Assembly (NCBI GenBank): GCA_947504045.1
Contig: CANNFY010000004.1
Coordinates: 1-64,000 of the forward strand
Direction of reading: 5' to 3'
Source of the DNA: an uncultured Maribacter sp.
Lineage (GTDB): Bacteria > Bacteroidota > Bacteroidia > Flavobacteriales > Flavobacteriaceae
Length of the DNA stretch: 64,000 nt
The notes under the pieces are model-generated. The model searched no databases, was not told the origin of the DNA, and saw only the letters and a program-made list of their open reading frames with translations. A program made the translations under genes and the position numbers. Below, in pieces: positions 1 through 64,000 of the stretch (position 1 is its first letter; each line of letters begins with the position of its first letter).

Positions 1-752
1 GTTTAACAGAAGATGGTACGGATTTAATCTTAACAGATAGCGATGGTAACACAGTAACCATTCCATTAGCAGATATTACTTCGGGAGTAAATACAGATAA
101 TCAAACATTATCAACAAATGGAAACCCTGGTCATATAGCGATATCAGAAGGTAACAATATTACTCTTAATGTTAATGATGCCGATTCAAATATTGGTAAT
201 GAATACAATACAGCTTTTGGAATAGTTGGTAATAATTTAAGATTATCAGATGGTGGTGGTGATAGAGATGTACCATTAGCTTCTTTAGGTTCGGACGATC
301 AATTTGATGATGAAGTAGAGTTAAGAGCTCCTATTGATGTAGATGATGCAGGAAAATCTGCAGCACAAGGATTTACAACAGAAACTAATGTTCAAGAAGT
401 TATACAGGCAATAGCACCAATAACGTCTAAAGCAGCTAGAATTTTCTATCCGCCATCTATAGCAGTAGATGCATCTACTAACGGAATTAAAAATATAGAT
501 TTATATCAAGAATATATAGATCAATATGGTTCTCCAACAGTAGGTAGTACAAATGCTCCAGCAGCATTGCCAACATATAATAGAACAGAGTTGTATTATT
601 ATGTTACCTATGCAGACCCTACAGTTTTTGAAACAAACCCAGCAGATCCAAACTTTATGGAGATAGATGAAAATGGTAACCTAACCATAGAGGTAATAAA
701 CCAGCCATCAGATTATAATTCATTAATCAATGTAGTATTTGTTGTAAAATAA
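1..752 (+). CDS. C-terminal part of a large repetitive surface protein (5' end outside window)
   Basis: The reading frame is already open at the window edge (first full codon at position 3) and stops at 750-752, so only about 249 residues are visible. They are rich in Asp, Asn, Thr and Gly, contain no Cys, and carry stalk-like phrases such as [16 protein letters not shown] and [15 protein letters not shown], which is typical of very long flavobacterial adhesins. The last 70 residues are Tyr-rich and end in VFVVK; I see no type A or type B type IX secretion sorting domain. It is followed after 32 bp by a gliding-motility CTD protein and a PorP/SprF protein, which suggests one surface-adhesin operon. 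The exact family is not recognised. It could be a cell-surface adhesin or a tail-fibre-like protein; the former fits the neighbours better. Confidence 0.75.
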
Positions 753-784
753 TAGAATTTACAAACGTAAAGTCCCAATTAAGT

Positions 785-2806
785 TTGAAAAAAACCTGCA
801 CATATAAAAAAATATTCCTCAGTATTACATTTGTATTACTGGGAATAGTAGTTTCCAATGCACAGTATGTATTACAAGCGCCTAATACTACCGATGAAAA
901 TAATTATCGTTGGTACGAAGCATCGGATACAAGTACAGTATTAGGAACAGATTCTTTTTTAGAAGTAACAGAAAGAGGGGTTTATTTTGCAACTTATGAT
1001 GGTACTATTTGTGGTTCAAATGCAACGGGTTATTTTATTGTAACCAATTGTAATTCTCCTTTTAATGAAGTTACTTTAGATGTATCTAATAATGTTTCAC
1101 CAAATGCTACAATAAGTTGGAGTCCGCCATTACCTGGGGATCAAAATAGACCAACAGTAATAGCTACACAGACAGTAGAAAAATATACTGCTATAATTAC
1201 AAAAGCAGGTAATAATAGTGCTTTGCCTAATTTTACGGTTGTTTGTATTAATGAAGCTGCTATCTTAGTAGACGATCTTGTAAGTACAGATGAAGACCAA
1301 TCAGTAATAGTTCCTATTTATGATAACGATTCAGACTTACCAACAACAGGAAATTTAACAATAAGTACAGAACCTACTAACGGAACTGTTGCCATAAATA
1401 ATAATGGCACCCCAAATGATCCATTAGACGATATAGTAACCTATACTCCTAATGCAGATTATAACGGGCAAGATACTTTTAACTATACAGTTTGTAATAC
1501 GTTTGGAGATTGTAGTACTGCTACAGTTACCGTAGATGTAGTACCAATAGTAGATGCAATAGACGATTCTATTGCAACAGAAGAAAATACACCAGTAGAT
1601 ATTTTAATATTAAGTAATGATAATGATTTACCAAATATTGGAACATTAACAATAGCAATACCACCAACAAATGGCACTGTAGTAATAAATAATAATGGTA
1701 CGCCTAACGATCCATCAGATGATACGGTTACTTATACTCCAAATACAGATTATGTAGGTAATGATACTTTTGATTATACCGTTTGTGATGATGAAGGAAA
1801 TTGTAGTACAGCAACAGTTACTGTATTAGTTACTGATGCTATAGATTTAGACAGTGATAACGACGGAATTTTAGACAGTTTTGAAGACTTAAATATTGAT
1901 GGCGATAATGATCCAGCCACAAACCCAACAGATACAGATAACGATGGTTTCCCAGATTATTTAGATATAGATGCAGATAATGATGGAATACCAGATAACT
2001 TAGAAGCACAGTCAACACAAGATTATATCTCCCCTAGTGGTTTAGATGTAAATGCAAATGGTGTAGATGATGCCTATGAGCAGAACGGAAACCTAGGTAT
2101 AATACCAGAAGATACCGATGGCGATTTAATTCCGGATTATGTAGATGATGATAGTGATAATGATAATGTGCCAGATTATATAGAGGGTAATGATCATAAT
2201 CATGATGGTATTCCTGATGTGGTATTAATTGGTTCGGATAAAGATGATGATGGTTTAGACGATGGTTTTGAAGGTGATTCTACCATAGATATAGATGTAA
2301 ATGATGAATTAAATGACCCATTTAATGATCTACCAAATACCGATAACGATGAGGAGTCAGATTATAGAGATACAGATGATGATGATGATGGTATAGAAAC
2401 TATAGATGAAGATTTAAATGAAGATGGAGATTACGCTAATGATGATAGTAATGGTAATGGCACTCCAAACTATTTAGAGCCAGATTTAATAGAAAACGAA
2501 AATGAAGTAGAAGTATTTAATGTAATAACTCCTAATGGAGATGGAGTACATGATGTTTTAACTATTGCAGGGTTAGAAAATTTCCCTAACAATTCTATTA
2601 GAATATATAATAGATGGGGTGTATTAGTGTACAGTACAAATGCATATAATACCGAAGGAAATATTTTTGATGGTACATCATCAGGAAGAGTTACTGTAAA
2701 TGTGGATAATAAATTACCAGTAGGTACTTATTTCTACATCCTAGATTATGAACAAACCAATGGAAATATGAAATCTCTATCAGGTTACATATATATAAAC
2801 AGATAA
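785..2806 (+). CDS. Secreted Ca-binding-repeat adhesin with gliding-motility (type B T9SS) C-terminal domain
   Basis: This 673-residue protein is probably exported by Sec, then across the outer membrane by the type IX system, and displayed on the surface. Residues 1-26 form a signal peptide ending in SNAQ. Two Ig/cadherin-like repeats follow (about 165-345), each with NGT(P)NDP and TYTPN-DY-G-DTF motifs. About 350-580 is a thrombospondin-type-3-like run of Asp-rich D-DNDG-PD loops that would bind calcium. About 585-673 is a CHU_C/gliding-motility C-terminal domain ([31 protein letters not shown]). The start is TTG at 785, because no in-frame ATG precedes the signal peptide. It abuts the PorP/SprF gene without a gap, as is usual for type B substrates and their dedicated helper. 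Ligand unknown. Confidence 0.88.
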
Positions 2807-3778
2807 ATGATATTTATGAATAATTTCCATAAAGAAATTAAAATCTCGCTCTGGATTATACGTAGTGTTGTTGTTTTTGCACTTTTGTTTACAGGAATGT
2901 TACAAGCGCAGCAAGATGCCCAATACACGCAATATATGTATAATACAGTAAGTGTAAATCCGGCATATGCAGGTTCTAGAGGGCAAATGAGTGTTGCAGC
3001 TTTGTATAGAGCACAATGGGTTGGTTTAGAAGGAGCACCTACTACCCAGACCTTAAATGCGCATTCTCCAATAGGGTATAGAGGTGTAGGATTAGGAGTT
3101 TCTATTGTTAATGATAAAATTGGTCCAACATCAGAAACTAATTTTGATATAGATTTTTCATATACCGTATGGACCTCTACAGAAGGCAGATTAAGTTTTG
3201 GATTAAAAGCTAGTGGAAACTTATTAGACGTACGTTTTTCTGAATTAAATCAAGACGTAACACAAGGTTCAGATGCTAGTTTACAACAAAATATAGATAA
3301 TAGATTTTCACCTAATGTTGGTGCAGGAGTATATTACCACACCAATAAATTTTATGCAGGTTTGTCTGTGCCACGTATATTAGAAACATCACATTTTGAT
3401 GAATCTTCTTTATCTACTGCAAAGGAACAAATGAATTTTTATTTAATAACAGGTTATGTTTGGGATTTAAACCCTAATTTAAAATTTAAACCTACCTTAC
3501 TTACAAAAGTAGTACAAGGAGCTCCTTTACAAGTAGACTTATCTGCAAATTTCATGTTAGTAGATAAATTTATTCTTGGAGCAGCATATCGTTGGGATGC
3601 AGCATTTAGTGGTATGGTTGGGTTTAATTTATCAAATAAATTTCTTATTGGTTTAGCATATGATCGCGAAGTAACAGAATTAGGAAATGCAGCCTTTAAT
3701 GATGGCTCTTTTGAAGTTATTTTAAGATACGATTTTATACACACAAAAGATAATTTAAAATCTCCAAGATTCTTTTAA
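2807..3778 (+). CDS. PorP/SprF family outer-membrane protein
   Basis: This 323-residue member of the PorP/SprF family works in the outer membrane with the type IX secretion machinery, usually to secrete or anchor one dedicated type B substrate encoded beside it. Seen here: a signal peptide ending in LQAQQ, the family N-terminal motif QYTQYMYNTVSVNPAYAGSRG, and a beta-barrel-like remainder with alternating aromatic strands ending in RYDF. The ATG starts directly after the upstream stop codon, so the two genes are probably translationally coupled; a second in-frame ATG at 2816 is also possible. The inferred partner is the preceding CHU_C-domain adhesin and perhaps the large repetitive protein before it. 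This is a paralogue-rich family, so I give no specific gene name. Confidence 0.93.
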   Translation: MIFMNNFHKEIKISLWIIRSVVVFALLFTGMLQAQQDAQYTQYMYNTVSVNPAYAGSRGQMSVAALYRAQWVGLEGAPTTQTLNAHSPIGYRGVGLGVSIVNDKIGPTSETNFDIDFSYTVWTSTEGRLSFGLKASGNLLDVRFSELNQDVTQGSDASLQQNIDNRFSPNVGAGVYYHTNKFYAGLSVPRILETSHFDESSLSTAKEQMNFYLITGYVWDLNPNLKFKPTLLTKVVQGAPLQVDLSANFMLVDKFILGAAYRWDAAFSGMVGFNLSNKFLIGLAYDREVTELGNAAFNDGSFEVILRYDFIHTKDNLKSPRFF

Positions 3779-3825
3779 AAACCACTTTCTCTTCGTATAT
3801 TCTGTAAAGATGTTATTTTTACAAA

Positions 3826-4359
3826 ATGAAAGAGGAAGAAGTAATATTAGTTAACACTAATGATGAGCCCATTGGTACAATGCCAAAAATGGAAGCACAT
3901 GAAAAAGCTGTTTTGCATAGAGCGTTTTCTGTTTTTATTATGAATAGTAAAGGAGAAACTATGCTGCAACAACGAGCAGCCCACAAATACCATTCTCCTT
4001 TGTTATGGACAAATACTTGTTGTAGCCACCAAAGAATGGGCGAAAGTAATATACAAGCAGGTAAAAGAAGACTTCAAGAAGAAATGGGTTTTACCACAGA
4101 ATTAGAAGAAGTAACCTCATTTATATACAAAGCACCTTTTGATAATGGCTTAACAGAGCATGAGTTAGATCATGTTATGATTGGTAGTTTTAATGGAGAA
4201 CCTACAATTAATCCAGAAGAAGTGGAAAGCTGGAAATGGATGAAACCAAAAGATATTAAAAAAGATATAGCAACAAATCCAGAAAGGTACACTGTATGGT
4301 TTAAAATTATTTTTGAAAAATTTTACACACATATTAATAAAAATACAAAAGAAGCATGA
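3826..4359 (+). CDS. idi: Isopentenyl-diphosphate delta-isomerase, type I
   Basis: The 177-residue enzyme interconverts IPP and DMAPP in isoprenoid synthesis in the cytoplasm. It has the usual length and Nudix-like fold of type I enzymes. The catalytic-cysteine region reads WTNTCCSHQ (C66 aligns with the active Cys), the Nudix-like helix is GKRRLQEEMGF (about 79-89), and the second catalytic Glu lies in the TEHELDHV segment near residue 116. The ATG is preceded closely by TATTTTTA, a near match to the -7 promoter element. The 3' end overlaps the next gene by 4 bp (ATGA), so idi and queD are co-transcribed although their pathways differ; this pairing is familiar in Flavobacteriia. Confidence 0.95.
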   Translation: MKEEEVILVNTNDEPIGTMPKMEAHEKAVLHRAFSVFIMNSKGETMLQQRAAHKYHSPLLWTNTCCSHQRMGESNIQAGKRRLQEEMGFTTELEEVTSFIYKAPFDNGLTEHELDHVMIGSFNGEPTINPEEVESWKWMKPKDIKKDIATNPERYTVWFKIIFEKFYTHINKNTKEA

Positions 4360-4763
4360 AAGTTAAAGTGAGTAGAAAAGCACATTTTAATGCAGCACAT
4401 AGACTTTTTAACAAAGAGTGGGACGATGCAAAAAATGCAACTGTATTTGGAAAATGTAATAACCCTAATTACCATGGCCATAATTATGAGTTGGTAGTTA
4501 GTGTTTCAGGAGAAATTGATGAAGAAACAGGCTTTGTAATGGATATGAAAGTTCTTAAAAATCTCATTAAATTACATATAGAAGATACTTTAGATCATAA
4601 AAACTTAAATTTAGAAGTGCCACAATTTAAAGAGGTAAACCCTACAGCAGAAAATATTGCCGTTTATATTTGGAATACCTTAAGACCATTTATTAATAAA
4701 GACAAAGATTTAGAGGTTGTATTATATGAAACCCCTAGAAATTACGTTACTTTTTGTGGATAA
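4356..4763 (+). CDS. queD: 6-carboxytetrahydropterin synthase / PTPS family
   Basis: This 135-residue protein of the 6-pyruvoyl-tetrahydropterin synthase superfamily most likely converts dihydroneopterin triphosphate to 6-carboxytetrahydropterin for queuosine synthesis. The zinc ligands are visible: H15 in FNAAHRL, and H40 and H42 in YHGHNY. The catalytic Cys is C34 (FGKCNNPNYHGHNY). A conserved C-terminal Glu lies in VVLYETPRNYV. Its start codon overlaps the idi stop by 4 bp. No other queuosine gene and no preQ1-riboswitch-like element is visible nearby, so the choice between QueD and a pterin-making PTPS rests on family resemblance only. Confidence 0.9.
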   Translation: MKVKVSRKAHFNAAHRLFNKEWDDAKNATVFGKCNNPNYHGHNYELVVSVSGEIDEETGFVMDMKVLKNLIKLHIEDTLDHKNLNLEVPQFKEVNPTAENIAVYIWNTLRPFINKDKDLEVVLYETPRNYVTFCG

Positions 4764-4821
4764 TATTTTGTACTAATAAAAATTCGTTCGTTTTTTTAAA
4801 TAAATTAAACATAACTTAATT

Positions 4822-5790
4822 ATGAAACTATACCCTTTAAAATTTACACCAATATTAAAAGAACGTCTTTGGGGCGGCACAAAATTAAAAGATGTTTTAG
4901 GAAAACCTAGTGAGAGCGAAATTACTGGTGAAAGCTGGGAACTTTCTGGTGTTTCCGGAGACATATCTAAAGTGTCTAACGGAGAGTTAGAAGGGGTTTC
5001 TTTACAAGAATTAATTAATGATTATCCTGAAGAACTATTAGGTAAGAGTGTTGTTCAACGTTTTGGTAAAGAATTTCCTATTCTTATTAAGTTTATAGAT
5101 GCTAAACAAGATTTATCTATACAATTACACCCAAATGATACTTTAGCAAAAGAGCGTCATAATTCTTTTGGAAAAACCGAAATGTGGTATGTAATGGATG
5201 CCGATAAAGATGCAAAATTAATTGTAGGTTTTAATAAAGACGTAACTAAAGAAGAGTATAGTAAAAGTTTAGAAAATGATACGTTGTTAGATTTGTTAAA
5301 CTACGAAAACGTTTCTGAAGGCGATACTTTTTTTATTAATACAGGAAAAATACATGCTATAGGAGCAGGGGTATTACTAGCGGAAATTCAACAAACATCT
5401 GACGTTACATATAGAGTTTTCGATTTTAATAGAAAAGATAAGGAAGGTAACTTAAGAGAATTGCATACAGAAATGGCTTTGGATGCAATGGATTATAAAA
5501 AGAAAGATGATTTTATAGTAGAGTACCCTAAGCAAAGTAACCATGTAAATACCATGGTAGATTGCCCGTATTTTAAGACTAATTTTATCGAAATAACAGA
5601 AGATTTAACCCAAGAAGTAAGCCAAAGAGACTCCTTTACAATTTATATGTGTGTAGGTGGAAAAGCTGAAATAATTACACAAGCGGGTTCCGCTACAATA
5701 TCTAAAGGAGAAACGGTATTGTTACCAGCAAATAGTACATCTATAACACTAAGCGGTTCTAATGCTAAACTATTAGAAGTAACTATTTAA
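4822..5790 (+). CDS. manA: Mannose-6-phosphate isomerase, class I
   Basis: The 322-residue cupin-fold zinc enzyme interconverts mannose-6-phosphate and fructose-6-phosphate, supplying GDP-mannose for cell-surface glycans. It is the short bacterial form of type I phosphomannose isomerase. Visible motifs are LKERLWGG near the start, the metal-binding QLHPND (about residues 97-102) with a following GKTEMWYV, and a second metal/active-site region, GKIHAIGAGVLLAEIQQ with TYRVFDFNR. The C-terminus is a small jelly-roll lobe. It stands alone 58 bp after queD and is followed by a separately promoted small gene. Confidence 0.92.
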   Translation: MKLYPLKFTPILKERLWGGTKLKDVLGKPSESEITGESWELSGVSGDISKVSNGELEGVSLQELINDYPEELLGKSVVQRFGKEFPILIKFIDAKQDLSIQLHPNDTLAKERHNSFGKTEMWYVMDADKDAKLIVGFNKDVTKEEYSKSLENDTLLDLLNYENVSEGDTFFINTGKIHAIGAGVLLAEIQQTSDVTYRVFDFNRKDKEGNLRELHTEMALDAMDYKKKDDFIVEYPKQSNHVNTMVDCPYFKTNFIEITEDLTQEVSQRDSFTIYMCVGGKAEIITQAGSATISKGETVLLPANSTSITLSGSNAKLLEVTI

Positions 5791-5824
5791 GATAATCTTT
5801 ATATATAGATATACTCTAAAACCT

Positions 5825-5832
5825 TACTTTTG
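5825..5832 (+). promoter_or_regulatory. -7 promoter element TACTTTTG upstream of the 5849 gene
   Basis: This is an exact match to the Bacteroidota primary-sigma -7 consensus TAnnTTTG, 16 bp before the ATG at 5849. No clear -33 TTG lies at the expected distance. The call rests on motif and position only. Confidence 0.5.
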
Positions 5833-5848
5833 CTAAAAAAATAGAATA

Positions 5849-6118
5849 ATGGCAAGTATTAAAGATTTAAAAAAAGATATTAATTACGTTCTAGGAGATA
5901 TTATAGAAGCGGTATACATAGTAGAAGCTGCAAATAATAAACAAGACTCTAAAGAAGGTGCATCTATTATAGATAGTGCAATTGCAACTTTTGATGATTT
6001 AATAGCAAAAGTTAACAAAAAAGGTGTAGAAAATAGAAAAGCACATCTTAAAACTGTTAAAGATGAGTTAGAAACTAAAGCAAAAGGTTTAGTAGAAGAA
6101 CTAAATAAACTGGGCTAA
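5849..6118 (+). CDS. Small conserved helical protein of unknown function
   Basis: The 89-residue cytoplasmic protein is probably entirely alpha-helical and Lys/Glu-rich, with no Cys, Trp, signal peptide or membrane segment. It begins MASIKDLKKDINYVLGDIIE and ends in a charged helix KGLVEELNKLG. I have seen this type as a conserved hypothetical in flavobacteria but know no function. It has its own promoter-like TACTTTTG and is closed by a strong terminator, so it is probably a monocistronic and possibly well-expressed gene. The helical, charged composition could suit a small nucleoid- or ribosome-associated protein, but nothing in the sequence proves this. Confidence 0.85.
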   Translation: MASIKDLKKDINYVLGDIIEAVYIVEAANNKQDSKEGASIIDSAIATFDDLIAKVNKKGVENRKAHLKTVKDELETKAKGLVEELNKLG

Positions 6119-6133
6119 TAAAATAAGTCCTCT

Positions 6134-6168
6134 AAAAAAAAAGTTCACCATTGGTGAACTTTTTTTTT
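6134..6168. terminator. Bidirectional intrinsic terminator
   Basis: A perfect stem, GTTCACCA/TGGTGAAC (6143-6159), is flanked by nine A on the left and nine T on the right, so it can terminate both the 5849 gene and the convergent DUF4369 lipoprotein gene. Confidence 0.92.
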
Positions 6169-6173
6169 AACTG

Positions 6174-6875
6174 CTATTTAGATAATTCGTCTAAATATTT
6201 TTTTAAAGCAATACCATATTTAGATGCACTTACTTTATCATCTAAAGAATTATAAATAGAATCTAAATAAATTTTGTTAGCATCCGGTATCTCTTGTAAT
6301 GCTATATATGGTGCTATAGTAGAGTTTGTATTTGTAAGTGCAAAGTTAATCGCATAGGCATAACTTCTTTTTATAGTTTTATCACTTAATTTTTGAACAG
6401 AATCTATTTGCAAAGAATCTAGTGCAATTTTAGAATTTTGAACATTTTGTATTATTTGCATGTTCTTAATATTAAAGTCCGACATAATTTTTCGGTACTC
6501 TTTATATTTTTTATTACTCTCAGAACCAGTAATTTTAGCATTACGATCAAAAGTATCCCAAGAGGTGTTAATAGTTATAACACCAGCTTCTCCAAAAAAT
6601 GAAATACGATCATTAAAATCATTAAAATCTTCTTTCTTTAAATATAAATTAAAAAGCTCAGGACTTTCTACTTCCGTTTTAAATGTAAAAGAACCATTAC
6701 CATCTACCTTTAAAGAATCTATAGTAATTAAAAGAGTGTCATTAAATTTTTGAAGGTATAAATCTCCTTTTTTAAGACCTTTTACGTTTCCTGTTACTGT
6801 CATAGTATTCTGGGTATCTCCCCCACAAGAAATTAATAATAATGTTAAGGTAAGTGCAAGTGCTATTTTTTTCAT
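6174..6875 (-). CDS. DUF4369-domain lipoprotein (no thioredoxin domain)
   Basis: The 233-residue protein has a lipoprotein signal (LLISCGG, lipidated Cys at 17) and an N-terminal DUF4369-like beta domain (about 25-120: TVTGNVKGLKKGDLYLQ, FELFNLYLK-like core). In many Bacteroidota this domain precedes a TlpA/thioredoxin domain. Here the remainder (about 120-233) is helical, and no CxxC is present, so the redox part is missing. It probably sits in the periplasm, anchored in a membrane. It ends at the shared bidirectional terminator and lies upstream of no obvious partner. The role is unknown; it could be a stress- or envelope-related relative of thiol-disulfide lipoproteins. Confidence 0.83.
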   Translation of the reverse strand: MKKIALALTLTLLLISCGGDTQNTMTVTGNVKGLKKGDLYLQKFNDTLLITIDSLKVDGNGSFTFKTEVESPELFNLYLKKEDFNDFNDRISFFGEAGVITINTSWDTFDRNAKITGSESNKKYKEYRKIMSDFNIKNMQIIQNVQNSKIALDSLQIDSVQKLSDKTIKRSYAYAINFALTNTNSTIAPYIALQEIPDANKIYLDSIYNSLDDKVSASKYGIALKKYLDELSK

Positions 6876-6961
6876 TGTATTATTTTATTGCGGCAAATAT
6901 CTTTATTTTTTTTTATTTGTACTGCTAAAGAATAAAAATTAAGAATTTAAAGTAGATTTAT

Positions 6962-8278
6962 TTATAGTGCCGATGCTAGTTCCATTAAATAGGCACACAG
7001 GAGAGCTCCACCAGTACCAACTACATAACCAAAAACTGCAAGTAATACTCCTACCGATGTTAGCGAAGGATGAAATTCTGCAGCTACCACAGGAGCAGAA
7101 GCTGCGCCACCTACATTTGCTTGGCTACCTACTGCTAAGAAAAAATACGGAGCTTTAATTAATTTTGCAACTACTATTAATAATATTGCATGTATTGTAA
7201 TCCAAATAAAGCCTATAGCTATAAGCCCAGGGTTTTCTAGAACCCGACCTAAATCTACCTTCATACCAATTGTAGTAACCAGAATATATATGAACATACC
7301 ACCAATTTTACTGGCTCCAGCTCCTTCATAATTTTTAGCTTTTGTAAAAGATAATGCAATGCCAACTGTAGTTGCAATTACTACCATCCAGAAAAAGTTA
7401 GATCCTAAAAAGGATAAAAAGTTAGTGGAATCTGCTACTGCGGCTATATTTTTTATTAGAAAAGAACTTATATGTTTACCAAAATAATGTGCAGTACCAA
7501 CTGCTGTAAATGCTAAACCTAACATTATCATATAATCACCTAAAGTAGGCACACGCGTAATTTTATCTGTAAACTCTGTTACTTTAATTTTTAGTTTTTC
7601 AATAGCAGAAGTATCTGCTTTAAGCCATGTATCAATTTTTTTGGTTTTACCAACGCCTAGTAAAATAATAGCCATCCAAACGTTGGCAACAAAAATATCT
7701 ACCAAAACCATGCCTCCGTATTTTTCGGGGTTATACTTAAAAATTTCATACATAGCCGCTTGGTTTGCTCCACCGCCAATCCAACTTCCTGCAATAGTAG
7801 AAAGTCCTCTCCAAATTGCATCAAAATCATTACCGCCAACAGATTCTGGTGAAAATATAGAAACAATTAAAATGGCAATTGGCCCACCAATAATTATACC
7901 GGCACTACCAGTTAAAAACATAATTAAAGCTTTGGAACCAAGATTGCTAATCGCTTTTAAGTCTATACTCAAAGTCATTAAAACCAATGCAGCTGGCAAC
8001 AAATACCTGCTAGCCATATAATATAACTTAGAAGTATGCTCTGTAACATTACCTAATGCATCTACAACATGCCATTTTTCGGCAACCACACCAAAAGAAG
8101 ATAAGAGTGCAGGTAATAAATAACACATTAAAACAGCCGGAATAATTGAATAGAATTTTTTCCAAAACCCAGTTTTGATAGAAGAGGTGTAAAAAATAAA
8201 CCCTAAGCAAAGGGCAAGTAGTCCAAAAACAACGGTATCATCTGTAATTAATGGTGGTGGTAATATTTTTAATGTCAT
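6962..8278 (-). CDS. DUF819 family multispanning membrane protein
   Basis: The 438-residue integral membrane protein has about 10-12 hydrophobic helices and matches the DUF819 (YjcL-like) family: LITDDTVVFGLLALCLGF near the start, SIDLKAISNLG, then glycine-rich IAGSWIGGGANQAAMYE and SQANVGGAASAPVVAAEF. The repeated GGGAN/VGGAASAP motifs recall ion-coupled transporters of the sodium:keto-acid/bile-acid type, but the substrate is not known. I place the start at the ATG at 8278 rather than a TTG eight codons upstream. It lies 35 bp downstream of the HAD phosphatase gene on the same strand and is probably in one operon with it. Confidence 0.88.
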   Translation of the reverse strand: MTLKILPPPLITDDTVVFGLLALCLGFIFYTSSIKTGFWKKFYSIIPAVLMCYLLPALLSSFGVVAEKWHVVDALGNVTEHTSKLYYMASRYLLPAALVLMTLSIDLKAISNLGSKALIMFLTGSAGIIIGGPIAILIVSIFSPESVGGNDFDAIWRGLSTIAGSWIGGGANQAAMYEIFKYNPEKYGGMVLVDIFVANVWMAIILLGVGKTKKIDTWLKADTSAIEKLKIKVTEFTDKITRVPTLGDYMIMLGLAFTAVGTAHYFGKHISSFLIKNIAAVADSTNFLSFLGSNFFWMVVIATTVGIALSFTKAKNYEGAGASKIGGMFIYILVTTIGMKVDLGRVLENPGLIAIGFIWITIHAILLIVVAKLIKAPYFFLAVGSQANVGGAASAPVVAAEFHPSLTSVGVLLAVFGYVVGTGGALLCAYLMELASAL

Positions 8279-8313
8279 AAAGAAAAGATTACTTCTTTTC
8301 AAATATAACTAAA

Positions 8314-9111
8314 TTAAAGATGCTGTTTTATATAATGAGCAACACCATCTTCGGTGTTTTTTAGAGTAATAGCATTAGCTATTTTTTTAGCTTCCTCTCG
8401 GGCATTACCAACCGCAACTCCACAGCCAGTATATTGCAGCATATCTATATCATTATAATTATCTCCAAAAGAAATAACATTATCTAAGGTTTCGTTTTTC
8501 TTTAAAAGTTCTTTTATAGCAGATAGTTTAGAAACGGTTTTTGGAGCAAGTTCTATTAAGGTGTCATTAGAACGGTAAATGTTTAACTCTTTAGAAAAAG
8601 CTTGTTGCAGTTGAGAAAAAGCAATATCGGTACTCTCTTTTGTACCCATTAGCATAATTTTATGTGCTCCTATATTATTTTTTTCCCATTTATTAAGAAT
8701 TACACCTATGTTTTTAAATATGGGTTCTACTTTAGTATGTTTTTTTTCTCTTTGTACGCGGTCAGAATCTACTTCTACATACCATTCATCGTTATAATAA
8801 AGCCCTAGTTTTATTTGTAGTTTATTTGCTAGATTATATATAGTATGTAAATGGTTGGCAGTTATAACTGTAGAAGAAAGTACTTTGTTGTTATCTAAAA
8901 TTAATGCTCCATTATAACATATAATGGGTTCTTTAGTAATACCCAAATCTTTTTGAATATATCGCATAGCTTTTGGCATACGAGCAGAAACAAGAATAAC
9001 ACGCATATTATTTTTTATTCTACTTATCTCGGCTATGGTAGTTTTAGATACATCGCTTTTTGTAGTAAGTAGTGTGCCATCTAAATCGGAACATAATATG
9101 GTATAGTTCAT
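8314..9111 (-). CDS. Cof-type HAD-IIB family phosphatase
   Basis: The 265-residue cytoplasmic HAD hydrolase is of the Cof subfamily. Motif I is SDLDGTLL (nucleophile Asp near residue 9), motif II is around ILVSARMP, the conserved Lys is in the KLSAIKELL region, and motif IV is SFGDNYNDIDML. A C2B-type cap lies between motifs II and III. Family members dephosphorylate sugar phosphates, pyridoxal phosphate or flavin precursors; the substrate cannot be read from the sequence. The gene is followed by the DUF819 membrane protein on the same strand, which hints at a shared metabolite but no more. Confidence 0.92.
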   Translation of the reverse strand: MNYTILCSDLDGTLLTTKSDVSKTTIAEISRIKNNMRVILVSARMPKAMRYIQKDLGITKEPIICYNGALILDNNKVLSSTVITANHLHTIYNLANKLQIKLGLYYNDEWYVEVDSDRVQREKKHTKVEPIFKNIGVILNKWEKNNIGAHKIMLMGTKESTDIAFSQLQQAFSKELNIYRSNDTLIELAPKTVSKLSAIKELLKKNETLDNVISFGDNYNDIDMLQYTGCGVAVGNAREEAKKIANAITLKNTEDGVAHYIKQHL

Positions 9112-9202
9112 AAAAAATAATTTTTTGCATTACAAATTTAGGGTATATATAAGAGCTAGCCTATTTACTATAAAAGTAACATTACCTTAATCTACTATTT
9201 CT

Positions 9203-9210
9203 TAATTTTG
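9203..9210 (+). promoter_or_regulatory. -7 promoter element TAATTTTG of the S1/P1 nuclease gene
   Basis: An exact TAnnTTTG match lies 14 bp before the ATG at 9225. No convincing -33 TTG is seen. Confidence 0.5.
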
Positions 9211-9224
9211 ATAAAATTTTTACA

Positions 9225-9995
9225 ATGAAAAAAATTATAATATTATTCTTCTTTAGTATACAGATGTCTTTTGGAAATACTTTTTTTTGGTCTAAAAAAG
9301 GACATAGAGTAGTAGGAGAGGTAGCTCAAAAATATTTATCAAGAAAGGCTCAGAAAGAAATTAACAAATTATTAGATGGTCAAAGTTTAGCATCTGTTGC
9401 TAATTATGCAGATTTTATAAAAGCAGATAAAAGATTTAAAGAGTTTAGTGCTTGGCATTATGTTAATTTTCCGGAAGATAAAAAGTATACAGATGTAGAA
9501 CCTAGTAAATATGGCGATATAATACAAGGAATAGAAAAGTGCGTGGCTATTGTAAAAGATAAAAGCAAAAGTAAAGAGGATAGAGTGTTTTATTTAAAAT
9601 TACTGGTTCATTTTATAGGAGATTTACACCAACCATTACATGTTGGTAGGTTAGAAGATAAAGGTGGTAACGATATACAAGTGCAGTGGTTTTCTAAAGG
9701 AAGTAATTTACATAGAGTTTGGGATACTAATATGATAGAAGATCATGGTATGAGCTATACTGAAATTGCAAATACATTACCTAAAATATCTAAAAAGAAA
9801 AAGAAAAGTTTACAAGAAGGAACTATTTATGATTGGGTAGAGGAGTCTCAAGATATAGCAAATAAAGTATACGAGTCTGCAGAAATTGGAGAGAAGCTAA
9901 GTTATAAGTATAGTTATGTTTGGTGGGCAACAGTAGAAAAGCAATTACAAGTAGGAGGAGTTAGGTTAGCTAAGGTTTTAAATAATTTGTTTTAA
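9225..9995 (+). CDS. Secreted S1/P1-family nuclease
   Basis: The 256-residue zinc-dependent nuclease cleaves single-stranded nucleic acids and 3'-nucleotides, here probably in the periplasm or outside the cell to recover phosphate and nucleosides. A signal peptide covers about residues 1-19, leaving a Trp very near the mature N-terminus (FFWSKKGHR), which in this family supplies a zinc ligand through the amino terminus. Other ligands are visible: GHRVVGEVA, HYVNFPED, HFIGDLHQPLHVG, GGNDI and NLHRVWDTNMI. Length and motif order fit the family. It is monocistronic, with its own -7 element and a downstream terminator. Confidence 0.93.
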   Translation: MKKIIILFFFSIQMSFGNTFFWSKKGHRVVGEVAQKYLSRKAQKEINKLLDGQSLASVANYADFIKADKRFKEFSAWHYVNFPEDKKYTDVEPSKYGDIIQGIEKCVAIVKDKSKSKEDRVFYLKLLVHFIGDLHQPLHVGRLEDKGGNDIQVQWFSKGSNLHRVWDTNMIEDHGMSYTEIANTLPKISKKKKKSLQEGTIYDWVEESQDIANKVYESAEIGEKLSYKYSYVWWATVEKQLQVGGVRLAKVLNNLF

Positions 9996-10093
9996 AGTTT
10001 GGCATAGGGTTTGAGATGTATAGTATAACTAAACATGCGAATATTAATAGTTTATACCAGCTATTAAAGATAGTGTTAGGTTAAATAAGGTAT

Positions 10094-10123
10094 AAAAAAT
10101 CGGTTCCCACGGCCGATTTTTTT
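10094..10123. terminator. Bidirectional terminator between nuclease and AraC genes
   Basis: The stem AAAAAATCGG ... CCGATTTTTTT (10094-10103 with 10113-10123) encloses a short loop TTCCCACGG. It is convergent between the nuclease gene and the AraC-family gene, whose stop codon at 10122-10124 overlaps the T-run. Confidence 0.8.
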
Positions 10124-10994
10124 AATGTAATAAAGTTTTTAATTCGTTTCTATATTCTGTAGGGCTTTGTCCTGTAAAAGTTTTAAAAGACTTATTAAAG
10201 TGAGAAAAATTATTAAAGCCACATTCAAAACAAACCTCTGTAATACTTAATGGTTTTTCTGCTAGTAATTTAGATGCGTGTACTAAACGGTACTCATTTA
10301 CAAACTGTGTAAATGTTTTGTTTGTTATTTTTTTAAAATATCTGCAAAAAGATGGTACAGTCATACTAACCATATTAGAAATATGATCTAAAGTAATTTC
10401 TTCGGTAAAATTATTTTTCACATAATTAAAAACAATATTAATACGATCATTATCTTTTACATCTGTTTGTAAAGAAAAACCTTCTGCATTTAAGAATATT
10501 TTTTCAGTAGAGTTTGCTAATTGGTTTAGTATATTCAGAATAGATAATAGTCTTTGAAAATCTGTTTGGTATTCAAGTACTTCAATTTTATCTCCAAGTA
10601 ATTTTTTTGTTTTACCAGAAAAAGCTATGCCACCACTAGAAGCATCAAAAAGAGATTTTATTTTTTTCATTTCAGGAATTTTAAAAAAATCATTTCCTAA
10701 AAAGTCTAATTTCATTTGTACAACAGTTTCACTTGTATTGCCAGTTAAACTGTCTGTAAGCCCACAATGTGGTAAATTACTTCCTATTAAGATTAAATCT
10801 CCTTCGGAATAATACGAAACATGGCTTCCAATTTGCCTTTTACCAGAACCACCATTTACATAAACTAATTCTATTTCTGGGTGGTAATGCCATGCAGTGT
10901 AATTATTTAGATTGTCTTCATCAAACTTTTGGTACGTAAAAGAGTTACCAAAGTTAGGTTCTATAGCTTCAAAAGCAGGTTTGGGATTTAGCAT
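10122..10994 (-). CDS. AraC-family transcriptional regulator with cupin sensor domain
   Basis: The 290-residue regulator has an N-terminal cupin-like ligand domain (about 20-120; AWHYHPEIELVYV, GSGKRQIG, GDLILIGSNLPH) and a C-terminal double helix-turn-helix (about 185-288; ITLDHISNMVSMTVPSFCRYF, then ITEVCFECGFNNFSHFNKSF and GQSPTEYR). The cupin type is common in regulators of sugar or glycan use. It is transcribed away from the first of three paralogous secreted-protein genes. The spacer between them (10995-11204) and the spacer before paralogue 3 both hold the same pair of ACTAAATTAACC-like direct repeats 21 bp apart, which is a spacing typical of AraC binding. I infer that it controls those genes and maybe itself. 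Confidence 0.93.
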   Translation of the reverse strand: MLNPKPAFEAIEPNFGNSFTYQKFDEDNLNNYTAWHYHPEIELVYVNGGSGKRQIGSHVSYYSEGDLILIGSNLPHCGLTDSLTGNTSETVVQMKLDFLGNDFFKIPEMKKIKSLFDASSGGIAFSGKTKKLLGDKIEVLEYQTDFQRLLSILNILNQLANSTEKIFLNAEGFSLQTDVKDNDRINIVFNYVKNNFTEEITLDHISNMVSMTVPSFCRYFKKITNKTFTQFVNEYRLVHASKLLAEKPLSITEVCFECGFNNFSHFNKSFKTFTGQSPTEYRNELKTLLH

Positions 10995-11045
10995 TTTATT
11001 TCAATTTATAATGTAAAGATAAATAAGAAAAAATTACAATTTACT

Positions 11046-11078
11046 ACTAAATTAACCTAAATGTATATTAAATTAACC
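11046..11078 (+). promoter_or_regulatory. Putative AraC-type operator: two direct repeats before paralogue 1
   Basis: ACTAAATTAACC (11046-11057) and ATTAAATTAACC (11067-11078) are direct repeats with a 21-bp period, or two helical turns. A weaker third half (ACTAAATTGG) begins at 11084. The end of the second repeat is 59 bp before the -33 TTG. The same arrangement and distance recur before paralogue 3. Binding by the adjacent AraC regulator is inferred. Confidence 0.6.
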
Positions 11079-11136
11079 TTTAGTACTAAATTGGGGTTTG
11101 TGGTGGGTAAAATAGCATATATATTGGAAAAATGTG

Positions 11137-11170
11137 TTGTATTTTAAATGGTAAAGCTGGTGTATGTTTG
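11137..11170 (+). promoter_or_regulatory. Promoter of paralogue 1 (-33 TTG, -7 TATGTTTG)
   Basis: TTG (11137-11139), a 23-bp spacer and TATGTTTG (11163-11170) match the Bacteroidota TTG/TAnnTTTG promoter. The spacer end AAAGCTGGTG and the downstream TACTGTCGTTAATTA are the same in all three paralogues, giving a leader of about 30 nt before the ATG at 11205. Confidence 0.8.
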
Positions 11171-11204
11171 TACTGTCGTTAATTATTATTTAAAATTTGA
11201 TATT

Positions 11205-11789
11205 ATGAAAGCACTTTTAAAAATCACAACAGTAGTTGCCTTTATGTTTATTGCAGCAATAAGCATGGCAAAAGAGCCAAAATTAATTTTGAGAGCTTAC
11301 AGTGAAGCAAAAACGTTAGTGTTAGAGTTAGAAGATGTATCTAGCAATACTTACATTACGCTTAAAGATGCCCAAGACAATGTTATTTATGCAGAACGTG
11401 TAACTAATGCATTGTATTCTAAAAAATTTAATTTAAAAAATTTAGCAGAAGGTCTTTACTTTTTTGAAACAGAAAGTGAGTTTAAATCAATTTCTTATTC
11501 TTTAAAAGTAAAAGATAATGAACTGGTAATTCTGGATAAACAAGAAAATATGAAACCGTTTTTTATAGAAGAAGAAAAACACGTTTCTTTAAACTTCTTA
11601 AATTTAGATAAGAAAGATGTTTCTATAAAAGTTTATGATGAAGATAGCAGATTAGTTTTTGAAGAAGAAATTACAGATGAAATGATTGTAGAAAAGTCTT
11701 TCGATTTTTCTGGAGCATATGAAGGAAACTATACAGTGTCTATTTCTTACGGAGATAAAAGTTATAGTAAATACATTGCAGTAGAATAA
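11205..11789 (+). CDS. Tandem paralogue 1: small secreted protein with two sorting-domain-like repeats
   Basis: The 194-residue protein has a signal peptide (about 1-22, ending ISMA) and no enzyme domain. The mature part is two similar halves. Residues about 35-110 contain YITLKDAQDNVIYAERVT...FNLKNLAEGLYFFE. Residues about 120-194 contain VSIKVYDEDSRLVFEEEIT...FDFSGAYEGNYTVS. Each half has the pattern of a type A T9SS C-terminal sorting domain (I-v-D-x-v-E...lsxlxxGxYxv), though no cargo is attached. The ATG at 11205 is chosen because the leader and start are conserved in the two sister genes; an upstream start at 11148 lies inside the promoter. Exported, probably periplasmic or surface; function unknown. 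Confidence 0.85.
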   Translation: MKALLKITTVVAFMFIAAISMAKEPKLILRAYSEAKTLVLELEDVSSNTYITLKDAQDNVIYAERVTNALYSKKFNLKNLAEGLYFFETESEFKSISYSLKVKDNELVILDKQENMKPFFIEEEKHVSLNFLNLDKKDVSIKVYDEDSRLVFEEEITDEMIVEKSFDFSGAYEGNYTVSISYGDKSYSKYIAVE

Positions 11790-11814
11790 TTAATTAAGTT
11801 TAATATTAAATTAT

Positions 11815-11842
11815 AAAGGAGGCTATTTTGCCTCCTTTTTTT
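11815..11842 (+). terminator. Intrinsic terminator after paralogue 1
   Basis: The stem AAAGGAGGC/GCCTCCTTT with loop TATTTT is followed by a T-run. The GGAGGC/GCCTCC stem is related to those after paralogues 2 and 3. Confidence 0.9.
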
Positions 11843-11958
11843 GCACCTATTATTTACCACCCTTATATAAATAGTCCGCTTAAAAAGGGCTTTACCTTCT
11901 TTAATTTACCTCTAAATTTTTAATAAGGTTAAAATAGCACATAAATAGGAAAAGTAAG

Positions 11959-11992
11959 TTGTAGTCTTACGAGTAAAGCTGGTGTATGTTTG
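11959..11992 (+). promoter_or_regulatory. Promoter of paralogue 2 (-33 TTG, -7 TATGTTTG)
   Basis: TTG (11959-11961), a 23-bp spacer and TATGTTTG (11985-11992) form the same promoter and leader as in paralogues 1 and 3. The AraC-type repeat pair upstream is not clearly kept here; only degenerate TTAATTTACC-like sequence is present. Confidence 0.78.
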
Positions 11993-12027
11993 TACTGTCG
12001 TTAATTATGAATTTAAAATTTAACATT

Positions 12028-12618
12028 ATGAAAGCACTTTTAAAAATTACCATCGTAGTTGCCTATATGTTTATTATAGCAATAAGCATTGCAAAAGCAA
12101 AAGAGCCAAAATTAGTTTTAAAGGCTTATAGCGAAGCCAAAACGTTAGTTTTAGATTTAGAGAATGTATCTAGCAATACATACATTACACTTAAAGACTC
12201 TGAGAGTAATATTATTTACTCAGAAAATGTAACTAAGCATTTATATGCTAAGAAGTTTAATCTTAAGAATTTAGTAGACGGAATGTACTTTTTTCAGACA
12301 GAAGGGCAGTTTAAATCTACTACATATACCTTAAAAGTAGAAGATAATAAATTAATAATACTAGATGAGGTAGAAACTATAAAACCATACTTTGTAGAAA
12401 CTAAAGGTCATGTTTCTTTAAACTTTTTAAATTTAGATAAGAAAGATGTTTCTATAAAAGTATTTGATGAAGAAAACAGATTAGTTTTTGAAGAAGAAGT
12501 TACTAATAAAATGATAGTAGAAAAGGCTTTTGACTTTTCTGGTGCATTTGATGGAAATTATACAGTTTCTCTAACATGTGGAGAAAATAGTTACGAAGAG
12601 TATATAATAGTTGATTAA
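12028..12618 (+). CDS. Tandem paralogue 2: small secreted protein with two sorting-domain-like repeats
   Basis: At 196 residues this is the most divergent of the three sisters, with two extra residues (AK) at the signal-peptide end (ISIAKAKEP). The two-repeat layout is the same: repeat one has YITLKDSESNIIYSENVT and NLVDGMYFFQ; repeat two has VSIKVFDEENRLVFEEEVT and FSGAFDGNYTVS, ending with EEYIIVD. The start at 12028 matches the sisters' conserved MKALLKIT. It is flanked by its own promoter and terminator, so although tandem the genes are not one operon. It differs in charge and surface residues, so paralogue-specific ligands are possible. Function unknown. Confidence 0.85.
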   Translation: MKALLKITIVVAYMFIIAISIAKAKEPKLVLKAYSEAKTLVLDLENVSSNTYITLKDSESNIIYSENVTKHLYAKKFNLKNLVDGMYFFQTEGQFKSTTYTLKVEDNKLIILDEVETIKPYFVETKGHVSLNFLNLDKKDVSIKVFDEENRLVFEEEVTNKMIVEKAFDFSGAFDGNYTVSLTCGENSYEEYIIVD

Positions 12619-12641
12619 GTTAATTAAGTTAATTTTTATTA

Positions 12642-12668
12642 GGGAGGCTGGAGAGCCTCCCTTTTTTT
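12642..12668 (+). terminator. Intrinsic terminator after paralogue 2
   Basis: The perfect stem GGGAGGCT/AGCCTCCC with a GGAG loop is followed by seven T. Stem and loop are identical to the terminator after paralogue 3, so the duplicated unit included the terminator. Confidence 0.92.
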
Positions 12669-12879
12669 GCTTTATACTTTTCTTAATCCTCCTTTAGGTT
12701 TTAGGTTAAATGTATAGAGAAAGTAATAGTAGTAGATTATAAAAAGAAAATTCTATAAGTAATTTATAATCTTATACAACTATTTAAATTTTACACTACA
12801 CCTATATAGTAGTTAAAAAAATAGAATAGTCTTTTAATTTTTAAAAGTTACTTAGGAGTGCTAAAAATTGCAATTTGTT

Positions 12880-12912
12880 ACTAAATTAACCAAAAAGTAT
12901 ACTAAATTAACC
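12880..12912 (+). promoter_or_regulatory. Putative AraC-type operator: two direct repeats before paralogue 3
   Basis: ACTAAATTAACC occurs at 12880-12891 and again at 12901-12912 as exact repeats with a 21-bp period. The second copy ends 59 bp before the -33 TTG, exactly as at paralogue 1. Confidence 0.62.
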
Positions 12913-12970
12913 CATGGTTAATCCGGTGTATGTGCATTGGGTAAAATAGCATATAAATAGGAGAAATGTG

Positions 12971-13004
12971 TTGTGTTATAAATGGTAAAGCTGGTGTATG
13001 TTTG
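12971..13004 (+). promoter_or_regulatory. Promoter of paralogue 3 (-33 TTG, -7 TATGTTTG)
   Basis: TTG (12971-12973), a 23-bp spacer and TATGTTTG (12997-13004) are followed by the shared TACTGTCGTTAATTA leader. Confidence 0.8.
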
Positions 13005-13039
13005 TACTGTCGTTAATTATTACTTAAATATCAGACATT

Positions 13040-13624
13040 ATGAAAGCACTTTTAAAAATCACAACAGTAGTTGCCTTTATGTTTATTGCAGCAATAAGCA
13101 TGGCAAAAGAGCCAAAATTAATTTTGACAGCTTACAGTGAAGCAAAAACGTTAGTTTTAGAGTTAGAAGATGTATCTAGCAATACTAGCATTACGCTTAA
13201 AGATGCCCAGAACAATATTATTTATGCAGAAAGCATAAAAAATGACTTGTATTCTAAGAAATTTAATCTTAAAAATTTAGTAGACGGAGTATACTTCTTT
13301 GAAACTGAAGGAGAGTTTAAGTCTACAGTATATTCTATAAAAGTAGAAGATAACTCGTTAGCAATTCTTGATAAAGAAGAGGTAATTAAGCCATTCTTTA
13401 CAGAAGTAGAAGAGCATGTTTCTCTTAACCTATTAAATTTAGATAAGAAAGATGTATCTATAAAAGTTTACGATGAAGATAGTAGATTAGTTTTTGAAGA
13501 AGAAATTACTAATGAAATGATTGTAGAAAAGTCTTTTGATTTTTCTGGAGCATATGAAGGAAATTATACTGTATCTGTTTCTTACGGAGATAAAAGTTAT
13601 GAAAAATACTTTACAGTAAAATAA
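13040..13624 (+). CDS. Tandem paralogue 3: small secreted protein with two sorting-domain-like repeats
   Basis: The 194-residue protein has the same signal peptide as paralogue 1 and two sorting-domain-like beta repeats: SITLKDAQNNIIYAESIK with NLVDGVYFFE, and VSIKVYDEDSRLVFEEEIT with FSGAYEGNYTVS. The first roughly 150 nt and the last third are almost identical in DNA to paralogue 1, with only a few substitutions in the first block, while the middle (about residues 55-120) is clearly diverged. This mosaic suggests gene conversion or recent duplication with selection on the middle. The genes are separately promoted. Exported; no catalytic residues, no Cys, no lipobox. Function unknown. Confidence 0.85.
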   Translation: MKALLKITTVVAFMFIAAISMAKEPKLILTAYSEAKTLVLELEDVSSNTSITLKDAQNNIIYAESIKNDLYSKKFNLKNLVDGVYFFETEGEFKSTVYSIKVEDNSLAILDKEEVIKPFFTEVEEHVSLNLLNLDKKDVSIKVYDEDSRLVFEEEITNEMIVEKSFDFSGAYEGNYTVSVSYGDKSYEKYFTVK

Positions 13625-13649
13625 TTAATTAAGTTGGTTTAAGTTAATT

Positions 13650-13678
13650 GGGAGGCTGGAGAGCCTCCCTTTTTTTTT
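13650..13678 (+). terminator. Intrinsic terminator after paralogue 3
   Basis: The stem GGGAGGCT/AGCCTCCC with loop GGAG is followed by nine T. Confidence 0.92.
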
Positions 13679-13687
13679 GGATAAAAA

Positions 13688-14320
13688 CTAAAGATATTTT
13701 TTAAACTTTTTTTTCTTGCTTTCAGATAATAAAGGATTATCTATAGCAATTTTAAGTAGTTCTTTATTTTTATCTCTTGTGTATAATAAATGATAAAGCT
13801 GTTTAATTGTTAAAGAATTTTCAGATTCTTGTAGTAATAAAAAAGTATCTCCTTCTTTTACATAACCTTCTTCTAAAACTTTTATATACGTACCAGGGGA
13901 TTGGTGATCAATAAATTTTTTTAAAATATTTTGGTTGCCAAATCTAATGCCAAGTTTATAGCAAGGTTCTCTAGGAGCTGTAATTTGTACTTTACATTCT
14001 CCAATTTTATATATACTACCAACTCTTAATGTAGCTTCGTCTAAATCTTTTATTGTAATGTTTTCTCCGAACATTCCCCAATCCCAGTCTAAATTTGGAT
14101 ATAAATTTTTCCAGTAAGCATAGTTGTTTTCAGAAAATAAATAACAAGCTTTATTTATTCCACCATGGTGCTTCCTATCTATAACAGTGTCTTTAAGAAC
14201 ATCGCATTTTCCTAAGTATATAGGTTCCTTTACTGGGTATTTATAAATACCAGTACGTTCTTCTTTACCATTCCATATAATGGTTGTAGGTTTAGCAATA
14301 TTTGTAGCAATTACTTTCAT
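13688..14320 (-). CDS. MOSC-domain protein (YiiM-like)
   Basis: The 210-residue cytoplasmic protein has a MOSC domain (about 30-160): DRKHHGGINKACYLF, WGMFGENI, then TAPREPCYKLGIRF, which carries the conserved Cys that binds the molybdenum-cofactor sulfur in this family. A short helical C-terminal segment (about 165-210) resembles the three-alpha domain of YiiM. The likely role is molybdopterin-linked reduction, for example of N-hydroxylated bases, or sulfur transfer. No molybdenum-cofactor genes lie nearby. It lies downstream of the SemiSWEET gene but is separated from it by a terminator, so it has its own promoter. Confidence 0.9.
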   Translation of the reverse strand: MKVIATNIAKPTTIIWNGKEERTGIYKYPVKEPIYLGKCDVLKDTVIDRKHHGGINKACYLFSENNYAYWKNLYPNLDWDWGMFGENITIKDLDEATLRVGSIYKIGECKVQITAPREPCYKLGIRFGNQNILKKFIDHQSPGTYIKVLEEGYVKEGDTFLLLQESENSLTIKQLYHLLYTRDKNKELLKIAIDNPLLSESKKKKFKKYL

Positions 14321-14330
14321 AGTTTAAATA

Positions 14331-14360
14331 TAAAAAAACCACCGAAAATAAGCGGTGGTT
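14331..14360 (-). terminator. Terminator of the SemiSWEET gene (minus strand)
   Basis: The stem AACCACCG/CGGTGGTT (14337-14344 and 14353-14360) has its T-run on the minus strand, opposite the A-run at 14332-14338. It lies between the SemiSWEET stop and the MOSC start. Confidence 0.85.
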
Positions 14361-14409
14361 ATATACTTAAAAAAAGTTATTTAGTAGTTTTTTAAATTTT
14401 AGATATAGG

Positions 14410-14676
14410 TTACTTTTTTTTATACATTTCAACTAATTTGTAAGACAAAATAACAGCTGTAAAAATAAAGGTAATAATATTACCTATTATAATTGGTGTT
14501 TGCTTACTGTATAGACCATATATAATCCATAAAAATACACCAATTACAAAAAGCATATACATTGGTAATGATAAACTTTTAGTGTCTTTTGTTTTTATAG
14601 TTTTAATTGCCTGTGGCAAAAAACTAACTGTAGTAAGTAAGGCAGCTATGTTGCCAATTATATTTATCGCGTTCAT
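14410..14676 (-). CDS. SemiSWEET family sugar transporter
   Basis: The 88-residue membrane protein has three transmembrane helices and a PQ-loop (SFLPQAIKTIKTKDTKSLSL), the signature of bacterial SemiSWEETs, which dimerise to form a sugar uniporter in the inner membrane. TM1 is about 4-22, TM2 about 38-56 and TM3 about 62-82, with a basic C-terminal tail. A typical SemiSWEET has 85-100 residues, so it is complete. The substrate is not predictable. The gene stands alone, with a terminator immediately downstream. Confidence 0.92.
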   Translation of the reverse strand: MNAINIIGNIAALLTTVSFLPQAIKTIKTKDTKSLSLPMYMLFVIGVFLWIIYGLYSKQTPIIIGNIITFIFTAVILSYKLVEMYKKK

Positions 14677-14771
14677 ACTGCAAAGATCATAAGAAAAACA
14701 TAAGTAGAACTACACCTATTTTATCTTAATTAAGTGCTAAATTACCCTTGCATATTTTTTACGATTAGAAT

Positions 14772-14810
14772 AAAAAAAATCAGGTAAATAAAATGTATTT
14801 ACCTGATTTT
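14772..14810 (-). terminator. Terminator of htpG (minus strand)
   Basis: The stem AAAATCAGGTAAATA/TATTTACCTGATTTT (14776-14790 with 14796-14810) is followed on the minus strand by a T-run opposite the A-run at 14772-14779. Confidence 0.88.
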
Positions 14811-14830
14811 AAAAATTAGTATTCTAGGTG

Positions 14831-16717
14831 TTACTTAACCATATCGTAACTACGTTTTATAAACTCAGTTAATTCGGCACCTTTTAATAAGCCTTTAGAA
14901 AGTTTTGCTAAATCTAAAGATTGGTTAATTAAGCGCTCTTTCTTTTTAGCTGTTTTAGTGTTTAGAATTTCACTTACTAATTCATGATTAGTATTAACAA
15001 TTAAATTGTACATTTCTGGCATATTTCCCATACCAAACATTCCGCCGCCGCCAGTTTGTTGCATCTCTTTCATTCTACGCATAAATTCTGGTTCGGTAAT
15101 AATAAAAGGAGAAGCGCTACTATCCATAGCTTCTAATTGAATTGTGTAGCTTTTATTTTCAATTGTTTTTTCTAAATCAGTTTTAAGAGTTTCTTTTTCT
15201 TCATCTGAAAGTTTAGAAATTTGATTTTCTTCTTTTTTAATTAAGTTATCTATATGGTCAGAATCTACTCTTACAAAAGTTATATTTTCTTTAGAACCTT
15301 CTAATTTTTGCATTAAATGCCCAATAATAGGAGAGTCCATTAAAAGAACTTCGTAACCTTTTGTTTTTGCAGCTTCAATATAGCTGTGTTGCGCTTCTTT
15401 ATCCGATGCGTATAGAATAACTAATTTATCCTCTTTATCGGTTTGGTTTGCTTTAATTTTTTCCTGTAATTCTTCAAATGTATAGAAAGAGCCATCTACA
15501 GTAGGGTAAAGCGCAAATTTGTCTGCTTTGTCAAAGAATTTATCTTCAGAAAGCATTCCGTATTCAATAACAATTTTAATGTCATTCCATTTTGCTTCAA
15601 AATCTTCTCTGTTATTTTTAAATAATGAAGAAAGTTTGTCTGCAACTTTTCTAGTGATGTAAGAAGATATTTTCTTAACAGCGCCATCAGCTTGCAAATA
15701 GGATCTAGAAACATTTAAAGGAATATCTGGAGAGTCTATTACACCACGTAACATGGTCAAAAACTCTGGTACAATACCTTCTACATTATCGGTTACAAAT
15801 ACTTGGTTTTGATAAAGTTGAATTTTATCTTTTTGTACATTAAGGTCGTTCGTTAATTTTGGAAAATAAAGAATACCTGTTAAGTTAAAAGGGTAGTCTA
15901 CATTTAAATGAATATTAAATAAAGGCTCTTCAAACTGCATTGGATACAGTTCTCTATAAAATCCTTTATAATCTTCCTCATTTAAATCTGCAGGTTGCTT
16001 TGTCCACGCAGGATTAGGGTTGTTAATAATATTATCTACCTCTTGTGTTGGAGCTTCATCTTCTTCTTTAGCGCCTTCTGGTTTAGGAAGTGTTTCTGTT
16101 TTAGTTCCAAATTTTATTGGAATAGGCATAAACTTGTTATACTTATTCAATAACTCTGTAATTCTACTTTCTTCTAAAAACTCTGTAGAATCTTCAGCAA
16201 TATGTAGTATAATTTCAGTTCCTCTATCTTCTTTTTTACCTTCTTCTAAAGTAAAGTTTGGAGAACCATCACAAGACCAATGTGCAGCTGGCTCATCTTT
16301 AAAACTTTTTGTAATAATTTCCACTTTTTCTGCTACCATAAATGCAGAGTAGAAACCTAATCCAAAGTGCCCAATAATACCAGATTCTTTAGCACCATCT
16401 TCATATTTATTTAAAAACTCTTCTGCACCAGAAAAAGCAACTTGGTTAATGTATTTTTCAACCTCATCAGCTGTCATACCTAAACCTTGATCTATAATGT
16501 GAAGTTTTTTCCCTTCTTTATCAACTTTTATTTCAATTTTAGGATTGCCATATTCTACTTTAGCTTCTCCTATAGAAGTTAAATGCTTTAATTTTAAAGT
16601 AGCATCTGTTCCATTTGATATTAATTCGCGTAAAAATATTTCATGGTCACTATATAAGAACTTCTTTATAAGTGGAAATATATTTTCTACGGAAACATTA
16701 ATTTTACCTTGTGACAT
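14831..16717 (-). CDS. htpG: Molecular chaperone HtpG (Hsp90)
   Basis: This 628-residue ATP-dependent chaperone assists folding and stress recovery in the cytoplasm. The N-terminal GHKL ATPase domain (about 1-235) shows LIKKFLYSDHEIFLRELISN, DQGLGMTADEV, and the glycine-rich lid GIIGHFGLGFYSAF. The middle domain carries the catalytic-loop Arg in DIPLNVSRSYLQ, and the C-terminal dimerisation domain follows. A loop rich in Pro and Glu near residue 230 (PEGAKEEDEAPTQE) is longer than in E. coli. I use the ATG at 16717; a TTG 45 bp upstream would add a non-conserved extension. Monocistronic. Confidence 0.96.
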   Translation of the reverse strand: MSQGKINVSVENIFPLIKKFLYSDHEIFLRELISNGTDATLKLKHLTSIGEAKVEYGNPKIEIKVDKEGKKLHIIDQGLGMTADEVEKYINQVAFSGAEEFLNKYEDGAKESGIIGHFGLGFYSAFMVAEKVEIITKSFKDEPAAHWSCDGSPNFTLEEGKKEDRGTEIILHIAEDSTEFLEESRITELLNKYNKFMPIPIKFGTKTETLPKPEGAKEEDEAPTQEVDNIINNPNPAWTKQPADLNEEDYKGFYRELYPMQFEEPLFNIHLNVDYPFNLTGILYFPKLTNDLNVQKDKIQLYQNQVFVTDNVEGIVPEFLTMLRGVIDSPDIPLNVSRSYLQADGAVKKISSYITRKVADKLSSLFKNNREDFEAKWNDIKIVIEYGMLSEDKFFDKADKFALYPTVDGSFYTFEELQEKIKANQTDKEDKLVILYASDKEAQHSYIEAAKTKGYEVLLMDSPIIGHLMQKLEGSKENITFVRVDSDHIDNLIKKEENQISKLSDEEKETLKTDLEKTIENKSYTIQLEAMDSSASPFIITEPEFMRRMKEMQQTGGGGMFGMGNMPEMYNLIVNTNHELVSEILNTKTAKKKERLINQSLDLAKLSKGLLKGAELTEFIKRSYDMVK

Positions 16718-16978
16718 TTCTATATCTCTTTTTTTATTATTAATTACAATTAAGCTAGTCAAAAAAAATACCAGACTAAATTACGATGACAAACTGACAC
16801 CTTTTTTGTCACTTTATGAAAACCTTAATTCTTTTTACGGGTGTTGTTAATTTGTAGGTTTTGCTAGTTATGTGGATAAATATCTTTATAAAATAGGTAT
16901 ATTAGAGAAATTGCAGATATAATAATAGTTGCTAACTTGCGTATTTATTATAAGAAGCTTTATAAATTTTTAATTTTT

Positions 16979-17986
16979 ATGTACAATTCTAAAATTACTG
17001 GGTTAGGGTATTATGTTCCAGATAATGTAGTAACTAATGATGATTTATCCAAGATAATGGATACTAATGATGCTTGGATTCAAGAAAGAACAGGTATTAA
17101 AGAGCGTAGACATGTTGCATCTAAAGAAGATACTACAACTTCAATGGGAGTTAAAGCAGCTAAAGTTGCAATAGAAAGAGCAGGTATAGATAAAAATGAT
17201 ATTGATTTTATTGTTTTTGCTACCCTAAGTCCAGATTATTATTTTCCAGGACCAGGTGTTTTAGTACAGAGAGATTTAGGAATTTCTACAGTTGGTGCTA
17301 TAGATATTAGAAACCAATGCTCCGGATTTGTTTACGGTATATCTGTTGCGGATCAGTATATTAAAAGCGGTATGTATAAAAACGTATTAGTAATAGGTTC
17401 AGAAGTACATTCTCGAGGTTTAGATATGACTACAAGAGGGCGAAGTGTTTCTGTAATTTTTGGTGATGGAGCAGGAGCGGCTATTTTAAGTAGAGAAGAA
17501 GATACCAAAAAGGGGGTATTGTCTACCCATTTGCATTCCGAAGGGCAACATGCCGAAGAGCTTGCTTTATTAGCTCCAGGGATGGGAGATAGATGGGTAA
17601 CAGATATTATTAAAGAAAACGACCCTAATGATGAATCGTACTTGCCAGTTATGAATGGGCAGTTTGTATTTAAAAATGCAGTGGTACGTTTTAGCGAAGT
17701 TATTATGGAAGGTTTGGCAAAAAATAATTTAAAACCCTCCGATATAAATATGTTAGTACCTCACCAGGCTAACCTTAGAATATCACAATTTATTCAAAAG
17801 AAATTTAACTTAAGTAACGATCAGGTGTTTAATAATATAATGAAATACGGTAACACTACGGCAGCATCAATTCCTATTGCTTTAACAGAGGCATGGGAGC
17901 AAGGAAAAGTAAAAGAAGGCGACTTAGTGGTATTAGCAGCATTTGGTAGTGGTTTTACTTGGGGAAGCGTAATAATAAAATGGTAA
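16979..17986 (+). CDS. fabH: 3-oxoacyl-ACP synthase III family (FabH-like)
   Basis: The 335-residue thiolase-fold enzyme condenses acyl-CoA with malonyl-ACP to start fatty-acid synthesis. The catalytic triad is visible: C114 in RNQCSGFVYG, His in PHQANLRI, and Asn in KYGNTTAASIP. It ends FGSGFTWGSVIIKW as in FabH. Flavobacteria usually hold several FabH paralogues; this one stands alone rather than in the rpmF-plsX-fabH block, so a role in making branched-chain, flexirubin or other special lipids is possible. The start at 16979 is chosen because MYNSKITGLGYYVPDN matches the family; an upstream start at 16937 would add a non-conserved tail. Confidence 0.9.
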   Translation: MYNSKITGLGYYVPDNVVTNDDLSKIMDTNDAWIQERTGIKERRHVASKEDTTTSMGVKAAKVAIERAGIDKNDIDFIVFATLSPDYYFPGPGVLVQRDLGISTVGAIDIRNQCSGFVYGISVADQYIKSGMYKNVLVIGSEVHSRGLDMTTRGRSVSVIFGDGAGAAILSREEDTKKGVLSTHLHSEGQHAEELALLAPGMGDRWVTDIIKENDPNDESYLPVMNGQFVFKNAVVRFSEVIMEGLAKNNLKPSDINMLVPHQANLRISQFIQKKFNLSNDQVFNNIMKYGNTTAASIPIALTEAWEQGKVKEGDLVVLAAFGSGFTWGSVIIKW

Positions 17987-17990
17987 AATT

Positions 17991-18018
17991 AAAACCCGAG
18001 ACTTTTGTCTCGGGTTTT
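17991..18018. terminator. Terminator downstream of fabH
   Basis: The perfect stem AAAACCCGAGAC/GTCTCGGGTTTT with a TTTT loop lies immediately after the fabH stop. It could also serve the convergent TonB-receptor gene, which ends at 18078. Confidence 0.92.
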
Positions 18019-18077
18019 GTATATTAACTAGCTATAAAAGAAAACCAACCAAATTCTAGTATTTGCTAATTAATATT

Positions 18078-20522
18078 TTAAAGCATTCCGCCACCGCCTT
18101 GTTTGGTGTTGCTATCTCTTCTTTTTCTCTTAGAAGCTCTGTTTTTTCCACTTCCAAACATATAGGAAAGCCCTGCATATATAGATCTACTTTCCCAATT
18201 AAATTGTCCGTTTTGGGTATAAGGATTATCACTATCAAAAGCAAAACGCATGGTGTTAAAAACATCATTATAATTAACACTTAGTGTTCCTTTTCCTTGT
18301 GCAAAGCTGTATCTGGCACCAGTATTTACAAAATACATTGGTTTTATTTTAAATTGTAAATTTTCATTACGTCCTCTGTAGAACCCAAAAACTTGTAACG
18401 ATAATTTTTTTGTTGCTTTAAAGCTATTATTCATTCGCACATTCCATGTGGTATTGTCAATTTGCACTTTTTCTTCTGTAATATCAGCTATTGTAGCTGT
18501 ATTGTTACTGCCAGTTAATCTTTCTGTAATTCCTCTTTGTGTTTGGTTATACAAATCAAAACTACCATTTATAGACCACCATTTGGTTGCTTTGTAACTT
18601 CCGGATAATTCTAAGCCGTAAGAAGAAGTGTCATCAAAATTATCAAAAGATAAAATTATTTTGTTTAAATCAATTCTATCAATTGTTACAGATCTACTTA
18701 TTTCATCTTTTATAGTTCTATAAAAAACACCTGTTGTAATACTTCCTTTTTCTAATCTACGTGTATAATTTAACTCGTATGAGTTGGTAAATTGCGGTTT
18801 TAAAGATGGGTTTCCAAGAGAAGATATTAAAGGGGTAGACCATTCTCTTATTGGATTTACTTGGCCTAAACCCGGACGGTCAACCCTACGGCTATAGCTT
18901 AGTTGGTATTGGTTTTTTTCTGAAGCAGAATATTTTAAAAACCCTGATGGGTAAAATTCGGTATAGTTGTCAGAAAATGAACGTATATTATTGGTGTCAG
19001 CTTTTACTGCTACATCTTCAACCCTAAGGCCAACTTGGTAAGACCATTTTTTGTAGTTCTGACCATAAGTTGCATAGGCAGAGTAAATATCCATTCCGTA
19101 AATAAAATCGCTATCTGGAGTCGCTATTAGATTTCCATTCTCATTAAAAGTGAACCCAGTTGAGTTGTAAGCTACATTAGTTTCAAAAACTCTAGCTTCT
19201 ACACCAAGTTCTAATTTAGAAATAGAATCAAGCGGATTTACATAGTCTAAGTTTGCTATTTTTTGGGTTCTTTTAGTATTTACAAAATCTTTGTAATTAG
19301 GAATGGTGGTGTTGCCCGAGAAGTTGAAAGCGGCATCTTCATCATTATTAAATTCATTATAATCCAATTCTAACTCTAAGTTATGGCCCTCTTTTTTAAA
19401 ATCTATTTTATAGTCAAAATTATACTGTTCGCTTAAGTTGTCTTTTGTGTTGTTAAATAATTGAGATGAGTTTTGGTTTAAATCATTATAATAAACAACG
19501 TCTGTAGAGCCACTACTTTTTCCATCATACTTGTTTTGGTTGGTAAAAAATGAAATGGTATTGTTATCATTTACATAAAAGTCTACACCAATTTTGTATA
19601 AATGTGATTTATTATTGTCAAAGAATTTAAAAAATTGCTCGGAGTTCTCTTCTTCTCTAAATAGAAACCCACGATTATTATTTTTGCCAATATTGTTTCC
19701 GTAATTACCATATAGGTTAAATTTTCCATTTCTGTAATTTAGGTCTACAGAACTATTAAATTTAGCATTGTTAGCTTTGGTTAACCCTACATTTAGAGTT
19801 CCATTAAACCCTATGTTAGCATTTTTATGCAGAATAATGTTAATAATACCACTCATACCTTCTGGATTATATTTTGCAGAAGGGTTTGTAATTAATTCTA
19901 TAGATTTTATAGAGGTAGATGGTATCTGTTTTAATAATTGCGCTACAGGAACATTAGATAATTTGCCATCTACCATTACTCTTACGTTAGAATTTCCGCG
20001 TAAGCTAAGTTCCCCAGATTGAGAATCTACACTTACAGAGGGTATGTTGTTCATAATATCTGAAGCAGATGCGCCTGCTGTGGTTAAATCTTTACCAACA
20101 TTTATAACTTTGCGGTCAATTTTTTGTTCCATGGTAGTGCGTTCTGCAACAACCTCTACGCCTTGTAATTGTTCTGATTCTTCTTCTAACGAAATTGTTC
20201 CCAGATTAATTTTTCTCTTATTCTTAGAAATAATTATTTGTTGGCTGTAAGTTTTAAAACCTATGTATTGCACTTCTAAATTAAATGTGCCTTCTTTTAT
20301 TTTATGAATTTCAAAACTTCCGTCTTCTTTTGTAATTCCTCCGGTTATTGTTTTACTTCCGTCTAAAGACTTGATTACTATTGCGGCATAAGCTATAGGT
20401 GCATTTTGTGTCTGATCTATAATTTTTCCAGAAATACTACCTGTAATTAGGTCTGTTTTATTGTTATTGGCAGACATTATACTGCATATAAATACAGCAA
20501 AAATTAAAATTACATTTTTCAT
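18078..20522 (-). CDS. TonB-dependent outer-membrane receptor, OMP_b-brl type
   Basis: The 814-residue receptor begins with a signal peptide (about 1-18), then a carboxypeptidase-regulatory-like beta domain (about 27-110: GSISGKIIDQTQNAPIAYAA, GSFEIHKIKEGTFNLEVQY), a plug domain (ASASDIMNNIPSVSVDSQSG, LRGNSNVRVMVDG), and a long outer-membrane beta-barrel (about 240-800). No SusD partner is adjacent, so it is not a classical SusC. This subtype is common in Flavobacteriia and its cargo (siderophore, peptide, other) is usually unknown. The C-terminus ends in a basic Gly-rich tail (RKRRDSNTKQGGGGML) past the last strand, which is unusual. It is convergent with fabH. Confidence 0.93.
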   Translation of the reverse strand: MKNVILIFAVFICSIMSANNNKTDLITGSISGKIIDQTQNAPIAYAAIVIKSLDGSKTITGGITKEDGSFEIHKIKEGTFNLEVQYIGFKTYSQQIIISKNKRKINLGTISLEEESEQLQGVEVVAERTTMEQKIDRKVINVGKDLTTAGASASDIMNNIPSVSVDSQSGELSLRGNSNVRVMVDGKLSNVPVAQLLKQIPSTSIKSIELITNPSAKYNPEGMSGIINIILHKNANIGFNGTLNVGLTKANNAKFNSSVDLNYRNGKFNLYGNYGNNIGKNNNRGFLFREEENSEQFFKFFDNNKSHLYKIGVDFYVNDNNTISFFTNQNKYDGKSSGSTDVVYYNDLNQNSSQLFNNTKDNLSEQYNFDYKIDFKKEGHNLELELDYNEFNNDEDAAFNFSGNTTIPNYKDFVNTKRTQKIANLDYVNPLDSISKLELGVEARVFETNVAYNSTGFTFNENGNLIATPDSDFIYGMDIYSAYATYGQNYKKWSYQVGLRVEDVAVKADTNNIRSFSDNYTEFYPSGFLKYSASEKNQYQLSYSRRVDRPGLGQVNPIREWSTPLISSLGNPSLKPQFTNSYELNYTRRLEKGSITTGVFYRTIKDEISRSVTIDRIDLNKIILSFDNFDDTSSYGLELSGSYKATKWWSINGSFDLYNQTQRGITERLTGSNNTATIADITEEKVQIDNTTWNVRMNNSFKATKKLSLQVFGFYRGRNENLQFKIKPMYFVNTGARYSFAQGKGTLSVNYNDVFNTMRFAFDSDNPYTQNGQFNWESRSIYAGLSYMFGSGKNRASKRKRRDSNTKQGGGGML

Positions 20523-20863
20523 TTGATTGATTGTTTTTTGATTGATACTAACAAGACGAAGAAAACGTAATAGTGTTACATTTAAAATTTACTTTAATAG
20601 AAATTAACTTTCTAAAGTTCTGATAAGGTATTTGTTATGAAGTAAAAAAAGTAGATAAAATTTAAAATCCCAACATTGCTGTTGGGATTTTTCGTTGATA
20701 GACTATACTAAACACTAACCATTAACTATAAACATATAGTTTTTTCAACGACTTATTTTTTAAATATTAAGTAAACAATCGAGGTTTTATTTACTAATAG
20801 ACGATTTTTTATTGCAAAGGTTACAATTTAATTTATATTTAACATTCTTAGTATAATGAATCT
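20523..20863. other. Divergent intergenic region
   Basis: AT-rich spacer between the TonB-receptor gene (minus) and the CoA-binding gene (plus). No coding frame is convincing. It contains a terminator-like hairpin at 20664-20693 that serves neither neighbour. On the minus strand TACGTTTT, close to the -7 consensus, lies a few tens of bases before the receptor start. Confidence 0.6.
20664..20693. terminator. Orphan terminator-like hairpin between divergent genes
   Basis: The perfect stem AAAATCCCAAC/GTTGGGATTTT with loop ATTGCT is followed by T on the plus strand and T-rich sequence on the minus. Both flanking genes start, rather than end, here, so a short untranslated transcript or a lost gene is implied. 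Confidence 0.75.
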
Positions 20864-21223
20864 ATGAAGAATACATTAGTAATAGGAGCGTCATTAAATC
20901 CTAACCGTTATAGTAATATAGCAATTCATCGTTTAGTTGAAAATGGAATTTCAACAGAGGCTATAGGTTTAAAACTTGGGACTGTCTCTGGTGTCCAAAT
21001 TAAGACTAAATTTATTCATTTTCAAAATATTAACACTATAACTTTGTATTTAAATCCAAAACGGCAAGAAGCGTACTACAAAAATATAGTGGATTTACGC
21101 CCAGAACGTGTAATTTTTAATCCAGGAACTGAGAACCCTGCTTTTTACACTATGTTAGAAGAAAATGGCATTAAAGTAGAAGTGGCATGTACTTTAGTTT
21201 TGTTAGCAACAAACCAATATTAA
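20864..21223 (+). CDS. CoA-binding (YccU-like) Rossmann protein
   Basis: The 119-residue single-domain protein has the CoA-binding_2 fold: VIGASLNPNRYSNIAIHRLVENG at the start (glycine-rich nucleotide loop), a middle SGVQIKTKF strand, and VIFNPGTENPAF near the end, where the family also has a conserved PG-EN motif. Such proteins bind CoA in vitro, but their cellular role is unknown. It is slightly shorter than E. coli YccU (about 137). It is convergent with the symporter gene, their stop codons lying 7 bp apart, with no terminator between. Confidence 0.88.
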   Translation: MKNTLVIGASLNPNRYSNIAIHRLVENGISTEAIGLKLGTVSGVQIKTKFIHFQNINTITLYLNPKRQEAYYKNIVDLRPERVIFNPGTENPAFYTMLEENGIKVEVACTLVLLATNQY

Positions 21224-21230
21224 GTATTTT

Positions 21231-22685
21231 TTACTTTTTTATTCTAATAAACCATAATCCTATAAAAGTTAAAAGACCATTTAAGGGTAAAAGTTCGTAA
21301 CCAACTTTGTAGCCATTTAATTTTTCTGGAGGAATATTAGCAAAACTATAAATTAGAACTACAGCCAATAAAGCAACAAGCCAAACATATTTATCTTTTA
21401 CTTGGTGTTTTGTAAAAATACCAAAAGCAAATAATCCTAGCAGTGGACCATAGGTATAGGCAGCCACTTGTAAAAGACCATCAATAACATTCGTATTTAA
21501 TACATGCTTAAAAATAATTACAACAACAATTAGTAAAAAGCTCATGCCAATATGAACTAATTTTCTGGTTTTTTTCTGATTTTGTTTTTTTTCTAATTTT
21601 AAAAAATCTACACAAAAAGAAGTGGTTAAAGAAGTTAGTGCACTATCTGCACTACTGTATGCTGCCGCAATAAGTCCAAGCATAAAGGTTATGCCAATTA
21701 TAGGGCCTAAATTACTATTTAAAGCTATTTCAGGAAAAAGTAAATCTGTTTTTGCTTTACCGTCTAAAAGAGGTATGGCAATATTCATTTTAGTAGCGTA
21801 GATAAATAATAATGCGCCTAAAAGAAGAAATATAAAATTTACAACAACTAAAACAAGACTAAAGGATACTACATTTTTTTGCGCATCTTTTAAAGATTTA
21901 CACGTTAGGTTTTTTTGCATCATGTCTTGATCTAGCCCTGTCATGCAAATTGCTATAAACAAACCACCTAAAAAAGATTTTATAAAGTAGTTTTTATTGT
22001 AAAAATCTTCAGCGAAAATAATTTTATTGTAATGCGTTAACTCTTCAGAGTTTAAAAAATCTATAAAACTCCAATTTAATTTATCTACAATAAAATAAAT
22101 AGATAATATGACAGAAGTAAGCATAAATAGCGTCTGCAAGGTATCGGTCCAAACAATAGTTTTTATTCCGCCCCTAAAAGTATACACCCAAATTAATAAA
22201 ACAGATAAGGCAACTGTAATCTCAAAACGAATATTTAAATCATCAAAAACAAATTGTTGTAAAACAAGAGCAACCAAAAACAACCGAAAAGAAGCTCCTA
22301 ATACTCTAGAAATAAAGAAAGAAACTGCTCCAACTTTATAACTTGTGTTTCCAAAACGTTGCTCTAGGTATTGGTAAATAGATGTTACATTAAGTTTGTA
22401 ATAAATTGGTAAAAGAACATATGCAATAATAAAATAACCAACTAAATACCCAAAAACTACTTGCATGTAGCTAAATTTTGAAGAGGCAACCCAGCCAGGA
22501 ACAGATATAAAAGTTACCCCAGACAAAGAGGCTCCAATCATGCCAAAAGCAACCAAATACCAAGGCGATTGTTTGCCTGCTTTAAAAAAATCGGTATTAG
22601 AATCGTTTTTACCTGTGAAATAAGAAATTACTAACAGAAATAAAAAGTAACAACTAATTAATAAAAGTATATAGGAGGCTGTCAT
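21231..22685 (-). CDS. Sodium:solute symporter (SSS family)
   Basis: The 484-residue inner-membrane transporter has about 13 hydrophobic helices. The family signatures are an N-terminal [24 protein letters not shown]-type stretch, [17 protein letters not shown] in TM2, [17 protein letters not shown]-like text, the TM6 region [15 protein letters not shown], the [13 protein letters not shown] loop, and [17 protein letters not shown], which carries the sodium-site Ser/Thr residues. The substrate cannot be read. I choose the ATG at 22685 over a TTG at 22706. It is divergent from recR, with a spacer of only 58 bp holding both promoters. Confidence 0.92.
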
Positions 22686-22730
22686 AGAAATAAATTTCCA
22701 ATGCAAAGTACAAAAAGTAAAAATAGTATG

Positions 22731-22738
22731 TAATTTTG
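22731..22738 (+). promoter_or_regulatory. -7 promoter element TAATTTTG of recR
   Basis: An exact TAnnTTTG match ends only 5 bp before the recR ATG at 22744, so the mRNA would be leaderless or nearly so. Confidence 0.55.
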
Positions 22739-22743
22739 TAGAT

Positions 22744-23364
22744 ATGGATTTTTCTTCTAAACTTTTAGAGAATGCGGTATACGAAATGTCTCAGTTACCC
22801 GGTATAGGTAAACGTACAGCTTTACGTTTGGTTTTACATTTGTTAAAACAGCCAGACCAAAGAACAGAAAGTTTAACTAGTTCTTTATTAAATTTAAAAG
22901 AAAAAATACAGTTCTGTAGTAATTGTCATAATATATCGGATACAATAATATGTGAAATATGTGCAAACCCTAAAAGAGATACCTCTATAGTTTGTGTAGT
23001 AGAAGATATTAGAGATGTTATGGCAATAGAAAATACAGGTCAATTTAGAGGAACATACCATGTTCTTGGAGGAAAAATATCTCCAATGGAAGGTGTTGGC
23101 CCGCAAGATTTAACCATAAGTTCTTTGGTGGCTAAAGTAAAAAAAGGAGAAATAAAAGAGCTCATTTTTGCGTTAAGTTCTACAATGGAAGGAGATACCA
23201 CTAATTTTTATATTTATAAACAAATAACAGGATTAGGGGTTAGTACCTCAACAATAGCAAGAGGTATAGCAGTAGGAGATGAACTGGAATATGCAGATGA
23301 AGTTACCTTAGGAAGAAGTATACTTAATAGAGTTCCTTTTGAGAACTCTTTAAAGTCTAACTAA
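22744..23364 (+). CDS. recR: Recombination mediator protein RecR
   Basis: The 206-residue protein acts with RecO to load RecA at gaps and forms a DNA-clamping ring. Visible are the helix-hairpin-helix ([17 protein letters not shown]), the zinc finger with C58, C61, C70 and C73, the Toprim domain ([16 protein letters not shown], and [16 protein letters not shown]), and the C-terminal Walker-B-like [19 protein letters not shown]. Length is standard. The start follows a -7 element by only 5 bp, which suggests leaderless translation. The next gene begins 90 bp on with its own promoter. Confidence 0.97.
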
Positions 23365-23409
23365 GTAGTTAAATATGTTTAAAATTTAATTTTTTGCAAT
23401 AAATTAGAT

Positions 23410-23417
23410 TATTTTTG
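23410..23417 (+). promoter_or_regulatory. -7 promoter element TATTTTTG of the E2 gene
   Basis: An exact TAnnTTTG match lies 37 bp before the ATG at 23455. A purine-rich AGGGAG precedes the ATG by about 9 bp and is one of the few Shine-Dalgarno-like sequences in the window. Confidence 0.55.
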
Positions 23418-23454
23418 CAAAAAATAGACTTAAAAAAGCTTAGGGAGTAAGAAT

Positions 23455-24807
23455 ATGGCAAAGTTTGAATTAAAGTTACCTAAAATGGGAGAAAGTGTTG
23501 CGGAAGCAACATTAACAACTTGGTTAAAAGAAGTTGGCGATGAAATTGAAATAGATGAAGCTGTTTTTGAAATAGCTACAGATAAAGTAGATTCAGAGGT
23601 TCCGAGTGAGGTAGATGGTGTTTTAATTGAAAAACTTTTTAATGTAGATGATGTTGTAAAAGTGGGGCAAACTGTTGCAATAATTAGTACTGGCGATGCT
23701 ATTTCTGAAACTACAGTTATAACCAAAGAAAAAGAAGAGCCAGAAATACAAGAATCTATTCAAGAAATAGAAAAAACAGTTATTATAGCTAAAGATACAG
23801 TACAAGCACCAGTTCTAGGACAAAGCTCCACAGATCGTTTTTATTCTCCTTTAGTAAAAAATATAGCCAAACAAGAAGGGGTAACTATAGAGGAGTTAGA
23901 TGCAATTATAGGCACAGGAAAAGAAGGAAGAGTTTCTAAAAATGATATTATAGAATATGTAGCTTCTAAAAAAAATAAAATTGAAACTAAAGAGACTGTT
24001 AAGGTTGTAGAAGAAGTTGCAAGTAAAAATATAGAGCCTATAGCTGTTCCTAAACAAAATGCTCCTAAAGTAGCCGCTACCGTAAAGGTAGAAAGTAATG
24101 GTAATGAGGTTATAGAACTGTCTAGAATGGGGAAACTTATTGCCAAAAATATGGTAGAAAGTGTAAGTACTTCTGCTCATGTTCAAAGTTTTATTGAAGT
24201 AGATGTTACTACTATAGTAAATTGGAGAAACAATGTTAAAAATGCATTTGAAAAGCAAGAAGGAGAAAAATTAACCTATACTCCAATTTTTTTAGAAGCA
24301 GTTGCTAAAGCTCTTAAGAAATATCCATTAATGAATATATCGGTTAATGGAGATACCGTTATTAAAAAGAAAAATATAAATATAGGTATGGCTGCAGCAC
24401 TACCAGATGGTAATTTAATTGTACCTGTAATAAAAAATGCAGACCAGTTAAACCTAGTAGGTATGGCAAAAGTCGTAAACGACCTTGCAGTACGCTCAAG
24501 AAGTAATGCCTTAAAACCAGATGAAATTCAAGACGGCACTTACACTGTTACAAACGTTGGTACTTTTGGTAGTGTTTTTGGTACACCTATTATAAACCAG
24601 CCTCAGGTTGGTATATTAGCACTAGGAGCAATACGTAAAGTGCCTTCTGTTATAGAAACTTCAGAAGGAGATTTTATAGGTGTGCGTAGTAAAATGTACT
24701 TGTCTCATAGCTATGATCATAGGGTAGTTAATGGAGCGCTTGGTAGTATGTTTATTAAAGCCGTTGCAGATTACTTGGAGGCATGGGATATAAACAGAGA
24801 CTTCTAA
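23455..24807 (+). CDS. 2-oxoacid dehydrogenase E2 (dihydrolipoyl acyltransferase)
   Basis: The 450-residue core subunit of a 2-oxoacid dehydrogenase complex transfers the acyl group from lipoate to CoA. An N-terminal lipoyl domain (1-80) carries the lipoylated K44 in EIATDKVDSEVP. Next come an acidic linker, a peripheral-subunit-binding domain (about 123-160; SPLVKNIAKQEGV, GTGKEGRVSKNDI), and the catalytic domain (about 215-450) with the active-site SYDHRVVNGALGS. E1 and E3 are not adjacent. The single lipoyl domain and LSRMGKLIAKNM phrase fit the branched-chain oxoacid type better than pyruvate type, but I cannot decide. Confidence 0.92.
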   Translation: MAKFELKLPKMGESVAEATLTTWLKEVGDEIEIDEAVFEIATDKVDSEVPSEVDGVLIEKLFNVDDVVKVGQTVAIISTGDAISETTVITKEKEEPEIQESIQEIEKTVIIAKDTVQAPVLGQSSTDRFYSPLVKNIAKQEGVTIEELDAIIGTGKEGRVSKNDIIEYVASKKNKIETKETVKVVEEVASKNIEPIAVPKQNAPKVAATVKVESNGNEVIELSRMGKLIAKNMVESVSTSAHVQSFIEVDVTTIVNWRNNVKNAFEKQEGEKLTYTPIFLEAVAKALKKYPLMNISVNGDTVIKKKNINIGMAAALPDGNLIVPVIKNADQLNLVGMAKVVNDLAVRSRSNALKPDEIQDGTYTVTNVGTFGSVFGTPIINQPQVGILALGAIRKVPSVIETSEGDFIGVRSKMYLSHSYDHRVVNGALGSMFIKAVADYLEAWDINRDF

Positions 24808-24855
24808 ATTATAATTAAATACACTTTTCCACTTTAAATAGAGCGTTCTAAAAAC

Positions 24856-24863
24856 TATCTTTG
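24856..24863 (+). promoter_or_regulatory. -7 promoter element TATCTTTG of the exonuclease operon
   Basis: An exact TAnnTTTG match lies 20 bp before the ATG at 24884. It probably drives the tightly spaced run 24884-28777. Confidence 0.5.
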
Positions 24864-24883
24864 CTTAAATTTTATATATAAAC

Positions 24884-25660
24884 ATGGAATTAAAGCTAAC
24901 AAGACCTATTTGTTTTTTTGATTTAGAAACAACAGGAGTAAATGTTGCAAAAGATAGGATAGTAGAAATTGCAATCCTTAAAATATTTCCTAACGGAAAC
25001 AAAGAAAGTAAAACTTGGTTAGTTAATCCAGAAATGACTATTCCTGATCATGTAGTTGAAGTTCATGGTATAACTAATGAGCAAGTAGCAAATGAGCCAA
25101 CGTTTAAAGAACTTTCTAAAGACATTTATAAAATGATTAAAGATAGCGATCTAGGAGGCTTTAACTCCGATCGTTTTGATATTCCTTTATTGGCAGAAGA
25201 ATTACTACGTGCCGATATAGATTTTGATATGAAAAACACCGTTTCTGTAGATGTGCAAACTATTTTTCATAAAATGGAGAAAAGAACTTTAGAGGCGGCA
25301 TATAAATTTTATTGTAATAAAAATTTGACAGATGCACACAGTGCAGCAGCAGATACAAATGCAACTTACGAGGTTTTATTATCGCAATTAGATAGGTATC
25401 CTGAGCTAGAGAATAATGTTAAAAAACTTTCAGAATTTTCAAGGAGAAAGCAATCTGTAGATTTTGCAGGCTTTATAACTTTAGATGAAAACGGAGAAGA
25501 AATTTTCTCTTTTGGCAAGCATAAAGGAAAAAAAGTGCACGATGTTCTTGAAAAAGAACCTGGGTATTTTGGGTGGATTTTAAATGCAGATTTTCCTTTG
25601 TACACCAAAAAAGTTCTAACACAAATAAAACTTAGTAAGTTAAATAACAAGTTAGGATAA
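24884..25660 (+). CDS. DEDDh 3'-5' exonuclease (DnaQ-like) with a C-terminal FGK-KG module
   Basis: The 258-residue protein has an RNase T/DnaQ exonuclease domain (about 8-175): FFDLETTGV with the first Asp-Glu pair, GFNSDRFDIPLL with the second Asp, and DAHSAAADTNAT with the His-x4-Asp, so it is the DEDDh type. After a linker, residues about 210-258 form a small domain (SFGKHKGKKVHDVLEKEPGYFGWI) like the C-terminal part of exonuclease-X-like proteins and like the DUF3820 protein at 51774. It may act in repair or as a proofreading-like nuclease. It abuts the next gene with no spacing (stop 25658-25660, ATG 25661). Confidence 0.92.
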   Translation: MELKLTRPICFFDLETTGVNVAKDRIVEIAILKIFPNGNKESKTWLVNPEMTIPDHVVEVHGITNEQVANEPTFKELSKDIYKMIKDSDLGGFNSDRFDIPLLAEELLRADIDFDMKNTVSVDVQTIFHKMEKRTLEAAYKFYCNKNLTDAHSAAADTNATYEVLLSQLDRYPELENNVKKLSEFSRRKQSVDFAGFITLDENGEEIFSFGKHKGKKVHDVLEKEPGYFGWILNADFPLYTKKVLTQIKLSKLNNKLG

Positions 25661-26566
25661 ATGCGATACTTACTAGTTTTACTTACCGCTTTTCAATTAC
25701 AGGCTCAGGAAATTTTATTTGAAGGGCATGTGTATGATAATAAGACAAAAGAACCAATTCCGTATGTAAACCTTAGTTTTTTAAATACATTAAAAGGAAC
25801 TTCTACAGATGAAGATGGGCATTTTTATATAGATGTGCCAAAAGAATATTTAGAAAAACAATTACATATATCCTCTTTAGGGTATAATGATACTATTGTA
25901 ACGGCAAATACAATATACAAGAAAAAAAAGTTCCATTTAGTAGAAGAATCTTTTGAGTTAGATGAGGTTGTGGTAACCCAGTCTTTAGGTAATTCAGACG
26001 TTTTAAACCCTGTAACCAGTTATAGTTTAACCAGTGGGTTTTCGTCTTCATCAACCCCATGGGTATTAGCTTTGTATTATCCGAATATTGGTGCTCAAAA
26101 AAAGTATGTAAATAAAGTAACAGTATTTTTTCAGAAAAATAAAAACTTTAAAAGACCTAGCTCTAAATTTAGAATACGAATTTATGGAGTGGATAGTAAA
26201 ACAAAAAAACCAAGTATAGATCTGTTAAGAAAAAGTATTGTTTTAGAAACACAAACAGATAAAGATTATGTTTCTATAGACTTAAAAGCGTTAAATATAA
26301 GAATACCAAAAGAAGGGGTTTATGTAGGTTTAGAATGGCTTTTTGTGCCTTATAATTGGTATACAACAACTACAATACATCCGTTAACAAATAAGAAAGT
26401 TGTAGAAGATCGTTTTGCGCCAACCTTTGGTGGTGTGTATAACAAAAATCAAAATTACAAGGCTATGGTATATGGTATGGGGCAATGGACAGATTTTACA
26501 GTAAAATCTAAAGACAGGTCTAAAAATTTTATACCAGCTATTAGTCTTAAGGTTTCTAAAGAATAA
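25661..26566 (+). CDS. Carboxypeptidase-regulatory-like domain protein, envelope
   Basis: The 301-residue exported protein has a short signal peptide (about 1-15, ending LQAQ) and a carboxypeptidase-regulatory-like/CarboxypepD_reg beta sandwich (about 18-100: FEGHVYDNKTKEPIPYVNLS, GTSTDEDGHFYIDVP). The remaining about 200 residues are beta-rich with many aromatics (KFRIRIYGVDSKTKKPSI, VYVGLEWLFVPYNWY), a pattern seen in flavobacterial surface or periplasmic proteins of unknown role. It directly follows the exonuclease gene and precedes the FAH-family gene by 8 bp, so it is co-transcribed. No barrel or TonB-plug domain is present. Confidence 0.85.
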   Translation: MRYLLVLLTAFQLQAQEILFEGHVYDNKTKEPIPYVNLSFLNTLKGTSTDEDGHFYIDVPKEYLEKQLHISSLGYNDTIVTANTIYKKKKFHLVEESFELDEVVVTQSLGNSDVLNPVTSYSLTSGFSSSSTPWVLALYYPNIGAQKKYVNKVTVFFQKNKNFKRPSSKFRIRIYGVDSKTKKPSIDLLRKSIVLETQTDKDYVSIDLKALNIRIPKEGVYVGLEWLFVPYNWYTTTTIHPLTNKKVVEDRFAPTFGGVYNKNQNYKAMVYGMGQWTDFTVKSKDRSKNFIPAISLKVSKE

Positions 26567-26574
26567 TTGTTGTT

Positions 26575-27186
26575 ATGAAAATAATATGTATTGGTCGTAA
26601 TTATACAGCACATATAGAAGAATTAGAAAATGAAAAACCAACAGATCCTGTTGTTTTTATAAAGCCAGATTCTTCAGTATTACCTAAAGAGCAAGATTTT
26701 TATATTCCAGAATTTTCTACTAACATTCATTACGAAGTAGAAGTTTTAGTTAAAATAAAAAAAGTAGGAAAACATATTCAAGAAAAATTTGCCCATAAAT
26801 ATTATGATGAGGTAGGCCTTGGTATAGATTTTACAGCAAGAGATTTACAATCTAAATTAAAAGAAAAAGGATTGCCTTGGGAAAAAGCAAAAGGTTTTGA
26901 TGGTGCCGCAGTAATTGGTAATTGGCTTCCTGTAAGTACTTTTGAAGATGTAAACGATATTAGTTTTGAATTGGAGAAGAATAATAAGGTGGTTCAAAAA
27001 GGGAATACAGGCTTAATGTTATGGAAAATAGACGAGTTGATTGCTTATGTGTCTACCTATTTTATGCTTAAAAAAGGAGATATTATTTTTACAGGAACAC
27101 CAGCAGGGGTTGGTAAAGTAGAGCCAAATGATTATCTTACGGGAACAATTGAAGGTAAAGAACTTTTTTCTTTAAAAATTAAGTAA
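26575..27186 (+). CDS. Fumarylacetoacetate hydrolase (FAH) family protein
   Basis: The 203-residue single-domain FAH protein probably hydrolyses or decarboxylates a 2-oxo or acylpyruvate compound (acylpyruvase or oxaloacetate decarboxylase type). It has IGRNYTAHIEELENEKP at the start, PVVFIKPDSSVL, the metal-binding Glu residues in IHYEVEVLVKI, GIDFTARDLQ, KGFDGAAVIGNW, and FTGTPAGVGKVEPNDYL near the end. Its length matches the short bacterial FAHD1-like group. It lies in the tightly packed run between the regulatory-domain protein and the Hpt gene (2 bp spacing). Confidence 0.92.
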   Translation: MKIICIGRNYTAHIEELENEKPTDPVVFIKPDSSVLPKEQDFYIPEFSTNIHYEVEVLVKIKKVGKHIQEKFAHKYYDEVGLGIDFTARDLQSKLKEKGLPWEKAKGFDGAAVIGNWLPVSTFEDVNDISFELEKNNKVVQKGNTGLMLWKIDELIAYVSTYFMLKKGDIIFTGTPAGVGKVEPNDYLTGTIEGKELFSLKIK

Positions 27187-27188
27187 TA

Positions 27189-27527
27189 ATGATATACAGT
27201 TTAGACAAGATTAATGAAATGGCAGAAGGGGATGAAGAATTTATTGTCTCTGTAATTTCTGTTTTTTTAGAAGAAGTGCCAGTAGATCTAGAAGCTTTAG
27301 AAAAAGCTTTGGATGAAATGAATTATGAACAGGTTTACCAATTAGCACATAAAATAAAACCTAATGTAGATTTGTTAGGTATGGAGCAAACAAGAGCAGC
27401 TGCATTAGAAATAGAAACTCTTGGTAAAAACGAAGCTAATATGGAAGAAATTAAAAAAGTATTTCCAATATTAAAAACTGATGTAACTCAGGTGGTTTCC
27501 GAACTTAAAAAGGATTTTAGTCTATAA
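27189..27527 (+). CDS. Stand-alone Hpt (histidine phosphotransfer) protein
   Basis: The 112-residue helical protein matches the Hpt domain: the phospho-accepting His is H54 in YQLAHKIKPNVDLLG, followed by AAALEIETLGKN. Such proteins relay phosphate between hybrid kinases and response regulators. No kinase or receiver lies next to it, so its partners are elsewhere. It begins 2 bp after the FAH gene, and its stop overlaps the cinA start (TAATG), so it is co-expressed with metabolic genes, which is a conserved-looking but unexplained arrangement. Confidence 0.88.
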   Translation: MIYSLDKINEMAEGDEEFIVSVISVFLEEVPVDLEALEKALDEMNYEQVYQLAHKIKPNVDLLGMEQTRAAALEIETLGKNEANMEEIKKVFPILKTDVTQVVSELKKDFSL

Positions 27528-28777
27528 TGTATGCAGAAATAATTACTATTGGCGATGAAATTCTTATCGGACAAATAGTAGATACAAATTCTGCTTTTAT
27601 AGCTAAAGAGCTTAATAAGATTGGAGTTTCAGTATATCAAATAACATCAATACAAGATGATAAAGAGCATATTCTTACGGCTCTTAAAGAGGCTAGGAGT
27701 AGAGCACAAATTGTAATAATAACTGGTGGTTTAGGTCCTACAAAAGATGATATTACAAAACATACTATATGTGAATTTCTAGAAGACACACTTGTGGAAG
27801 ACAAGCAAGTTTTAGAACATGTAGAAGCATTATTTGCAAAATATTATAAAAATAAACCTCTCAGTCAAGTCAATAAAAATCAGGCATTAGTGCCTTCTAA
27901 GGCAGAAGTGTTGCATAATAATTTTGGAACGGCGCCAGGCATGTGGATAGAAAATAAGAAAACTGTTTTTATTTCTCTTCCAGGTGTTCCTTTTGAAATG
28001 AAAAATCTTATAACTACCAAAGTAGTTCCAAAAATTGTTACACAATTTAATTGCCCCCACATACTTCATAAAACTATAATTACCTACGGTATTGGAGAAA
28101 GTGCATTGGCAGAACGTATAGAAGAATGGGAAACTAATTTGCCTAATTTTATAAAGTTAGCGTATTTACCTAGTTTAGGAAAAGTTCGTTTGCGTTTAAG
28201 TGCAAAAGGAGTAAATAAACAAGAATTGGTAAATGCAGTAGATAAAGAGTGTGCAACACTTGTGAGTATAATTCCGGATGTTATTTATGGAACGGAAGAT
28301 GACGAAGCATTAGAAAGTATAATAGCATCATTACTTACCAAAGATAATAAGACTTTAGCAACTGCAGAAAGTTTTACAGGAGGTAAAATAGCAAATATTA
28401 TGACCGCCATACCAGGGGCATCAGCATATTTTAAAGGTAGTGTAGTAAGCTATGCAACAGAAGCAAAAGAAAATGTTTTAAAGGTTTCTAACGCAATAAT
28501 TAAGGAGCATTCTGTAGTTAGTAAAGAGGTAGCAAAAGAAATGGCCTTAGCGGCAAAAAAAATGTTTAATACAGATTTTGCAATAGCTACAACAGGAAAT
28601 GCTGGCCCTACTAAAGGAGACTCTAATGCAGAGGTAGGAACTGTTTTTATAGCCATTGCTACCCCTAAAAAAATAGTTTGTGAAGAGTTTATGATGGGGT
28701 CTCAAAGAGAAAGGGTTGTGGAAAAGTCTGTAAATAAGGCATTTGAGATGCTTAGAAAAGAAATTTTAAATTTCTGA
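27527..28777 (+). CDS. cinA: CinA: competence/damage-inducible protein with pyrophosphatase and nicotinamide-nucleotide amidase domains
   Basis: The 416-residue two-domain protein combines an N-terminal MoCF-like domain (about 1-170; TIGDEILIGQIVDTNS, ITGGLGPTKDD) associated with ADP-ribose/NAD-metabolite pyrophosphatase activity, and a C-terminal CinA domain (about 255-416; ATAESFTGGKIANIMTAIPGA, SYATEAKENVL, TTGNAGPTKGDS) associated with nicotinamide mononucleotide deamidation. Length is standard. The start overlaps the Hpt stop. It is the last gene of the tight run; rpmB downstream has its own promoter. Confidence 0.95.
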   Translation: MYAEIITIGDEILIGQIVDTNSAFIAKELNKIGVSVYQITSIQDDKEHILTALKEARSRAQIVIITGGLGPTKDDITKHTICEFLEDTLVEDKQVLEHVEALFAKYYKNKPLSQVNKNQALVPSKAEVLHNNFGTAPGMWIENKKTVFISLPGVPFEMKNLITTKVVPKIVTQFNCPHILHKTIITYGIGESALAERIEEWETNLPNFIKLAYLPSLGKVRLRLSAKGVNKQELVNAVDKECATLVSIIPDVIYGTEDDEALESIIASLLTKDNKTLATAESFTGGKIANIMTAIPGASAYFKGSVVSYATEAKENVLKVSNAIIKEHSVVSKEVAKEMALAAKKMFNTDFAIATTGNAGPTKGDSNAEVGTVFIAIATPKKIVCEEFMMGSQRERVVEKSVNKAFEMLRKEILNF

Positions 28778-28786
28778 AAAAGAAGT

Positions 28787-28817
28787 TTGTCAGTACCATA
28801 AAAAAGATATAAATTTG
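28787..28817 (+). promoter_or_regulatory. Promoter of the rpmB-rpmG operon
   Basis: TTG (28787-28789), a 20-bp spacer and TAAATTTG (28810-28817) form a textbook Bacteroidota promoter 29 bp before the rpmB ATG. Confidence 0.78.
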
Positions 28818-28846
28818 CACCCTGTTTAAAAGAAAAATTCTGCGCA

Positions 28847-29083
28847 ATGTCAAAAGTTTGTGAAATTACTGGAAAAAGGGCTATGTTTGGGAACAATGTA
28901 TCGTTCTCAATTAATAAGACCAGAAGAAGATTTAATGTAAACCTTTCCAAGAAAAGATTTTACATTCCTGAAGAAGATCGTTGGGTAACCTTAAAGGTTT
29001 CCGCTAAAGCGTTGAAAATTATCAACAAAAGAGGTATTTCGGCTGTTTTAAAAGACGCCAAAGCTAATGGGATAGTAAAATAA
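28847..29083 (+). CDS. rpmB: 50S ribosomal protein L28
   Basis: The 78-residue ribosomal large-subunit protein has typical features SKVCEITGKRAMFGNNVSFS, NKTRRRFNVNL, and VTLKVSAKALKIINKRG. The two zinc-ribbon Cys pairs found in some L28 proteins are not kept; only one Cys is present. It heads the conserved Bacteroidota block L28-L33-DUF4295-ftsY. A clear TTG/TAAATTTG promoter lies upstream and rpmG follows after 18 bp. Confidence 0.97.
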   Translation: MSKVCEITGKRAMFGNNVSFSINKTRRRFNVNLSKKRFYIPEEDRWVTLKVSAKALKIINKRGISAVLKDAKANGIVK

Positions 29084-29101
29084 CCCTAAAATTCAACAAA
29101 A

Positions 29102-29284
29102 ATGGCAAAAAAAGGAAATAGAATTCAGGTTATATTGGAATGTACTGAGCATAAAGAGTCTGGGCAACCAGGTACTTCTAGGTACATAACAACAAAAAAT
29201 AAAAAGAATACTCCAGAAAGGATGGAAATTAAGAAATTCAATCCTATTCTTAAGAGAATGACAGTTCATAAAGAAATAAAATAA
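29102..29284 (+). CDS. rpmG: 50S ribosomal protein L33
   Basis: The 60-residue large-subunit protein begins [20 protein letters not shown], has the conserved [22 protein letters not shown] core, and ends in MTVHKEIK. It is of the zinc-less type, since only one Cys (ECTEH) is present instead of the two CxxC pairs. It is in operon with rpmB and the following DUF4295 gene (6 bp spacing). Confidence 0.97.
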
Positions 29285-29290
29285 TAAGTC

Positions 29291-29443
29291 ATGGCAAAGA
29301 AAACGGTAGCAAGTTTACAAACAAGTTCTAAAAGATTGACTAAAGCCATTAAAATGGTAAAGTCACCTAAGACAGGAGCATATACTTTTGTAGAATCTGT
29401 TATGGCACCAGAATTGGTGAATGAATGGATTGCTAAAAAGTAA
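29291..29443 (+). CDS. DUF4295 family small basic protein
   Basis: The 50-residue protein begins MAKKTVASLQTSSKRLTKA and ends ELVNEWIAKK. It is very basic and matches DUF4295, a Bacteroidota-specific family always encoded beside L28/L33 and ftsY. The likely role is ribosome-associated, given the position and charge, but it is not established to my knowledge. It begins 6 bp after rpmG and ends just before the operon terminator. Confidence 0.93.
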   Translation: MAKKTVASLQTSSKRLTKAIKMVKSPKTGAYTFVESVMAPELVNEWIAKK

Positions 29444-29466
29444 CTAACTAACTTAAATTATTTTTT

Positions 29467-29496
29467 AAAGCCTCTTTCTTATGAAAGAGGCTTTTT
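29467..29496 (+). terminator. Terminator of the rpmB-rpmG-DUF4295 operon
   Basis: The stem AAAGCCTCTTTC/GAAAGAGGCTTT with loop TTAT is followed by T. Confidence 0.92.
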
Positions 29497-29503
29497 AATT
29501 TTT

Positions 29504-29511
29504 TATCTTTG
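29504..29511 (+). promoter_or_regulatory. -7 promoter element TATCTTTG of ftsY
   Basis: An exact TAnnTTTG match lies 8 bp after the upstream terminator and 18 bp before the ftsY ATG, so ftsY is transcribed independently of the ribosomal genes. Confidence 0.6.
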
Positions 29512-29529
29512 AGTAACTATAGATAAGAT

Positions 29530-30489
29530 ATGAGTTTATTTAAAAAAATATTTTCTTCTAAAAAGAAAGAAACCCTAGATAAAGGGTTGGAAAAAAGTAA
29601 AACTACTTTTTTTTCTAAATTAGGAAAAGCTGTTGCAGGAAAATCTAAGGTAGATGATGATGTATTAGATAATTTAGAAGAAGTTTTAGTTTCTTCAGAT
29701 GTAGGGGTAGATACCACTTTAAAAATAATAGATAGGATTGAGGCTCGTGTTTCTAAAGATAAATATTTAGGTACAGATGAATTAAATGGTATACTAAGAG
29801 AAGAAATAGCAGGTTTACTTTCTGAAACAAATTCAGGAGAAGAAACAGATTATAATATTCCAAAAGATAAAAAACCATATGTAATTATGGTTGTTGGGGT
29901 TAATGGGGCTGGTAAAACTACTACTATTGGTAAATTGGCACATCAATTTAAAAAACAAGGTTTAAAAGTTGTATTAGGAGCAGCAGATACTTTTAGGGCT
30001 GCAGCAATAGATCAGTTACAAGTATGGGCAGATAGAGTAGATGTGCCTATAGTAAAACAAGATATGGGTAGCGATCCTGCTTCTGTAGCTTTTGATACTT
30101 TAAGCTCTGCGGTTAGTCAAGATGCAGATGTAGTTATAATTGACACCGCTGGTCGTTTGCATAATAAAGTTAATTTAATGAATGAGTTAACAAAAGTAAA
30201 ACGTGTTATGCAAAAGGTTGTGGATAATACACCACATGAAGTTCTTTTGGTTTTAGATGGTTCTACAGGGCAAAATGCTTTTGAGCAGGCGAAACAATTT
30301 ACTAAAGCTACAGAAGTTACTGCTTTAGCAATTACAAAATTAGATGGAACAGCAAAAGGTGGCGTAGTTATAGGTATTTCGGATCAGTTTCAAATACCAG
30401 TAAGGTATATTGGAGTTGGAGAAGGAATAGAGGATTTGCAAGTCTTTAATAAATTTGAATTTGTAGATTCTTTCTTTAATTTAAAGTAG
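29530..30489 (+). CDS. ftsY: Signal recognition particle receptor FtsY
   Basis: The 319-residue membrane-associated GTPase docks SRP-bound ribosomes at the translocon. A short charged A-domain (about 1-40) is followed by the N domain and the G domain: G1 VVGVNGAGKTTTIGKLA, then DTFRAAAIDQL, G3 DTAGRLHNK, G4 TKLDGTAKGG, and the C-terminal IGVGEGIEDLQVF. The A-domain is far shorter than in E. coli, as is usual outside gammaproteobacteria. It has its own promoter and a strong bidirectional terminator. Confidence 0.97.
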   Translation: MSLFKKIFSSKKKETLDKGLEKSKTTFFSKLGKAVAGKSKVDDDVLDNLEEVLVSSDVGVDTTLKIIDRIEARVSKDKYLGTDELNGILREEIAGLLSETNSGEETDYNIPKDKKPYVIMVVGVNGAGKTTTIGKLAHQFKKQGLKVVLGAADTFRAAAIDQLQVWADRVDVPIVKQDMGSDPASVAFDTLSSAVSQDADVVIIDTAGRLHNKVNLMNELTKVKRVMQKVVDNTPHEVLLVLDGSTGQNAFEQAKQFTKATEVTALAITKLDGTAKGGVVIGISDQFQIPVRYIGVGEGIEDLQVFNKFEFVDSFFNLK

Positions 30490-30509
30490 CTTTCCTAAAT
30501 TTTAAATAT

Positions 30510-30547
30510 AAAAGCCCTCTAAAATAGTACTATTTTAGAGGGCTTTT
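30510..30547. terminator. Bidirectional terminator between ftsY and serine hydrolase genes
   Basis: A perfect 38-bp palindrome (19-nt arms, core GCCCTCTAAAATAGT) has A and T edges. It serves the two convergent genes. Confidence 0.93.
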
Positions 30548-30580
30548 ATATTATAGAAAAATGTTTTTGCCAACAGGCAA

Positions 30581-31681
30581 CTACTCCATTACAGCATTTA
30601 TTTTTTCCCATAATTCGTTATCAAAACTAGATGGGCCTAATTGCATTTCTTCTGCGCTATCGCCGCAACGTACTACTACTAAATCTTTACTAGGAACAAT
30701 ATATATCTTTTGGTCATTAGCACCTAAAGCGGCAATCATATCATTTGGGGCATTAGGTACTAAGGAGCCAGAGGTTACAAGTTGAGTGGTAGTACCCATG
30801 TAACTTTCTTTTCCGTTTAACCACCATAAATAACCATAAGATTTATTAATATCTTGCGAGGTATTGATCATAGCATCATAGTAGTTTTTATTAATAATGG
30901 TTTTCGTATCCCAAACTCCTTCGTTTTCTATTAACAATCCCCATCGAGCCATACTTCTGGTATCACTAGAATATAAGGTTAATAAAGTTTGTTGATTCCA
31001 AGAACCATTCATTCCAATTTTATCTCTTATGGTAGTATAAAAAAAGTCTTCAAAATTTATTCCAGTAGCATTAGTAACTATATCTTTTAATACTGTAAAA
31101 GCACCTTGGTGGTATGCCCATCTAGTACCAGCATCTGCTTGGTACTCAAAACAAGAAGGCGATGTACAAATCCATTTTAATGTTTCTCCTACATGATCCT
31201 GTAAACCAGTGCTCATGCTAAGATGATTTTTTATAGTTATTAGATCTTGTTTTTCTGTAGTTAAAGAAGACCAATTGTCTCCTAGATAATCTGAAGATTT
31301 ATCATCAATAGATAAAAGGCTTTCTTGATGAGCAACGCCAACTGTCGCAGAAACTAATGTTTTGCCAGCAGAATACCAGTTCCAATTTTCATTTTGAGAA
31401 TGCCCATTAAAATATTTTTCAATTACAATTCTTCCGTTTTTTAAAACTATAAACCCTTTCGAGTTTTTAGTTTCTAAATATTCATATAAATCTTCTAATT
31501 TATCATCATTCCAATTCAGTTGTTCTGGGGTAATACTTTCCCAAGTATCACTACCAATTTCAGGAAAATATATGTCTGTAGGAACGGAATTTTCTTCTTT
31601 GTCTGTAGTATCTGTATCTTTTGAGCAGGAAGAAGAAAGAATACTAATACATAAGGATAGAAATAATAGGTAATTTTTCAT
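30581..31681 (-). CDS. Serine hydrolase, beta-lactamase class C-like lipoprotein
   Basis: The 366-residue protein has a lipoprotein signal (SILSSSCSKD, lipidated Cys at 19) and a penicillin-binding-protein/class C beta-lactamase fold. The nucleophile is S104 with K107 in WYSAGKTLV. The second-motif Tyr is in RWAYHQGAF (Y-x-Q rather than the usual Y-x-N). The third-motif region is near the C-terminus. Such proteins act as D-amino-acid esterases, peptidases or lipases; a drug-resistance role is not implied. It is located in the periplasm, membrane-anchored. No neighbour suggests a pathway. Confidence 0.9.
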   Translation of the reverse strand: MKNYLLFLSLCISILSSSCSKDTDTTDKEENSVPTDIYFPEIGSDTWESITPEQLNWNDDKLEDLYEYLETKNSKGFIVLKNGRIVIEKYFNGHSQNENWNWYSAGKTLVSATVGVAHQESLLSIDDKSSDYLGDNWSSLTTEKQDLITIKNHLSMSTGLQDHVGETLKWICTSPSCFEYQADAGTRWAYHQGAFTVLKDIVTNATGINFEDFFYTTIRDKIGMNGSWNQQTLLTLYSSDTRSMARWGLLIENEGVWDTKTIINKNYYDAMINTSQDINKSYGYLWWLNGKESYMGTTTQLVTSGSLVPNAPNDMIAALGANDQKIYIVPSKDLVVVRCGDSAEEMQLGPSSFDNELWEKINAVME

Positions 31682-31778
31682 CGTATTATTTTCTGGTTTT
31701 TGTTGGTGTTTAGCTTACTGGTTTAACGTTTTAGAATAAGAAATCGTATAAAAATAATATTGTTCGTTATGCTTATTG

Positions 31779-31786
31779 TATTTTTG
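31779..31786 (+). promoter_or_regulatory. -7 promoter element TATTTTTG of rimO
   Basis: An exact TAnnTTTG match lies 17 bp before the rimO ATG. A TTG lies at 31760-31762, giving a 16-bp spacer. Confidence 0.58.
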
Positions 31787-31803
31787 CGCTCTATTTGGTA
31801 TTT

Positions 31804-33105
31804 ATGAGAACAAAATCACTTAAAAAGAACAAAATCAACGTAGTTACTTTAGGTTGCTCTAAGAATGTTTACGATTCTGAAGTTTTAATGGGGCAGCTTC
31901 GTGCAAATGATAAAGAGGTTGTTCATGAAGAGGAAGGTAATATTGTAGTTATTAATACTTGCGGTTTTATTGCAAATGCAAAAGAAGAAAGTGTAAATAC
32001 TATTTTAGAATATGTTGAAAAGAAAAATGCAGGAGATGTAGATAAGGTTTTTGTAACAGGATGTTTAAGTGAAAGGTACAAGCCAGATTTACAAAAAGAA
32101 ATTCCTAATGTTGATGAATTTTTTGGAACAAGTGAATTGCCAAATTTATTAAAAGCATTAGAAGCAGATTATAAGCATGAGTTAATTGGGGAGCGTTTAA
32201 CAACCACACCTAAAAATTATGCCTATTTAAAAATAGCAGAAGGTTGTGATCGCCCTTGTTCTTTTTGTGCTATTCCAATTATGAGAGGAAAACACAAAAG
32301 TACTCCTATAGAAGAGTTAGTTGTTGAGGCAAATAAGTTAGCTGCTAAAGGCGTAAAAGAGCTGGTTTTAATAGCACAAGATCTAACGTATTACGGTTTA
32401 GATTTATATAAAAAAAGAAATTTAGCAGAGCTGTTAAAAGAGTTGGTGAAAGTGGATGGTATTGAATGGATTCGTTTGCATTACGCTTTTCCAACTGGTT
32501 TTCCTATGGATGTTTTAGATGTTATGAATAAAGAGCCTAAGGTTTGTAATTATTTAGATATTCCTTTGCAACATATTTCCGATTCTGTTTTAAAAAGTAT
32601 GCGTAGAGGTACTACACATGCAAAAACTACTAAGTTGTTAAAAGACTTTAGGGCTGCAGTGCCAAATATGACAATAAGAACAACTCTTATTGTTGGGTAT
32701 CCTGGAGAAACAGAAGAAGACTTTTTAGAACTTAAAAATTGGGTAGAAGAAATGCGTTTTGAGCGCTTAGGGTGTTTTACATATAGTCATGAAGAAAATA
32801 CGCATGCCTATACCTTAGAAGATAATGTTCCTGAAGATGTTAAACAGGATCGCGCAAATCAAATTATGGAAATACAATCGCAAATTTCTTGGGAGTTAAA
32901 TCAACAAAAAATTGGTGAAATATATAAATGTATTATAGACCGTAAAGAGGGTAACTATTTTATTGGTAGAACAGAATTTGACTCTCCTGATGTGGATAAC
33001 GAAGTGCTTATAGATGCAACAAAGCATTATGTAAAGCAAGGAGAATTTGTAAATGTAAAAATTAACGAAGCTGCAGATTTTGACTTATATGGCGAACCTG
33101 TTTAG
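31804..33105 (+). CDS. rimO: Ribosomal protein S12 methylthiotransferase RimO
   Basis: The 433-residue radical-SAM enzyme adds a methylthio group to the conserved Asp of ribosomal protein S12. The UPF0004 domain with three Cys (LGCSKNVYDSE, NTCGFI, TGCLSERY) binds one iron-sulfur cluster. The radical-SAM motif is CDRPCSFCAIP (C-x3-C-x2-C), and a C-terminal TRAM domain (about 365-433) follows. The phrases KNVYDSE and PLQHISDSVLKSMRRGT favour RimO over MiaB. I use the ATG at 31804; a TTG at 31795 is less likely. Own promoter and terminator. Confidence 0.95.
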   Translation: MRTKSLKKNKINVVTLGCSKNVYDSEVLMGQLRANDKEVVHEEEGNIVVINTCGFIANAKEESVNTILEYVEKKNAGDVDKVFVTGCLSERYKPDLQKEIPNVDEFFGTSELPNLLKALEADYKHELIGERLTTTPKNYAYLKIAEGCDRPCSFCAIPIMRGKHKSTPIEELVVEANKLAAKGVKELVLIAQDLTYYGLDLYKKRNLAELLKELVKVDGIEWIRLHYAFPTGFPMDVLDVMNKEPKVCNYLDIPLQHISDSVLKSMRRGTTHAKTTKLLKDFRAAVPNMTIRTTLIVGYPGETEEDFLELKNWVEEMRFERLGCFTYSHEENTHAYTLEDNVPEDVKQDRANQIMEIQSQISWELNQQKIGEIYKCIIDRKEGNYFIGRTEFDSPDVDNEVLIDATKHYVKQGEFVNVKINEAADFDLYGEPV

Positions 33106-33117
33106 TTGATTAACAAT

Positions 33118-33159
33118 AAAAAAAAGGCCTGTTTTTATATATAGAAACAGGCCTTTTTT
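33118..33159. terminator. Bidirectional terminator between rimO and the M14 peptidase gene
   Basis: The stem AAAAGGCCTGTTT/AAACAGGCCTTTT flanks an AT-rich loop, with A-run and T-run edges. Confidence 0.92.
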
Positions 33160-33174
33160 TGTTAAGAGGTGTTT

Positions 33175-35628
33175 TTAATTTGTTATAAAAATTGCATTAG
33201 CAAAAAAGAGTTTTCCGTTTTCCCAAAATCCTCTAAAAAGGGGATTGTCTACCATGTATATAACAGTTCCTTTTTTAAGTTTTTGAGAACCATATATTAA
33301 GGTGTTTTCAATTTTTTTCTGAGTAAGACTGCCTGCAAAACCAGATATAGGTTTGGCATTTTCTTTTTCTAAATAAACAGCATTGCCATTTTCTAAATAT
33401 TGGTAAGAATCGTTTCCTAATTTAAGGGTAAAATAGGTGTTGTTATATCCGTAAGAAAGTGGGTGTGTTTGGTCTACCTTTGTTTTAAAAATGGCTCCTG
33501 ATATAGAGTTTTTAATTAATTCTCTTTCAGTTTTTTCGTAGGATTTAGGGTTTTTAATGCTATCTTTTGCAATGGTTTTATTCTTTATTTTAAATCCTTG
33601 TTTGTTTATAAAGCTTTGTATTGCTTTTCCCATTATTATAAGATTCCCTCCGTTTTTCACCCAGTTTCTTAATGTATTAATTTTTTCGCTATTCATAAAC
33701 GATGCATATTTATAGCCATTTGGTAAAATTAATACGTTGTATTTAGAGAGGTTAACTTCGTTAAAATAATCCGCATCTATAATAGATACAGGGTAGTTTA
33801 TTTGTTCTTCAAAAAAGTGCCAAATTTCGCCAAAATGTAATGTAGATGTTGGTTTGCCAGAAAGTACAGCTACTTTTATGTCTGGAATTATTTTAACAGA
33901 GTTAGAACCAAAATCTTTGCCAGAATCTACAAAGCCAGTTTTTGTAGAGAAAAGTTTTTTATTGTGGGTATCCGCTATTTTTTTAAGCTTAGAAATAAAG
34001 TTTACATCGGTAGAGTTATCTAACTTAGTAATTATTAAACTACCACGATTATAAGTTTTTCCTTCAATTTTAAAAGGTTTTTTGCTGTGTCTTACTTTAA
34101 TTTTTTCTTGTAATAATGCGGTTAAAAATTTTACGTCTTTTATGCTGTTCCAGTCGGTTATGTATGCATAAGCATTTTTGAGTAAAGAGTTGTTTGTAAT
34201 ACTATCTTTTGTAAAAGGTTTACTAGGGGCAATAGATGTAGTTGCTAATGCATCTAAGCCATATGCATACGGCAGAGACCATGCGGTAATATCATACGTT
34301 AAAGAGTCTGTTAGTTTTGTAACAGGTTCAAATAAAACTTTAACTAGGGTGCTTTTTGGTTGATTTGTAGAAACTACTAAGCTATTTGTAGAGCTGTTAA
34401 AAGAACCTGTTTTATTTGTATTAAAAAGATAGCCTTTTAATGTTGTATTTTGTCCTTGTTGGTATTCTATTTGGTGTTGGTCTAGTAGTTTTGTAAGCGC
34501 ATTAATTTTGTCTTTTCCACCGTTTAAAACATAACTATTGTATTTGTAGTTTTTGGTTTTGTAAAACTTTTTAAACTCATTGTTAAGTTTTGTTGCATTT
34601 TTAGAAGCTACTTCAATTGTTGAAATTCCAGTAGTTAGATGATGTGAAAAACGATCTTTAAGTGTTAATATATCATCAGACTTAGTTTTAATAGCTAATC
34701 CTGCTTTTCCGCTACCTCCTTGTTCATAGGTCATGCCAATACTACCGTTGTAAGTAGGGTAGGTGTCTCCATAACTAGGGTATAGTAGGTCAAAAACTTC
34801 TTTTGTAAAATATAACCATCCGTTTTTATTAAAATATTTGGCATGGTTTTCACCTATTGTGGTTTGAAAATCTTTTTGAAACTTTGTTATAGCTTCATGG
34901 TAAGGTTCTGCGGCTGGAGCAAAGTAATAAGGGCTATCTATGCCTTGCTCATGAAAATCTACATGAATATGAGGTAACCATTTATTATAATATATTAAGC
35001 GTTGTTTACTTTCTACTTGTGTTAACCACGCCCAATCTCTATTTAAATCAAACATATAGTGGTTACTTCTGCCATTCCACCACTCTTCATGGTGTTCTTT
35101 GCTATTAGGGTCTATAGTTAGATTCTTGTTTTTGTATTGGTTGTACCAATTTACATACCTATCTCTACCATCCGGATTAGCGCAAGGGTCTATAATTATT
35201 ATAGTGTTTTCTAAATACGCTTTTTTAGTGGTAAGTAAATCATATGTAGTTTGCATAGCAGACTCTGTGCTAACACTCTCATTTCCATGAACATTATAGC
35301 TCAACCATACAATTGCTTTATTTGAATTACCTTTTCCGGTAGTGCTTTTTAGATGCTCTAACCGTAAACTATCTAAATTTTTAATATTTTCTTTTGACGA
35401 TATGTATGCTAAAACTAATGTTCTTTGTTCATTAGTTTTACCATATTCTATAAGTTTTACATTAGAAGAAGCAACGGAAGAAACATGTTTAAAATAATCT
35501 AGTACTTGATGGTGTCTAGAAAAATGAGAGCCAATTTCATAGCCTAAAAACTCAGAAGGAGATTGTAATATTTGGGTATAAGAAAAAGTTGAAGTAAGTA
35601 ATATTAAGGCAAGTAAAAGCTTTTTCAT
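33175..35628 (-). CDS. M14 family zinc carboxypeptidase
   Basis: The 817-residue exported metallopeptidase has a signal peptide (about 1-19) and an M14 catalytic domain (about 35-350). The zinc ligands are H114 and E117 in NVHGNESVS, with a later His in the HVDFHEQG region, and the catalytic Glu lies further on. A long C-terminal half (about 400-817) has alternating alpha/beta structure and a class-I-glutamine-amidotransferase-like fragment (VLILPNGYKYASF, LRNWVKNGGNLIIMG) seen in large Bacteroidota M14 proteins. It is probably periplasmic and digests peptides or cell-wall fragments. No neighbouring peptidases. Confidence 0.9.
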   Translation of the reverse strand: MKKLLLALILLTSTFSYTQILQSPSEFLGYEIGSHFSRHHQVLDYFKHVSSVASSNVKLIEYGKTNEQRTLVLAYISSKENIKNLDSLRLEHLKSTTGKGNSNKAIVWLSYNVHGNESVSTESAMQTTYDLLTTKKAYLENTIIIIDPCANPDGRDRYVNWYNQYKNKNLTIDPNSKEHHEEWWNGRSNHYMFDLNRDWAWLTQVESKQRLIYYNKWLPHIHVDFHEQGIDSPYYFAPAAEPYHEAITKFQKDFQTTIGENHAKYFNKNGWLYFTKEVFDLLYPSYGDTYPTYNGSIGMTYEQGGSGKAGLAIKTKSDDILTLKDRFSHHLTTGISTIEVASKNATKLNNEFKKFYKTKNYKYNSYVLNGGKDKINALTKLLDQHQIEYQQGQNTTLKGYLFNTNKTGSFNSSTNSLVVSTNQPKSTLVKVLFEPVTKLTDSLTYDITAWSLPYAYGLDALATTSIAPSKPFTKDSITNNSLLKNAYAYITDWNSIKDVKFLTALLQEKIKVRHSKKPFKIEGKTYNRGSLIITKLDNSTDVNFISKLKKIADTHNKKLFSTKTGFVDSGKDFGSNSVKIIPDIKVAVLSGKPTSTLHFGEIWHFFEEQINYPVSIIDADYFNEVNLSKYNVLILPNGYKYASFMNSEKINTLRNWVKNGGNLIIMGKAIQSFINKQGFKIKNKTIAKDSIKNPKSYEKTERELIKNSISGAIFKTKVDQTHPLSYGYNNTYFTLKLGNDSYQYLENGNAVYLEKENAKPISGFAGSLTQKKIENTLIYGSQKLKKGTVIYMVDNPLFRGFWENGKLFFANAIFITN

Positions 35629-35654
35629 TCAAATTAGTTTTAAGGCTAAGAAAC

Positions 35655-35662
35655 CAAATCTA
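35655..35662 (-). promoter_or_regulatory. -7 promoter element TAGATTTG of the M14 peptidase gene
   Basis: An exact TAnnTTTG match on the minus strand lies 26 bp before the ATG at 35628. Confidence 0.5.
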
Positions 35663-35797
35663 CCAAATATTAATGAATATGTTAGCTTTGTTTTTTGCTG
35701 AATTTTTAAAAATGTCTTATTTATACCAGTGTAATTAACTTATTTTTAGGAACTGTAAAATAGTAGAGTTTTATCTTTACAAGATATTTTTTTATGT

Positions 35798-37402
35798 ATG
35801 GATGTAGATTGTATTTCTTATAGAAGCACAGGATTTTTTTCAAAATTGATTTTAGATTACATAAGCCAGGAAGAATCTGTAGCAAATTTGTATTCTAATT
35901 CGCCTGATTTAAATGGTATTAAAAATCAGATTAAAGAAAAAGAAAATCATTTTCCTTCTTCAAATAGAGAGGTTTTATCTGCGGTTTTAGAAAAACAATA
36001 TAAAAATTTAAATACATCTGAAAGTACAAGGCAAAATATAACTGCTTTAAAAGATTCTAAAACATTTACCATAGTAACAGGGCATCAGTTAAACTTATTT
36101 ACTGGGCCGCTTTATTTTTTATATAAAATTATTTCAACTATAAATCTTGCAAAAAAAATTGAGGAAGAAAATCCTGGGTATAAAATTGTTCCCGTTTACT
36201 GGATGGCTACCGAAGATCATGATTTTGATGAAATAAATTATTTTAATTTCCGAGGCAAAAAAATACAATGGAATAAGGAAGTGAGTGGTGCTGTTGGAAA
36301 ATTAAGTACAAAAGGTTTAAAAGACGTTTTTTTAATTTTAGAACAAGAGTTTGGTACAAGTAAAAATGCAAATTATTTAAAAGACGTTTTTAAAAATGCG
36401 TATTTAAAGCACGATACGCTTACCGAAGCTACAAGGTATTTAGCAAATGAATTTTTTAAAGCATACGGGCTAGTAATAGTAGATGGGGATGCTAAAGAAT
36501 TAAAGCAAAAATTAATTCCGTATGTTAAAAAAGACGTATTTAATACTTTAGCTTATACAGAAGTTTCTAAAACAATACAAGACATTCAAAAATCATCAGA
36601 CAAATATAATGTGCAAGTAAACCCTAGAGAAATAAATTATTTTTATTTATTAGATGGTTTAAGGGAGCGTATTATTGAAAAAAATGGTTTTTATCATATA
36701 AACAATACAGAAAATACATTTACTAAAGAGCAGTTAGAAAAAGAACTAGAAGCTTATCCAGAGCGTTTTTCTCCAAATGTAATTGCTAGGCCATTATACC
36801 AAGAAGTAATTTTGCCAAACCTCTGTTATATTGGAGGAGGAGGAGAAATAGCATATTGGTTAGAGTTAAAAAGTATGTTTAAGGTAATGGAGGTACCTTA
36901 TCCGGTAGTATTGCTTCGTAACTCAGCTTTATTAATTACATCAAAACAAGTAAATAAAATGGATAAAATGGGTTTATCTATTTCAGATTTGTTTTTAAAA
37001 CAAAACAACTTAATTAATAAAAAAATTAGAGAAATTTCTAATATAAATATAGACTTTTCAGAACAGCGTACGTATTTACAAGAACAGTTTGTAAGTATGT
37101 ATACTATGGCAGAGCAAACAGATAAATCTTTCTTAGGAGCAGTTAAGGCTCAGGAAATTAAGCAATTAAAAGGGTTAGATGCCTTAGAGAAAAGACTTTT
37201 AAAAGCGCAAAAGCTAAAATTAAAAGATCATGTAACTAGAATGTCTAATTTACAAAATGAGCTTTTTCCTAATCATTCTCTACAAGAGCGAAAATCTAAT
37301 TTTTCAGAATTTTATTTAGAATACGGAGAAGACCTAATTCCATATTTAATTACTAAACTTGATCCATTATCTAAAAATTTTACAGTACTTGAAATGGAAT
37401 AA
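35798..37402 (+). CDS. bshC: Bacillithiol synthase BshC
   Basis: The 534-residue enzyme performs the last step of bacillithiol synthesis, adding cysteine to glucosaminyl-malate. It has the family features: the N-terminal SNSPDLNGIKNQI region, VTGHQLNLFTGPLYFLYKI (nucleotide-binding-like site), KIVPVYWMATEDHDFDEIN, IARPLYQEVILPNLCYIGGGGEIAYW, and a C-terminal coiled coil (about 400-480). The length equals known BshC. Bacillithiol as the low-molecular-weight thiol is known in Bacteroidota. BshA and BshB are not in the window. The following GT39 gene begins 18 bp after its stop. Confidence 0.93.
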   Translation: MDVDCISYRSTGFFSKLILDYISQEESVANLYSNSPDLNGIKNQIKEKENHFPSSNREVLSAVLEKQYKNLNTSESTRQNITALKDSKTFTIVTGHQLNLFTGPLYFLYKIISTINLAKKIEEENPGYKIVPVYWMATEDHDFDEINYFNFRGKKIQWNKEVSGAVGKLSTKGLKDVFLILEQEFGTSKNANYLKDVFKNAYLKHDTLTEATRYLANEFFKAYGLVIVDGDAKELKQKLIPYVKKDVFNTLAYTEVSKTIQDIQKSSDKYNVQVNPREINYFYLLDGLRERIIEKNGFYHINNTENTFTKEQLEKELEAYPERFSPNVIARPLYQEVILPNLCYIGGGGEIAYWLELKSMFKVMEVPYPVVLLRNSALLITSKQVNKMDKMGLSISDLFLKQNNLINKKIREISNINIDFSEQRTYLQEQFVSMYTMAEQTDKSFLGAVKAQEIKQLKGLDALEKRLLKAQKLKLKDHVTRMSNLQNELFPNHSLQERKSNFSEFYLEYGEDLIPYLITKLDPLSKNFTVLEME

Positions 37403-37420
37403 TGATTTTAAATCTATTAA

Positions 37421-38785
37421 GTGCCTAAAAAAATTACAATAGTAGCTTTACTAAGTGGCCTAGCAATTATATGTATTAGTTACATGAAAGTAGCTTTAGA
37501 GTTAGAAGATGCAGAGCAATCTTTCTATTCGCAATGGTGGCGCTTAACTTACGATGATCAGCCACCACTATATACTTGGTTGCAAATACTAGTAAATAAA
37601 GTGTTTGGAATATCTAAATTTTCATTTTCGTTTTTACGCGCTTTACTATTTGGAAGCACAATAGTTAGTCTATATTTTTTTGGAAAACAATACCTAAAAA
37701 GTAATGACAAAGCAACTTTAAGTGTAGTTCTGCTAGCGCTACTACCTGTATTTATAGATTTTACCTTTAGAAGGTTGTCGCATACAACCTTACTGTGTTT
37801 TGCTGTTTTGTTAAGTTTTATTGTAGTACAGCGGTTAACACTAATAAAAACGAGTTTTAATTATTTATTACTAGGCTTTGTAATTAGTTTAGGAATATTA
37901 ACTAAGTATAATTATTTTTTAATGTTAGCAGCATTTTTATTAGTTATCCCATTTAATGTAACCCTAAAAGAAATTGTCTTTAATAAAAGAATAATCATAA
38001 CAATTGGTGTTATTGTTATTTTAATTTTTCCGCATTTTTACGATTTACTTTCCAATACATATTTTGTTGAAGAATTACATAAGAGTGTAGCTTATAAAAC
38101 TAATTCCGATACTAAGAACAGTTTTTTTATACTCTCTAGTGTTGGGGCTTTTATTAAAGGAATATTCAATTTATTAGGGCTACTATTAGTGTTTTTTGGA
38201 ATTCTATTTTGGCGAAAAAAAATAAAAATTAATAAAGTGCAGAACAATTGGTTGGTACATATGTTTGTATCTCAATTATTTGTGTTGTTTATTATCTTTT
38301 TATGTATGAATATAACAAACGTACATACTAGATGGCTTTTACCTTTATTTATTCCATATATAATTTTAGTAGTATCTGCAGTATCAATAAAAAATATAGA
38401 ACAATATATACACTATGGTTTTTATCTTTTTCTTGCTATAATTTTTTTACAAACAATACGAACACCTGTAGAAAAAATATTAAAAATTCCTTCTTCTGTG
38501 CATTACAGTTTTATGCCAATATCTAATGCTTTAAATACTAAGTTTACAAAAAAACAATGGGTGTTGCCAAATGTCACCTATGCAGGTAATATTAGATTTT
38601 TAAATCCAGATAAAAAGGTTTTGGCTTTAGACGATTTTACCATGCCAAAAGGTATAGAAAAAAAAGGAACTAGAGTGTTAGTGCATATTAATAAAGATAC
38701 AATAGACGCAAAAAGAGATAAAGCAGTGTATCGAATTAATAACTTTGGAAAAGAAAAAGAAGACTTAAGTTTTTTTCTAGACTAG
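37421..38785 (+). CDS. GT39-family membrane glycosyltransferase (ArnT/PMT-like)
   Basis: The 454-residue protein has about 11-12 hydrophobic segments and the dolichyl- or undecaprenyl-phosphate-mannose glycosyltransferase layout. The first periplasmic loop carries DAEQSFYSQWWRLTYDDQPPLYTWL, with the acidic and DQPPLY residues typical of the GT39/PMT superfamily. It would move a sugar from a lipid carrier to an envelope acceptor. A GTG at 37421 is the first in-frame start after a stop at 37418, and it precedes TM1 (about 5-25). It follows bshC closely and may be co-transcribed. Acceptor unknown. Confidence 0.85.
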   Translation: MPKKITIVALLSGLAIICISYMKVALELEDAEQSFYSQWWRLTYDDQPPLYTWLQILVNKVFGISKFSFSFLRALLFGSTIVSLYFFGKQYLKSNDKATLSVVLLALLPVFIDFTFRRLSHTTLLCFAVLLSFIVVQRLTLIKTSFNYLLLGFVISLGILTKYNYFLMLAAFLLVIPFNVTLKEIVFNKRIIITIGVIVILIFPHFYDLLSNTYFVEELHKSVAYKTNSDTKNSFFILSSVGAFIKGIFNLLGLLLVFFGILFWRKKIKINKVQNNWLVHMFVSQLFVLFIIFLCMNITNVHTRWLLPLFIPYIILVVSAVSIKNIEQYIHYGFYLFLAIIFLQTIRTPVEKILKIPSSVHYSFMPISNALNTKFTKKQWVLPNVTYAGNIRFLNPDKKVLALDDFTMPKGIEKKGTRVLVHINKDTIDAKRDKAVYRINNFGKEKEDLSFFLD

Positions 38786-38834
38786 ATATATTAAAATTTA
38801 TTTAGTTGTCCATGGAATGGTCTGAGCAATATAT

Positions 38835-38842
38835 TAACTTTG
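38835..38842 (+). promoter_or_regulatory. -7 promoter element TAACTTTG of the PLP decarboxylase gene
   Basis: An exact TAnnTTTG match lies 18 bp before the ATG at 38861. Confidence 0.5.
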
Positions 38843-38860
38843 AGAAGTTAAATAAAAAGT

Positions 38861-40231
38861 ATGCACGATATAGATATTGATTTGGTTGAAATGACATTAG
38901 ATGTTGTCAAGTATGCTATAAACAGGATAACTAAAACAAATCCTGAATTAGGAAAGCCAAAAAGTGAACAAGAGTTAAGAAGTCTTGTGGGAGAAACAAT
39001 TACGGCAAATGGTATTGGAGGAGAAAATGCATTTAACCTATTTAAAGAAGTTTTAATAAAAGCAACAGTACCTATAGACCATCCAAGACACTTAGCATTT
39101 GTACCTGCATCTCCTACTAGAGCAGCAATAATGTTTGATTTGGTTACATCGGCATCTAGTATTCATGGGGCATATTGGATGGAAGGTGCAGGAGGAATTT
39201 ATGCAGAAAATGAAGCCATGAGGTGGTTAGTTTCTTTAACAGGACTACCAGAAAAAGCTTTTGGAGTATTTACAAGTGGCGGTACAGCTGCTAATTTATC
39301 AGGAATGGTTACTGCTAGAGAGAACTGGCGTAAAGTTCCTGAAAATAAAAATAAAAAAGGGTTAATTATTACTTCTTCTGGAGCTCATTCTTCTATAAAA
39401 GCAATGGCTAAGGTTATAGATGCAGATATAGTTTTAGTACCATCTAATAATGTAATGTCTAAAGAAGATTTGCAAAAAGCAATAGCAGCTTTAAGCATAG
39501 CAGAAAGAGAAAGGTTATTTGCTGTTGTTGCTACAGGAGGAACAACAAATGCAGGAATTATTGATGATTTAAAAGGCATTTCAGAAGTTTGTAAGCAAGA
39601 GAATCTTTGGTTTCATGTAGACGCTGCCTATGGAGGCGGTGCACTTGCCGCAGATTCTGTTCGTCATTTATTTCAGGGAATAGAAAATGCAGATAGTATA
39701 ACAATAGATCCACATAAATGGTTATTTTCTCCTTACGATTGTGGCGCAATTATTTATAAAAATCCAGAATTAGCTAAAGAAGCGCATGCGCAAGAAGGTA
39801 GCTATTTAGATATATTTAAAGATGAAGGCGCTCAGGGTTTTAACCCTTCAGATTATCAGATCCAACTTACTAGAAGAGTTAGAGGTTTACCTTTGTGGTT
39901 TTCATTAGCCACGCATGGTACAGATAAATATAAATCCGCTGTTGAAAAAGGTATATCACTAGCTAATTTGGCCAGCAAAATAATACAAGAAAATCCGATT
40001 GTAGAATTGGTTAGAGAGCCAAGCTTATCCTGCGTATTATTCCGAAGAAAAGGATGGACTGCTACGGAGTATAGAGATTGGACGTATAAAAACCATAGAG
40101 AAGGCTTTGCATTAGTAACTCCTACAAAATGGAAAACAGGAAATGATTATGAAACTGTTTCAAGATTCTGTTTTATTAACCCAGATACAACAGAAGAAGA
40201 TATACGAGCAATATTAAAAACGATGGAATAG
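38861..40231 (+). CDS. Group II PLP-dependent decarboxylase
   Basis: The 456-residue fold-type I enzyme of the glutamate/aromatic-amino-acid decarboxylase family is visible from DHPRHLAFVP, GGTAANLSGMVTAREN, HSSIKAMAKV, the PLP-stacking His and HVDAAYGGG with the coenzyme-binding Asp, and the Schiff-base Lys K286 in DPHKWLFSPYDCGA. The substrate (aromatic amino acid, glutamate or 2,4-diaminobutyrate) is not decided by what I can read. The gene is convergent with a PNPOx-like protein; the stop codons are one base apart, so transcripts would collide and no terminator separates them. Confidence 0.92.
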   Translation: MHDIDIDLVEMTLDVVKYAINRITKTNPELGKPKSEQELRSLVGETITANGIGGENAFNLFKEVLIKATVPIDHPRHLAFVPASPTRAAIMFDLVTSASSIHGAYWMEGAGGIYAENEAMRWLVSLTGLPEKAFGVFTSGGTAANLSGMVTARENWRKVPENKNKKGLIITSSGAHSSIKAMAKVIDADIVLVPSNNVMSKEDLQKAIAALSIAERERLFAVVATGGTTNAGIIDDLKGISEVCKQENLWFHVDAAYGGGALAADSVRHLFQGIENADSITIDPHKWLFSPYDCGAIIYKNPELAKEAHAQEGSYLDIFKDEGAQGFNPSDYQIQLTRRVRGLPLWFSLATHGTDKYKSAVEKGISLANLASKIIQENPIVELVREPSLSCVLFRRKGWTATEYRDWTYKNHREGFALVTPTKWKTGNDYETVSRFCFINPDTTEEDIRAILKTME

Positions 40232-40232
40232 A

Positions 40233-40778
40233 TTAAGGAACAAGAAACTCACTAACCCAACCATTTATATCTTGATGAAAATGCACTTTAAAATGGCTTT
40301 CTTCTCTAAGTTTTAAATATTCAATAGTGTCTGTTTTTATCTCAACACTACAGAAAAAATTTTTCTCTTTAAGATAAGTTATTTCTTCAGGGCTTTTTAT
40401 TTTACTTCCAGGAGCAAACATTGTAGTGTAGTCTTTTTTTGCTCTTTTGGTAATGTTTAACCACTGCTCTTTTAATATGCCAATATCTTTTATGATAGAA
40501 GCTATTCCGTTAATTTTTATTTGTAATTTTTTTTCAGGATGATAAAATAATAAATTAACCTTAGGGTTGTTTTGTATTTGTGTTACTTTGGCAGAACGCT
40601 TATCTGTGTAAAAAGTAAATTTAAAATCATCAGTAATTTTTCTAAGTCCTACAATTCTTAATTGAGGAATGTTTTCTGAACCAAGAGTACCAAGAACACA
40701 AAATTTTAGGGGATGGTTTCTTTTTGTTAATGCTAATTTTAATTCAGACTTAATTTCTTGTAAATAGAGATTAGTCAT
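40233..40778 (-). CDS. Pyridoxamine 5'-phosphate oxidase-related flavoprotein
   Basis: The 181-residue split-barrel FMN-binding protein is of the pyridoxamine-phosphate-oxidase-like family (Alr4036-like): IPQLRIVGLRKITDDFKFTFYTD, SAKVTQIQNNPKVNLLFYHPEKKLQIKINGIA. The C-terminal dimerisation region of true PdxH (with its RPPXXW pattern) is absent, so it is a relative, not the PLP-synthesis enzyme. It lies convergent to a PLP-dependent decarboxylase with a 1-bp gap; this may be chance. Substrate unknown. Confidence 0.87.
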   Translation of the reverse strand: MTNLYLQEIKSELKLALTKRNHPLKFCVLGTLGSENIPQLRIVGLRKITDDFKFTFYTDKRSAKVTQIQNNPKVNLLFYHPEKKLQIKINGIASIIKDIGILKEQWLNITKRAKKDYTTMFAPGSKIKSPEEITYLKEKNFFCSVEIKTDTIEYLKLREESHFKVHFHQDINGWVSEFLVP

Positions 40779-40946
40779 GTGTCATTTATGCTTTACTAAT
40801 TTAAATATAAGAAAAATCTTACTAATTAGATGTATTTAAGCGTTGTTTTATTATTTAAAAAGTCCTTTTTATACGTCTTTTAAATAAAATTTAATATAGC
40901 AGTGTAAATATCTTTTGTAGAAGCTTTCTTAAAAATTTCAAATTAC

Positions 40947-40954
40947 TATTTTTG
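40947..40954 (+). promoter_or_regulatory. -7 promoter element TATTTTTG of guaA
   Basis: An exact TAnnTTTG match ends 3 bp before the guaA ATG at 40958, so the mRNA would start at or next to the start codon. Confidence 0.55.
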
Positions 40955-40957
40955 CGC

Positions 40958-42490
40958 ATGCAAAATAATGTCCTAATACTAGATTTTGGTTCTCAGTATA
41001 CACAACTTATCGCTAGAAGAGTTAGAGAGCTAAATATTTTCTGTGAAATTAAACCATATAATAAATTACCAGAAAACCTTTCTGAATATAAAGCTGTAAT
41101 ACTTTCTGGCTCCCCTTTTTCGGTAAGAGCAGAAGATGCACCGCACCCAGATTTATCTGAAATTAGAGGAAAAAAACCTCTTTTGGCGGTTTGTTACGGT
41201 GCACAATATTTAGCCCATTTTGGTGGCGGTAATGTAGCTCCTTCAAATACAAGAGAGTACGGAAGAGCAAATTTATCTTTTGTAGAAAAAGAAGAATTGT
41301 TTTTAGAAAAAATAGCAGAAGGTAGTCAGGTTTGGATGAGCCATAGTGATACTATTAAGCAATTACCAACTAATGCTAAAAAATTAGCTAGCACACACGA
41401 TGTTGAAAATGCAGCTTATAGAATAGAAGGTGAAGATACGTATGCAATACAGTTCCATCCAGAAGTATATCATTCTACAGATGGGAAACAAATTCTAGAA
41501 AATTTCTTGGTAAAAATTGCCAAAGTAGAACAAACTTGGACACCAAATTCTTTTGTAGATTCTACAGTAGAAGAATTAAAAGCAAAAATTGGAACAGATA
41601 AAGTTATTTTAGGCCTGTCTGGTGGTGTAGATTCTTCTGTAGCAGCAATGCTTTTACATAAAGCAATTGGAAAAAATTTACACTGTATTTTTGTTAATAA
41701 TGGATTATTGCGTAAAGACGAATTTCCGAGTGTATTAAAACAATACGAAGGAATGGGGCTTAATGTAAAAGGAGTTGATGCTTCGGCACGCTTTTTGGAT
41801 GAATTAGCAGGAGAAAGTGATCCAGAAAAGAAAAGAAAAATAATAGGAAGAGTATTTGTAGATGTTTTTGATGATGAATCTCAATTAGTGGAAGATGCAA
41901 AATGGTTAGCACAAGGTACCATTTATCCAGATGTTATAGAGTCTGTTTCAGCAACAGGAGGACCATCTGCAACTATAAAAAGTCATCATAATGTTGGAGG
42001 ATTACCAGATTATATGAAATTAAGTGTTGTAGAGCCTTTACGTATGTTATTTAAAGACGAAGTTCGTAGAGTAGGTGCAAGTATGGGAATGGACAAACAG
42101 TTATTAGGGCGTCATCCTTTTCCTGGACCAGGATTAGCAATACGTATATTAGGAGATATTACCCCAGAAAAAGTAGCTATTTTGCAAGAGGTAGATGCTG
42201 TTTTTATTAATGGGTTAAAAGAATGGAATTTATATGATAAAGTATGGCAGGCCGGAGCAATGCTTTTACCCGTAAATAGTGTAGGAGTTATGGGAGATGA
42301 ACGTACATACGAAAAATGTGTAGCTTTACGTGCAGTAGAAAGTACAGACGGTATGACTGCAGATTGGGTAAATTTACCATATGAGTTTTTACAAAAAACA
42401 TCAAACGATATAATTAATAAAGTAAGAGGGGTAAATAGAGTTGTTTACGATATTAGTTCTAAACCACCAGCAACTATAGAATGGGAATAA
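40958..42490 (+). CDS. guaA: GMP synthase (glutamine-hydrolysing)
   Basis: The 510-residue enzyme converts XMP to GMP. It has an N-terminal class I glutamine amidotransferase (C79 in [25 protein letters not shown]), an ATP-pyrophosphatase domain with P-loop [12 protein letters not shown], and a C-terminal dimerisation domain ending [10 protein letters not shown] choose the ATG at 40958; TTG at 40952 lies within the -7 element. The -7 element is so close that translation may be leaderless. Conserved [12 protein letters not shown]-type text ([14 protein letters not shown]) is present. The LysM fusion gene follows after 2 bp. Confidence 0.97.
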
Positions 42491-42492
42491 AT

Positions 42493-44655
42493 ATGAAATT
42501 AGTACTTAAGAATGTTTTTTTTGTGTTTCTTTTTGCGTTAATAAGTAACACTGTTAATGCTCAAAAATTTACAACTCATGCTGTAAAAAGAGGAGAATCT
42601 TTAGAATCTATTGCAAAACAATATAAGGTTTCGCAAGAAGATATTCTTACCTATAATAAAGAAATAAAAAAGAATAGTCCTTTAACTAAAAGTACTATTT
42701 TAGTTATTCCTTTAGATCCTATAAAGGCAGAAGAGCTTGCTGCTAAAAAAACTAAAACTGTAGACAATACACCCGCAAAAACGCAACAAGAAGAACCTAT
42801 AGGTTTTACTACATATAAAGTTAAAAAGCAAGAAACTATTTATAGTATATCTAAAAGGTTTCATATTACAGAAGAACAACTAAAAAAATATAACCCAACA
42901 CTATACGCTTCTTCTTTAAAAAAGAAAATGGTTCTACGTATACCAAAATATAAAAGAGTAAAACCAAAAGAAATTGTAATAAATGAAGATGATTACCAAG
43001 ACTATACGGTTTCTGCAAAAGATACTCGTTGGAGTATTGCACACAAATATGGTATTACAATAGATAGCCTATTGGCATTAAACCCTAGCCTTTCTAAAAG
43101 CGATAACTATTTAGCTCAGGGCAGTATATTAAAATTGCCAAAATTAGCCGGTAGTAGTGTTGGGCAACAACAAGTACAGTTGTATTCTTCTTATACCGTA
43201 CCAGCAGGACAAACTTTTTATAGTTTAGAAAAAAAGTTTGGGTATACCTCAAAAGAAATAATGGATTTAAATCCTGAAATTAAAGAGCGTGGTGGTCTTA
43301 AAGAAGGAATGGTACTTCGTATTCCAGAAAAAAAAATAGAAACGGGAGTAATAAATACAGATAATTATAACTTTTATGTTGTAAAACCTAAACAAACCGA
43401 ATTTTCTTTAACCCGTAAATTAGGAATTAGCTACAGAGATTTGCTAAGCTTAAATCCGGATTTAAAAGAAGGACTAAAAGCAGGTATGGTTTTAAAACTG
43501 CCAAAAAATCAAGCAGGAGATTTTGAGGTAAAAAATTCTTTAGTATTAGATAAAGTAAATTTAGTAGATAGTATAGTTGTTGGTAATACATCTAAAGTTT
43601 TATTTCTTTTACCATTTAGATTAGATAAAATAGACGTGTCTAACAAAGAAGATGCAATTAAAAAAATTAGCTCTAGAAACGATTTAAAATATAGCTTAGG
43701 TCTTTATTCTGGAGCCTTAATAGCATTAGATTCTTTAAAAAAGTTAGGAGTTAGTGTAGATGTTAAAACGTTAGACAACCAGTTAGATTTGCAAAAAACA
43801 AAAGAGCTGCTAAACTCTGAAAATCTAAGTAGCTATTCTGCAGTTATTGGGCCTTTAGATAGCGCTTCTTTAAAAGAGGTATGTAACCAAGCTAATAAAA
43901 GCAATGTTCCTGTTGTAGCACCCTTTCCGGTAAAAAATGCTATGAATCATAATAATGTTTTCTTCTCTTACCCTTCAGAAGAGGAGCAAAGAGAACGTAT
44001 ACTATCTTATCTAGAAAAGAAAATTACAAAGGAGAATGTTATTGTAATTGCAGATAATGATAATAAAGCTGTAGAGGATAAAATTAAACTTAGATTTCCT
44101 GAAGCTAAGATTGTAGAGATTAAAGAAGAAAAGAAAAACATTGCTATTAATTTAGATAAGTTAACAGAGCTTTTTTCTGAGGAAGAAGAAAATTGGGTGT
44201 TTTTAGAAACCAATAATTCTAAATTAATATCTAGTGTAAGTTCTATTTTAAATTCTTCAAATACAAAAGAAGTTGTAGTTAAAATGTTTACTACAAATAG
44301 AAATAAAGGTTTTGAGAATAATGTAATATCTAATATGCATTTGTCAAATTTAGGTTTTACATATCCTTCTGCTTATAGAGAAGTGCCAAATAACTCTTTT
44401 GTAAAAAAATACAGAAAAAGATTTGGAGATACTCCTGATAAATATGCGGTAAGAGGATTTGATTTAACGTATGATATTTTACTAAAACTAGCTTATAAAA
44501 ATAATTTATTTGCAGCCTCTTCAGTTGTTGGTTCTACAGAGTATAATGGCAATAGTTTTAATTATATTAAAAAGGGGAACCAGGGCTATTATAATAACTC
44601 TGCGTATATTATGAGTTATGATGATATGAGAATAAAACAAATTAAAGAAAAGTAA
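42493..44655 (+). CDS. LysM-repeat protein fused to a periplasmic-binding-like domain
   Basis: The 720-residue exported protein has a signal peptide (about 1-24, ending VNAQ), then five LysM repeats (about 25-75, 105-155, 175-225, 235-285, 290-340). Each has a Y-V-K/x-T-x-x-S-I/L core such as KRGESLESIAKQYKVS and KKQETIYSISKRFHI. A C-terminal region (about 360-720) has the fold I periplasmic-binding type seen in LppC/ABC-substrate proteins (KVLFLLPFRLDKID, YSAVIGPLDSASLKEVC, VPVVAPFPV). LysM binds peptidoglycan, so this is probably a periplasmic wall-attached sensor or scaffold. It begins 2 bp after guaA. Reminiscent of amino-acid-binding-like LysM proteins in Flavobacteriia, function unknown. 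Confidence 0.9.
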   Translation: MKLVLKNVFFVFLFALISNTVNAQKFTTHAVKRGESLESIAKQYKVSQEDILTYNKEIKKNSPLTKSTILVIPLDPIKAEELAAKKTKTVDNTPAKTQQEEPIGFTTYKVKKQETIYSISKRFHITEEQLKKYNPTLYASSLKKKMVLRIPKYKRVKPKEIVINEDDYQDYTVSAKDTRWSIAHKYGITIDSLLALNPSLSKSDNYLAQGSILKLPKLAGSSVGQQQVQLYSSYTVPAGQTFYSLEKKFGYTSKEIMDLNPEIKERGGLKEGMVLRIPEKKIETGVINTDNYNFYVVKPKQTEFSLTRKLGISYRDLLSLNPDLKEGLKAGMVLKLPKNQAGDFEVKNSLVLDKVNLVDSIVVGNTSKVLFLLPFRLDKIDVSNKEDAIKKISSRNDLKYSLGLYSGALIALDSLKKLGVSVDVKTLDNQLDLQKTKELLNSENLSSYSAVIGPLDSASLKEVCNQANKSNVPVVAPFPVKNAMNHNNVFFSYPSEEEQRERILSYLEKKITKENVIVIADNDNKAVEDKIKLRFPEAKIVEIKEEKKNIAINLDKLTELFSEEEENWVFLETNNSKLISSVSSILNSSNTKEVVVKMFTTNRNKGFENNVISNMHLSNLGFTYPSAYREVPNNSFVKKYRKRFGDTPDKYAVRGFDLTYDILLKLAYKNNLFAASSVVGSTEYNGNSFNYIKKGNQGYYNNSAYIMSYDDMRIKQIKEK

Positions 44656-44659
44656 TAAA

Positions 44660-45064
44660 ATGACAGCAAAAGTAATTTATACAGGAGAGCTTAGAACAAC
44701 ATGTACACATATTGGTTCTGGAAATTCTTTTATTACTGATGCGCCATTAGATAATAATGGTTTGGGACAAGCATTTTCTCCTACAGATACTGTTGCAACT
44801 GGCCTGGCAACATGTATTCTTACCATGATGGGGATTAAGGCAAATAATCTTAATGTTAAAATAGATAATTCTACTGCAGAAGTTACAAAGCACATGAGTG
44901 CCAATCCAAGACGTATTTCTAAAATTGAGGTTAATTTAAAATTGCCATCAAATATTGGAGATAAAGAACGTAAGATTCTTATACATACAGCAAACACATG
45001 CCCTGTTCATTATAGTTTACACCCAGATATTGAAAAAAATATTACGTTTAATTGGGTGTTGTAA
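44660..45064 (+). CDS. OsmC family peroxiredoxin-like protein
   Basis: The 134-residue thiol peroxidase family member detoxifies organic hydroperoxides or stores thiols. The two redox cysteines are C52 (GLATCILTMM) and C114 (ANTCPVHYSL), and an Arg and Glu partner occur in the usual places. Length is standard. It begins 4 bp after the LysM protein gene, so it is in the guaA operon. The end overlaps the DUF922 gene by 13 bp. Confidence 0.92.
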   Translation: MTAKVIYTGELRTTCTHIGSGNSFITDAPLDNNGLGQAFSPTDTVATGLATCILTMMGIKANNLNVKIDNSTAEVTKHMSANPRRISKIEVNLKLPSNIGDKERKILIHTANTCPVHYSLHPDIEKNITFNWVL

Positions 45065-45576
45065 AATACGTTATATTATTTTTTTTAGGTGTTACAGTAG
45101 TAAGTGCACAGGAGTATTCTACAATTATTTGGAATACTTCAGAAAAATTAACTTGGGAGAATTTTAAAGGTAAAATTCCAGAAAATAGCCGTGCTGCAGC
45201 TACAACAGCAAGTGGTGTTACGTATAAATATTCTGCGCAAAAAGTTGATGGAAAATTAAAGGTAAAATTTAATGTTAGCGCTTATTTTTATCCGCAAAAA
45301 TCTTGGTATAACCCGTCTGTGTGCGATTCTCTTATTTTGAGTCATGAACAGTTACATTTTGATATATCGGAACTTTATGCTCGAAAATTAAAGGCTAAAT
45401 TAGATGCTACAACCTTTACACATGGTAGTCTAAAAAAAGAAGTAAAATCTATTTATAACGCGGTTATGAAAGAGCTTAACAATTTTCAAAACCTTTATGA
45501 TAAAGAAACTAATTTCTCTAGAAATATAGAGGAACAATTACGCTGGAATAAAAAGATAAAGAAAACCTTAAACTAG
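45052..45576 (+). CDS. DUF922 metalloprotease-like exported protein
   Basis: The 174-residue protein has a signal peptide (about 1-19, ending VSAQ), then the DUF922 pattern: NTSEKLTWENFKGKIP, AATTASGVTYKY, and the zinc-binding HExxH at H98-E99-x-x-H102 (ILSHEQLHFDISELYARKL). It is a predicted secreted zinc peptidase of unknown substrate. The start is TTG at 45052 because no ATG fits before the signal peptide; the gene overlaps the OsmC end. Convergent with the PQQ-propeller lipoprotein, stop to stop within 3 bp. Confidence 0.87.
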   Translation: MGVVKYVILFFLGVTVVSAQEYSTIIWNTSEKLTWENFKGKIPENSRAAATTASGVTYKYSAQKVDGKLKVKFNVSAYFYPQKSWYNPSVCDSLILSHEQLHFDISELYARKLKAKLDATTFTHGSLKKEVKSIYNAVMKELNNFQNLYDKETNFSRNIEEQLRWNKKIKKTLN

Positions 45577-45578
45577 TA

Positions 45579-46820
45579 TTATTCTAGTCTTGCAGATACT
45601 ACGGTACTTTTTTCTGTAGTATAGTAAATTTCATCACCAGATATTCTAAAATATTCTTCACCAAAACTATCTTCTAATCTATTAACCGCATAAGAAACAG
45701 TAGCAATTTCAAAAGGGAGTAGAACCTTTATTTCTTTTTCAGAAATGGTGTTGCCATTTTCGGTGTTAAGCTCATATAGATTGTTGTTTTTACTATACAA
45801 AAACAGTCTATTTGATACTAAGAATAATTGGCCAACGTCTCTATCTTGTATTTCAGATTCCCAAAGTATAGTTCTAGTAAGCCAATTAAAAGCAAATACT
45901 TTTCCTGTAATATTATCATGAAAAAAGAAAACATTATCCTCTTTGTTATGAAGCATGTGTGTAATGTCAAGATTATTAGATGCATCTGGCGGAAATTTAA
46001 ATTCAGCTTCACCGGTAGAAGGGGAGCGAATAATAAAATAATTTTTTGCTGCACTTAAAATTTTGGAGCCTAAATCTACGGCAAAAGAATAATAATTAAG
46101 GTGACCGTAATTTGCTTCATCCCCTTCTTGAATTTCCCAAAAAATACCGCAAGTATTTGGGTTTATAGAGAGTAGGCTTCTAGAGCCTCTTCTAACATCC
46201 ATTAAGACTAATTTATCCTCTTTAACAAGAAAGTTTCTAATATTGTCAACCCTAAATTCATCACAAACAGCAATATCATTACCTGTTTCTAGGTCCATAC
46301 TATATAGTTGGGTGGTTTGTTTTCTTAAACCATACCAAGTATTGTTAGATTGTATAGATGGGTAAACACCAGATTTTCTAGAAAATAGTACAGTGCCATT
46401 TTCAGGGTTTATTTTTAAAATTGTGGGATTGTTAATATCAAAAGCTAATACCCATAAATAATTTCCAATTTTTTTTAAAGCATAAGGCGGAACAGAAGTT
46501 TCGTCTGTTATTGCCCATAAACTTTCGCCACTTTCTTTATTAAGTCTTAAAAAACCATTTTCACCTACAGAATTATAGTAGTACAAACCATTTTCTGATA
46601 CATGAAGAAAACTTCTAAAAGCGTGTTGTATTTGCTGTTCGGTTCTATTTATAGACCATTTTACTTTAAAAGGCAGCCCAGTGGTGTCTTCTAATTCCTG
46701 TTCTTCAGGATCTTGTTCTTCTAATTCTAGCTCCTGTTCTTCTTCTAAGGCAGTAACCTCACTACAATTATGAAATAAAATAGAAATTAGTATATATATA
46801 AATGGTATCGTTTTTTTCAT
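45579..46820 (-). CDS. PQQ-like beta-propeller lipoprotein
   Basis: The 413-residue protein has a lipoprotein signal (SILFHNCSEV, lipidated Cys at 19), then an extraordinarily acidic linker (about 23-45; EEEQELELEEQDPEEQELE), then a beta-propeller of PQQ/outer-membrane-assembly-like repeats (NKESGESLWAI, NPENGTVLF, LETGNDIAV, NWLTRTILWES, NTENGNTISEK). It resembles BamB-type or binding propellers, but identity is unknown. It starts 54 bp before (downstream of) the outer-membrane barrel pair on the same strand, so an envelope cluster is plausible. The acidic spacer would extend the propeller from its membrane anchor. Confidence 0.87.
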   Translation of the reverse strand: MKKTIPFIYILISILFHNCSEVTALEEEQELELEEQDPEEQELEDTTGLPFKVKWSINRTEQQIQHAFRSFLHVSENGLYYYNSVGENGFLRLNKESGESLWAITDETSVPPYALKKIGNYLWVLAFDINNPTILKINPENGTVLFSRKSGVYPSIQSNNTWYGLRKQTTQLYSMDLETGNDIAVCDEFRVDNIRNFLVKEDKLVLMDVRRGSRSLLSINPNTCGIFWEIQEGDEANYGHLNYYSFAVDLGSKILSAAKNYFIIRSPSTGEAEFKFPPDASNNLDITHMLHNKEDNVFFFHDNITGKVFAFNWLTRTILWESEIQDRDVGQLFLVSNRLFLYSKNNNLYELNTENGNTISEKEIKVLLPFEIATVSYAVNRLEDSFGEEYFRISGDEIYYTTEKSTVVSARLE

Positions 46821-46873
46821 TTTACTATCTATTTACAAAAGAACTACCTTTTAATTCGTAAAATTTAGTATTC

Positions 46874-47398
46874 TTAAAACCTTATAGAAGCACCTAGATT
46901 TATATATGCCACACCATAACTAGCTTCTACAAAACCAGCAAATGTTTTGGTAAAGTACCACCTACCGCCAGCAAATGCAGTGCCAGAAGGTCTGCTGTTA
47001 AAGCTACCTGCGGTAGACCCATCAAAAGAAAGAATATTATAAGAGAACATAGCTCCTGCATACACATCTAAATTTTCTATTTCTAATCCGTTATAATGGT
47101 AGGCGCCACGAATACCAATAATGGTATAAGTCCATTTATCGTTTCCAAAAGCGTAGTCGTATTTATAAGTTTTAGTGCCTAAATATGCTCCTAAGCTTAC
47201 AACTCCTGGTCCGGGAACATCCCAAATACCTCTTTCGTATGTAACACTAAAGCCTGGGCTTTGGGAAGAGGTTGTGTAGTTTCCAAAATTACCACCAAAA
47301 CCTATTCCAGCATTAATAACATTAGTTCCGGTATTAAATTCTTGTGCATAGGTTTGTGTTATTGTAATAAGAAATATTATGTAAAATATTTTTTTCAT
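46874..47398 (-). CDS. Small outer-membrane beta-barrel protein
   Basis: The 174-residue exported protein has a signal peptide (about 1-18, ending TYAQ). Alternating hydrophobic/aromatic strands (GIGFGGNFGNYTT, VSLGAYLGTKTYKYDYAF, VYAGAMFSYNILSF, FAGFVEASYGVAYINLGASIRF) suggest eight antiparallel strands and a C-terminal Phe, as in OmpA-like/OmpW-like barrels. The gene is 12 bp downstream of the tiny Cys lipoprotein gene, so they form one operon. Role unknown; homologues in Bacteroidota are called outer-membrane beta-barrel proteins. Confidence 0.87.
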   Translation of the reverse strand: MKKIFYIIFLITITQTYAQEFNTGTNVINAGIGFGGNFGNYTTSSQSPGFSVTYERGIWDVPGPGVVSLGAYLGTKTYKYDYAFGNDKWTYTIIGIRGAYHYNGLEIENLDVYAGAMFSYNILSFDGSTAGSFNSRPSGTAFAGGRWYFTKTFAGFVEASYGVAYINLGASIRF

Positions 47399-47410
47399 GG
47401 TTTTATGTTG

Positions 47411-47683
47411 TTAGTTATTAGCTTCGCAATGCGCTCTTAATTCAGCTATAGTAACCTTGTCCTCTTCCGATATAAACTCATTACAAGATTTTTCAAGTTC
47501 ATCAATAAGTTTTAATGCTTCTGTGCAATCATCTCCGTCATCATCAATTAATGTAGATAATTTTGTAGCACATTCAACGGCATCTAAAGTGTCTAAAATT
47601 CCTAAAGGGTCGGTGGCATCTGAACAATTTGTAGTAATTAGGCTTACACCTAATAAAGATAAAATGGTAATGGTTTTTTTCAT
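47411..47683 (-). CDS. Tiny lipoprotein with four conserved-looking cysteines
   Basis: The 90-residue protein has a lipobox (TTNC, Cys 20), and the mature part is acidic and probably helical, with four further cysteines (C38, C53, C67, C86) that could form two disulfides. Acidic text LIDDDGDDCTEALKLID may bind metal. It precedes the outer-membrane barrel gene by 12 bp in the same direction and starts about 250 bp from the divergent histidine-kinase gene. I do not recognise the family. It could be a barrel-associated accessory protein. Confidence 0.8.
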   Translation of the reverse strand: MKKTITILSLLGVSLITTNCSDATDPLGILDTLDAVECATKLSTLIDDDGDDCTEALKLIDELEKSCNEFISEEDKVTIAELRAHCEANN

Positions 47684-47900
47684 AATACTTTTGTTTTGGT
47701 TGTAATTGTAGTTTTAAATTTAGGAGTTAGTTTTAGGGAATACTAAGAAGATTTTGTAGTTGGTATTTTTTTGCTGCTAAGTGTGTTTATACCATAAATA
47801 ACTGTTTTAAATTATTGTTTGTAGTGCTGTAATTTGTTAAAGGTTAGCATGTTTCGTGTGTATTTTTTGGATAAAAAATGACTTAGTAATTAAAAACAAT

Positions 47901-47908
47901 TACATTTG
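47901..47908 (+). promoter_or_regulatory. -7 promoter element TACATTTG of the LytS-like kinase gene
   Basis: An exact TAnnTTTG match lies 21 bp before the ATG at 47930. This also argues for the ATG over the TTG at 47906 that lies inside the element. Confidence 0.55.
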
Positions 47909-47929
47909 AGAAACCATCACAACCAAACC

Positions 47930-49735
47930 ATGTTTTTTAAGCTAAAAAGCACTACTTTATTTGTAGTATTTTTCTTTTTATTGTGTTTTTTTGGATATAG
48001 CCAACAATCTAAATTAGACTCTATACTTTCTAAATTAAAAGTCTATAAACATAGAGACTCTGTTAGAGCAAGGTTATTAGTTAACGCTGCTTGGAACTCT
48101 ATTTATATTAACGAGCAAGATGCTTTTATTTATGTTAATGAGGCTATAGATATAACAAAAGAAATACAATGGAACTGGGGGTTAATAGCAAGTTTAAGGC
48201 AAAAAGGGGTTAATTATTATATTCAGAGAGATTATTTAAGAGCTGTAGATACATGGCAAGAAGCATTAAAAGTAGCAAATACCAAAAAAGTAAAGGATAA
48301 GCTTTTAATAGGTAGCATACATAATAATTTAGGAAATGTATATGCAGATTTTAATCAATACACGAAAGCGTTATATAATTATAACCAATGTTTAGATATA
48401 GCAGTTCAAGTGGACGATATAGAAAACCAAATAAATTCACTTTCTAATATTGGTTATGTTTATTTAGATCTTAAAAAAGTAGAAAAAAGCATAGAATACT
48501 TTAATAAAGCTCTGTTATTAGCTGAAAAAGAAAAAAATAAACGTTTAATAGCATCAATAATTAACAACTTAGGAGATGCTTATAAATATAAAACGGACTT
48601 TAATAAAGCGCTGTATTTTTATGAGAAATCAGCAAAAATAGCCGAAGAAATAGAAGATAAATATGTTGGTTCTTCTGCATTAAATAGTATTAGTGAACTA
48701 CATATTAAATTAGGTAAATATGATGAAGCTCAGGTGTATAGCCAAAAAGCCTTACAACTGGCAAAAGAAATAAATACTGTAGAGTGGCAAGCAAATTCTT
48801 GGAAATTGTTAAGTGAAATTTTTGAAAAAAAAGAGAATAACAAAAAAGCTTTGCATGCTTACAAAAATTATATAAATCTAAAAGATAGTATACAAAGTGA
48901 AGAAAAAAAAGTAGCGCTAACAAGAAAAGAAATGGCTTTTAAGCTAGAAAACTTAGAAATTAAAGCAAAAGCAGAGTTAGAAAAAGAAAAAATATATACA
49001 AACTTGTTTTTAGCGGCTACAGTATTAATGTTATTAGGCACTATTGTTGGCTATATATTATATAAAAGAAAAAGAGATGCAATTGAAAAAAGAAAAATAG
49101 CAGAATTTAAAGTAAAAGTTGCCGAAACAGAATTAAAAGCACTGCGTTCACAAATGAATCCACACTTTATATTTAACGCAATGAGTTCTATTGGAGACTA
49201 CATGGTAAAGAACGATTTAGAAACCGCAAATGAATATTTAATAAAGTTTTCAAAATTAATTCGTTCAATTCTTGAAAATTCTGAAAAAAAATGGATAAGT
49301 TTAGAGGAAGATTTAGAATTAACTAAATTATATATTGAAATAGAATCTTTAAGATTAAAAGATAAAATATTTTATACTTTTCTTATTGATAAGAGCATAG
49401 ATGTAGAAAACACTATGGTTCCTCCTCTTATTTTACAACCGTTTATAGAAAATAGTATTTGGCATGGTATTGCTAAAAAAGAAGGCAAAGGAACTATTAA
49501 GATTTCTGTTCAAAAAAAAGAAGGAAATGTAATTTTTAGTGTAGATGATGATGGAGTTGGAAGAAAAAATGTTTTAAATAAATTACCAAACCACACTCCA
49601 ATGGGAGTAAATATTACAAAAAACAGACTAGCAATTATTAATAAACAAGAGGGAACTAAAAATAGTGTAACAATGATTGATAAAGAAAAAGGGGTTAGGG
49701 TTGAAGTAGTATTACCTTTAGAGTTAAGATTTTAG
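47930..49735 (+). CDS. TPR-containing LytS-type sensor histidine kinase
   Basis: The 601-residue membrane kinase has a signal/anchor (about 1-25), tetratricopeptide repeats in the periplasm (about 30-340; NNLGNVYADFNQYTKALYNY and several like it), one transmembrane helix near 360-382 (FLAATVLMLLGTIVGYILY), then a His_kinase domain with H412 in LRSQMNPHFIFNAMSS and a HATPase domain ending in RVEVVLPLEL (N-box in VPPLILQPFIENSIWHG). It is the classic Bacteroidota TPR-LytS form; the TPR may sense a periplasmic protein. It is followed after 4 bp by its LytTR response regulator. The stimulus is unknown. Confidence 0.94.
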   Translation: MFFKLKSTTLFVVFFFLLCFFGYSQQSKLDSILSKLKVYKHRDSVRARLLVNAAWNSIYINEQDAFIYVNEAIDITKEIQWNWGLIASLRQKGVNYYIQRDYLRAVDTWQEALKVANTKKVKDKLLIGSIHNNLGNVYADFNQYTKALYNYNQCLDIAVQVDDIENQINSLSNIGYVYLDLKKVEKSIEYFNKALLLAEKEKNKRLIASIINNLGDAYKYKTDFNKALYFYEKSAKIAEEIEDKYVGSSALNSISELHIKLGKYDEAQVYSQKALQLAKEINTVEWQANSWKLLSEIFEKKENNKKALHAYKNYINLKDSIQSEEKKVALTRKEMAFKLENLEIKAKAELEKEKIYTNLFLAATVLMLLGTIVGYILYKRKRDAIEKRKIAEFKVKVAETELKALRSQMNPHFIFNAMSSIGDYMVKNDLETANEYLIKFSKLIRSILENSEKKWISLEEDLELTKLYIEIESLRLKDKIFYTFLIDKSIDVENTMVPPLILQPFIENSIWHGIAKKEGKGTIKISVQKKEGNVIFSVDDDGVGRKNVLNKLPNHTPMGVNITKNRLAIINKQEGTKNSVTMIDKEKGVRVEVVLPLELRF

Positions 49736-49739
49736 ATAT

Positions 49740-50492
49740 ATGTTACAAGCAATTATTGTAGATGATGAACAACATTGTATTAATAGGATAACAAAACTTT
49801 TAAAAAAGTATGAGAATCTTATTCAAGTAGCTTATACAGCAGATACCGTTTTTAAAGCAAAACAATACATAGAAAAAAAGCAGCCAGATATTGTTTTTTT
49901 AGATGTACAAATTTATGAGGAAACAGGTTTCGATTTATTAAAGCAGCTATCTAATATTAATTTTGAAATTGTTTTTACAACAGCGCATGAAAATTATGCA
50001 CTAGAAGCCTTTAAATTTTCTGCTATAGATTATTTGTTAAAACCTTTAGATGAGGATGATTTTGATAGGGCTATAAAAAAAATAAAAAACAAAACATCTT
50101 TAACAGAGTTGTCTAAAAAAATGGAAGCATTATTCCATAACCTTAAAGAAGTAAATACTGCAAGCCCAAAAAAAATTGCACTACCAACATTAGAAGGCTT
50201 AACACTAGTTTATGTACACGATATAATTAGATGCCAATCAGATACTAGTTATGTACATTTATTTTTACAAGGCAATAAAAAAATAACAGTAGCCAAAACC
50301 TTAAAATATTTTGAAAATTTGTTAGAAACTCATGGCTTTTTTAGAACACACCATTCTCACCTAATAAATTTATTAATGGTAGATAAGTATGTAAAAGGAA
50401 AAGGAGGGTATGCATTAATGCAAGACGGTTCACATGTAGAAGTAGCCGTAAGACGAAAAGAACAATTTTTAAAACAATTATCAGCAATTTAA
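49740..50492 (+). CDS. LytTR-family response regulator
   Basis: The 250-residue regulator has a receiver domain (1-120; D8/D9 acidic pair in VDDEQHC, phospho-Asp D55 in VFLDVQIYEETGF, Thr in TTAHENYALEAF, Lys in YLLKPLDEDDF) and a LytTR DNA-binding domain (about 150-250; PTLEGLTLVYVHDIIRCQSDTSY, FFRTHHSHLINL, VEVAVRRKEQFL). Phosphorylated by the adjacent kinase, it should bind direct repeats upstream of its targets. The spacer at 50720-50897 with three CATGTCTAG-like repeats, or the divergent barrel operon, are candidates. Four bases separate kinase and regulator. Confidence 0.95.
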   Translation: MLQAIIVDDEQHCINRITKLLKKYENLIQVAYTADTVFKAKQYIEKKQPDIVFLDVQIYEETGFDLLKQLSNINFEIVFTTAHENYALEAFKFSAIDYLLKPLDEDDFDRAIKKIKNKTSLTELSKKMEALFHNLKEVNTASPKKIALPTLEGLTLVYVHDIIRCQSDTSYVHLFLQGNKKITVAKTLKYFENLLETHGFFRTHHSHLINLLMVDKYVKGKGGYALMQDGSHVEVAVRRKEQFLKQLSAI

Positions 50493-50494
50493 AA

Positions 50495-50534
50495 AGCACT
50501 ATTTTCTGGTAATAAATCACCAGAAAATAGTGCT
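50495..50534 (-). terminator. Terminator of the 58-residue lipoprotein gene (minus strand)
   Basis: The stem AGCACTATTTTCTGGT/ACCAGAAAATAGTGCT has 16-nt arms. The plus-strand A-run at 50491-50495 gives a T-run for the minus strand, and no T-run follows on the plus strand. It therefore ends a minus-strand transcript, supporting the small gene next to it, though it may also serve the regulator gene weakly. Confidence 0.82.
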
Positions 50535-50542
50535 GCTTACTA

Positions 50543-50719
50543 CTAAGCTCCACCGCTAGGTAGCCTTATGTGAGAATCGGTAGCTGCATTAAGCTCCTCT
50601 TTAGTAAAAGAGCTTTTTTCTTTAGATACACCATCGTATAAGGTGTAGTTTTCTGCTTCGCAAGAAAGTAATCCTGCCATTAATAAACCTCCTGTAATGA
50701 TCTTCGCAAATGTTCCCAT
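50543..50719 (-). CDS. Small lipoprotein, 58 residues, convergent with the LytTR regulator
   Basis: I translated this frame by hand: ATG at 50717-50719, stop at 50543-50545. The N-terminus reads MGTFAKIITGGLLMAGLLSC, a lipoprotein signal with lipobox LLSC and Cys at 20. The mature part is only 38 residues (for example SKEKSSFTKEELNAATDSH), ends LPSGGA, and has no further Cys. A strong minus-strand terminator lies just downstream and operator-like repeats lie upstream. It sits convergent to a LytS/LytR pair and divergent from the 247-residue gene. I do not know the family. It may be a signal lipoprotein or envelope component; an in-frame ATG 12 codons further in would remove the signal and is unlikely. 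Confidence 0.72.
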   Translation of the reverse strand: MGTFAKIITGGLLMAGLLSCEAENYTLYDGVSKEKSSFTKEELNAATDSHIRLPSGGA

Positions 50720-50780
50720 AATTAATTATTTAAAGATTAATAATGGTCAAATAAAGAAAGACGATGAGCTACATTGGGTA

Positions 50781-50815
50781 CATGTCTAGCCATGTCTAGT
50801 AACATGTTCAGACAT
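50781..50815. promoter_or_regulatory. CATGTCTAG direct repeats between divergent genes
   Basis: CATGTCTAG occurs at 50781-50789 and 50791-50799 (10-bp period), with a degenerate CATGTTCAG at 50803-50811. ATGTCT (50792-50797) and AGACAT (50810-50815) form an inverted pair. It lies about 80-100 bp from both start codons, so it may be an operator for both genes. Confidence 0.5.
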
Positions 50816-50897
50816 ACGGTATATTTACTATAAATAAGTACGTTCTGAAAGCAAATATTTGTACTTTTATATAGCGTTTAATTCTAAATAAAACAGT

Positions 50898-51641
50898 ATG
50901 TCTAGACTAACAACAGTGCAGGTGAAACAACTAAGCGGGTTTATGTATGTAATGGACCAAATTGTGGAAAAGCAAAAAGAATTGGGCGAAATTAGGTCGG
51001 TTTTTATTCGTAGAATAGAAGATCATAATTGTGTTTCCATATCTGAAAAAACACTAGAAAGATTATTTCGTTTACGAGACGTTCTAGATGAAAACATAGA
51101 AACAAAAGAGATTATTTCGGATTGTGTTCATTATCCTTCCACACGAACATTAAATCAAATGGTTCGATTTTTAGGAGATTCAAAAGATTTTAATTTTAAA
51201 GATGTAATAGATGATAATGAAGAAGAAATTGAATGTAAATACAATAAAAAGCAATTAAAGGAAACTTTTGAAAAAGAATTTGACACCAAAAATTCTGACG
51301 TATTTTATTTTGAACAAGCAAAAAGAGCATTAGATAAAATAAAAGATAACACAATTAGAGAAAAAATTTTAGCAGCATCCGTTTCAGAAAAATCAGCAGA
51401 ATTAGTTAAAGAGAACCCTGCCTTAGTAAATAAGTTATACACCCAGAATACGATGATAATGGGATATCTTAAATTCTTAAGCGGATTATCTGCAATGCTA
51501 TTTTTGCATGACATTCAAGACATTGTTGTAGAAGTTAGTAATTTACTAGAGATGTTAGATCCTAATGTAGATACTACTAATTACCAAATAGAAGAAGAAG
51601 TTAAAACTAAAAAAATAGAAAAAGGAAAAATTATTTCTTAG
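50898..51641 (+). CDS. Unrecognised protein with cryptic HTH-like N-terminus
   Basis: The 247-residue cytoplasmic protein matches no family I can name. Residues about 40-100 have the pattern S-x-KTLERLFRL ... PSTRTLNQMVRFLG, similar to the N-terminal XRE-like module found in many Bacteroidota regulators (S-x-x-TL-x-R-x-x-G ... TL-x-x-L-x-x-F/Y-LG). A charged helical middle (about 105-150) and a C-terminal helical segment (about 155-225; KFLSGLSAMLFLHDIQDIV) follow, with a basic tail. Only two Cys-containing spots occur. Own terminator. The role could be DNA-binding control; the divergent lipoprotein shares its control region. Confidence 0.78.
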   Translation: MSRLTTVQVKQLSGFMYVMDQIVEKQKELGEIRSVFIRRIEDHNCVSISEKTLERLFRLRDVLDENIETKEIISDCVHYPSTRTLNQMVRFLGDSKDFNFKDVIDDNEEEIECKYNKKQLKETFEKEFDTKNSDVFYFEQAKRALDKIKDNTIREKILAASVSEKSAELVKENPALVNKLYTQNTMIMGYLKFLSGLSAMLFLHDIQDIVVEVSNLLEMLDPNVDTTNYQIEEEVKTKKIEKGKIIS

Positions 51642-51665
51642 CTATTAAAAGGGCAATAAAACAAG

Positions 51666-51709
51666 AAAATAGAAAGCCTGTATATATACATATAAGGCTT
51701 TCTATTTTT
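51666..51709 (+). terminator. Terminator after the 50898 gene
   Basis: The stem AAAATAGAAAGCCT/AGGCTTTCTATTTT with an AT-rich loop of about 15 nt is followed by T. It lies between the unknown protein gene and the DUF3820 gene. Confidence 0.88.
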
Positions 51710-51773
51710 AATTTATATATGCATCTTTTTGTAGGTTTGTGTTTTCTACTATTAAAATAAGGCAATACATAAA

Positions 51774-52016
51774 ATGGAAATAGAGCCAGATAAAAAAAAG
51801 CTTATAGAATTAGCGTACTATAAAATGCCTTTCGGAAAATATAAAGGACGTTATTTAGTAGATATTCCAGAGCCTTATTATACTTGGTTTCATCAGAAAG
51901 GCTTCCCCGAAGGAAAGTTAGGAGATCTACTTAAAGCTATGCATGAGATTAAAGTTAATGGTTTAGAACCTTTAATTCATAAAATACAAAAAGATTTTCC
52001 TAAAGATTACCTTTAA
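51774..52016 (+). CDS. DUF3820 family protein
   Basis: The 80-residue protein is dominated by the DUF3820 motif MPFGKYKGRYLVDIPEPYY with a following WFHQKGFPEGKLGDLL. The same FGK-KG signature occurs at the C-terminus of the exonuclease at 24884, where it is a helper module. DUF3820 proteins are annotated as putative virulence or quorum-regulated factors on thin evidence. It lies 54 bp before pyrG. No signal peptide. Function unknown. Confidence 0.9.
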   Translation: MEIEPDKKKLIELAYYKMPFGKYKGRYLVDIPEPYYTWFHQKGFPEGKLGDLLKAMHEIKVNGLEPLIHKIQKDFPKDYL

Positions 52017-52033
52017 TTACCATTCTCAATTTG

Positions 52034-52041
52034 TACTTTTG
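52034..52041 (+). promoter_or_regulatory. -7 promoter element TACTTTTG of pyrG
   Basis: An exact TAnnTTTG match lies 29 bp before the pyrG ATG at 52071. Confidence 0.58.
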
Positions 52042-52064
52042 CTTGCGTTAAGAAATCAACCTAA

Positions 52065-53690
<1,626 letters not shown>

Positions 53691-53776
53691 TGCCACAATG
53701 GCATAAAAAAATAATTGGGCACATTTTTGCTCAGGTATAATCAAACAAATTACCGAATACTAATTAGGTTATCCTT

Positions 53777-55633
53777 ATGGAAGAAAAAAAACTAGATGTT
53801 AAATCTATAATAGGTTTTGTACTTATTTTTGGAATATTACTTTTTATGTTTTATCAAAACCAACCTACAGCAGAAGAGTTGGAAGCAGAAAAAGCAAAAC
53901 AAGAAATGCTAGATGCTAAGAAAAGTTCAGAAAACCAAGAACAAACAGTTACTCAGCAAACAAATACACCAAACCTTAATGTAAATGACTCTACAGCAGT
54001 AGCTAATTATAAAAATACTATAGGAGCATTTGGTTTTACAGCACCTTCTGATGGATTTACAGAGTTGCAAAACGATTTAGTTTACCTAAAAGTTAGTAAT
54101 AAAGGAGGGCAAATTATAGAAGCAAAAATGAAAACTTTTGTTACTTATGATTCTATACCCGTTTATTTAGTAAAAGATGGTAATGCATCTTTTGGCTTAA
54201 ATTTCTCCACATCAGACAATAGAGTATTAAACACACAAGATTTATATTTTGAACCTACTTTAACAAAGAATAATAACGGTGCAGTGCTTTCTATGAAAGC
54301 AAAAGTATCTGCTAATCAATTTTTAGAGTATCGTTATGAAATGAAACAAGGCGATTATTTAATAGATTTTTCTGTTAAATCTCAAGGTTTAAGTAATGTA
54401 ATTAATACAAGCCAGCCTGTAAAATTATCTTGGAAACTTAAAGGAATTCGTCATTCTAAAAGTATACAATATGAAAACAGATATACTAGGTTAACCTATA
54501 ACCACGAAGATGGTAAAATAAGTAAACTTTCTGAGAGTAGTGATGATGATGAAAAAGAAGAAGATGTTAAATGGTTATCGTACAGACAGCATTTTTTTAG
54601 TTCTATATTAGCAAATAATAATTCTTTTAAAACGGCAGATTTAACTTCTGTTAATTTAGTAGAAGAAGAAAATAAAACAGATAAGTATACAAAAGAGTAT
54701 AGCTCAGAAATACCTTTAGATATTAAAGGAGGAGAAATAGCTGAGAATCTAAACTGGTATTATGGTCCAACCGATGTAAAAGTACTATCGCAGTATAAAG
54801 ATCTAGGTTTGGAAGATTCTATACCTTTTGGTTGGGGAATATTTGGTTGGATAAACAGATATATTTTTACCCCATTTTATTCTTTATTAAGTTCATTTTT
54901 ACCATATGGTATTGCAATTGTAGTAATGACGATATTGGTTCGTTTAGCAATGTCTCCCGTAACATATAAGTCTTACTTATCACAAGCAAAAATGAAGGTT
55001 TTAAAGCCAGAAATTACAGAACTTGGTGAAAAGTATAAGGATAATGCCATGAAAAAACAGCAAGAAACTATGAAGCTGTATAATAAAGCAGGTGTAAGCC
55101 CTATGAGTGGTTGTATACCAGCACTTATTCAGATGCCAATTTTTTATGCTTTATTCATGTTTTTTCCAACATCATTTGCATTAAGGCAAAAATCTTTTTT
55201 ATGGGCAGATGACCTTTCTTCTTTTGATACTATTTATCAATTTCCAGAAGGATTTTCAATACCTTTTTATGGAGACCATATTAGCTTATTTCCAATATTA
55301 GCATCTATAGCTATATTCTTTTATATGCAAATGACTACTGGGCAAAATATGCCGCAGCAACCAGGTATGCCAAACATGAAGTTTATTATGTATTTAATGC
55401 CTTTTATGATGCTTTTCTTCTTTAACAACTATGCTAGTGGTTTAAGTTTGTACTATTTTGTATCTAACCTTATTACTATAGGTATTATGTTAGTTATAAA
55501 GAAATTTATTTTAGATGATGCTAAAATTCATGCTCAAATACAAGAGAATAAAACAAAACCTAAAAAGGAGAATAAATTTCAAAAGAAAATGCGTGAAATG
55601 ATGGAGCAAGCAGAAGCGCAAAAAAAGAAATAA
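53777..55633 (+). CDS. yidC: Membrane protein insertase YidC
   Basis: The 618-residue insertase has an N-terminal membrane anchor (about 9-27), a large periplasmic beta-sandwich domain (about 75-350), and the conserved C-terminal five-helix YidC/Oxa1 core (about 365-590; PYGIAIVVMTILVRLAMSPV, SPMSGCIPALIQMPIFYALF, PNMKFIMYLMPFMMLFFFNNY). The hydrophilic groove Arg is R387 in LVRLAMSP. A basic, coiled-coil C-terminal tail (KKENKFQKKMREMMEQAEAQ) probably binds ribosomes. It has an acidic loop near residue 250. It ends at a strong terminator. Confidence 0.96.
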   Translation: MEEKKLDVKSIIGFVLIFGILLFMFYQNQPTAEELEAEKAKQEMLDAKKSSENQEQTVTQQTNTPNLNVNDSTAVANYKNTIGAFGFTAPSDGFTELQNDLVYLKVSNKGGQIIEAKMKTFVTYDSIPVYLVKDGNASFGLNFSTSDNRVLNTQDLYFEPTLTKNNNGAVLSMKAKVSANQFLEYRYEMKQGDYLIDFSVKSQGLSNVINTSQPVKLSWKLKGIRHSKSIQYENRYTRLTYNHEDGKISKLSESSDDDEKEEDVKWLSYRQHFFSSILANNNSFKTADLTSVNLVEEENKTDKYTKEYSSEIPLDIKGGEIAENLNWYYGPTDVKVLSQYKDLGLEDSIPFGWGIFGWINRYIFTPFYSLLSSFLPYGIAIVVMTILVRLAMSPVTYKSYLSQAKMKVLKPEITELGEKYKDNAMKKQQETMKLYNKAGVSPMSGCIPALIQMPIFYALFMFFPTSFALRQKSFLWADDLSSFDTIYQFPEGFSIPFYGDHISLFPILASIAIFFYMQMTTGQNMPQQPGMPNMKFIMYLMPFMMLFFFNNYASGLSLYYFVSNLITIGIMLVIKKFILDDAKIHAQIQENKTKPKKENKFQKKMREMMEQAEAQKKK

Positions 55634-55650
55634 TTTTAAAAAACACATAT

Positions 55651-55685
55651 AAAAAAAGGCTCCTATTTTAATAGGAGCCTTTTTT
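55651..55685 (+). terminator. Terminator after yidC
   Basis: The perfect stem GGCTCCTATT/AATAGGAGCC with a two-base loop region is flanked by seven A and a T-run. Confidence 0.92.
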
Positions 55686-56057
55686 GGTTAAAGTTTATGG
55701 TAAGATTTGGGATTATAAAGATGCAATACTTTTAAAGTTCTAGAAAGTAATAGTTGCCAAATAGGATTTTTTGTATGTTAAACCAACTACTAATGATGTT
55801 TGCATTTTTTATTTAAAAAAAATGCTTTTTCTTTTAAATAAAATCTAAAAAAAAGAAACCCTTAACAAAACCATAATAGTTTTGAAAAGAGTTTCAAAAT
55901 CGAAATAAAAACCTGACTTAGTTAATGTCTCGGGGTATATTTTTATATATAAAATAAAGTTAAAAAATGTTTAACAAAATTGCAAAATATTTAAACAAAA
56001 TATTTAATAAGTGGCTCTATAGTTATTTTGTATTTTTGTAAGCTATAAATTTTAAGA
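55686..56057. other. Long AT-rich intergenic region between yidC and mnmA
   Basis: No coding frame is credible. It contains an inverted repeat TTTTGAAA-AGAG-TTTCAAAA (55880-55899), a palindrome-like stretch around 55812-55835 (GCATTTTTTA...AAAATGC), repeats of TTTAAACAAAATATTTAA-like sequence near 55990-56008, and the mnmA -7 element at 56031. No tRNA or RNA gene is recognised. Confidence 0.6.
56031..56038 (+). promoter_or_regulatory. -7 promoter element TATTTTTG of mnmA
   Basis: An exact TAnnTTTG match lies 19 bp before the mnmA ATG at 56058. Confidence 0.58.
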
Positions 56058-57248
56058 ATGAAAAAAGTAGTAGTTGGACTTTCTGGAGGAGTAGATTCTA
56101 GTGTGGCAGCATACCTTCTTAAGGAACAAGGGTATGACGTTATTGGGCTATTTATGAAAAATTGGCACGATGATTCTGTTACCATTTCTGAAGAATGCCC
56201 GTGGTTAGAAGATAGTAATGATGCTCTAATAGTTGCAGAAAAATTAGGTATACCTTTTCAAACTGTAGATTTAAGTGTAGAATACAAAGAACGTATTGTA
56301 GATTATATGTTTAATGAATATGAAATGGGAAGAACCCCAAACCCAGATGTTCTTTGTAACAGAGAAATAAAATTTGATGTTTTTATGAAAATAGCAATGC
56401 AATTAGGTGCAGATTATGTTGCTACAGGACATTATTGTAGAAAAGGAACTATAGTAAATAATGATGGTTCAGAAACCTATCAACTTTTAGCGGGTGCGGA
56501 TCAGAATAAGGATCAGTCTTACTTTTTATGTCAACTTTCTCAAGAACAATTATCTAAAACATTATTTCCTATTGGAGAGCTGCAAAAACCTGAGGTAAGG
56601 CAAATTGCGGCAAAAATGAATTTAATTACAGCCGATAAAAAAGATTCTCAGGGTCTTTGTTTTATTGGTAAAGTTAGATTGCCAGATTTTTTACAACAAA
56701 AATTAAAACCTAAAAAAGGAATTATTATCGAAATTCCTAATAATCATCCTTTTTACTCCAGAAAATCTGTAGGTTTTAATACAGAGGAAGATAAATTAGA
56801 ATTCTCTTCAGAAAAGCCTGTATATAGTACTTTAGAAGGAAAAAAAGTAGGGGAGCACCAAGGGGCTCATTATTTTACAAAAGGCCAAAGAAAAGGCTTA
56901 AATGTTGGGGGTACTAAAGAGCCTCTGTTTGTTATAGATACTGATGTAGAAGAAAATGTAATTTATACAGGACAAGGAAAAAGTCATCCTGGTTTGTATA
57001 GAAACACTCTATTTGTTACTAATAAAGAATTACATTGGATACGCCCAGATTTGCAGTTAAACATAGGAGAATCTTTAAACGTAAAAGCGCGTATTAGATA
57101 TAGACAAGCATTAGAAAATGCGACAATTGTAAAAACAGAAAAAGGCCTTTATGTAGATTTTGTAGAAGCACAATCGGCTATTACAGAAGGGCAATTTGTT
57201 GCATGGTATTTAAACGATGAGTTAATTGGCTCTGGGGTTATTTCTTAA
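56058..57248 (+). CDS. mnmA: tRNA 2-thiouridine(34) synthase MnmA
   Basis: The 396-residue enzyme thiolates U34 of glutamate, lysine and glutamine tRNAs. It has the P-loop [12 protein letters not shown], the catalytic C100 in [12 protein letters not shown], and the second catalytic C201 in [15 protein letters not shown], plus a C-terminal beta-barrel domain with the [11 protein letters not shown] tail. An insertion around residues 215-265 ([19 protein letters not shown]) makes it longer than E. coli MnmA (about 368). The next gene follows after 21 bp. Confidence 0.96.
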
Positions 57249-57269
57249 TTTTAAGGTCTTTTTTTTGTA

Positions 57270-58211
57270 ATGAAAAATAGAATAAAAGCAATATTTGGAA
57301 TAGAATACCCAATTATTCAGGGTGGCATGGTATGGGCAAGTGGTTGGCGTTTGGCATCTGCAGTTTCTAATGCAGGAGGGTTAGGTGTTATTGGAGCAGG
57401 TAGTATGTATCCTGAGGTTTTAAAAGAACACATTATAAAGTGCCAACAGGCTACAACTAAACCATTTGCAGTAAATGTTCCAATGCTATATCCAAATTTA
57501 GATGAGGTTATAGAAATAATAATTGAATTAGGAGTTAAAATTGTATTTACATCAGCTGGTAACCCTAAGGTATGGACGCCTAAGCTTAAATCTCATGGTA
57601 TTATTGTTGTACATGTTGTAAGTAGTTTAAAGTTCGCTTTAAAAGCAGAGGAAGCAGGTGTTGATGCAGTTGTTGCAGAAGGCTTTGAAGCAGGTGGGCA
57701 TAATGGCAGAGAAGAATCTACTACTTTAGTGTTAATTCCGTTACTTAAAACACATATAAAAATACCAATTATAGCAGCCGGTGGTATAGCCACAGGAAAT
57801 GCAATGTTGGCAGCAATGGTTTTAGGTGCAGACGCAGTACAAGTAGGTAGTAGGTTTGTGGCTTGTAAAGAAGCATCTTCGCATATATTGTTTAAAGATA
57901 TGGTGGTAAATGCTAAGGAAGGAGATACACAGCTGACTTTAAAAGAATTAACACCAGTTAGGTTGTTAAAAAATAAATTTTATTTAGACGTTTTAAAAGC
58001 CTATCAATCTGGAGCAAGTAAAGAACAGATGCAAAAATTGTTAGGTAAGGGAAGAGCAAAAAAAGGCATGTTTGAAGGAAACCTACAAGACGGGGAACTA
58101 GAAATTGGCCAAGTATCTGTATTGATTAATGATATAAAATCTGCAAAAGAAATTATAGAAGATATGATGTTTGAGTTTAATGCAACAAAAATAAAAGTAC
58201 CTAAATATTAA
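57270..58211 (+). CDS. FMN-dependent nitronate monooxygenase / FabK-like protein
   Basis: The 313-residue TIM-barrel flavoprotein is of the nitronate monooxygenase (2-nitropropane dioxygenase) family, which also includes enoyl-ACP reductase II. Visible are PIIQGGMVWASGWRLASAVSNAGGLGVIG-type text (starting YPIIQGGMVWA), GVDAVVAEGFEAGGHNGREE with the family catalytic His, and the phosphate-binding AAGGIATGNAMLAAMVLGADAVQVGSRFVACKE region. Without a homologue search I cannot decide between detoxification of nitronates and fatty-acid synthesis. It is 21 bp downstream of mnmA. Confidence 0.88.
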   Translation: MKNRIKAIFGIEYPIIQGGMVWASGWRLASAVSNAGGLGVIGAGSMYPEVLKEHIIKCQQATTKPFAVNVPMLYPNLDEVIEIIIELGVKIVFTSAGNPKVWTPKLKSHGIIVVHVVSSLKFALKAEEAGVDAVVAEGFEAGGHNGREESTTLVLIPLLKTHIKIPIIAAGGIATGNAMLAAMVLGADAVQVGSRFVACKEASSHILFKDMVVNAKEGDTQLTLKELTPVRLLKNKFYLDVLKAYQSGASKEQMQKLLGKGRAKKGMFEGNLQDGELEIGQVSVLINDIKSAKEIIEDMMFEFNATKIKVPKY

Positions 58212-58230
58212 TTTAAAAAAGTATGTAGTA

Positions 58231-59439
58231 CTATAAGTTCTTCATAAAATTAAAAATAAACTTAGAACCTTTTCCTTCCTCTGAAACTATAGAAATTTCT
58301 CCACCCATTTTTTCCACCATTTTTCTTACAGTAGCTAAACCAATACCTGTTCCTAAGTTTCCATTTTTATCTAATTTACCTATAGTTTTAAAAAGTTTAA
58401 AAATAATCTCTTGGTTATCTTTAGATATTCCGGAGCCATTATCTTCTACAGTAAAAAGGTACTCTTTATCATACTCTTTAATAGTTAATTTAACGTTGGT
58501 TTCCTGTTTGTCGTTATATTTAATAGCATTGCTAATTAAGTTTATTAAAACCTGATTTAGCGCTGTCTTATTTGTAAATATACTTTCTACATTAGACTCT
58601 AATTGTAATGAAAATTTGTGGTCAAAAGAAAAAAGACTATACATTTCATTCCTTAAATACTCTACATCTATCTCACTTTTTTCTACAATTTGAGTAGAGG
58701 CACTTTTGCTATATTCTAATAAACCATCAACTAGTTCTTTTAATTTATTAGAAGACGTTGAAATATAATTTAGCATTGTAGTTCCATCATTACCCATTAA
58801 ATCAGAATAACTGCTAGACAATATCTGAGTCATTGATGCTATATTATTTAGCGGCGCTTTTAAATCATGTGCTGCCAAATAAGCAAAACGTTCTAACTCT
58901 TTATTTCTTTCTTCTAAAATATCAAGAGACTCATTAAGAAGTGTGTTTTTTTTTCTTAATTCTAACAAATTCATTACCTGTTGTCCTAGTATTTGTAACG
59001 AATCTATTTGGTCAGAAGTAAGTTTTTTTGGTTTGTTATCTATTACACACAAGGTTCCTAACGGTAAACCTTTGTTGTTCTTTAAAGGAACACCTGCATA
59101 AAAAATTACATTAGGAGCACCTGTTACTAATGGATTGTCATAAAAGCGTTCATCTTTTCTAGAATCTGGAACTATAAATACTTTTTCGCTAGAGTTTATG
59201 GAGTGGGCACAAAAAGCTAAATCTTTTGGGGTCTCTTTAGCTTCTAAACCATGACTAGATTTAAACCATTGCCTATGGTTGTCTAATAGACTAATTAAAG
59301 AGATTGGAGTGCCACAAATTTGGGCTGCTAATTTTGTTAAATTGTCAAAATCTTTTTCGGGTAATGTATCTAATACAGAATAAGATTTAAGAGCTAATAA
59401 ACGTTCTTTTTCTTTTAAATGTTCTACGGGGGCGATCAT
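58231..59439 (-). CDS. GAF-domain sensor histidine kinase (copy A)
   Basis: The 402-residue cytoplasmic kinase has no membrane segment. A GAF domain (about 20-165; TPISLISLLDNHRQWFKS, VIFYAGVPLKNNKGLPLGTLCVID) is followed by a short coiled coil, a HisKA domain with H191 in AYLAAHDLKAPLNNI, and a HATPase domain (about 290-402; NAIKYNDKQE, EDNGSGIS, GTGIGLATVRKMVEKMGG). It has no receiver and no response regulator beside it. The tandem homologue at 59552-60763 is clearly related; they look like a duplicated pair. GAF kinases of this type often respond to light, redox or small molecules. Confidence 0.92.
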   Translation of the reverse strand: MIAPVEHLKEKERLLALKSYSVLDTLPEKDFDNLTKLAAQICGTPISLISLLDNHRQWFKSSHGLEAKETPKDLAFCAHSINSSEKVFIVPDSRKDERFYDNPLVTGAPNVIFYAGVPLKNNKGLPLGTLCVIDNKPKKLTSDQIDSLQILGQQVMNLLELRKKNTLLNESLDILEERNKELERFAYLAAHDLKAPLNNIASMTQILSSSYSDLMGNDGTTMLNYISTSSNKLKELVDGLLEYSKSASTQIVEKSEIDVEYLRNEMYSLFSFDHKFSLQLESNVESIFTNKTALNQVLINLISNAIKYNDKQETNVKLTIKEYDKEYLFTVEDNGSGISKDNQEIIFKLFKTIGKLDKNGNLGTGIGLATVRKMVEKMGGEISIVSEEGKGSKFIFNFMKNL

Positions 59440-59551
59440 TAATTTGAATAAATGGATTAAAATAAAAAAGTAAGAATTGTACTACCTTACTGAATAACGA
59501 TACTAATTAGTATAAAGTATATTTTATTTTAAAAAAGTGAAAAAGAAAAAA

Positions 59552-60763
59552 TTACAATGCACTTTTATGTAGTTTTTTAGAAATATTAAAAATAAAAGTG
59601 CTGCCAGAGTTTTTTGTAGATTGGATAGTTATTGTGCCATCCATTTGTTCAATTAATTTTTTAACAGTAGCTAGGCCGATACCATGACCAGAATTTCCAA
59701 ATTTATCTTTGCATGTTGCTGTTTCAAAAATAGTAAAGATTTTTTCTTGTTTATTCGAAGAAATACCAGGACCGTTATCCTTAACGTAAAAGTGATATTT
59801 TTCTTTATCTTCAGAAATACCTATGTTAATTTTAATGGTTTCTTTATCGTTGTATTTTATAGCGTTGTCTACAAGGTTTTGTAGAATTTGATTTAGAGCG
59901 GTATAATTTGTTTTAATATTTTTTAAGTCGGATTCTATTTTTAAGGAGATAGATTTGTCACAGCAAAACAAATCAATTAATTCATTTTGTAAATTAAGAA
60001 TGTTAATATCAGAACAACTATTTTTTAAAATAGAAGCATCTTTACTATAATCCAAAACATCATTAATTAATTTTTTTAAGTTATTTGATGAGCTTATAAT
60101 ATGGTTTACAATGGTAACACCTTCTTTTCCTAACTTATCTGTATACATATCAGCCAATATACAAGACAAAGAATATATATTGTTTAATGGAGATTTTAAA
60201 TCATGCGCAGCTACATAGGCAAATTTTTCTAGTTCTATGTTTTTTTCTTCTAGTTCTTTTTTTATTCTTCTGTTTTTATGGCACTCTAATAAATTCATTG
60301 CTTGGTTGGCAAGAACTTTAATTAAGTTAAGTTGTGTTTTTGTAAGTTCTCTTGGTATAGTGTCTACAACGCAAAGGTTACCAATGGCTATGCCTTTTTT
60401 ATTTGTTATAGGGTAGGAAGCGTAGAAAACTATATTAGGAAAATTAAGTACAAAGGGGTTGTTTTTAAAACGGTTATCTTTATTAGCATCAGGAATAACA
60501 AAAGCACCATTTTTAAAATCAATTACATGTGTGCAAAATGTGTCTGCCCTAGGAGCCTCTGTTACTTCTAACCCATAATTAGATTTTGACCATACTCTAT
60601 CTTTATCAACAAAGTTTATAAAAGAAATAGGTGTTTCACATATTTCTGCAGCTATTTGGGTAAGACTATCATACTGTACTTCGTTAGGAGTGTCTAGTAT
60701 TTTATATGATCTTAAGGTTTTTAACCTTTCTTCTTCATTAACATAGTTAGGAGCTGTTATCAT
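59552..60763 (-). CDS. GAF-domain sensor histidine kinase (copy B)
   Basis: The 403-residue paralogue of the kinase just downstream has the same architecture: GAF (about 20-165; TPISFINFVDKDRVWSKS, IVFYASYPITNKKGIAIGNLCVVD), coiled coil, HisKA with H187 in AYVAAHDLKSPLNNIY, and HATPase (NAIKYNDKE, KDNGPGIS, GHGIGLATVKKLIEQMDG). A WSKSNYGLEVTEAPR insert corresponds to the other copy. The two genes are separated by 112 bp, so they may be co-transcribed. Differences in the GAF core (for example basic DKDRVW against DNHRQW) suggest different ligands. No membrane anchor. Confidence 0.92.
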   Translation of the reverse strand: MITAPNYVNEEERLKTLRSYKILDTPNEVQYDSLTQIAAEICETPISFINFVDKDRVWSKSNYGLEVTEAPRADTFCTHVIDFKNGAFVIPDANKDNRFKNNPFVLNFPNIVFYASYPITNKKGIAIGNLCVVDTIPRELTKTQLNLIKVLANQAMNLLECHKNRRIKKELEEKNIELEKFAYVAAHDLKSPLNNIYSLSCILADMYTDKLGKEGVTIVNHIISSSNNLKKLINDVLDYSKDASILKNSCSDINILNLQNELIDLFCCDKSISLKIESDLKNIKTNYTALNQILQNLVDNAIKYNDKETIKINIGISEDKEKYHFYVKDNGPGISSNKQEKIFTIFETATCKDKFGNSGHGIGLATVKKLIEQMDGTITIQSTKNSGSTFIFNISKKLHKSAL

Positions 60764-60907
60764 TAGTAAACTTTAAGACTTATTAATACTATAAAGATAA
60801 GTTTAGTTTTACCTTTTCTTATCTTTTTTAGGGGATAATACGTACAAAGTTGTTGTAATATGTCTTATAAGTTACAATAAAAAAATAAATTAAAAAAAAG
60901 AATAACC

Positions 60908-61939
60908 TTAGGAGTATACTCTTTTTCTTAATTTATATGCCACTTTTACAAGTAATATTAATGCAGGCACTTCTATTAAAGGACCAATTACGCCTGTAAA
61001 TGCTTGTCCAGAATTTAACCCAAAAACTGCAATTGCAACAGCTATTGCAAGCTCAAAATTGTTGCCAGCTGCAGTAAAAGATATAGCAGCATTTTTAGAA
61101 TAATTAGCTCCAACAAGCTTACTTACAAAAAATGCAATACCAAACATTAGTATAAAATAAAGAACTAACGGTACAGCTATGCGTAAAACGTCTAAAGGTA
61201 TTTCTAAAATTAATTCTCCTTTTAAAGAGAACATAAGTACTATAGTAAATAATAAAGAGATTAATGTTATTGGAGATATGGTTGGAATAAATTTTTGCGT
61301 ATACCATTTTTCTCCTTTAAGTTTTACTAATAGAGTACGGCTTAAAATACCTAATGCAAAAGGTATTCCGAGGTATATGGCAACACTTTCTGCAATTGTA
61401 GCTATAGATATATTTACAATGGCACCTTCAAAACCAAAGTAGGGTGGTAGCACTGTAATAAATAGCCACGCATAAAAGCTATAGGCAAAAACTTGAAAAA
61501 TACTATTTAAAGCTACTAAACCTGCACCATATTCGCTGCTTCCTTCCGCAAGGTCATTCCATACTAATACCATTGCAATACACCTTGCTAACCCTATAAG
61601 AATAAGACCAACCATGTATTCTGGATAATCTTTTAAAAAAGTAATTGCAAGAAAAAACATTAAAACAGGTCCTATAATCCAATTTAAAAGTAAAGAGACA
61701 GATAAGACTTTAACATCTTTAAATACTTTAGGTAAAAGTTTATAATTAACCTTTGCTAAAGGTGGATACATCATAAGTATTAATCCTATAGCAATTGGTA
61801 TGTTAGTTGTACCAGAACTAGCAGCATTAATATATTTTGGTAATTGTGGAAAAAAGTTACCAAAGGCCACACCTAAAATCATGGCTATAAAAATCCATAA
61901 TGTTAGTTTGCTATCTAAAAAGCTTAATTTTTTTGCCAT
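60908..61939 (-). CDS. acr3: ACR3 family arsenite efflux transporter
   Basis: The 343-residue inner-membrane arsenite pump has ten predicted helices. Family hallmarks include [38 protein letters not shown] with the conserved Cys in helix 4 needed for transport, and [20 protein letters not shown] with the conserved Glu in helix 9. The length is right. It is the last gene of the ars cluster, 3 bp downstream of the phosphatase-type arsenate reductase, so translationally close-coupled. It would export arsenite formed by the reductase. Confidence 0.95.
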
Positions 61940-61942
61940 TGT

Positions 61943-62554
61943 TTACTTAATTTTTGAAAATACAAAGTATAATTCTGTTGCTATTTGAATACTTCTTTCT
62001 AAATACTTTTCTTCTTGTTGTGGTGTATTGTCAAAAGCTTTAGGGTCTTCGTATGTAATAGGAATTCTTTTTTCTGCTCCCGCTATAAACGGACAACCTT
62101 GATCAGCACTAGAACAGGTTAAAATGGCAGCAAATTTAGAGGTAGGGTTAAAGCTATCGTCATATGTTTTAGAAAAACCTATAATAGGGTGGTTGTTGTC
62201 TCCATTTTTTATACTGTATACTGGGTTTTTTTCGTTGGAGATAGTTTCAATTTTAAAGCCAGAGGTTGATAAGGCTTTTGCTGCCATTGGAAAAAGAGCA
62301 GTAGCTTCTGTACCTCCAGAGTAACAAAAAACATTTTTTATATTAAAATAAGCAGCAATAGTTTGCGCCCAAACTTGCGATAAATGACTTCGTCTAGAGT
62401 TGTGCGTACAAATAAAATTAATTCTTATATCTTCTTGCGCTTCTTTTTTATCGTTTATAAAATTTATTAATGGGGTTAAAACTATTTTTCTTTCTTCAGA
62501 AATAGTTGTGGTGTCTAAAGACTTTATTTGTGTTAGTATTTCTTGGTATAGCAT
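61943..62554 (-). CDS. arsC: Arsenate reductase, low-molecular-weight phosphatase type
   Basis: The 203-residue protein has the LMW protein-tyrosine-phosphatase signature C-x5-R at C49-R55 (FICTHNSRRSHLSQVW), and a later acidic and Cys pair region (ILTCSSADQGCPFIAGAEKR) with C141/C147-type cysteines that could serve the thioredoxin-linked cascade of ArsC from Gram-positive type enzymes. Position between DUF6428 and ACR3 in the ars cluster makes arsenate reduction the likely role. It is longer than the classic 130-residue enzyme because of an N-terminal helical extension (about 1-43). Confidence 0.9.
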   Translation of the reverse strand: MLYQEILTQIKSLDTTTISEERKIVLTPLINFINDKKEAQEDIRINFICTHNSRRSHLSQVWAQTIAAYFNIKNVFCYSGGTEATALFPMAAKALSTSGFKIETISNEKNPVYSIKNGDNNHPIIGFSKTYDDSFNPTSKFAAILTCSSADQGCPFIAGAEKRIPITYEDPKAFDNTPQQEEKYLERSIQIATELYFVFSKIK

Positions 62555-62575
62555 CTTATAAAAGTTTAAATAAAT

Positions 62576-63046
62576 TTAACAACAGCCAGAATTTGGAGAA
62601 CAAGAGTTTCCGGTAGCCTGTATTTTTTCTAATTTAATTTTTGGTTTTTCTTCAGGAATACCGCAATTATCTTTTGCCAAACAATCTGTTTGTTTTCCGG
62701 TTAATAAAAAGTTGGTACCGTCAAAATCTAATCCAAATTTTCCAATAGTTTCTGCTTGGTATTCCACTTCAATTTCTAAATCTCCAATATGTAATGTTTT
62801 TTCAGAAAGCTCTATAATGTGAACTAATTTTTCTGGATGCAATCTATGATCATAGTCGTTTGCATTCCATAATTGAAAATTAACTACTTCTTCATTTCTT
62901 ACTGTGCCGCCACAATCAATAAAATTCTTTGTTATTTTACCAACTTCTGTTACATGAAAATGGCTAGGAACAAGTTCGCCATTCGGAAGTTTAAATGATA
63001 TGTTTTCTAGTTGCTTTAAATGTTGTTTAATTTCGGATAATTTCAT
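62576..63046 (-). CDS. DUF6428-like protein of the ars cluster with Cys-rich tail
   Basis: The 156-residue cytoplasmic protein is commonly found beside ars genes in Bacteroidota (DUF6428). It begins MKLSEIKQHLKQLENISF, with core phrases LPNGELVPSHFHVTEVG (metal-ligand-like His), GGTVRNEEVVNFQLW, and YDHRLHPEKLVHII. The C-terminal region carries several Cys (DCLAKDNCGIP and SCSPNSGCC at the end). The tail could bind thiophilic metals such as As(III). A TATTGCAATA palindrome lies just upstream of its start, matching that upstream of arsR, so ArsR probably controls it. Biochemical function unknown. Confidence 0.85.
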   Translation of the reverse strand: MKLSEIKQHLKQLENISFKLPNGELVPSHFHVTEVGKITKNFIDCGGTVRNEEVVNFQLWNANDYDHRLHPEKLVHIIELSEKTLHIGDLEIEVEYQAETIGKFGLDFDGTNFLLTGKQTDCLAKDNCGIPEEKPKIKLEKIQATGNSCSPNSGCC

Positions 63047-63057
63047 ATTTATTGTTT

Positions 63058-63070
63058 TATTGCAATATTA
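63058..63070. promoter_or_regulatory. Putative ArsR operator upstream of the DUF6428 gene
   Basis: The palindrome TATTGCAATA (63058-63067) extends into TTA, and the 13-bp word TATTGCAATATTA is repeated at the arsR upstream site. It lies 12 bp from the DUF6428 start codon. Confidence 0.62.
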
Positions 63071-63092
63071 TAATTAATAAGATTAAATTTTT

Positions 63093-63425
63093 TTAACAAC
63101 AATCTGTATTACAAGTAAGATCCTGATTAAGAAAATCGTTAATTACAGTTTTCATTGTTGTCCAGTTTTCTTTGTCTATACAATAGCATACACTAGTGCC
63201 TTCTACGTTACCTTTTATAAGGCCAATATTTTTAAGTTCTTTTAAATGTTGAGAAATTGTTGGTTGAGCTAAACCTATAACGTCCACTAAATCTCCACAA
63301 ATACAAGAGTTAATAACAAATAAATGTTCTAATATGGCTACTCTTGCAGGATGGCCAAATACTTTTCCAAAAGAAGAAATTAAATTTTGTTGATCTGTAA
63401 ACATTTCCGATTTAGCTAATCCCAT
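63093..63425 (-). CDS. arsR: ArsR/SmtB-family metalloregulator
   Basis: The 110-residue winged-helix repressor has the core helix-turn-helix LAQPTISQHLKELKNIGLI and the inducer-binding region around VINSCICGDLVDV, where two Cys sit in the recognised metal site of ArsR (ELCVCDL-like). The C-terminal tail holds three more Cys (LTCNTDCC). Arsenite binding would release it from the palindromic operator upstream. It starts at ATG 63425, immediately before the spacer with ATATTGCAATAT. It probably autoregulates and controls the downstream ars genes. Confidence 0.95.
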   Translation of the reverse strand: MGLAKSEMFTDQQNLISSFGKVFGHPARVAILEHLFVINSCICGDLVDVIGLAQPTISQHLKELKNIGLIKGNVEGTSVCYCIDKENWTTMKTVINDFLNQDLTCNTDCC

Positions 63426-63439
63426 ACATTATAATTTAT

Positions 63440-63451
63440 ATATTGCAATAT
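63440..63451. promoter_or_regulatory. Putative ArsR operator upstream of arsR
   Basis: A perfect palindrome, ATATTGCAATAT, lies 14 bp upstream of the arsR start codon. It shares the word TATTGCAATATTA with the site before the DUF6428 gene. Confidence 0.65.
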
Positions 63452-63505
63452 TACGATAAATAAAATTGTCACCTATTATTTTTTTAATTTTTTTAATTTT
63501 TTTTA

Positions 63506-63952
63506 CTAGGTAGATAAATTTATAAAATAATTTAGCTGCCATTTTTGGGTGGTTTTAGCAGTTTTATTTGTTGGACAATCCCAAGAAGGGTACACTCTAA
63601 TACCTCTTTTTCCAAGTATAGAATTAGAAGAAACTATATTTTGTTCAATTAATAACTGTTTTGGGAACATAAATACACCTTGTTTAGTATCGCTTTCACA
63701 AAAGAGTATAAAAAAATCAAAATTATCTTGCTCTGTAAATGGCGATGTAATGTTATTGTGATCTCTTTTCCATATGGTTACAAATTGGCCTGTTTTTTTA
63801 GGTGTAATTTTAGCTTTTCGGCTAATAATTTTAAAAAAGTTTAAATGGTATGTGCAAGCTTCGTATTCTATGCTTTCTTTTTCAAATTCGAGTTTATTGA
63901 GTTTTAAATTTAAATGAGAAAAAAGTGGTAAAAGTAAACTAGGGTGTTTCAT
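63506..63952 (-). CDS. MepB family protein
   Basis: The 148-residue cytoplasmic protein matches the MepB family, known from Staphylococcus mepRAB, where its function is unknown. Characteristic text: EKESIEYEACTYHLN, SRKAKITPKKTGQFVTIWKRD, FDFFILFCESDTKQGVFMFPKQLL, and GKRGIRVYPSWDCPTNKTAKTTQKWQ. The length is near the usual 150-160. It lies upstream of arsR on the same strand, 80 bp away; whether it belongs to the arsenic cluster or is a separate gene is not decided. It starts at 63952, close to the window edge. Confidence 0.9.
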   Translation of the reverse strand: MKHPSLLLPLFSHLNLKLNKLEFEKESIEYEACTYHLNFFKIISRKAKITPKKTGQFVTIWKRDHNNITSPFTEQDNFDFFILFCESDTKQGVFMFPKQLLIEQNIVSSNSILGKRGIRVYPSWDCPTNKTAKTTQKWQLNYFINLST

Positions 63953-64000
63953 AGTTTTGGTAAAAGCTGCTTATTTTTTTTCTTTCGCTTTACTATCATA

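Follow-up and report, generated by a model that had tools for sequence, protein, structure and literature searches.

The window, i.e. the whole stretch of 64,000 nucleotides from an uncultured Maribacter sp. that was analysed, contains three tandem genes next to a divergently oriented gene for an AraC-family regulator. The genes and the features around them are the following.

10122..10994, minus strand: AraC-family regulator, 290 aa, divergent; weak N-terminal cupin match, C-terminal HTH_18
11048..11078, plus strand: direct repeats TAAATTAACC, two copies with a spacing of 21 bp, between the divergent genes; proposed AraC half-sites, by eye
11106..11141, plus strand: 36-bp control element of gene 1, from a pattern search of the own genome; proposed operator
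11163..11170, plus strand: TATGTTTG box of gene 1, fits the TAnnTTTG promoter box
11205..11789, plus strand: gene 1, 194 aa, signal peptide and two Ig-like modules
11815..11838, plus strand: terminator-like hairpin behind gene 1, by eye; absent from the computed scan output
11928..11963, plus strand: control element of gene 2, own-genome pattern search
11985..11992, plus strand: TATGTTTG box of gene 2, fits TAnnTTTG
12028..12618, plus strand: gene 2, 196 aa, architecture as gene 1
12641..12662, plus strand: terminator-like hairpin behind gene 2, computed scan
12882..12912, plus strand: direct repeats TAAATTAACC upstream of gene 3, two copies with a spacing of 21 bp
12940..12975, plus strand: control element of gene 3, own-genome pattern search
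12997..13004, plus strand: TATGTTTG box of gene 3, fits TAnnTTTG
13040..13624, plus strand: gene 3, 194 aa; structure models mb50201c4b7f3 (whole protein) and mcd1744bdf35f (C half)
13650..13669, plus strand: terminator-like hairpin behind gene 3, computed scan

The three proteins are 71-84% identical (gene 1 versus gene 2 71%, gene 1 versus gene 3 84%) and acidic, with a pI of 4.5-4.8. As judged by eye, all three start with a hydrophobic signal peptide lacking a lipobox cysteine. No catalytic domain was recognised in the trio proteins, and PADLOC gave no match for genes 1 and 3 and the regulator. The pairwise dN/dS among the three copies is 0.19-0.23, so the trio are genes under purifying selection, and a reading as artefact or pseudogenes was rejected. 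The N- and C-terminal halves are homologous: hhalign of the family profiles gave a score of 46.4 (probability 95.8), the best of 60 column shuffles reached 16.3, and chance likeness of the halves was rejected on these scores. The sequence-only reading had described each protein as a signal peptide plus two similar beta modules without any other cargo domain, and both the architecture and the likeness of the halves were confirmed for the three genes. Genes 1 and 3 carry the motif that it quoted without change, and gene 2 has a slightly altered form of it.

The regulator has a clear DNA-binding domain (HTH_18 82.9 bits, cut-off 33.6; HTH_AraC 57.1 bits, above cut-off), and its cupin matches fall just under the Pfam cut-offs (Cupin_2 26.9 versus 27.2, AraC_binding 20.9 versus 21.1). 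The WHxHPExEL and LPHxG positions are conserved among 21 sequences. A divergent AraC gene adjoins 64 of the 71 family clusters examined; these clusters came from 70 genomes, out of 104 in which the family was matched. Among 149 relatives, 51 have both the AraC orthologue and the family, three the AraC orthologue alone, four the family alone and 91 neither (Fisher 2.9e-31, uncorrected for kinship); in two of the three AraC-alone genomes the first search had overlooked a divergent family gene. Within the own genome the two closest AraC paralogues are precisely those flanking its two family clusters. The pairing is not mere local synteny, because the fourth family gene of the own genome lies on another contig with its own AraC neighbour and because the other gene order differs. 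Single-module relatives of the N or C type retain the AraC neighbour; two genomes, G021 and G009, have their orthologous regulator at another place in the genome. Genomes differ in how many modules a protein has and how many genes a cluster has, and in the clusters compared the neighbourhoods beyond the AraC gene were variable and gave no functional hint. The arrangement resembles that of AraC/XylS regulators with a cupin sensor, such as AraC and RhaS, in its HTH_18, its divergent target and the 21-bp spacing of its direct repeats. It differs in that the exported Ig family is the only target found, and no transporter or catabolic enzyme constantly adjoins it in the neighbourhoods compared.

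The direct repeats have the spacing of those in araI, and similar repeats were seen by eye in the intergenic regions of relatives. The TATGTTTG box, which fits the Bacteroidota TAnnTTTG promoter box, lies 57 bp from the start of the control element in all three copies. A search of the own 3.46 Mb genome with the element pattern returned four sites, each preceding one of the four family genes, and the reversed-pattern control returned none. Searching 99 relatives yielded 36 sites, 27 of them on the strand of a family gene and at most 400 bp upstream of it; three more lie in the same gap on the opposite strand and six elsewhere, one of these six likewise in a gap that separates a family gene from its AraC gene. 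Of the held-out family upstream entries, many of which are close relatives of training genes and a few of which are doubles, 68 of 90 scored above the maximum of 228 control upstreams. Five clusters without a nearby AraC gene (G087, G459, G392, G223 and G291) are also without the element, and some regulator-adjacent genes (L126, L120, L173 and L044) have no recognisable element. A sigma-70 scan found 18 promoter-like sites versus 16.4 expected, i.e. no signal. Since an AraC neighbour and the control element are usual in relatives, the trio looks like the dedicated output of a sensing system. This regulation is the main feature of the locus and has no place in the sequence-only reading.

The modules had been read as resembling type A T9SS C-terminal sorting domains (CTDs). 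As whole proteins, genes 1-3 score 32.8, 28.4 and 29.4 bits with Por_Secre_tail (PF18962, Pfam cut-off 27) and 36.6, 30.3 and 29.8 bits with DUF3244 (PF11589, Pfam cut-off 25). With TIGR04183 they score 24.1, 17.4 and 22.4, and only gene 1 exceeds the cut-off of 23. The single halves score lower: 18.4-21.8 bits with PF18962 (none of six at cut-off), 16.3-25.4 bits with DUF3244 (one of six at cut-off, 25.4), and with TIGR04183 17.8, 13.0 and 17.6 for the C halves and 12.5 for the sole N half listed. In the family, 30 of 38 members match DUF3244 and 20 of 38 match TIGR04183 at E<=0.01. A six-frame search of the own genome for DUF3244 domains found nothing above cut-off (best 23.7), and when the PDB was searched by sequence, neither gene 3 nor the profiles of the family and of the C half reached an E better than 0.064. 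The proposed profile search of the separate halves matched PF18962 with both halves, all of them below its cut-off; the likeness to sorting domains is genuine but not the closest one. We considered the possibility that the trio are small T9SS cargo proteins, with the N-terminal Ig module as cargo and a divergent type A sorting domain as C-terminal module. The PF18962 scores of the whole proteins, the TIGR04183 score of gene 1 and the TIGR04183 matches in the family speak for it.

The predicted folds point to a different nearest neighbour. A search with the whole protein returned only generic Ig/FN3 tandems with Z at most 7.8, and therefore the C half was folded by itself. Its model has seven strands in an Ig fold akin to solved CTDs, a likeness that is unspecific as other Ig folds reach similar Z. 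The best solved matches of the predicted C module are the DUF3244 structures 3sd2 (BT_3571, Z 11.6), 3d33 (BVU_0276, Z 11.1, rmsd 1.8) and 4g5a (BT_1867, Z 9.4), followed, among other Ig folds, by the type A T9SS CTDs of NucA, mirolase, RemA, RgpB, RemZ and PorZ (Z 9.3-7.7). With Foldseek, only DUF3244 chains gave E under 0.001. The closeness to CTDs fits a cargo role, but the DUF3244 structures rank first, though the third, 4g5a, ties with NucA and mirolase. DUF3244 is the closer fold for the C module; the solved structures are chains of 86-99 residues with one domain each, whereas the trio has two tandem modules, is encoded by several genes in tandem and is paired with an AraC gene. The solved DUF3244 proteins come from Bacteroides, which is not known to have a T9SS. 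We infer that the likeness to sorting domains reflects a common fold family and not a sorting function.

Tandem Ig modules, export and the lack of a catalytic domain also recall a scaffold of the biofilm or surface matrix like RbmA, an exported protein with tandem fibronectin-like domains that binds polysaccharide. RbmA chains do match single modules (4kkp, Z 7.0, 81 aligned; 4be6, Z 6.7, 78 aligned), but Z below 8 is frequent for Ig folds, and in the neighbourhoods compared, by clustering only, no polysaccharide gene constantly adjoins the family. We consider such a scaffold improbable.

The motifs of sorting domains were compared with the 15 CTDs of the own genome. Like these, the trio has the G-x-Y of motif D near its end (30 of 38 family C halves, trio included, versus 14 of 15 CTDs). 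The Asn-Pro of motif A, in contrast, is missing from all three trio proteins and occurs in one of 38 family C halves versus 14 of 15 CTDs, and the motif-E lysine (K-phi-phi near the end) is found in 11 of 38 versus 11 of 15. Genes 1 and 3 do have a lysine preceding hydrophobics near the C-terminus, which would suit a cargo protein, but by eye it is one residue off the usual motif-E register, and gene 2 has none. In the trio the C module is terminal and the N module internal; across the family, module order and number vary, and relatives under the same control may be without the N or the C module. The existence of N-only relatives without a C module argues against sorted cargo; in these the Por_Secre_tail match stops about 30 residues short of the C-terminus. 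Tags on CTDs are tolerated (PMC11285876). A precedent for the cargo reading is PorA of Porphyromonas gingivalis, which combines a signal peptide, an Ig-like domain and a CTD and has a signalling role (PMC7712824). The trio is likewise small and exported, with a signal peptide, an Ig-like and a CTD-like domain, a comparison made by description and not by sequence. The CTD of PorA is a true one that binds PorV, its N domain is FimH-like, and the protein feeds into PorXY-SigP (PMC7712824); the trio has AraC control and DUF3244-like modules. Taken with the fold ranking, the missing motif A, the unconserved motif E and the internal N module indicate that the Ig modules of the trio are probably not sorting signals, and we regard T9SS cargo as unlikely.

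The family is present in 55 of 149 relatives and in 57 of 395 genomes of a phylum sample, the latter with some cross-matches. SprA occurs in all 55 family-positive relatives and in 49 of 49 further genomes, hence in 104 of 104 genomes with a family match. The expected co-occurrence with T9SS was therefore found, and it agrees with a cargo role as well as with an action of the trio on T9SS as decoy, inhibitor or adaptor, roles suggested in the sequence-only reading, for which the CTD-like fold also speaks. SprA is widespread in any case (138 of 149 relatives, 304 of 395 in the phylum sample), also where the family is missing (83 of 94 family-negative relatives), and its presence in 104 of 104 genomes does not show a T9SS role for the trio. 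The motifs differing from those of the own CTDs, the DUF3244 folds and the dedicated AraC control stand against the suggestion as well, and an action on T9SS seems very improbable.

We favour, with a probability of roughly 0.6, a dedicated regulator-effector module of which the trio is the amplified output; its products would be exported Ig proteins of the DUF3244 type, probably non-catalytic, that bind something in the envelope or serve as its scaffold. Most likely the divergent AraC-type protein would sense a small molecule through its conserved cupin-like N-terminus. Judging from conservation, its binding sites would be the 36-bp element and the direct repeats. Each copy, having its own element and box, would be switched on from its own promoter. 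The products would be Sec-exported, as the signal peptides suggest, and, going by the fold and the lack of an enzyme match, would most likely act in the periplasm or at the surface, by binding a partner or serving as its scaffold. More tentatively, the locus might be a signalling module of Bacteroidota with one regulator and one output, in which the cupin-AraC sensor would control a regulon of exported Ig-module proteins, perhaps including its own gene, that handle outside the cytoplasm the ligand which the regulator recognises inside; this would form a feedback loop with its gain set by the tandem copies.

The literature searched, with most subscription papers outside its coverage, yielded neither a function of DUF3244 nor a description of an AraC plus exported-Ig module. 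Two DUF3244 genes are reported among the iron-dependent genes of B. thetaiotaomicron.

Caution is called for when a profile marks a short protein as a 'T9SS sorting domain', since its true nature may be different. The present locus links a DUF3244-like exported domain of unknown function to one specific regulator and to a predicted operator, which should make its inducing signal findable. Given the distribution of the family among relatives and in the phylum, a function established for it would hold widely.

The trio of tandem genes and the divergent regulator gene are arranged as follows:

10122-10994, minus strand, AraC-family regulator gene, divergent from gene 1
11205-11789, plus strand, gene 1, 194 aa
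12028-12618, plus strand, gene 2, 196 aa
13040-13624, plus strand, gene 3, 194 aa

Genes 2 and 3 are 71-84% identical to gene 1, the dN/dS values among the copies are 0.19-0.23, and the mature forms have an acidic pI of 4.5-4.8. A fourth, distant family gene (25% identity) sits on a different contig of this genome (C1:630859). In each trio protein a signal peptide is followed by two beta modules, and no further part was recognised, as the sequence-only reading had described for these three genes without a cargo domain. The likeness of the two halves that it had noted was also confirmed: the N and C halves are homologous, with a profile alignment score of 46.4 versus at most 16.3 across 60 column shuffles.

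It had further been proposed that the modules resemble type A T9SS C-terminal sorting domains (CTDs). The whole trio proteins exceed the Pfam cut-offs of both Por_Secre_tail and DUF3244, and gene 1 alone among them exceeds that of TIGR04183. None of the six single halves passes Por_Secre_tail; the only one above either Pfam cut-off is a C half, for DUF3244. Within the 38-member family alignment DUF3244 matched 30, Por_Secre_tail 28 and TIGR04183 20 members (E<=0.01). For comparison with the 38 family C halves, 15 type A CTDs that pass TIGR04183 were taken from the trio's genome. Asn-Pro (motif A) is present in 1/38 family C halves versus 14/15 CTDs, G-x-Y in 30/38 versus 14/15, and a lysine with two hydrophobic residues within the last ten positions in 11/38 versus 11/15; such a lysine is found in genes 1 and 3 and is absent from gene 2. 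According to passages of a review (PMC10202324), efficient secretion requires the last 13 residues, notably the motif-E lysines, and an excerpt of PMC11285876 places a conserved lysine in strand 7, after which tags are tolerated. Because motif A is missing from all but one of the C halves, the trio proteins are placed outside the type A sorting domains and regarded as a tandem variant of the DUF3244-like Ig proteins.

The C half modelled alone has seven strands (pLDDT 82.9, pTM 0.70). CTDs are indeed among its near folds (NucA, Z 9.3; mirolase, 9.0; RemA, 8.7; RgpB, 8.3; RemZ, 8.2; PorZ, 7.7), intermixed with fibronectin-type domains from Z 8.8 downward, but DUF3244 structures rank first (3sd2, Z 11.6; 3d33, 11.1; 4g5a, 9.4), the third of these being tied with the first CTDs under the rule of the structure-comparison tool. 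All four Foldseek matches with E < 0.001 are DUF3244. The full-length model (pLDDT 81.5, pTM 0.65; 10 sequences from a single genus) shows two all-beta domains, with generic Ig folds at the top (Z 7.8) and the RgpB CTD at Z 7.2.

The main rival explanation is that the trio proteins are T9SS cargo. The expected co-occurrence was found: the translocon marker SprA (TIGR04189) is present in 55/55 family-positive versus 83/94 family-negative relatives (Fisher 0.007, ignoring kinship). In the phylum sample (395 genomes, 304 SprA-positive) it is present in 57/57 versus 247/338, likewise ignoring kinship. Several of the negatives have a reduced or incomplete genome, and some family positives of the phylum sample are cross-matches in long frames or frames with stops (for example G204, G255, G336, G164). 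Shared ancestry alone could account for this link. With whole-protein Por_Secre_tail matches on one side and the rarity of motif A on the other, we regard cargo as unlikely and favour non-sorting Ig proteins.

In three short frames of the trio's genome (L009, C1:1241356-1241568; L011, C1:1241836-1242048; L014, C1:237252-237476; ~100-108 aa), two of which adjoin each other, a signal peptide precedes an unmistakable type A sorting domain that has PNP and lysines at its end. They deserve the name of free-standing sorting domains more than the trio does and may be compared with Fjoh_0547 (112 aa), named in an excerpt of PMC7712824.

The number of modules varies. In one genus of the same family (g118), arrays of as many as five genes encode N-type single-module proteins of ~135 aa, with Por_Secre_tail matching at about residues 40-102 of 131-134 (26.8, 28.9 and 27.5 bits, cut-off 27), and C-type proteins of 123 and 128 aa occur in two genomes (L164, L169). 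All seven single-module loci, of either type, adjoin an AraC gene; therefore, neither module is indispensable.

A divergent AraC gene is situated within 4.5 kb in 64 of 71 family clusters; these clusters represent 70 of the 104 genomes in which the family was matched. The seven others are in G319, G021, G087, G459, G392, G223 and G291. In G319 the retrieved DNA stops within a likely AraC gene (75.6 bits, below the 100-bit limit set), and G021 has the regulator orthologue elsewhere (L185, C1:1033000-1044000), distant from the five family genes; an element-like site there (28.0 bits) points away from the regulator toward a frame that by eye is alpha/beta-hydrolase-like. In G009, beyond the 71 clusters, the orthologous regulator likewise lies at a distance from the family genes. 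Among the 149 relatives, counting regulators at E<=1e-80 plus G033, 51 have regulator and family, three the regulator alone, four the family alone and 91 neither. In G033 the regulator is split over two overlapping frames (L057, 6784-7269 and 7236-7682) next to an intact family gene. Of the four genomes with the family alone, three (G095, G102, G122) have only weak family matches (E 1.5e-4 to 6.3e-4), and the regulator-only genomes G069 and G019 do contain a divergent family gene on closer look. In the third, G013, no family frame was recognisable beside the regulator and an element-like site (L181, near 4273; 19.6 bits); this locus is perhaps a relic. The trio's own genome has 17 AraC matches, the top two (100% and 48%) being the pair adjoining family clusters, followed by 35-36%. 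An S1/P1 nuclease gene (9225-9995, 230 bits) adjoins the regulator; members of its cluster (c2) accompany the family in many Maribacter-like neighbourhoods too, but not in the others. At L003 (4176-6001) an additional frame of ~430 aa lies on the opposite strand between two family copies.

A 28-base pattern of the proposed operator, written from the sites of this genome and related ones, has four matches in the 3.46-Mb genome (up to three mismatches). Every one of the four family genes is preceded by one of them, and reversing the pattern leaves no match there. Since the pattern derives from its own sites, the weight rests on the absence of further matches. A slightly different pattern gave 36 matches in 26 of 99 relatives, and two when reversed. 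With sites assigned to the 58 strongest family loci, 27 precede a family gene by no more than 400 bp on the same strand, three lie in such a gap but on the opposite strand and six are elsewhere, one of these (G058) lying by its coordinates between family gene and AraC gene. A 36-bp matrix built from 16 sites was applied to the 320-bp upstream regions of 108 family entries (18 carrying training sites; a few doubles) and of 228 other neighbourhood genes. Of the held-out family upstreams, often belonging to kin of training genes, 68/90 score above the control maximum (4.05) and 73/90 above the 99th percentile; low-scoring entries include regulator-adjoining genes (L126, L120, L173, L044) and the five clusters without regulator in G087, G459, G392, G223 and G291. 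All three copies in the window have the element beginning exactly 57 bp ahead of TATGTTTG, TAAATTAACC forms two direct repeats 21 bp apart upstream of genes 1 and 3, and hairpins follow genes 2 and 3 (scan) and gene 1 (by eye). With its own element at fixed spacing and these hairpins, each copy therefore looks like a separate transcription unit.

Gene structure, fold class, conserved neighbour and conserved element are established by these comparisons. The weakly matching cupin domain of the regulator would read a small molecule, the regulator would bind the 36-bp element, and transcription from each trio copy would increase. We put the probability that this is a dedicated regulator-effector module whose Ig proteins do not serve in sorting at roughly 0.6, and are less sure of the exact job of the exported Ig proteins, which would bind or scaffold an envelope partner.
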